Shown here one piece after another: positions 1-21,590 of a stretch of DNA of 21,590 nucleotides. A program made the translations under genes and the position numbers. Position 1 is the first letter of the stretch, and the number at the start of each line of letters is the position of its first letter. The DNA is from a virus, in IMG/VR virus record IMGVR_UViG_3300036761_002591, positions 1-21,590 of that record; one strand, written 5' to 3'. A model generated the notes under the pieces. That model was not told where the DNA came from and made no database searches. It worked only from the letters and a program-made list of their open reading frames with translations.

Positions 1-654
1 GAAGAACGCGGCGGTCTCCAACCCGACCTTCTTCTGCACCTCCAGCAGCGTGGTGAACTTGAGGCCGTAGCGCGCGATGTTCCGACTCAGGAGGTAGTCG
101 CTGATGAGGTGTTGCGCCGTCACGACCGGGGGCCAGAAGCCATCCGGCTTCCCCTCGGCGTCCTGCTTCTCGTCCCCGCACCCTTCGCGGGCGGTGAGCG
201 TGATGCGGCTGACAATCTCCTCCTGCGTCAGCCCCGGCTCGGGCGGCGCCCACAGGTCGCGGCACCAGCGCGAGGCGATGGCGCACCAGTTGCACGAGCC
301 GATGTGGCGCCCGTCGCGGAGGAAGTACTCGTCGGTCTGCCAGCGGAAGGGGGCGAAGTCCGACCCGTTGTGCGCTACGGTGTCCATCGGCAGTTGGGCC
401 GTGAAGTCGATGGTCTCGGGATGCACCAGCGCATCGGAATCGAGGTACATCGACCACTCATCATCATGCGCGAGGGCGAGGTCGTGGATCTGGAGCTTCT
501 CCAGTTCGATGTCCCACGCTGGGAACCGCCGCTCGGTGATGACGCGGAACTCCGCGCCCATCTTCCGCGCATAGAGGCGCAGGAACGGATAGGTGATGGC
601 CGTGATCTCCGGCGCGTAGTTGCCGATGTTCAGCGTGTACAGCGACTTCCTCAT
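1..654 (-). CDS. Putative glycosyltransferase, 3' end cut by window edge
   Basis: Reading from the ATG at 654, the frame stays open for 218 codons and runs off the left edge, so the C-terminus is missing. The N-terminal part has the layout of a nucleotide-sugar-dependent glycosyltransferase: an initial strand (MRKSLYTLNIGNYAPE), alternating strands and helices, then MYLDSDALVHPE with a DxD motif at D72-D74, which in GT-A enzymes binds the metal and sugar nucleotide. A Cys/Trp-rich stretch (GSCNWCAIASRWC) follows near residues 118-130. The start codon overlaps the stop of the methyltransferase gene as ATGA, and GGAGG lies about 5 bases upstream. Its place at the end of the tail operon, beside a methyltransferase, suggests modification of virion or host-surface glycans. 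The fold call is fairly secure; donor and acceptor are unknown. Confidence 0.7.
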   Translation of the reverse strand, partial: MRKSLYTLNIGNYAPEITAITYPFLRLYARKMGAEFRVITERRFPAWDIELEKLQIHDLALAHDDEWSMYLDSDALVHPETIDFTAQLPMDTVAHNGSDFAPFRWQTDEYFLRDGRHIGSCNWCAIASRWCRDLWAPPEPGLTQEEIVSRITLTAREGCGDEKQDAEGKPDGFWPPVVTAQHLISDYLLSRNIARYGLKFTTLLEVQKKVGLETAAFF

Positions 655-1223
655 GCCGCCTCCGCCTTTTCAACCCACCACCATCCGCTGTCAAAGCTCG
701 CCACGATCACCGCAGCCCCGAACCGATCCTCGACGGCCCGCCGGACACCCGCTTCCCCGATGTCGTGCCCAGCCATCACGCCATCGGCCCGCAGTTTCGG
801 CCACCACGCCGCGATGTCGTCGCGCACGTCCTCGTACTCGTGCGAGGCGTCAATCCAGACCGCGTCCACCGCGCCATCGTCAAACGTGGCGGCGGCGTCC
901 ACCGAGTCCACGGCGAGGAGCCGGAACCGCCCGCCCAACGCCTCCACGAGCGGGGCGAGGTTGACGCGACACGCGGCCTCAAGGGTCGGGAGCGCCAGTT
1001 TGGTTAGGAGGTCGGGCGACCCCTTGAATGAGTCCACCGCGACCACCGTAATCGGCTTGGCGGAGTTGACCACCTCCACGCCCAGGTACGCCGCCGAACA
1101 CCCGAGCCACACTCCCACCTCCACCACCGTCGAGGGACGGTCAGCGGGGAGCCGCGCCACGATGCGGTCGTAGGCCCCGTGGAAGTCGAACCACCCGTCG
1201 AGACCTTCGGAGAAGTGGTTCAT
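651..1223 (-). CDS. Class I SAM-dependent methyltransferase (Methyltransf_24-like)
   Basis: This 190-residue protein has the Rossmann methyltransferase signatures in order: motif I VVEVGVWLGCSAAYL (residues 33-47) for SAM binding, an acidic end of strand 2 at VAVDSFKG (D64), motif II AVWIDASHEYEDV (residues 121-133), and a late MAGHDI (H153, D154). ASHEYEDV followed by a helix and WWPKLRADGVMAGHD is typical of small O-methyltransferases near glycan or antibiotic pathways (Methyltransf_24 and CmcI-like groups). The start overlaps the stop of the LamG-like gene by four bases (ATGA), with no clear Shine-Dalgarno, so translation is probably coupled. It in turn overlaps the glycosyltransferase start. 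The pair probably acts on one glycan, but the substrate cannot be read from the sequence. Confidence 0.85.
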   Translation of the reverse strand: MNHFSEGLDGWFDFHGAYDRIVARLPADRPSTVVEVGVWLGCSAAYLGVEVVNSAKPITVVAVDSFKGSPDLLTKLALPTLEAACRVNLAPLVEALGGRFRLLAVDSVDAAATFDDGAVDAVWIDASHEYEDVRDDIAAWWPKLRADGVMAGHDIGEAGVRRAVEDRFGAAVIVASFDSGWWWVEKAEAA

Positions 1224-2035
1224 GCGGCGATGAAGGTGTCGCCCGTGAGCGTGAAGATGACCGTGCGGTCCGCCGCCTTGAGGTACGCCTGGCCGATGCT
1301 CCCTGTGGCCGTGCCGGTCAGGTCAGCCTCAGCGAGGCTATAGAGCGTGGGGCGTTCCGTGTTGACCCATGCGGGGTTGTGCCCCGACCCGCTCTTGTCG
1401 CTGATGTCGCTCGGCGTGGGGTTGAGGTTCAGATACCAGGGGGTGCGATAGGAACCGGGCGAGGCGATCTCGGCCGCAATGTTCGCCAGCGACAACTGCG
1501 CATCGTAAAACTGGAATCCCCGCAAGATGCCGTTATAACACTCGTTCCCGGCCCCGGCATCGAGGTCCCACGGCGCGCCGCCGATCGCGAGGACCGGACC
1601 ACTCGGATCGGCGGGGGTGGCAACATCGTAGGTGATGACATCCGTTTCCGACGGCCAGTTCCAATAAAACGTGAAGTAGTCCCGCCCCCCGCTCGTGTAG
1701 GCGATGGCGACCTGCTGATACCAAGCCAGCATCACCGCGTGGCTCGGGCTCTGGATGTCGGCGCCGGAGGGTGCGGCGATTTCCCAGAACGTAGAGGGGT
1801 GGGAGGCCCAATCCGGGTAGGGATGACAGCCGAAGTACCGCTGCGACGTGTCGATATGTCCGTCGCCACCAGGTCCCCAGAAGAACGTGACGTAGTAATA
1901 GTTCGTGTCCGCCTGGTTTCGGGGGTAGGCGCGCCAGATGTAGGTCGCCGGCGTGAACGCGAAGGGCGAGGCAAACTCGGCCCGGATTGCCGCCGTGACG
2001 CCCGCGCCCCCCGGAAAGTCTAGCCCTGTGGCCAT
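1220..2035 (-). CDS. LamG/concanavalin-like tail or receptor-binding protein
   Basis: This 271-residue protein is rich in aromatics and beta strands and has no signal peptide. The middle part ends in GILRGFQFYDAQLSLANIAAEIA (roughly residues 168-190), which resembles the last strands of LamG/concanavalin A-like jelly rolls, where a GxxxGxxxYxxxLSxxEI pattern is common. The C-terminal 70 residues (from TPSDISDKSG onward) look like a separate small beta domain. The family often binds carbohydrate. In the tail module and just before glycan-modifying enzymes, a role as receptor-binding or tail-surface protein is reasonable but inferred. Its ATG follows directly on the stop codon of the 28-codon ORF. 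Confidence 0.65.
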   Translation of the reverse strand: MATGLDFPGGAGVTAAIRAEFASPFAFTPATYIWRAYPRNQADTNYYYVTFFWGPGGDGHIDTSQRYFGCHPYPDWASHPSTFWEIAAPSGADIQSPSHAVMLAWYQQVAIAYTSGGRDYFTFYWNWPSETDVITYDVATPADPSGPVLAIGGAPWDLDAGAGNECYNGILRGFQFYDAQLSLANIAAEIASPGSYRTPWYLNLNPTPSDISDKSGSGHNPAWVNTERPTLYSLAEADLTGTATGSIGQAYLKAADRTVIFTLTGDTFIAA

Positions 2036-2122
2036 CTAGCGCCTCACTTCCACGCCACGCGGGAGCCGCAGCAATCGCGTGCGGCCCCCGGGACGCGTGA
2101 GAGAATAGCGCACACTCCGCAT
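2036..2122 (-). CDS. Small arginine-rich peptide (28 aa), hypothetical
   Basis: An ATG at 2122 opens a 28-codon frame ending in TAG at 2036, directly before the ATG of the LamG-like gene at 2035. It starts 13 bases after the stop of the upstream 136-residue gene, so it exactly fills the gap in an otherwise gap-free operon. The product contains nine arginines and one glutamate (starts MRSVRYSLTRPGG, ends RGVEVRR). A G-rich stretch (GGCGGGGTG) just upstream is a weak ribosome site. No domain is recognisable. It could be a real peptide or a translated leader that couples the neighbours. The packing is the main support. Confidence 0.45.
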   Translation of the reverse strand: MRSVRYSLTRPGGRTRLLRLPRGVEVRR

Positions 2123-2135
2123 GACACCCCGCCAG

Positions 2136-2546
2136 TTAGGCGATGGTGACGTTTAGTGTGATGTCGTATGTGTCGTTCTCGTTGATCGTGTACGGCCCGG
2201 ACGCGTCGATCTCGTACCACAGCAGCCGTGCCGTGCCGCCCCCGGCCACGGTGTAGATGTAGTAGCCGTAGATCGAGCCCGTCCAGCCGCCCGCCCCGCC
2301 CGTGAACGTCTGCTTGGCGTAGGAGGCGACATGGTTCGTGACGTCCCAGGTCGCGTCGGTCAGCGTCTTGGCAGCGTATCCGGTCCCGGTCGGGACAGTG
2401 ATGGCCGCCAGCGCGCTCGCCTCCGACAATCCCGAGGCGTTGGTGAACAGCCCGAGCTTCAGTGTGGCGTCGCGGTCGACGGACGTGGTCTTGAAGACCA
2501 CCTGCCCCACGACCTGCTTGCCTTCGTGTGTCATGACCCCGGCCAT
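2136..2546 (-). CDS. Small beta-rich virion protein, hypothetical
   Basis: This 136-residue protein has no signal peptide, few charges and alternating Thr/Val/Ala/Gly-rich segments (FTGGAGGWTGSIYGYYIYT near residues 81-99), consistent with a beta-sandwich. I do not recognise a named family; proteins of this type occur in phage tail modules as minor structural components. The ATG at 2546 is preceded by GAGG at 7 bases, which is the end of an (AG)9 tract. The previous gene ends 97 bases upstream, one of few real gaps in the operon, and the gap holds a promoter-like sequence. Its place between propeller-associated and LamG-like proteins supports a tail role. Confidence 0.6.
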   Translation of the reverse strand: MAGVMTHEGKQVVGQVVFKTTSVDRDATLKLGLFTNASGLSEASALAAITVPTGTGYAAKTLTDATWDVTNHVASYAKQTFTGGAGGWTGSIYGYYIYTVAGGGTARLLWYEIDASGPYTINENDTYDITLNVTIA

Positions 2547-2554
2547 AAGCGTGC

Positions 2555-2572
2555 CTCTCTCTCTCTCTCTCT
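2555..2572 (-). repeat. (AG)9 dinucleotide tract in a 5' leader
   Basis: On the plus strand this is nine CT units; on the coding strand it reads AG nine times and ends in the GAGG that serves as ribosome site for the gene starting at 2546. A unit gain or loss would lengthen the leader but not move the terminal GAGG relative to the ATG. Confidence 0.9.
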
Positions 2573-2602
2573 ACTACGTTAGTGTGCGAGCACTTACCTC
2601 AG

Positions 2603-2631
2603 AGTATAGCCGTCAGCCACCGGAAGGGAAA
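2603..2631 (-). promoter_or_regulatory. Candidate minus-strand promoter in the 97-bp gap
   Basis: On the minus strand TATACT (2603-2608) matches the sigma70 -10 consensus at five of six bases. The hexamer 17 bases upstream, TTTCCC (2626-2631), matches -35 at only three of six. The gap between the 209- and 136-residue genes is unusually long for this operon and AT-richer than its surroundings. A weak internal promoter for the last tail genes is possible; the poor -35 keeps confidence low. Confidence 0.25.
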
Positions 2632-2643
2632 GCAGTCCAGCGC

Positions 2644-3273
2644 CTAACGCCAGACGTACGCCCGTCCCGCAGTCTTCCCGGCGCGCGCCAGGCTGGCGCC
2701 CGTCCCGGCGTACGGGAAGTCCGGCATCATCGCGCCCGGACCGGAACCCGCCGAGACCCCTGGCGTCGCCACCGAGGCGCCAACAGGGGCGGTGAAGGTC
2801 AGGACGACCGGATCCGCGCGCACACCTCGCAGCGGCAGATAGTGGACCTCCAGGACCTCCGGAAGGAAGATGCCCGTCACCGAGTCAGAGGCCACCTCGA
2901 TCTGCACCTGGATGCTCGTCCCGCGCGCCCAGATCGACGCCTCAACCACGGTCTCCTCGGGGGAGAAGGTCGGGGCGCCGCGCGTGATGGTGATCGTCTG
3001 GTCGGAGGCATGACCGGTCGTGTCGTACACCTGGGTTCGCCGCTCGTCGACCCAGACCTTCATGGTCAAGGCGAAGGCGCTGGTCCGCCAGAGCCGGAGC
3101 GCCACCCGCCGGAAGTAGCAAAGCCCGTCCTGGCCGGCGGGGGTGAAGCGCTCCGTCTTGAGCGTGCCGGTGTAGACGCCCCCGTCGTCCGCCGTTCCGG
3201 TGTCGATGCCGACCCGCCCGACCTTGTAGATCCGGGAGCCACCGCGTTCGCCGATGAAGAGCTGGGCTGGCAT
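2644..3273 (-). CDS. Tail-module protein with C-terminal PGVSAG repeat, hypothetical
   Basis: This 209-residue protein begins MPAQLFIGERGGSRIYKVGRVG and is beta-rich to about residue 158. Its C-terminus (residues 165-181, GASVATPGVSAGSG and following) carries the Ala/Gly/Pro module that is tandemly repeated in the 79-residue protein beside TerL and occurs once in the 661-residue surface protein. A basic tail (SLARAGKTAGRAYVWR) ends the chain. No enzyme motif is visible. Its ATG directly abuts the stop of the propeller gene, so the two are probably translated together and may assemble together. The function is unknown beyond a likely tail component. Confidence 0.6.
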   Translation of the reverse strand: MPAQLFIGERGGSRIYKVGRVGIDTGTADDGGVYTGTLKTERFTPAGQDGLCYFRRVALRLWRTSAFALTMKVWVDERRTQVYDTTGHASDQTITITRGAPTFSPEETVVEASIWARGTSIQVQIEVASDSVTGIFLPEVLEVHYLPLRGVRADPVVLTFTAPVGASVATPGVSAGSGPGAMMPDFPYAGTGASLARAGKTAGRAYVWR

Positions 3274-5385
3274 CTAGACCTCGTTGCACGGCGTGGCGTC
3301 GACCATCTCGTTCGACGCGGTGCTCTCCATCGTAGCGACGAGCGTCACCCCGCCGTCGTAGAGCTCGACCTTCGCCTGGAGCGCCCGGCTAATCCCGCCC
3401 GACTTCCGCAGGAACCAGAGGCTGGTGTACGCGCCGGCAGCGAGCGGTACCGCGGTCGCCTTCTCCCCATAGGCCCCGCCATCCTCCTTGATCGAGAGGG
3501 TCACCACATCCCCGGTCTTGCCGCCCGTCGCGGTCCAGTCCACCCGCAGGTTGCAGACCATCGGGCAGCTGCCGCCAACCGTGGCCGCGTGGTTCACACC
3601 GATCAACGCGGGGAGCGCCCACGCTGCGTCCTCATTCGAGTACTCCGAGGTCGTCTCGCCGGCCTTCTGCGCCGCGAGGCGGTACGTGTACACGATCCCC
3701 AGCGTGCCGGAGTTGTCTTCGTACGCGAGGGCGCCGGCCGCCTGCCCGACCATGGTGTCCAGCAGCGCGTAGGCGCCGCTCGACTTCCGGTAGAGGAGGA
3801 TGTCCGCCCCGTCCTCGTTGTTGGAGAAGGCGAGGTGGATGCCCGCCGCGTCGCCGGTCGCGACGAGTGCGGTCGGCTCCTTGAGCCACGTCTTCGCGGA
3901 CAGCTCGTTGGAGGGCACGCTACGGACGCTGCTCCGGACGTGGAGCACGCGGAAGTAGTACGTCGTCTTGGAGGCCGGGCAGGTCGTATCGTCAGCCGTC
4001 GTGACCCCGGACGCCACAGTGGTCACGAGGGTCCCCGTGCCGGGGGGCGTGAACGTGGTTGTGTGGCGATACACCTCGGTCGTCGTCCCCGGGGCCGTAT
4101 CGCCGTTCGTCCAGACGAGACGGACGGTCGTATCGGACAGCGCGGTCGCGCTGACGAGCGTCGGAACGGCCGCCGGCTCCGGGAGCGTCTCCGCGGGGAT
4201 CAGCGCCATCGCCCCGACTGCGAGGGCGCCGGCGCCATGGGCCAGCCACTGCCCGCGTGCCCAGCGCTTCTCCTTCTTGTCGAAGACGAGGTGGACGACG
4301 GACGCCGACTCGTCGCCGGCGCCTTCCGCCGGCACGGTGAAGTACACCAACCCATCGTCGGGGGAGTACGCCGCCTCGACCTCGCGCGAGTACGGGAGGC
4401 TCAAGATCAGGCCCCGGATGTCCCCACCAATATCCGTGGGCGGGTTCTGACCGTCCACAACATGCGGTCCCCGGTCGGACCAGAAGAAACAGAGGCCGTC
4501 CTCCGTCCAACACGCCGCCTTGGCACCGACCGCGCCGACGTTGCCGGAGAGAAACTTGATGGCCCACGACTCCGAGTCATAGCCGTAGAGCGCGTAGGTC
4601 TCCCGGCGCTTGAAGAGGATCAGGGAGCCGCCGGCGTAGCCGTACGCGGTGTAAGGGTCCCCACGCTTCCCGACGGGACGCTGGTCGACGCTCCACCACT
4701 CCCGCTCGGTGTTGAAGGTCGTGTCGGGCTCCGTCTCGGCGATCAGGCCAGGCCGGGAGAACCGGAGGATCTCCGGGCGGTCCGGATTCAGGCCGTCGTA
4801 ATAGCCGGTGCCCCAGAGATGGTACTGATAGGGAAAGACCATCCCGAAGCGGAGCGCCTCTTCGGTGTTGTCATCGTCAAGATCCTGCACCACGGGCACG
4901 ATGGCAGTGCCGTTCCAGTACACCGTATTGAGCTGCAGATCCGCGTCCGAGAAGTACAGCCGGTCGACACTGACGGCCGCCGAGCCGCCCTGCGCGGCGC
5001 AGATCGTCACGTGGGGTTTGACGGACACCGACGACCAGATGCTGGCGATGGGCTGCACCGGCGAGGTGCCGGAGACTGGCGTCCCGTTGGTGTTGAGCTT
5101 GTAGAGATAGACCTTGTGGATGCTGCCGTGCCGCCACGCAGCGACATACAAGAAGCCGAGATGGAAGCAGAGCCCTAGCACCTCGTCGACCGCCGCACCG
5201 CTCCCACCTTCGTCCGCAATCAGGGAGTACAGTTGTGCGGTTTCGACAAGGGGTGCGCGGAGGGCGAACCGCCCCCGGAGCGGCACCATGTTGGAGAGGG
5301 TGGTAAGGTCGGAGGGCTCCGGAGAGGCCTTGGAGTCCTGGAGTCCTCCCACGAGAGCCACCGTCGCAACCTGAAGCTCCGCCAT
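3274..5385 (-). CDS. Beta-propeller tail protein with C-terminal FN3 domains
   Basis: This is a 703-residue protein. The N-terminus (GGLQDSKASPEPSDLTTLSN, then NMVPLRGRFALRAPL) has the short anchor seen in podoviral propeller-type tail proteins (tail tubular B or P22 gp10 type). Residues 60-390 show repeated blade-like segments: LGLCFHLGFLYVAAW, SLILFKRRETYALYG, ACWTEDGLCFFWSDRGPHVVDGQ and DDGLVYFTVP. Residues about 405-498 and 501-592 are two fibronectin type III domains (VRLVWTNGD and YYFRVLHVRS in the first). Residues 597-703 are another beta domain with paired cysteines. Propeller proteins of this class form the tail hub or stabilise the head-tail junction. The FN3 extension probably faces outward and binds polysaccharide, which is inferred. 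It follows the adaptor-like genes with a 3-base gap. Confidence 0.72.
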   Translation of the reverse strand: MAELQVATVALVGGLQDSKASPEPSDLTTLSNMVPLRGRFALRAPLVETAQLYSLIADEGGSGAAVDEVLGLCFHLGFLYVAAWRHGSIHKVYLYKLNTNGTPVSGTSPVQPIASIWSSVSVKPHVTICAAQGGSAAVSVDRLYFSDADLQLNTVYWNGTAIVPVVQDLDDDNTEEALRFGMVFPYQYHLWGTGYYDGLNPDRPEILRFSRPGLIAETEPDTTFNTEREWWSVDQRPVGKRGDPYTAYGYAGGSLILFKRRETYALYGYDSESWAIKFLSGNVGAVGAKAACWTEDGLCFFWSDRGPHVVDGQNPPTDIGGDIRGLILSLPYSREVEAAYSPDDGLVYFTVPAEGAGDESASVVHLVFDKKEKRWARGQWLAHGAGALAVGAMALIPAETLPEPAAVPTLVSATALSDTTVRLVWTNGDTAPGTTTEVYRHTTTFTPPGTGTLVTTVASGVTTADDTTCPASKTTYYFRVLHVRSSVRSVPSNELSAKTWLKEPTALVATGDAAGIHLAFSNNEDGADILLYRKSSGAYALLDTMVGQAAGALAYEDNSGTLGIVYTYRLAAQKAGETTSEYSNEDAAWALPALIGVNHAATVGGSCPMVCNLRVDWTATGGKTGDVVTLSIKEDGGAYGEKATAVPLAAGAYTSLWFLRKSGGISRALQAKVELYDGGVTLVATMESTASNEMVDATPCNEV

Positions 5386-5388
5386 AGG

Positions 5389-6075
5389 TTACTTCCCTGT
5401 GAGCGGGATAGCCGGGACGCTCGGCAGGGGGCGCCGGACCCCGTGGCCGTAGGACAGCACCGCCTCGGCGAAGGTCTGGATGAGCCCCTTCAGTTCCGCG
5501 TCGAACACCGCGGCTTCCTCCACCCGATGGTCCCGCACACAGAACATCTTCGCCAGAGGCAGGACGAGAAGGTCCCGCCACTCGTCGGGGAGGGAGATCG
5601 TCGAGGCGACCGTGGTCGGGGCCGTCGGCAGCTGGGAGTACCAGACCGTCACGACCGTGACCATGTTGGAGTTCCCTGTCCCCAGCTCCGTCTCGTGCGG
5701 GACGATCTTGCGCCCGCGCACGTAGGCGCGCGGGGCGAGATCCAGTCCCGGCCAGCGCATGTCGACCAGGTTGATCTTCGTCCCCGCCACGACACCGGAG
5801 ACCGTGCCGACGATGGTCTTGGCGTAGGCGCGCGAGACGGCCGCGACGTCGCCGGGGGCCGCATCGAGGCTCCAGGAGGCCGTGTAGGAGGCGCGTGTCG
5901 CCGTGTCGCCTGAGGTGCCGAAGTACTCCGGATCGAGGCGCGCCGCGGTGATGTAGGCCTTCTTCTCCTCGTTAGCGAGGAGCGCCAGGGCGGCGGGGAC
6001 GTTGACGAGCTGGACGTCGCTGAGCGAGGAGCGCTCCAGCGCGTAGTCGATGCAGTTCTGGGCGGTGGTGCTCAT
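5389..6075 (-). CDS. Head-tail adaptor / tail tubular A-like protein
   Basis: The frame is open from 6210, but the ATG at 6075 lies two bases after the upstream stop and has GGGAG 9 bases before it, so I use 6075 and 228 residues. The protein has a helical N-terminus (MSTTAQNCIDYALERSSL and following), a central beta insert (residues about 75-155) and a helical C-terminal part (LPDEWRDLLVLPLAKMFCVRDHR). This helix-beta-helix layout and the position directly before the propeller gene resemble podoviral adaptor proteins that seat on the portal ring and start the tail. Identification rests on pattern and order, not on a diagnostic motif. Confidence 0.5.
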   Translation of the reverse strand: MSTTAQNCIDYALERSSLSDVQLVNVPAALALLANEEKKAYITAARLDPEYFGTSGDTATRASYTASWSLDAAPGDVAAVSRAYAKTIVGTVSGVVAGTKINLVDMRWPGLDLAPRAYVRGRKIVPHETELGTGNSNMVTVVTVWYSQLPTAPTTVASTISLPDEWRDLLVLPLAKMFCVRDHRVEEAAVFDAELKGLIQTFAEAVLSYGHGVRRPLPSVPAIPLTGK

Positions 6076-6077
6076 GC

Positions 6078-6539
6078 TTAGACTCCCGCGCGCTTGGAGG
6101 CGAGTAGCAGAATCTCCGCTCGGGCGGCCTGCCGCGCTGCGGCGACCTGCTGCAGCTTCTCCGGCGGGACGCCGGACGACGAGAGGAGGATAGCCAAGAC
6201 CAGAGACCACAGCAAGTAGGGCTGGGCCTCATCGGGGCAGATCAGCGTCTGGGAGAGCGCCGTCACGGTCGGCGGTTCGGGGATGTAGCGGTACGTGATG
6301 TACTCCCCGTTCAGGAACCAGCCGCGGGCGTCGGCGCCGGCCCACCGCAGCGCCAGGGGGTCGGCAGGGTAGAACGTCGCACCCCGCACGAGACCGGCCG
6401 GGTTGCTCTGCGGACGGTCCATCTCGGTCTCGGGGATCATCCGGATGGGGTGCGCGACCCCCTCCACGTCGATCAACCGGAACTCGGTGTAGGCCTTGGC
6501 GGGCTGCAACGTGTACCCGCAGGAGTTCATGTCAGCCAT
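6078..6539 (-). CDS. Small adaptor-like virion protein, hypothetical
   Basis: This 153-residue protein has a beta-rich first half (FYPADPLALRWAGAD and WFLNGEYITYRYIPEPP) and a helical second half (PDEAQPYLLWSLVLAILLSSSG, then a basic helix with AAARQAARAEILLLASKR). The hydrophobic helix near residues 105-125 could be taken for a membrane segment, but it contains prolines and polar residues and more likely packs in an oligomer. The layout resembles phage head-tail joining proteins, and the gene sits between the surface protein and the adaptor-like gene. A start at Met4 is equally possible. No named family is recognised. Confidence 0.5.
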   Translation of the reverse strand: MADMNSCGYTLQPAKAYTEFRLIDVEGVAHPIRMIPETEMDRPQSNPAGLVRGATFYPADPLALRWAGADARGWFLNGEYITYRYIPEPPTVTALSQTLICPDEAQPYLLWSLVLAILLSSSGVPPEKLQQVAAARQAARAEILLLASKRAGV

Positions 6540-6542
6540 GGA

Positions 6543-8528
6543 CTACCTCTCTAGCGAAAGAGTGCTGAGACCGCCGCCGTTCGCCCACGTCGTGGAGTGC
6601 CCACCAGTCACGGTGAGGTCCGCCCACCACGCCACCCGCCCGCCGGCCAGGTCGAGGTACTTCGGCGTCACCGAGAGGACCGCCGCGGGGAGGACGCCGT
6701 CCCACTCGGTCCACCCGCCGCCGAACTCCCCCGCGTGGTGCTGGGAGGGCTCCAGGGCGAGCTGCACCGTCTGCCCGACCGTGACGACGCCCGAGAACGG
6801 CAGGGTCGCCGTCGTGCCGTCCAGGTCCGTAACGGTGACGAACCGCACGTGCGGCAGATCCGCCGCGGACGGCGCGTCGATCAGGGTGTAGGTGAAAGAT
6901 GTCGCCGTGGGGAGGGCGGTGACAGTGGCGAAGCCGAAGAAGGTGCGCACGCCGCCGCCCGCCGGCTCCCAGAAGGGCAGGATCCGCCGGCAGCCCCGGC
7001 ACTCGAAGCCCAGGCGCTGCGCCACCCCGGCAGGCCAGGGGACAGCGCCGTAGGTGTAGACCACGCTGGCGTGGGGCTCGCGCGCCGTCAAGATCGCGGT
7101 GGTCGCGGTGAGCGCCTGAAGGGCGACGACAACGCCGTCCGAGCCGTCCACCAGATCCGCGCAGCCCATCACACCCGCCGGCCCCGGCATGAAGGTCGTC
7201 CCAACCCCGGCGGAGACGCCGGGCGCCGCGCTCGACGCCACGGCACCGGCGAGCGAGAGCGTGAGCTCGACCGTGATCACCTGGGGATCCCCGTCGTTCT
7301 CCGCGGAGTCGACCGTCACGGCCCCGTGGTAGACGCCGGCGGTCAGGGCCCCGGGGTCGCAGACAATGGACACGCTGGTCGGGGCGGCCGTCGCGGCCAA
7401 GGTCGGAGTGATCCATCCGTCCCCGTCGGTGTACGACGCCACCGCCGTCAGGTTGCCGAGGGGGAATCCTGCCGGCACCTGGGTGATGTCGATCGCCTGC
7501 GCCGCCGTGGGGACCCCATTGACCAGGGCCGCGAACGTCAGGTGGTCGTGCGCAACGAGGGCCGCCAACTGGATGGTGGCAAACTTCGTGAAGACGGTAC
7601 TGCCCCCCACGGCGGTGCCCCACAACCCCACATAGGTGTGCCCGTTCCCGATGAAGGTCGGGGAGAGGGTCTTGGTGGTCAGGAAGGTGTAGCTCGAGCC
7701 GTCCACCGCCCCAATGTAGAAATGCACGCTCGCGCCCACGAAGTGCAGCAGCATCCGCTTGGCGGTATCGCGGACCCACGCATAGCCCGTGGCAATCGTG
7801 CCACTCCCGTGGTTCGTGACCCCCGCCATGTGCGCCCACACGAGATTGCACGTCGTGGCCCCATCGTTATCCACGATGAACCGCACAAAGTCCACCCCAT
7901 TACTCGAAGCGCGACCGACCACCCCCGGCTTGGGAGTTCCCGCGTACCCCGAGGTGCGCGTGATGTCGGCATAGACGATGTAACTGTCGTCAATGCCCGC
8001 ATTGATGTAGGCTTCATCCGCGTTCCCACTACAACACCCCAGAGTGAGGACGTTCCCCGTGATACTGTAGTTGGCCAGTGTCCCCGCCCATGCTGATCCA
8101 CCGGGACACGTATCGGGCGCGTGATCGTGGAGATGCGTGCCGTTGCTCGCATCGAAGTTGTCGAGGATCAGATCGTCTTCGACCGAACTGCTGACGTAGA
8201 TCGTCCCATTCAACGGCCCACCCGAGACGACGACCGTGCCGCTACTCCCGGCCCCACAGCCCACCGTCACATCCACGTAGCTGTTGGCGGACTCGGGGTT
8301 CTCGCCGAGGAGGCCGTTGTACGCCCCCCAGCTGGGGGTATAGGTCGCGGGCGCGTGGGAGGCGGTGGCGTCCCCGGTCGGGGTGACGACCGTGGTGATG
8401 GGGACCGGAGCCGTGTACGCGGGACCGAACCCCTCCGCGTACAAGCTGAAGCGCACGACCTTGGTCTCCGCCCCGTGCACGACGACGTAAGCGACCGAGG
8501 GGCTGGTGAAGGTCGTGCGATCTGCCAT
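6543..8528 (-). CDS. Multidomain virion surface protein (LamG-like and BACON-like)
   Basis: This is a 661-residue protein. Residues about 1-115 form a beta domain of unknown type. Residues about 120-322 (from LDNFDASNGTHLHDH to FTKFATIQLA) look like a concanavalin/LamG-type jelly roll, with GRASSNGVDFVRFIVDN and MLLHFVGASVHFYIG in the expected strand pattern. Residues about 328-426 match the BACON/Ig-like pattern: DHLTFAALVNG, a central GDGWITPTLAAT, then LTAGVYHGAVTVDSA and VITVELTLS. Residues 428-446 carry the PGVSAG module. The C-terminal 200 residues are beta-rich with a CRGC pair (C510, C513). Both domain types are often carbohydrate-binding, so adhesion to glycans is the likely job. It fits between small structural genes with gaps of 3 bases. 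Confidence 0.6.
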   Translation of the reverse strand: MADRTTFTSPSVAYVVVHGAETKVVRFSLYAEGFGPAYTAPVPITTVVTPTGDATASHAPATYTPSWGAYNGLLGENPESANSYVDVTVGCGAGSSGTVVVSGGPLNGTIYVSSSVEDDLILDNFDASNGTHLHDHAPDTCPGGSAWAGTLANYSITGNVLTLGCCSGNADEAYINAGIDDSYIVYADITRTSGYAGTPKPGVVGRASSNGVDFVRFIVDNDGATTCNLVWAHMAGVTNHGSGTIATGYAWVRDTAKRMLLHFVGASVHFYIGAVDGSSYTFLTTKTLSPTFIGNGHTYVGLWGTAVGGSTVFTKFATIQLAALVAHDHLTFAALVNGVPTAAQAIDITQVPAGFPLGNLTAVASYTDGDGWITPTLAATAAPTSVSIVCDPGALTAGVYHGAVTVDSAENDGDPQVITVELTLSLAGAVASSAAPGVSAGVGTTFMPGPAGVMGCADLVDGSDGVVVALQALTATTAILTAREPHASVVYTYGAVPWPAGVAQRLGFECRGCRRILPFWEPAGGGVRTFFGFATVTALPTATSFTYTLIDAPSAADLPHVRFVTVTDLDGTTATLPFSGVVTVGQTVQLALEPSQHHAGEFGGGWTEWDGVLPAAVLSVTPKYLDLAGGRVAWWADLTVTGGHSTTWANGGGLSTLSLER

Positions 8529-8531
8529 GCG

Positions 8532-8726
8532 CTACCCTTCGACCACGGCGATCGTCTGGGGGAGGTTGACGCGCTCGGGCGCCGTCAGCTGGAAGAGGCC
8601 GGCGACTTCCTTGTCGGCCTGCGTCAGCTCACGGAGCAGGACGCCGGGGGCGACGGAGGCCTCGGTGGCATAGGGGAACGCCAGCAGCTCGGCGGCGGTC
8701 AGGATGTCAGCGGCGATGAGGGCCAT
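8532..8726 (-). CDS. Small hypothetical phage protein (64 aa)
   Basis: This 64-residue, mildly acidic, mostly helical protein (MALIAADILTAAELLAF at the start, TQADKEVAGLFQLTAPERVN later) has no recognised domain. Its ATG lies inside the last 20 bases of the zinc-finger gene, with GGAG about 6 bases upstream, and its stop is three bases before the surface-protein ATG. The overlap and spacing fit a translated member of the operon, probably a small virion or assembly factor. I cannot assign a function. Confidence 0.6.
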   Translation of the reverse strand: MALIAADILTAAELLAFPYATEASVAPGVLLRELTQADKEVAGLFQLTAPERVNLPQTIAVVEG

Positions 8727-8997
8727 GGAGATCTCCGAACTCTAGGACGTACTGCCGCCAGGAGTTCTTGGTCGTCCACAGATCCTTGTGGACATTGGTG
8801 AAGTGCATCGCCATCACCCCCGCCGAGGCGAAGGGCTTGGGCGGGTCACAGGCGGTGCACGAGTAGCGGCGCATCCCGACACCGTCGACCGTCGGGGTGA
8901 GCGGAGCAATGACGGGCTGGGGCGTCAGCCGCACCTCAGGTTGCTCGACCATCTGGATGCGGCCGGCAGCGTCTTTGAGGCGATAGTAGAGGGGCAT
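8707..8997 (-). CDS. Small C2H2 zinc-finger protein
   Basis: The frame is open further upstream, but that part is antiparallel coding noise over the 171-residue gene. The ATG at 8997 lies two bases after that gene's stop and gives 96 residues. Residues 45-70 contain a C2H2 finger: Y45-x-C47-x2-C50, F56, M62, H65-x4-H70, with the hydrophobic residues where the finger fold needs them. The Cys-His spacer is 14 rather than the usual 12, with two extra prolines. The finger is followed by KDLWTTKNSW and a basic tail. It could bind DNA, RNA or a virion protein. A late-operon position among structural genes favours an assembly or virion role over transcription control, which is inference. Confidence 0.7.
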   Translation of the reverse strand: MPLYYRLKDAAGRIQMVEQPEVRLTPQPVIAPLTPTVDGVGMRRYSCTACDPPKPFASAGVMAMHFTNVHKDLWTTKNSWRQYVLEFGDLHGPHRR

Positions 8998-8999
8998 AA

Positions 9000-9515
9000 C
9001 TACCTCAGCCCCTGGGCATCGCGCCATCCGGCGCCGGTGCGCGTCGCGGGGTTCATGGAGAGGGTGAGCTTCTGGAAGTTGCGCCAGTACTCCGCCACGC
9101 CGCCCGCGACCGCACGGAAGCGGCGCTTCTGCGCGATCTCCCGCTGGAGCTCCGGCTCCTGGATCGCCTTCTCGAAGTGCTGCTTGTCTTTGAAGGTGTC
9201 GGCCCAGTCCAGCAGCTGGAAGATGCGGGTGTCGAGCGGCTCGAAGCCGACGTCGCGCCCGGCCGCGTCGCGCGCGCACCAGGTGAAGATCAGCACCCCC
9301 TCGCGGCCGGAATCGTCCGGCAGGCGTTTCATCAGCTTCTTGGTGAACTGGTTACGGGCGAGGGGGTGCGGGGAGTCGTACACCGGGATGGCGAAGATCT
9401 GCCAGCGGGCGAGCTGAGGGTTCCACGCGGGAGCGACGCGCGTGGGGCCGCCGCGAGACGCGTTGAAGTTGTCGAGGTCGCGGAGGAAGTCTTCGGGAGC
9501 TTCTTGACGGATCAT
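9000..9515 (-). CDS. Hypothetical phage protein (171 aa)
   Basis: This 171-residue mixed alpha/beta protein opens with an acidic helix (RQEAPEDFLRDLDNFNASRG) and then WNPQLARWQIFAIPVYDSPH. A helical basic middle follows (FKDKQHFEKAIQEPELQREIAQKRRFRAV), ending near FQKLTLSMNPATRTG. I do not recognise a family. The start overlaps the end of the 620-residue gene by four bases (ATGA), and the stop is two bases before the zinc-finger ATG, so the three genes are likely co-translated. A minor head or assembly protein is the most natural guess. Confidence 0.6.
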   Translation of the reverse strand: MIRQEAPEDFLRDLDNFNASRGGPTRVAPAWNPQLARWQIFAIPVYDSPHPLARNQFTKKLMKRLPDDSGREGVLIFTWCARDAAGRDVGFEPLDTRIFQLLDWADTFKDKQHFEKAIQEPELQREIAQKRRFRAVAGGVAEYWRNFQKLTLSMNPATRTGAGWRDAQGLR

Positions 9516-11374
9516 CGGTTCCTTCCTAAGAAATAGGGTTCAGGGCTGGAGGTGCGGACACCAAAGGCGTCTTCGATAGCGTTGCTCACTGATTCCCGCT
9601 TGAGCGCCTTCCAGGACCCGAGGCGCCGACGCTCCTCCGAGGGGAGGGCGGCATAGGCGTTCTGCCACCCGACGTCGGAACCGCCGATGTCGAGACGGGG
9701 GAGATCCGGTGAGCGCGGTGCGGCGCGTGTCGTCTGCCCAAGGTCAGCGCCACGCGGCTCATGCGGGAGCTGCGCGCGGTCGATCGCTCCGGAGCGCACG
9801 TCGCCGAGGAAGTCCGCGACGATGTCCATATCCCGTGACGCCGCCTTGTCCCCATGCGTCTCAGGCGGAAGCATGTTCCGGATGCGGTTCGAGGGCGGGA
9901 GGGCCTGATCGCCAAGAGGCCGTCCCCGACGACGTCCCATCCTACGCCTTGAGGGCCGCACTGGACCGAAGAGCTTGTCTTCCCACATATCGCCCAGGAA
10001 GTTCAGGTCCCCATGCGTCGAGATCCCCGGGATGTCGCCAGGGAGCCAGCCGCCAGGGCCGTGCGGATCGTCGTGGAGACCACCCCCGCCCCCGCCCCCG
10101 CCCTCAAACCAGTCGGGCGGCCTGGGGGGCGGGGCGTCCGGCGGGGGCGGTGGGGGCGGCTCCGGCGGCTCATCGGGTCGCACGCGACGGATCCGCCGGA
10201 TGCGGCCGTCCGGCCCCAGTTCGCGCACCACCTGGCTGGGCGACGTGAACGTGATGTCCCGCCGAGGAAGCCCTGTCAGCTTCGACAGTTCCGTGCGCAG
10301 GTCTGCCGGGCCACCAGCCCGAATAGTCCGCTTCAGCTTCTCCTCGGCATAGCCGGCGATCAACGCATCGGGCGTGGGCTCGCCGGGTGTGCGCGCCAGA
10401 TCATCGAGGAAGCGGCGCTGTCCGGGGGTCAGATGCTCAGGGTTGACAGGCGGGACGGGCGCTGAAGGGGGCCGGAGCCGGCGCGTCTGCACGTCCACCC
10501 ACTCCGCGAAGACGTCCCGGCCGTACGCCTGGGCGCCCTTGGGGAGCGCGCCGAAGGCCTCGTCGATCGCGGTGCCCGTGCGCGCGGCCCGGAGGGCGCC
10601 TTGCGTGAAGGCGTTCATGTTCGCGTGGGCCGCCCGCCCGCCCACCGTCCGGTAGGGGCCGACGACGTCGAGGGCGGTGCCGGCCGCCTTCCCGGCCGCC
10701 CAGGGGAGCGCGACGTAGGTGGCGAGTTCCGCGCTGGGGGCCACCCAGCGGCCCTCAGGGGTCTGGGGCTCCCCCCACTGCGCCTGGAGGACCGCGCGGG
10801 CCCTGGCGAGGCGCCCAGCGACCGCCTGACCGATCCTGGTGCGGCTGGCCAACCCGGCAAGCGCTGCCAGCCCGCGCACCTGGGGAAGGGGCACCGCGGC
10901 ACCCCCCGTCTCCAAGACGGGCAGGATGTCGCTCGGGAAGCCGATCGTCCCGATGATGCCCTGCTCCACACCCCGGTTCGCCTGACGCCAGATGTCCGCG
11001 GCGGTCGCGGCGGTGGAGGCACGCGGGGCGCGACGTTGGAGGTCGACGGAGGAGGCGTCCTGCACGGCCGCGACGCCGTGGACGGCTTGACGGCGCAGGT
11101 CCTCGAAGACCGCGTCGTGCGGGTCGGCCGGCGAGGGCGGCAAGGGCACAGGCGGTCGGGGCTGGCCGTACGTGGCGCGCAGACGATCGGTGAGCGTCCC
11201 GGTCCCTTCGCCGAGCAGGCGTGACCCGACACCCGCGGCGATCAGCCTCGCGATCGCCGCCGCTGGGTTGAGCACCATGCCGCCGATGCCGAGCGCGACG
11301 CCGGTCACGGCGCCGGCTTTCTCCGCAGGGGTCCGTGACCGATGGAGCGACTGCAGAGGACGGGGTCCGGTCAT
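9512..11374 (-). CDS. Putative internal virion / ejection-type protein, 620 aa
   Basis: The frame is open from 11443, but a strong AGGAGGAG lies a few bases before the ATG at 11374, so the product is 620 residues. Near the N-terminus is a glycine-rich hydrophobic segment (GAVTGVALGIGGMVLNPA, residues about 21-38), and further Gly/Ala-rich stretches occur near 165-190 and 225-240. Residues about 402-421 are almost pure proline and 425-432 are eight glycines. The C-terminal third is basic and polar (PSRRRMGRRRGRPLGD). Membrane-active glycine-rich segments in a large protein without enzyme motifs resemble ejection proteins of short-tailed phages. No tape-measure features such as long coiled coils are seen. 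The function is inferred from composition and position only. Confidence 0.5.
   Translation of the reverse strand: MTGPRPLQSLHRSRTPAEKAGAVTGVALGIGGMVLNPAAAIARLIAAGVGSRLLGEGTGTLTDRLRATYGQPRPPVPLPPSPADPHDAVFEDLRRQAVHGVAAVQDASSVDLQRRAPRASTAATAADIWRQANRGVEQGIIGTIGFPSDILPVLETGGAAVPLPQVRGLAALAGLASRTRIGQAVAGRLARARAVLQAQWGEPQTPEGRWVAPSAELATYVALPWAAGKAAGTALDVVGPYRTVGGRAAHANMNAFTQGALRAARTGTAIDEAFGALPKGAQAYGRDVFAEWVDVQTRRLRPPSAPVPPVNPEHLTPGQRRFLDDLARTPGEPTPDALIAGYAEEKLKRTIRAGGPADLRTELSKLTGLPRRDITFTSPSQVVRELGPDGRIRRIRRVRPDEPPEPPPPPPPDAPPPRPPDWFEGGGGGGGGLHDDPHGPGGWLPGDIPGISTHGDLNFLGDMWEDKLFGPVRPSRRRMGRRRGRPLGDQALPPSNRIRNMLPPETHGDKAASRDMDIVADFLGDVRSGAIDRAQLPHEPRGADLGQTTRAAPRSPDLPRLDIGGSDVGWQNAYAALPSEERRRLGSWKALKRESVSNAIEDAFGVRTSSPEPYFLGRNR
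10083..10103 (-). other. G-quadruplex-type motif, coding strand
   Basis: On the minus strand four G runs (3, 5, 5 and 5 bases) are separated by single C bases, the tightest canonical quadruplex pattern. It encodes part of the eight-glycine run in the 620-residue protein, so it would also be present in the mRNA. Confidence 0.6.
10124..10156 (+). other. G-quadruplex-type motif, template strand
   Basis: On the plus strand G runs at 10124-10129, 10131-10134, 10143-10147 and 10152-10156 have loops of 1, 8 and 4 bases. They are the complement of the proline codons preceding the glycine run. Confidence 0.5.
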
Positions 11375-11455
11375 CGCATCTCCTCCTGTGCCCCAAACAT
11401 AGCCGCGCCGACCGAACAAGGCCAGCGCGGCATGTGCCTGCATCGTGTGGCGCAG

Positions 11456-11788
11456 CTACTGACCGAGGAAGGCCTGTTCGATCGGCGGTGCGCCGCCACC
11501 ACCCTGCTGCTGCGACTGCATCATCGCCAACTCTTCCGGCGAAGGCCCCTGCGGCGGCGGCGGCTGGGGCGATCCCCCGCCCTGCCCGACGAGCGCCGCG
11601 ACCAGTTGGAGGAGTTGGCCGGCCGAGATTTGGCCGGACCGGAGTTGGAGGAGAAGATCCTGCAGACTCTCCGCCGCTTCCGCGGCGGGCGCGCCCTCGG
11701 CCGGGGTGGCGATCGCCCCGGCCTGGGGGATGCCCTGCGCCTGTTGGGCGAGGGCGGCGAGCTGCGCGAGTTGCGCGTTGCCCGGCAT
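11456..11788 (-). CDS. Q/A/P-rich small virion or assembly protein, hypothetical
   Basis: The ATG at 11788 lies 8 bases after the stop of the upstream gene and yields 110 residues; the frame is open further back, but only as antisense of that gene. The N-terminal half is helical with Leu/Ala/Gln repeats (GNAQLAQLAALAQQAQG, then ESLQDLLLQLRSGQISAGQLLQLV). The second half is low-complexity proline, glutamine and glycine (GGGSPQPPPPQGPSPEE). Such chains often act as small scaffolds, chaperones or flexible linkers. It follows the possible decoration protein and precedes the 620-residue protein. There is no recognised family and no strong ribosome site, so coupling to the gene above is likely. Confidence 0.55.
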   Translation of the reverse strand: MPGNAQLAQLAALAQQAQGIPQAGAIATPAEGAPAAEAAESLQDLLLQLRSGQISAGQLLQLVAALVGQGGGSPQPPPPQGPSPEELAMMQSQQQGGGGAPPIEQAFLGQ

Positions 11789-11796
11789 CGCGCGGC

Positions 11797-12336
11797 CTAC
11801 AGGTTGATCGTCGAGAGCGCCGGAACCGGGAAGAACTCCAGCGTCTTGATGATCGCGTTGCCCGGCGTGAGGTCGTCGGTGTTCGCGTCGAAGCCCGAGG
11901 TGCCGGTGACCATCTTGAGCCAGCACAGCGGAATGAGGTTCGCCCCGACCGCCGGAAGGACGCACGTCCCGATGGTCTGGTCCGCGGCCTTGACGATGGT
12001 CTTGGTCGTGCCGTCCGCAGCGACGAGGAGGACGAACCACCCCTCCTTGCTCGCCGCCTGGTCGCCGGCCGTGTGGGAGAAGGCCGTCTCGGCGGCCGTG
12101 ATGGCCGTCAGGACCCCCTTCACGCTCATGACGCCGGCGGTGTTCTTCCACGTCTTGAGATCGGACGTGCCCCGCGAATACACGGGGGAGGTGGTGACCC
12201 AGCCCGGCGGCACCATCGCCGCGAGCGTGATGACGAGCCCGTTGTACGCGTCGCGGAGGGCACGGACCTCGGACTTCCAGCCCGCCTCCGACCGCTTCGA
12301 GACCCGGGTGATCAGTTTGTTCAGGAGCGTGGCCAT
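11797..12336 (-). CDS. Capsid-associated (possible decoration) protein
   Basis: This 179-residue protein has a basic N-terminal helix (MATLLNKLITRVSKRSEAGW and following) and then a beta-rich body (GWFVLLVAADGTTKTIVKA; CVLPAVGANLIPLCWLKMV). It is the first gene after the major capsid protein, separated from it by 116 bases with three hairpins, and has its own GGGAG ribosome site 8 to 10 bases before the ATG. In many phages this slot holds a decoration, head-fibre or head-completion protein. No specific family motif is recognised, so the role is positional inference. Confidence 0.5.
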   Translation of the reverse strand: MATLLNKLITRVSKRSEAGWKSEVRALRDAYNGLVITLAAMVPPGWVTTSPVYSRGTSDLKTWKNTAGVMSVKGVLTAITAAETAFSHTAGDQAASKEGWFVLLVAADGTTKTIVKAADQTIGTCVLPAVGANLIPLCWLKMVTGTSGFDANTDDLTPGNAIIKTLEFFPVPALSTINL

Positions 12337-12360
12337 GATCGAACTCCCTTCATAGAAGTC

Positions 12361-12376
12361 CCTGCGTCAACGCAGG
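12361..12376 (-). other. Hairpin in the leader of the post-capsid gene
   Basis: A six-base-pair perfect stem (CCTGCG with CGCAGG) closes a four-base loop. It lies about 25 bases upstream of the ATG at 12336 and is the last of three hairpins downstream of the capsid gene. Confidence 0.5.
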
Positions 12377-12383
12377 AGCCTGC

Positions 12384-12410
12384 CTTCTTGCGGCCCGATG
12401 CCGGAAGAAG
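12384..12410 (-). other. Second hairpin downstream of the capsid gene
   Basis: CTTCTT pairs with AAGAAG, and after one C/C mismatch CGGC pairs with GCCG, with a five-base loop. It is the middle of three consecutive stem-loops and could stabilise the 3' end of capsid mRNA. Confidence 0.45.
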
Positions 12411-12419
12411 GGAGTGGGT

Positions 12420-12441
12420 GGAGGGGGCCGAAGCCCCCTCC
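12420..12441 (-). terminator. UUCG-tetraloop hairpin after the capsid gene (attenuator/terminator)
   Basis: On the minus strand GGAGGGGGC, TTCG, GCCCCCTCC form a perfect nine-base-pair stem capped by the very stable UUCG tetraloop, starting 11 bases after the capsid stop codon. There is no U tract after it (the next bases are ACCCACTCCC), so full rho-independent termination is doubtful. Partial termination or a block to 3' exonuclease, which would raise capsid mRNA over downstream mRNA, fits better. Confidence 0.6.
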
Positions 12442-12452
12442 GGAGACGTCGA

Positions 12453-13718
12453 CTACTCGGCGAGCGAGTAGATGTAGCCGTTCGCCGCGGGCAACAGGCA
12501 CGCGGTGTTCCGGTACGTCCGCAGCACGGCGCGGTACGTGTCGGAGGTCAGGAGGAAGTTCAGCACGGAGCCGCCGTTCCCCTCGATCCACTCCACGTCC
12601 TTGTCGATCGCGTGGTACCAGGTGTCGGTCGAGATGAAGCCGATGTGCTGGGGCGGGAAGAACCGCTCCGCCAGGACCGGCACGTCGTCGTACATGACCG
12701 AGTTCTCGCGCAGCCCGCCCGTGATGACCATGGGCATGTACCGGATCTGCGGCGCGAACAGGTTGTAGATGTTCCGGCGCTGCTTGTAGTTCGCGACGAT
12801 GTAGTTCGGGGTCTTGCCTGAGACCTCCATGATCGCGTCCATCTCGTCCCGCAGCATGTCCGGATCGAGCGCGGTCAGCGTTCCGGCGCCGGCCGACGCG
12901 TCGGTGATGACGCCCTGCCACTCGGGAAGGCCCGAGCGGGTGATGTTGAGGTACGTCCCCGCCGTGCTGACCGCGTGGAAGAAGCCGGTCGGCTCGTAGG
13001 TCGCCTCGCCCGCGAGGACGCGAGAGCCAGCGCGCACGATGTCGTACGTGTTGGCGGGGGTGCCCGTCTCGGCCGGCGCGAAGGTGACCGTGGTGAGACC
13101 GGTCGACGCGGTGTGAACGAGCGCCGAGATGGCCGAGTTGGTGACGTGCAGGCCCCACGTCGTGGTCGGGGCCCGGATGTCGATGGGCATGCCGACCCGG
13201 AGGATGTTCTTCACGGGCACGTCGCCGACGTAGGTCGTGAGGCCGAACGGCGAGTGCGCGTAGACGGAGGTGGTGCCGATCCGGCTGGAGACGAGGCCGA
13301 TGATGCCCAGCGACGCGCTGAGGATCATGCGGGCCATGTCGAGCCGCACGCCGGTCGTGGTGTTCTCCAGCTGGAGGGCGAGGGCATCCTCGAAGGAGCC
13401 CGCGCGATCCCGCGTGGCCGACATGGTCGGTCCGGAGATGTCGAAGGTGGCGTACACGTACTTCGCGGTCACCTCGGCCAGCGACGGGGCGGCGACCTGC
13501 GAGTCGCCGAATGTGCCACGATCCGCGCGAGCATAGATGCCCTCGTTGACGCCGAACTGGACGGGAAAGATGCCCTTGCGGCCCGAGAGGGTCAGGGTCT
13601 GGGTGATCTTCTCCGCCATCGGCGTCGCGGTGTTCATGACCTTCTGGATCTCGTCCAGGATCGGACGGTCCTTCAGGATCTTGTCGAGCTGACTGAGGTC
13701 AGCATAGGAAGCAGCCAT
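12453..13718 (-). CDS. Major capsid protein (HK97 fold)
   Basis: This 421-residue protein makes the head shell. It lies directly after the scaffold gene and has the usual size and composition of HK97-fold coat proteins: a helical N-terminal arm (DLSQLDKILKDRPILDEIQKV), a long spine-helix region (FEDALALQLENTTTGVRLDMARMIL, residues about 110-133), a beta-rich middle that may be an inserted domain (residues about 190-275), and a C-terminal A-domain part (NYIVANYKQRRNIYNLF; VPVLAERFFPPQHIGFISTD). An excellent AGGAG sits 6 bases before the ATG, preceded by a small hairpin, as expected for the most highly translated gene. It has its own 199-base leader and a strong hairpin downstream, so its expression is probably set separately within the operon. 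Confidence 0.88.
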   Translation of the reverse strand: MAASYADLSQLDKILKDRPILDEIQKVMNTATPMAEKITQTLTLSGRKGIFPVQFGVNEGIYARADRGTFGDSQVAAPSLAEVTAKYVYATFDISGPTMSATRDRAGSFEDALALQLENTTTGVRLDMARMILSASLGIIGLVSSRIGTTSVYAHSPFGLTTYVGDVPVKNILRVGMPIDIRAPTTTWGLHVTNSAISALVHTASTGLTTVTFAPAETGTPANTYDIVRAGSRVLAGEATYEPTGFFHAVSTAGTYLNITRSGLPEWQGVITDASAGAGTLTALDPDMLRDEMDAIMEVSGKTPNYIVANYKQRRNIYNLFAPQIRYMPMVITGGLRENSVMYDDVPVLAERFFPPQHIGFISTDTWYHAIDKDVEWIEGNGGSVLNFLLTSDTYRAVLRTYRNTACLLPAANGYIYSLAE

Positions 13719-13729
13719 CAGAGACTCCT

Positions 13730-13744
13730 AGAGGGAAACCCTCT
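13730..13744 (-). promoter_or_regulatory. Hairpin directly upstream of the capsid ribosome site
   Basis: AGAGGG and CCCTCT form a six-base-pair stem with a three-base loop, ending one base before the AGGAG (13725-13729) of the capsid gene. It leaves the ribosome site free and could protect a processed 5' end. Confidence 0.45.
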
Positions 13745-13747
13745 GGT

Positions 13748-13870
13748 AGTGCAAGAGTTATGGTCACGGGCACGTCGGGTTTCCGGTCGAGCTGTTCCCG
13801 CCACATCCGTTGCTGGCGTACTAGGAGAGTAGAAGTACGGAAGGCGGAGTGCAAGGGCTCCAAGTGCAAG
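13748..13870 (-). repeat. Three copies of CTTGCACT in the capsid leader
   Basis: The 8-mer AGTGCAAG on the plus strand (CTTGCACT on the coding strand) occurs at 13748-13755, 13848-13855 and 13863-13870. The second and third copies are 15 bases apart; the first and second are exactly 100 apart. The copies lie in the 199-base gap between scaffold and capsid genes. They may be operator half-sites or RNA-protein sites. Confidence 0.6.
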
Positions 13871-13895
13871 AGCCGCCCGGACATCGAGCGGCTCT
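13856..13895 (-). promoter_or_regulatory. Mutually exclusive hairpins after the scaffold gene
   Basis: On the minus strand AGAGCCGC (13888-13895) pairs with GCGGCTCT (13869-13876) around an 11-base loop. The GGCTC segment of the same 3' arm (13870-13874) can instead pair with GAGCC (13856-13860). The two stems cannot form together. The arrangement resembles an attenuator, but no U tract follows, so I call it only a structured regulatory region. Confidence 0.4.
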
Positions 13896-13917
13896 CGTCC
13901 CACGCACGCGCGCGCGC

Positions 13918-14934
13918 CTAGCGGTTCTGCACCGCGGCGATCACGCGGGCGTTGGCCTCCCGGATGAGGGCGCGGAAGACGCTGCCGCCCCCCTCGCGCG
14001 CCTGGACGGGCGCGGCCGGGGGCGTCCCGGACGGCGCGGCGGTGGACGCGACCGGCGCACCAGGAGCCGCACCCTGCGCGGTGACCTTGCCGGGCGCGGC
14101 GACGGGCGGACGGGCCGCCGGCGTCTGCACGAGCCCCCGGATCCCCGCGATGATGCCTTCCGCCTCGTGCGCCTCGAACTTCCCCTGGTTGGCTTTGATC
14201 GCCAGGGCGACGACCTTCTCGCCCATCTCGAAGGGCACCCCGAGCTTGCGGCACGCGACCCGTGTCGCGGTCGTGACCTGCCGGGACTTGGTGAGGATGT
14301 CCTGGTCCCGGAGCAGCGCCTCCCGCCGGCCGATGTCGCGGTCGCGGGCGTCGGTCTGCATCTCGCGGATGACGAGGTCCTTGTAGGACTCGTCCCCCTG
14401 CATCTGCTGGAAGACCTGGATGACCTTCTCCATCACGTCAGGCTTGGTGATCGCGATGGCGAGGAGCAGCTTCTCAGGCTCCTTCTCCATCCGCTCGCCG
14501 AACTCCTGGACCTGCCGCTGCGCGTCGTGCGCGGACAGGCGCTCGTTGAGCTCGGCCTGGGAGAGGTCGATGGCGGACTGGACGAGCCGACCGTACGCGG
14601 GCAGGAGCTCCGCCGGGACGGCGCTGCGGTCCACGCCGAGATCGACACCCAGGTCGGTGAGGACCTTCTCGGCCTCGCCGAACTGCTCGTCGGTGAAGCC
14701 GTCGAGGACGGGCGGCGCTTCGGCCGGGGGCGCAACGGCCGCGGCCACGGGCGCGAGCGCCGGGGGCGTTTCGAGGGACGGAGGGGTCTCGAGCACCGCG
14801 CCGAGGTCCGGGGCGGGCGGAGGCGTGCGGCCTGGCATCCCGGCCGCCATGAGTGCGGCGAGTCGCGCCGCGCTGTCGTGGGCGGACGCATCGGAGCCGT
14901 CGCCGACGAGGGAGTCGAGCTGGGGAGCAGTCAT
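13918..14934 (-). CDS. Capsid scaffolding protein
   Basis: This 338-residue acidic, mostly helical protein lies between portal and capsid genes, the classic scaffold slot. Residues about 30-75 are a flexible Pro/Ala segment. Residues about 78-250 are helical and charged (DEQFGEAEKVLTDLGVDLG, AELNERLSAHDAQRQVQEF, IREMQTDARDRDIGRREALL), probably coiled coil. Residues about 260-310 are again Ala/Pro/Gly linker. The end is a small basic amphipathic helix (VFRALIREANARVIAAVQNR), the expected coat-binding hook. The start follows the portal stop without a gap. No serine-protease motif is seen, so it is not an obvious protease-scaffold fusion. Confidence 0.8.
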   Translation of the reverse strand: MTAPQLDSLVGDGSDASAHDSAARLAALMAAGMPGRTPPPAPDLGAVLETPPSLETPPALAPVAAAVAPPAEAPPVLDGFTDEQFGEAEKVLTDLGVDLGVDRSAVPAELLPAYGRLVQSAIDLSQAELNERLSAHDAQRQVQEFGERMEKEPEKLLLAIAITKPDVMEKVIQVFQQMQGDESYKDLVIREMQTDARDRDIGRREALLRDQDILTKSRQVTTATRVACRKLGVPFEMGEKVVALAIKANQGKFEAHEAEGIIAGIRGLVQTPAARPPVAAPGKVTAQGAAPGAPVASTAAPSGTPPAAPVQAREGGGSVFRALIREANARVIAAVQNR

Positions 14935-17007
14935 CTACGTATCTCCAGACTTCGCGGAGGTGGGTTTCGCCTCGTCCGTCCCGGTGAGGACGCCGACGAG
15001 GGCCTGCACAAGCGCCTTGCCGAGCTCCTCGCGCGTCTTCCCGGCCGACTCGGTCGTCGCCCGGATCTCGCGGAGAGCCTTCTCCTGATCCTGCATCGCC
15101 TTCTGCTGGTCGTCCTGCGCCTGCTTGGCCTTCTGCTCGTGCTGGCCGATGTGCTGCTTCATCGCCTCCTGCCCCGGCGGCGGCCACCCACGGAAGCTCA
15201 CCGACTTGACCTCCTTGTAGTGCTCGGCGAGGTGGGCGGAATCCTCCTGCCACGGAAGCACCTGGGGCGCCTGCTGGGGGTCCTGAAGCGCGCGGAAGAC
15301 GTAGTTCTCGTTGCGCGCCTCGGTGACGTCCGGATCCAGGGTCTGAAAGCCCCGCTCCAGCCCCGAGGCGTCCATCGCCGCGTCCACGCGCTCGCGGTCG
15401 AGCTGACCGTCCGGGGAGGTGAAGAGCATCTGCCCCGCCGGCGTGCCGAGGAGCGCAATGACGGCGTCGCGGGTCGACTGCTGATTCCAGGTGTAGAGGC
15501 TCGTCTCGTCGATGTGGATGGCGGCCTTGAGATCCTGGAGCTCCGACCCCAGGAACTCGCGCCACTGGTAGACGCGGTCGGCGCCGACCAGGGCGATGGT
15601 CCGGGGCTCGGTATAGAACTTCGCGACGTAGTCGAGGAGGATGTACGCGAGCTCCTTCCAGGACTCCGTGGAGTTCAGGACGGCCAGGGCGATGTCGTCG
15701 CCGTCGTTGAGCTGATGGAGCGGCTGACGGAACCGCTGGGTCGTGTCGCCGGGCGCCGGCTCCTTCTGATTGCGGAAGCTGCGCAGGCCGATGGTCTGGA
15801 GGGCCTGGAAGGCCTCCTGGCGCAGCTGCTCGAACGCCGCGGGCGGCTGGGGCATCTGGTCGTAGGACGGCGCGGCCCCCGCGGCGAAGGTGATCTCCTG
15901 CCCGGGCTCCTCGTCGAAATCCCCCTTCTTGATCCCGCCACCTGCGACGAGCAGGCGCTTGGGGGTGATCTTGTTCTGCCACTCCAAGGTCTTCTTCAGG
16001 GACTTGGAGTAGAGCTTGTTGGCGTTCCGGACGTCGAACAGCGTCGACACGCCGAAGGTCGGATGCCCCGGCAGCGGGATCCACCGGAACGACACGACGG
16101 GGATATGGCGCGCCGGCAGGGGCAGCGGCTTGGCGAGCAGCTGCGTCCCCGAACAGACCCACCACAGCCCCTGGGGGTTGCGGTAGGACCGAGGCAGGTA
16201 GTGCTCGATGACGAGCGCCCGGTCTTCATCGACGAGGGTCGTCGAGCCGGTGGAGGAGAGCTGCAGGAGGTCCGTGGAGATGGCCGCGTGCGCCTTCTGG
16301 TAAGCCAGCGTCTTGGCGATCGGCTCCCCGAGCCGCGCCTCCGCCTCGTCGTAGGAGACCAGCGTGCCGACCATCTTGCCGTGCCGGAGGTCGAAGGGCA
16401 GCCGCACCAGCTGCGGCGAGATGACGTCGAGGCCGATCTCCCCGGCGTCCATCATCAGGGGCTGCGCCATCGACGGGTCGGGCTGGAGCGTCTCCGGGTT
16501 GATGGGGATCAGCTGCATCTGCCCCGTCTGCGGGTCCTGCTGGGGCATCGCGAGCGGCAGGAGGTCACCGGTGTCGGCGTTCCAGTAGACCCGCACCGCC
16601 GCATTGCCGGTCGCCAGGAGCCACGAGCCGAGGTCCGCCTTGATGGGCGCGATGCGGGTGTCGTGGAGGTGGGCGAGCACCGTGTCGGCGAGCTCGGCCT
16701 TGGCGATCTTCGCCGGCTCGGCGCCGTCCGGCCAGGCGGAGAAGCGCAGCTTCGTCTGCATCCACTGCCGCAGGTAGTCCGCGTAGAGCGCCCCGGTGAA
16801 GTTGATGATGGGGAACTCCTCCCAGCGGGGGATGGCGGCCTGGTCGAGGGTCTGGAGGGTCTTCCAGTGCTCGGAGCGGATGAAGTCGATCGTCATCCGC
16901 CAGCGCTCGACCCAGTGGCGGTAGAACCCGTCCAGCGCCCCCCACACCTGGTTGGTGAAGACGGCGTACGCCTGCGGGTCGTCGGAGGCTACAGGAAGTC
17001 GGGCCAT
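14935..17007 (-). CDS. Portal protein
   Basis: This 690-residue protein forms the twelve-fold DNA channel at the head vertex. Its size and its place between terminase and scaffold match podovirus (P22-like) portals. Visible features are a helical N-terminal region with aromatic clusters (FYRHWVERWRMTIDFIRSEH), a mixed body with EIGLDVISPQLVRLPFD (residues about 212-228), a central stem-like helical part (NANKLYSKSLKKTLEWQNK), and a Gln/Lys/Glu-rich C-terminal helix (residues about 610-665) that probably forms the barrel or crown. GAGG lies 8 bases before the ATG, overlapping the end of the 57-residue membrane gene's coding sequence. No frameshift is seen. Confidence 0.82.
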   Translation of the reverse strand: MARLPVASDDPQAYAVFTNQVWGALDGFYRHWVERWRMTIDFIRSEHWKTLQTLDQAAIPRWEEFPIINFTGALYADYLRQWMQTKLRFSAWPDGAEPAKIAKAELADTVLAHLHDTRIAPIKADLGSWLLATGNAAVRVYWNADTGDLLPLAMPQQDPQTGQMQLIPINPETLQPDPSMAQPLMMDAGEIGLDVISPQLVRLPFDLRHGKMVGTLVSYDEAEARLGEPIAKTLAYQKAHAAISTDLLQLSSTGSTTLVDEDRALVIEHYLPRSYRNPQGLWWVCSGTQLLAKPLPLPARHIPVVSFRWIPLPGHPTFGVSTLFDVRNANKLYSKSLKKTLEWQNKITPKRLLVAGGGIKKGDFDEEPGQEITFAAGAAPSYDQMPQPPAAFEQLRQEAFQALQTIGLRSFRNQKEPAPGDTTQRFRQPLHQLNDGDDIALAVLNSTESWKELAYILLDYVAKFYTEPRTIALVGADRVYQWREFLGSELQDLKAAIHIDETSLYTWNQQSTRDAVIALLGTPAGQMLFTSPDGQLDRERVDAAMDASGLERGFQTLDPDVTEARNENYVFRALQDPQQAPQVLPWQEDSAHLAEHYKEVKSVSFRGWPPPGQEAMKQHIGQHEQKAKQAQDDQQKAMQDQEKALREIRATTESAGKTREELGKALVQALVGVLTGTDEAKPTSAKSGDT

Positions 17008-17010
17008 GGG

Positions 17011-17184
17011 TCAGTCCTCGCGTACAGTCGGACGCACGAGTTCAGGAGGCGTGGGCGGCTCGGCGCCCATGAACCCCGCATAGCGCATGCGGGCGATCGT
17101 CGTCATCAAGGGACGGGCGACAAGGAAGTGATCGAGCAGGACGCCCAGTCCCAGCCCGATGGCGGCACCAGCGATCCAGTCCAT
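17011..17184 (-). CDS. Small single-span membrane protein (57 aa)
   Basis: The ATG at 17184 directly follows the terminase TGA and is preceded by GGGAGG at 5 bases. The frame ends in TGA at 17011, four bases before the portal ATG, so it exactly fills the gap. Residues 3-24 (WIAGAAIGLGLGVLLDHFLV and on) form one glycine-rich transmembrane helix, followed by a basic segment (ARMRYAGF) and a Pro-rich tail ending in RPTVRED. Topology is probably N-out or membrane-inserted with the tail in the cytoplasm. It could be a small holin-like protein or tether packaging to the membrane. No family is recognised and the function is open. Confidence 0.65.
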   Translation of the reverse strand: MDWIAGAAIGLGLGVLLDHFLVARPLMTTIARMRYAGFMGAEPPTPPELVRPTVRED

Positions 17185-18687
17185 TCAGTCCTCCCGCCGT
17201 CGGCGGTCCCAGGAATCGGCGCGTTCGATGACACTCCAAGTTATCCGATCGGCCAGGGAGAGTCCATCCTTCCACGTTTCCACGACGGGGGCCGCGACAC
17301 CGCTGTGCTGGATGGTGCAGCCATAGCTGAGGCAGTCGCAGCAGTCGGCGCCATCGGCGGTATCCTTGTCAGGCTTCCCGGACTTCCCCCAGGTCAGGTG
17401 CTGCATCTCCCAGAGCAGCCGGGAGGCGACGAAGTCCTTGCCGTCCGGCAGCGACCAGGTGGAGCAGAGGGTGTTGAAGAACAGCAGCCGCGGGGCGCCG
17501 TAGAGCGGCGCATCCGCGGCGGAGTGCCGGTACACCCGCTGCTCGTTGGGCTCCAGCATCGAGTGGACCCGCAGCACCATCGCGTCGATCTTCTTCGGGA
17601 AGGGCAGCGGGATCGCGGCGATGGAGGCGCCGATCCGCTGGAAGTGCCAGTTGAGCTCCGCCGTGTCCTGGGGGTTCGCCGAGTCGACGTAGGCCGGGAC
17701 GGCGCGGTCTTTCTTCCCCACGATGGCTGCGAGGCGCTCCGCGCGGTGTGCGAGGCTCTCGTCCTGGGAGAAGTACTCGTCCGTGACGTAGTAGGTCCCG
17801 GTCGGGTCGGCGGCGAAGTAGAGGCTGGCGAAGCGGTGGTACTGGGGGTCGATGAGCAGCCAGCGCGCGTAGCCGTCCGGCACCTCGAAGGGCGGGATGA
17901 GGTGGGTCTCCGGCGCGAAGGTGTAGACGCGGCCGCTCCGGGTGATGAACTCGCCGTAGAGCCGCGAGGCGCGCGTGGCCGGGTCGGGCCAGCGCTCCTC
18001 GGCGTCCCGGATGTCCTGGTCGGAGAACCAGGGCACCAGCGAGTGGCCGTCGCGATCCGCGGTGGGGAAGTGGACGACGTCGATGCCGGGCTTGTCGCCC
18101 TGCGTCCAGGGGATGTAGTAGCCGTCCCGGACCCACGCGACGGAGACGTCGATGGGGGCGAAGGCCAGCACGATGCGACCATGGCGGTCCATGATGCGGG
18201 CCTGGGCCTCGTCGAAGATGTCCTGCTGCGGCGTCTCGTCGAGGACCGCGAGGTCCACGGAGGCGCCCTGGACACGCTTCTGCCGCATGTCGGCGGAGAG
18301 GATGTGGAGCTCGGAGTGGTTGCGGTATTCGATGATGCCGTCCCGCCAATAGGCGCGCTTGACCTCGTTCCAGGGGATGAGGCGCATCATGATCGGGCGG
18401 ATGGCCCGCCGGAACATGGGGAGGGAGGGCATGACGTACCAGACCATCACCGGCGGGTCGGGGAGCTCCGCCCAGACCGGGCGCCCGAGGCAGTAGTACT
18501 GCGTCTCCGCGACGGCGGCGTAGGACTTGCCGCTCCGGTTGCCGCCGACGGCGATGGTGAGGGTCTTCCGGCTGCGGTGCAGCGCGATCTGCTTGTCGAT
18601 AGGATGGTACTGCAGGGAGAGGGGGTCTTCCCGGCGGCGCCGGTCCAACTCCCTCTCCAGTTCCTGCAGGTTGGCGGGTTGGATCAC
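17185..18687 (-). CDS. terL: Terminase large subunit
   Basis: This 500-residue packaging motor has an N-terminal ATPase with Walker A GGNRSGKS (residues 48-55), Walker B DLAVLDE (residues 145-151, catalytic E151) and a likely coupling motif at LAFAPID (residues 174-180). The C-terminal RNase H-like nuclease has its three acidic positions at LLIDPQ (D280), YVDSAN (D335) and DCLSY (D451, or D448 in ADCC). It hydrolyses ATP to pump DNA through the portal and cuts the concatemer. The start is GTG at 18687, three bases after the upstream stop, with a weak ribosome site, so translation is probably coupled. The cysteine-rich ADCCDC around the third aspartate is unusual. Confidence 0.93.
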   Translation of the reverse strand: MIQPANLQELERELDRRRREDPLSLQYHPIDKQIALHRSRKTLTIAVGGNRSGKSYAAVAETQYYCLGRPVWAELPDPPVMVWYVMPSLPMFRRAIRPIMMRLIPWNEVKRAYWRDGIIEYRNHSELHILSADMRQKRVQGASVDLAVLDETPQQDIFDEAQARIMDRHGRIVLAFAPIDVSVAWVRDGYYIPWTQGDKPGIDVVHFPTADRDGHSLVPWFSDQDIRDAEERWPDPATRASRLYGEFITRSGRVYTFAPETHLIPPFEVPDGYARWLLIDPQYHRFASLYFAADPTGTYYVTDEYFSQDESLAHRAERLAAIVGKKDRAVPAYVDSANPQDTAELNWHFQRIGASIAAIPLPFPKKIDAMVLRVHSMLEPNEQRVYRHSAADAPLYGAPRLLFFNTLCSTWSLPDGKDFVASRLLWEMQHLTWGKSGKPDKDTADGADCCDCLSYGCTIQHSGVAAPVVETWKDGLSLADRITWSVIERADSWDRRRRED

Positions 18688-18690
18688 CGC

Positions 18691-18930
18691 TTAGCGCGGC
18701 CCCGGCACGCGCATACCCGCGAGATCCGTGAGCGCAATGGTGTAGTACCCGTACGCGACGCCAGGCGTCGCGAGCGACGCCCCCGGGCCTTTCACGCCCG
18801 CCAACCCCGTCCCGGCGGACACGCCAGACCGCGCGACACTCGCGCCGGGACCCAGCGCCCCCGCGAGCCCGATGCCGGCCGAGACACCGGGGGTCGCCGA
18901 AGACGCTCCAGGACCGAATCGGTCGGCCAT
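18691..18930 (-). CDS. 79-aa tandem PGVSAG-repeat protein
   Basis: After MADRF the protein consists of two complete 21-residue units and one partial unit starting GPGASSATPGVSAG (residue 6), GPGASVARSGVSAG (27) and GPGASLATPGVAYG (48), with LAG and a variable end between them. It finishes with a short segment (TIALTDLAGMRVPGPR). It has almost no charge in the repeat and no signal peptide. The same module occurs once in the 209- and 661-residue proteins elsewhere in the window. The gene starts 9 bases after the 134-residue gene and ends 3 bases before terL, so it is embedded in the late operon. The function is unknown; a small structural or assembly-tag protein is plausible. Confidence 0.6.
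   Translation of the reverse strand: MADRFGPGASSATPGVSAGIGLAGALGPGASVARSGVSAGTGLAGVKGPGASLATPGVAYGYYTIALTDLAGMRVPGPR
18727..18915 (-). repeat. 63-bp coding tandem repeat (three units)
   Basis: Units begin at 18915, 18852 and 18789 on the minus strand and encode the 21-residue peptide repeat; the last unit is only partly conserved. Bases differ at many third positions between units, so selection on the peptide is more likely than a very recent duplication. Confidence 0.7.
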
Positions 18931-18939
18931 ACCGCCGCC

Positions 18940-19344
18940 TTACTCGGGCAGCGTGTAGGTCAGGGACGTGATGCTGACCGTCGCGCCGTTGGCGAGCGCC
19001 GCGGAGTTCAGGACCAGGTCCGCGTCCGCCGTGCCCACGGTCCCCTGCCACACCTTTGTCGTCCCGTCGTTCTTGTAGACCCGGAAGAACGTCGCCGTCC
19101 CGGTGTGCGTGCACAGCACGTCGGCCGGCGGGGTGATGGTCAGGACGTTGGTGGTGACGGTCCCGGACGGACTCGCCATCGTGAACGTCGCGAGGACGGT
19201 GTTCGCGCCGTCCAGCGCGGTGTCCGCGGTCGCGGGCACCACATCCTCGTAGATGATCAGCTTCCCCTGTGCGCCGAGGTACGCGAGCAGCGCGTCGACC
19301 ATGTCGTTGCGGGGAAGGGCACAGGTCTTGGTGGCGACGGCCAT
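18940..19344 (-). CDS. Beta-rich virion protein, hypothetical (134 aa)
   Basis: This 134-residue protein starts with a short helix (NDMVDALLAYLGAQGKLIIYED), then alternates Thr/Ala-rich beta strands with TATFFRVYKNDGTTKVWQGTVG (residues about 83-104) and ADLVLNSAALANGATVSITSLTYTLP at the end. This pattern (YDG-type start, A-x-WFRxxKxDGTTxVxDGxVG middle, Ixx-Gxx-VxVxSxxxTxP end) recurs in many phage small structural proteins of unknown exact role, so a virion component is likely. The ribosome site GAGGG lies about 7 bases before the ATG. Its place upstream of terL, away from the tail genes, is unusual. Confidence 0.6.
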   Translation of the reverse strand: MAVATKTCALPRNDMVDALLAYLGAQGKLIIYEDVVPATADTALDGANTVLATFTMASPSGTVTTNVLTITPPADVLCTHTGTATFFRVYKNDGTTKVWQGTVGTADADLVLNSAALANGATVSITSLTYTLPE

Positions 19345-19378
19345 GGGACTACCCTCTTTCTACCTGAGTGAGTGCGAC

Positions 19379-19717
19379 CTACGCGAGCTCCATGATGTTG
19401 ACGTCGACGTTCCCGACGGTGGTGTTGTAGAAGTAGAGCAAGTCTCCGACCTGGGCGTCGACGACCCAGTAAGTCTGGCCCGTCAGCGGCATGTCGGTGG
19501 CGAGCGCGGTGGCGTTGGTGTGGAACCGGATGTCCTTCGCCCCGGTGCTGGTGTGAAAGCACATCACCCGGCGGGTCTGGGCGTGCTGGACGTGGTAGTG
19601 CGTGCTGGACGTCGCGACGGCGACGTGCACGGCCTGGACAAGTTCGCGCAGGCCCGCGAGCGCGAGGATGGCGAGCATCTGCTCGAACTGGGAGGAGGAG
19701 AGAGTGCGCACGGTCAT
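19379..19717 (-). CDS. Hypothetical phage structural-type protein (112 aa)
   Basis: This 112-residue protein has a helical N-terminus (SSSQFEQMLAILALAGLREL) and a beta-rich rest with a histidine-rich stretch (THYHVQHAQTRR) and a terminal QVGDLLYFYNTTVGNVDVNIME. No family is recognised. The start overlaps the stop of the upstream gene as ATGA and it is followed 34 bases later by the 134-residue gene. The beta content suggests a structural rather than catalytic part. Confidence 0.55.
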   Translation of the reverse strand: MTVRTLSSSQFEQMLAILALAGLRELVQAVHVAVATSSTHYHVQHAQTRRVMCFHTSTGAKDIRFHTNATALATDMPLTGQTYWVVDAQVGDLLYFYNTTVGNVDVNIMELA

Positions 19718-20085
19718 GGTCCGGGGGCTCCTTTCGAGTGAATGAGGGCAGCGATGTCCGTGTTGCCGCTCCGGATAGCTGCAATAATAGACTCCAACTC
19801 CGGGAGTTGCAAGCCGGCGAACTGCGACTGGCGCAGGCGCGCCGAGAGGCTCTCGGGGGTCTCCTTGATGTCGAGGAGGGCTTTGGCGGCGGAGACCTTG
19901 GGGGCGGCCTCGGCGGTCGGGGAGGTGGCGACGGTGAGGAGGGTGACCTGCCCGATGACCACGCCGAGGAGCTTCAGGAAGTCGTGGAGCTCGTCGATCT
20001 TCTCGGGGTGGAAGCCCGAGGCGAGCAGGGTGGTGAGGAGCTGGGCGGCGTCCGGGGATGCCGCGGGGGGCAGGATCTCAGGCAT
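19714..20085 (-). CDS. First gene of the late operon; possible small terminase
   Basis: The frame is open to 20244, but the ATG at 20085 has a strong GGAGG 8 bases upstream, giving 123 residues. The protein is helical: HPEKIDELHDFLKLLGVVIG, then APKVSAAKALLDIKETPESL, and ESIIAAIRSGNTDIAALIHS at the end. An oligomerising helical protein encoded first in the operon, upstream of TerL, fits a small terminase subunit, and KVSAAKALLD resembles segments in some of them. I see no clear DNA-binding helix-turn-helix, so this remains a positional guess. It is transcribed away from the divergent regulator gene. Confidence 0.5.
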   Translation of the reverse strand: MPEILPPAASPDAAQLLTTLLASGFHPEKIDELHDFLKLLGVVIGQVTLLTVATSPTAEAAPKVSAAKALLDIKETPESLSARLRQSQFAGLQLPELESIIAAIRSGNTDIAALIHSKGAPGP

Positions 20086-20131
20086 GGTCTGTCCTCCGTA
20101 GAAGTTCGGAGTGGTTGGGGCCGGCGGAGCC

Positions 20132-20159
20132 TTGACTTTCCGCTCGGACGGGTTATTGT
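20132..20159 (+). promoter_or_regulatory. Sigma70-type promoter for the plus-strand regulator
   Basis: TTGACT (20132-20137, five of six to consensus) and TATTGT (20154-20159, four of six) are separated by 16 bases, in an AT-richer island of an otherwise GC-rich region. Transcription would start near 20166 and leave a leader of about 120 bases before the GTG at 20285. On the opposite strand the same island reads TACAAT (20155-20160), a possible -10 for the late operon without a good -35. Confidence 0.5.
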
Positions 20160-20211
20160 AGTTGGTGCTGCGGCTGCGTGGGGCCCCATCGCCACAACGC
20201 ACCGACACCTT

Positions 20212-20228
20212 CCCGCCCTGCGGGCGGG
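20212..20228 (+). other. GC-rich hairpin in the regulator leader
   Basis: CCCGCCC, TGC, GGGCGGG form a perfect seven-base-pair stem with a three-base loop, about 57 bases before the regulator start. No U tract follows. It could be an operator-like palindrome or an attenuating leader structure. Confidence 0.5.
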
Positions 20229-20284
20229 GTGCTGCGGCGGCCACGCCACAGGTCGCCTAACCCCTGATCGAGGAGGAAGATCGC

Positions 20285-20626
20285 GTGTTCAACCTCAGTA
20301 AGTGCCCTCGATGCGGCTACCGCTTGAACATGCAGCCGCGCGAGGAGGTCCGCAAAGACTATCCCAACGCCTTCCTGCCCTGGACCCCCACCGAGGACCG
20401 CACCCTGGCCGACATGGTCGGCGCCGGTGCGTCCCGGCTGGCGATCACCGAGGCGCTGCACCGGCAGCTGGGGTCGATCCTCCGCCGGATGGAGAAGTTG
20501 GGGCTGGAGGAGCACCCGAAAGCGGCGGCGGCGGCGGCCGTGGGCGCCGCGGCGCCCGAAACCATCCGCGAGGCCTCCCAACGGGCGGAAGAAGAGGAGA
20601 TGGCGCGGCTGGGCGTCTTGGCCTAG
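20285..20626 (+). CDS. CxxC / Myb-like DNA-binding regulator
   Basis: This 113-residue protein is the only plus-strand gene. It starts at GTG with AGGAGGA about 7 bases upstream. The N-terminus has one CPRC pair (C7, C10) in CPRCGYRLN, as in zinc ribbons, but no second pair. Residues about 33-74 follow the Myb/SANT or GcrA-type helix-turn-helix pattern: PWTPTEDRTLADMVGAGAS, then RLAITEALHRQLGSILRRMEKLGL. An alanine-rich linker (encoded by GCG repeats near 20523) leads to an acidic helix (ASQRAEEEEMARL). It probably binds DNA and, being divergent from the late operon, may control it or its own promoter. An early or immediate regulatory role is inferred. Confidence 0.65.
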   Translation: MFNLSKCPRCGYRLNMQPREEVRKDYPNAFLPWTPTEDRTLADMVGAGASRLAITEALHRQLGSILRRMEKLGLEEHPKAAAAAAVGAAAPETIREASQRAEEEEMARLGVLA

Positions 20627-20630
20627 GATC

Positions 20631-20653
20631 CAGGCCTCGCGCGCGCGCGCCTG
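20631..20653. terminator. Possible bidirectional terminator between convergent genes
   Basis: CAGGC (20631-20635) and GCCTG (20649-20653) flank an alternating CG tract that can pair with itself. It lies in the 44-base gap between the plus-strand regulator and the convergent peptidase-like gene. No U tract is seen on either side, so efficiency is uncertain. Confidence 0.35.
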
Positions 20654-20670
20654 TGGCAGGGGCTGGGGGG

Positions 20671-21075
20671 TCATCCCTCCGGCCCCTGGTCGCGTTTGGC
20701 GAAGAGGTGGCGCAACCAGACCCGGGAGGCGGTATCGTGGTCCTCCTCGAACGCCTCCATCAAGGGCGCGGAGAGCTTCTTGGGGAGATGCTGGATGGCC
20801 GAGGCGGTGCGCCAGTAGAGGACGTGCCACAACTCGTGCGCGATGTCGGTTTCGAGGAGCCGGAGATCCGACAGCCGCTCGGGCAGGAGGTCCAACTGGA
20901 CGAGATGACTCTGCACCACGCAGTTGATGGAGGCGGTGTGCTCGGACGCCACCTCCGTGGTGACCGTGCACTCCCAGCCATTCTGGAGATTGTAGACGTC
21001 GGCGTACTTCCGGAGGAGGCGCGCCACCCGCCGGCGGTACCGCTTCGGAAACTTCGGCGCGAAGATGACGAGCAT
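20671..21075 (-). CDS. HExxH metallopeptidase-like phage protein
   Basis: This 134-residue protein contains a zincin core: TDIAHELWHVLYW, with H80, E81 and H84 as the HExxH zinc-binding and catalytic residues. An acidic stretch follows (MEAFEEDHD, residues 106-114) that could give the third ligand (E107, E110 or E111). The preceding LVQLDLLPERL matches small phage and bacterial zincins in which this strand and loop lead to the catalytic helix. The N-terminus is basic (PKRYRRRVARLLRKY). GGGGG lies about 5 bases before the ATG. It may process a phage or host protein, or the fold may be used without catalysis. It converges on the regulator gene and is separate from the late operon. Confidence 0.65.
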   Translation of the reverse strand: MLVIFAPKFPKRYRRRVARLLRKYADVYNLQNGWECTVTTEVASEHTASINCVVQSHLVQLDLLPERLSDLRLLETDIAHELWHVLYWRTASAIQHLPKKLSAPLMEAFEEDHDTASRVWLRHLFAKRDQGPEG

Positions 21076-21088
21076 AGGACCCCCGCAG

Positions 21089-21162
21089 TTGGCCCGGCTG
21101 GATTTGCACCAGCGACCTACGCTGTCTCAGCGCGCCGCTCTCCCCCCCTGCGCTCCGGGCCG
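21089..21162 (-). tRNA. tRNA-like cloverleaf, degenerate (anticodon position GAG)
   Basis: Read from 21162 to 21089, 74 bases fit a class I tRNA with exact spacing 7-2-4-9-4-1-5-7-5-5-5-7-5-7-1. Acceptor stem CGGCCCG/CGGGCCA pairs at six of seven. The D stem pairs at three of four around AGGGGGGGA (A14, GG at 18-19, A21 present). The anticodon stem pairs at four of five with loop CTGAGAC (U33 present, A37). The T arm GCTGG-TGCAAAT-CCAGC pairs at five of five. Against a functional tRNA: U8 is G, U55 is G, no CCA follows, and GAG would mean leucine, whose bacterial tRNAs have a long variable arm. It sits between the peptidase-like and DUF6496-type genes. It may be a decayed tRNA, a tRNA mimic or coincidence. 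Confidence 0.45.
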
Positions 21163-21173
21163 CCGCTCTCCCC

Positions 21174-21347
21174 CTACTTCTTCGGCTTCGCGTGCGCGCG
21201 CGCCTCGCTCAGCGCGATGGCGATCGCCTGTTTCCGCGACGTGACCGTATGCCCGGAGGACGACCGCAACGTCCCGTGCTTGAACTCGTGGAGGACCTGC
21301 TGCGTTTTTCTGGCGTAGGCCTTGTGCACCGCGTCACGCATCGCCAT
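21174..21347 (-). CDS. DUF6496-type small basic protein (57 aa)
   Basis: The frame is open to a GTG at 21440, but the ATG at 21347 has GGAGG 5 bases upstream and gives 57 residues that match the family in full. The pattern VLHEFKHGTLRSSSGH, then VTSRKQAIAIALSEAR, is the hallmark of DUF6496, common in phages and bacteria with no known function. The protein is strongly basic, with a lysine-rich end (AHAKPKK), so nucleic-acid binding is possible. It lies upstream of the tRNA-like element and peptidase-like gene on the same strand. Confidence 0.75.
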   Translation of the reverse strand: MAMRDAVHKAYARKTQQVLHEFKHGTLRSSSGHTVTSRKQAIAIALSEARAHAKPKK

Positions 21348-21369
21348 GGGACCCTCCAGGACGGGGAGA

Positions 21370-21394
21370 GGGGACCCACCCCGCGTGGGCCCCC
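21370..21394 (-). other. Hairpin upstream of the DUF6496-type gene
   Basis: GGGG-A-CCCAC pairs with GTGGG-C-CCCC with one mismatch and a five-base loop. It lies in the non-coding leader, 22 bases before the ribosome site region, and could be the terminator or leader structure of an upstream unit; no U tract is visible. Confidence 0.4.
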
Positions 21395-21590
21395 TCGAAT
21401 CTACTCCGTCCGCCGTCCCCGCACTATCCCTCTCCTCCACGAAAGCGGGAGCCTCGCGTCGGATGGGACCCGCGTGGGGGGCGCGGCGCAGGGACAGTCC
21501 CTCAGGGCGAAGCCCGGCGCGTCATATGCGCCGCGCACTAGGTATGGAACCTAGACGCGGCACGCACAACGCGCCGGATGTCGCGCAACG
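21395..21590. other. Non-coding, palindrome-rich right edge
   Basis: No convincing coding frame is seen here on either strand. It holds two small stems, GGGAC/GTCCC (21491-21501) and GGGC/GCCC (21505-21515), and the long hairpin at 21514-21577. The minus-strand GTG at 21440 in frame with the DUF6496-type gene lacks a ribosome site. Confidence 0.5.
21514..21577 (-). ncRNA. Long imperfect RNA hairpin, candidate structured RNA
   Basis: Arms of 9 pairs (CCGGCGCGT/ACGCGCCGG), then a 7-position segment, 6 pairs (GCCGCG/CGCGGC), a small internal loop, 6 pairs (CTAGGT/ACCTAG) and a five-base loop. In the middle segment the plus strand would have four A/C-type mismatches, all of which become G-U pairs in the minus-strand RNA (23-24 pairs become 27 of 28). 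This asymmetry indicates a transcribed minus-strand RNA. No U tract follows, so it is not a standard terminator. Confidence 0.5.

What the first reader, a model, noticed from the sequence alone, without database searches (positions are those of the whole stretch)
18691..18930. Shared 21-residue peptide module in three unlinked virion-operon proteins
Consensus GPGASxATPGVSAGxG is tandem (about three units) in the 79-residue protein beside TerL and single in the 209-residue tail protein (coding near 2731-2779) and the 661-residue surface protein (coding near 7191-7247). The three genes are 4-16 kb apart and otherwise unlike. Codons differ between copies, so the peptide rather than recent DNA duplication seems to be kept. 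It could be an assembly tag that docks different proteins on one virion site, with the 79-residue protein as connector or competitor.
Basis: partly seen in the sequence, partly recalled or inferred. Interest (0 to 1): 0.65.

Follow-up and report, generated by a model that had tools for sequence, protein, structure and literature searches.

The report
Phage tail repeat beside garland gene
Three proteins of an uncultured virus of bacteria share a short peptide that entered its genome together with a tail 'garland' protein, and in many other phages the garland gene also sits near a protein built of 21-residue repeats, which makes such repeats a testable candidate for the unidentified 'string' that holds garland beads together.

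Summary
GASxATPGVSAGxG is repeated at 21-residue spacing in the 79-aa protein and occurs once each in the 209-aa and 661-aa proteins, far above chance; synonymous sites are saturated, so the peptide rather than recent DNA copying is kept. All three module-bearing pieces are lineage-specific: relatives lack the 79-aa and 661-aa genes, and their 209-aa homologues lack the module. The relatives also lack the neighbour of the 79-aa gene, phrog_3758, which I identify as the tail garland family (Milano gp125/gp127 and the 7-7-1 garland protein belong to it). In 13 of 16 phrog_3758 loci a nearby gene encodes a 20-22-residue tandem-repeat protein, usually period 21, of widely differing sequence. Best explanation: the 79-aa protein is a short string whose units dock garland dimers; single units in the disordered tail of a nozzle-associated protein and in an accessory tail protein are tethers. 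Binding is inferred, not shown. Sharing the unit between several virion proteins was not seen in five other phages.

The parts
18691..18930 (-). 79-aa protein, three 21-residue units (proposed garland string)
   Evidence: orthologue of 120 aa with five units in L003 at the same place
18868..18909 (-). unit core 1, GASSATPGVSAGIG
18805..18846 (-). unit core 2, GASVARSGVSAGTG
18742..18783 (-). unit core 3, altered, GASLATPGVAYGYY
18940..19344 (-). phrog_3758 protein, 134 aa, tail garland family
   Evidence: phrog_3758 E 3.4e-30; matches PDB 44nx_B E 2.3e-6; Milano and 7-7-1 garland proteins are the same family
2644..3273 (-). 209-aa tail protein: beta-rich domain like tail nozzle proteins plus disordered C-tail that carries the module
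   Evidence: homologues in relatives lack the module
2740..2781 (-). single unit in the 209-aa protein, GASVATPGVSAGSG
2659..2700 (-). degenerate second unit in the 209-aa protein, GASLARAGKTAGRA
6543..8528 (-). 661-aa accessory tail protein, gene absent at this place in relatives
7200..7241 (-). single weaker unit in the 661-aa protein, VASSAAPGVSAGVG

Best explanation
The shared peptide is the repeat unit of a garland 'string'. The 79-aa protein, encoded next to a garland-family protein (phrog_3758), is a short strand with three ~21-residue sites. Each site is proposed to lie extended across one garland dimer, as the BW3 chain does across BW3TFN dimers in phage A511. Single copies in the flexible C-tail of the 209-aa nozzle-associated protein and in the 661-aa accessory tail protein are proposed tethers that fasten the garland to the tail and to an adsorption protein. 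Shown: the shared unit, constraint on the peptide, absence of both module and phrog_3758 from relatives, phrog_3758 as the garland family, and the general linkage of phrog_3758 genes to 21-residue repeat genes. Inferred: that the unit binds the garland dimer, one unit per bead, and that the single copies are tethers.
For: Module shared by three proteins beyond chance with saturated synonymous sites. L003 keeps phrog_3758 and the repeat gene side by side. Relatives, three of them 60-67 kb records, lack phrog_3758, the 79-aa gene, the 661-aa gene and the module in the 209-aa homologue. Milano garland proteins gp125/gp127 are phrog_3758, E 2.3e-32 and 5e-37; the 7-7-1 garland gene is phrog_3758, E 8.6e-36. 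13 of 16 phrog_3758 loci have a 20-22-residue repeat protein nearby; in five genomes it is the strongest period-21 protein and lies exactly two genes away. The Milano paper reports beads-on-a-string garland dimers with an unidentified string (PMC10811340). Twenty-one extended residues span about 65-70 Angstrom, about the size of a ~30 kDa dimer (inference).
Against: No complex was predicted or measured. The joint gain may be one evolutionary event. The window unit has no detectable residue similarity to units of other phages. KPP25 and CKB-S1 have phrog_3758 without a nearby 21-residue repeat and Gumball's is not significant. L036 has such repeats without phrog_3758 in its 20.7 kb record. Units are not shared with other virion proteins in five other phages. 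Unit similarity tracks garland similarity (Mantel r 0.66) but not with one phage per clade (r 0.24, p 0.13). The Milano authors favour gp126 as a possible string.
Confidence: 0.4

Rival explanations
1. The unit is only a structural element: a short low-complexity beta repeat or flexible spacer. The 79-aa protein is a small fibre or stalk, single copies in the other two are linkers, and no common partner is bound. The link to phrog_3758 reflects clustering of tail-fibre genes.
For: Poor model confidence for the repeats, with about two strands per unit; the 209-aa copy is in a disordered tail; tails of homologues are hypervariable; similar repeats occur without phrog_3758 (L036).
Against: A plain linker need not keep the sequence ATPGVSAGxG in three unlinked genes with saturated synonymous sites, nor be confined to phages with phrog_3758.
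Confidence: 0.32
2. The units bind each other: tandem units stack into a small beta structure and single units in the 209-aa and 661-aa proteins add to it, joining the three proteins without the garland.
For: The carriers bear the same unit; strand-turn-strand pattern in the low-confidence model.
Against: Model confidence is only 36; it does not explain the link of repeats to phrog_3758.
Confidence: 0.13
3. One reading: a tag for some other virion site such as the portal or capsid, with the 79-aa protein as connector or competitor.
For: The 79-aa gene adjoins the terminase gene.
Against: Capsid, portal and terminase are conserved in relatives that lack the module; what is gained with the module is phrog_3758.
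Confidence: 0.08
4. Chance resemblance of low-complexity sequence, or recent DNA copying or a mobile element.
For: Ala/Gly/Ser/Thr/Val-rich proteome; the 661-aa copy only just exceeds local shuffles.
Against: Profile scores 32.1 and 25.8 bits against 7.8 for the next protein and 12.2 for shuffles; no DNA repeats in the gene; nucleotide identity at codon-usage expectation.
Confidence: 0.05

Closest known systems
Garland proteins of Agrobacterium phages Milano (gp125/gp127) and 7-7-1, compared by the Milano authors with T4 gp8 and A511 gp105 (BW3TFN connectors)
   Same: The neighbour of the 79-aa gene belongs to the same family (phrog_3758); in both phages 21-22-residue repeat genes lie close by
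   Different: Those are contractile-tailed phages; the window phage has a P22-like portal and nozzle-like tail genes, and its repeat protein has only three units
Mycobacteriophage minor tail proteins of phrog_553/phrog_17035 type (Send513 gp32, Fowlmouth gp26, Charlie gp22)
   Same: Period-21 tandem repeats two genes from phrog_3758
   Different: Much longer proteins with extra domains; no detectable residue similarity to the window unit
Other repeat virion proteins: L021 and P26059A (LAATETGADTFAATG type), L036 (GVSAGTGxAxDAS type)
   Same: Short tandem low-complexity units of about 21-22 residues; L036 even shares GVSAGTG
   Different: Long arrays in large proteins; L036 has no phrog_3758 in its record

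Membership tests
phrog_3758 / tail garland proteins (gene 18940-19344) | Full-length match to the phrog_3758 profile | tested here: met
   residues 4-134 on profile 5-139 of 140, E 3.4e-30
phrog_3758 / tail garland proteins (gene 18940-19344) | Sequence relation to a structurally observed member | tested here: met
   PDB 44nx_B, E 2.3e-6 over residues 12-134
phrog_3758 / tail garland proteins (gene 18940-19344) | Dimers forming a garland around tail fibres in the virion | not testable with these tools
   Known for Milano and 7-7-1 from papers, not for this phage
21-residue repeat proteins linked to phrog_3758 (79-aa protein) | Tandem period of 20-22 residues above shuffles | tested here: met
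   period 21, score 117 vs shuffle maximum 38
21-residue repeat proteins linked to phrog_3758 (79-aa protein) | Gene within a few genes of phrog_3758 | tested here: met
   adjacent in the window and in L003
phrog_553-type minor tail proteins (79-aa protein) | Residue similarity of the unit or profile match | tested here: not met
   no PHROG match; unit profile comparison p 0.26-0.71 against the mycobacteriophage units
P22 gp10-like nozzle proteins (209-aa protein) | Same fold over a domain | tested here: inconclusive
   Z 8.0-8.8 to Pa223, P22 and SU10 tail proteins on a model of moderate confidence
Tail-fibre motif GVTAGTGLxGGGTSGxVTLxL | GG.TSG segment following GVTAG | tested here: not met
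   present in L017, L024, L026, L028, L034, absent from all window copies

The most novel reading that the evidence does not exclude
Sequence-hypervariable ~21-residue repeat proteins, encoded near phrog_3758 genes in widely different phages, are the string of tail garlands, one repeat per garland dimer. The window phage has gone further and carries single string units in two other tail proteins to fasten its garland.
Probability: 0.3. Interest if true: 0.75.

Novelty: new variant of a known kind. Interest (0 to 1): 0.58.

Why it matters
The Milano study says that what strings the garland beads together is unclear (PMC10811340). The gene linkage found here names concrete candidates in more than ten phages, including the two with published garlands (7-7-1_000108/000109; Milano gp002/gp003), and predicts one unit per bead. 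If true, it would give one structural role to many uncharacterised, fast-changing repeat proteins now called minor tail or hypothetical proteins, and would show how a phage can recruit proteins to its tail by carrying a single repeat unit.

Tried and rejected
Pfam and PHROG scans of the three module proteins found nothing. Single-protein searches of viral contigs with the 79-, 209- and 703-aa proteins found no relatives; terminase and an alignment of 703-aa homologues did. tblastn of the 79- and 120-aa proteins on INPHARED phages found nothing useful (the low-complexity filter is on). DNA pattern of the single unit: in 2.9 million viral contigs only L003 and one match in a minor frame; in 85,000 cellular genomes 61 matches, about 11 in the longest frame, single copies in unrelated proteins or tail-fibre-type repeats, no 20-21-residue array. 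The tandem pattern mostly found the unrelated tail-fibre motif GVTAGTGLxGGGTSG. Mobile DNA element or recent duplication rejected: no DNA repeats, identity at codon expectation. Similarity of the window unit to mycobacteriophage units, suspected by eye, was tested and not supported. A profile of mycobacteriophage units found no convincing unit in Milano gp126, 7-7-1 or window proteins. PDB hits of the 661-aa protein to DsbA-like proteins (E 0.015) were taken as chance. The model of the 120-aa orthologue (mean confidence 36) was not used for a fold search.

Full report
WHAT IS IN THE SEQUENCE. The window is a 21.6 kb viral contig whose virion genes run on the minus strand: phrog_3758 protein (18940-19344), 79-aa protein (18691-18930), terminase (17185-18687), portal (14935-17007), SU10-like major capsid protein (12453-13718), then tail genes down to 651. 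The 79-aa protein is MADRF followed by units at exact 21-residue spacing: GPGASSATPGVSAGIGLAGAL, GPGASVARSGVSAGTGLAGVK, GPGASLATPGVAYGYYTIALT. The 209-aa protein holds one good copy near its C-terminus and a degenerate second one; the 661-aa protein holds one weaker copy.

IS IT MORE THAN CHANCE. Local alignment of the 79-aa with the 209-aa and 661-aa proteins exceeds all of 2 x 1000 local-composition shuffles, the second narrowly. A profile built without those two proteins scores them 32.1 and 25.8 bits; the next window protein scores 7.8 and shuffled proteomes reach 12.2. In the same call three of 746 other proteins reached 25.8 bits or more: two (L084, L062) had been fetched because a scan of all cellular genomes found the motif there, the third is the repeat protein of L036. 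Nucleotide identity between copies is what codon usage predicts from the amino acids, and no DNA repeat is found in the gene. So the peptide is old or constrained, not freshly copied.

RELATIVES. Terminase finds 13 loci. The nearest, L003 (terminase 83%, portal 78%), has at the same place a phrog_3758 homologue and a 120-aa orthologue of the 79-aa protein with five ~20-residue units (for example IASVPTKGVSAGNGYWFRCA) and a conserved end ASLATxGxxYGxxTIxxxxxAGxRxP. The other relatives (46-58% in terminase) show no such gene. Homologues of the 209-aa protein in the relatives, 35-53% identical, share about residues 1-160 and then stop or run into unrelated tails. The 661-aa gene is missing between the homologues of genes 8532-8726 and 6078-6539 in L046, L048 and L121, and in L009/L011/L047 there is no room for it. 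phrog_3758 is found only in L003 among 13 records, three of which are 60-67 kb. All module-bearing segments and phrog_3758 are therefore absent from the relatives together. Whether they were gained in one or several events cannot be told, because L003 is only 6 kb.

THE PARTNER FAMILY. phrog_3758 is labelled 'virion structural protein'. Its solved members are 44nx_B (147 residues, the length of KPP25 gp07, in an entry that also holds a chain matching KPP25 gp06 over all 620 residues) and 9rkv_A. 9RKV is the tail-fibre entry of phage 7-7-1, whose paper describes homodimeric garland proteins that contact the short and long tail fibres (PMC12796354). In the 7-7-1 genome the 141-aa gene next to the 587-aa fibre gene is phrog_3758 with E 8.6e-36, and a paralogue lies two genes on; equating it with the garland protein of the paper rests on its length and position. 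Milano's garland proteins gp125 and gp127 are phrog_3758 with E 2.3e-32 and 5e-37. The Milano paper states that these dimers resemble T4 gp8 and A511 gp105, that in A511 an extended chain runs across each dimer like beads on a string, and that in Milano the string is unclear, with gp126 a possible candidate not detected in the proteome (PMC10811340). Assigning the window protein to this family is well supported; that it forms a garland in this phage is inference.

A GENERAL LINKAGE. I examined the neighbours of phrog_3758 in 16 loci. A neighbour with a 20-22-residue tandem repeat above all shuffles is present in 13: window (21), L003 (20), L021 (22), P26059A, ctvy9321, Send513, Charlie, Fowlmouth, StAugustine, RHph_N46, 501E54-1 and 7-7-1 (all 21) and Milano (22 and 21). 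In 7-7-1 and Milano the repeat genes are the second and third after the second garland gene. It is absent or not significant in Gumball, CKB-S1 and KPP25. As a control I scanned 167 proteins of five phages: in each the strongest period-21 protein lies exactly two genes from phrog_3758 (counted among the proteins tested), and only five other proteins show any 15-30-residue periodicity, mostly of other lengths. Several of these phages are related (the mycobacteriophages; 7-7-1 with Milano), so independent lineages number about eight. Unit sequences differ widely; the window unit is not detectably similar to the others. Similarity of units tracks similarity of garland proteins (Mantel r 0.66) but not when one phage per clade is kept (r 0.24, p 0.13).

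STRUCTURE. The 120-aa orthologue gives a poor model (mean confidence 36), though with about two strands per unit. The 209-aa protein has a beta-rich domain (confidence about 70) and a low-confidence, probably disordered tail that holds the module. The domain aligns with tail proteins of Pa223, P22 and SU10 at Z 8.0-8.8, which is suggestive only.

MECHANISM. I propose that each ~21-residue unit lies extended across one garland dimer, so that the 79-aa protein is a three-site string and the single units in the 209-aa tail and the 661-aa protein tether the garland. Twenty-one extended residues span about 65-70 Angstrom, about the size of a 30 kDa dimer (inference). The step 'unit binds garland dimer' is untested. 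Weaker readings are a plain spacer or a self-stacking repeat. Sharing the unit between several virion proteins seems special to this phage: in five other phages the arrays do not match other virion proteins, apart from a weak match of Charlie gp22 to its own phrog_3758 protein.

CELLULAR AND VIRAL FREQUENCY. The single-unit DNA pattern finds only L003 as a real match in 2.9 million viral contigs, and in 85,000 cellular genomes only scattered matches without 20-21-residue arrays. The second is met in part: the copy in the 209-aa protein is predicted disordered, and only one related phage conserves the array.

VERDICT. Observation confirmed; interpretation partly supported and redirected to a named partner. 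New variant of a known kind (repeat-bearing phage tail proteins near garland genes), with a testable link to an open structural question.

Noticed in passing
L144 14297-16740 (7-7-1_000108, 000109) and L145 1527-3916 (Milano gp002, gp003): Period-21/22 repeat proteins near the garland genes of two structurally studied phages. The paper on 7-7-1 says the proteins of its flexible head fibres are unknown, so these could also be candidates for that.
   Followed up: partly
L005 5298-6017: A relative encodes, directly upstream of terminase, a different 239-aa protein with its own repeats (EDE..PTIQQPW type): the slot beside terminase seems to collect repeat proteins.
   Followed up: no
L012 9303-9649: Two short neighbouring proteins before terminase share a YFWxDQxE motif (MPSAWAHEYFWKDQGE and MPTAALHSYFWLDQEE), apparently a small tandem gene pair.
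   Followed up: no
window 6543-8528: By eye the 661-aa protein looks like a LamG-like domain, a BACON-like domain, the module, then a beta-rich C-terminal part; no Pfam match supports this.
   Followed up: partly
L036 minus strand, 813-aa open frame: Another phage has a long array of ~22-residue units including GVSAGTGAALDAS, with no phrog_3758 in its 20.7 kb record.
   Followed up: partly
L037 1501-2067: The homologue of the 209-aa protein in a relative ends in a different Gly/Pro/Ser-rich tail (GGVVSGGGVGAPPPSAPSPPSLPVSG), so this C-tail is a hypervariable position.
   Followed up: partly
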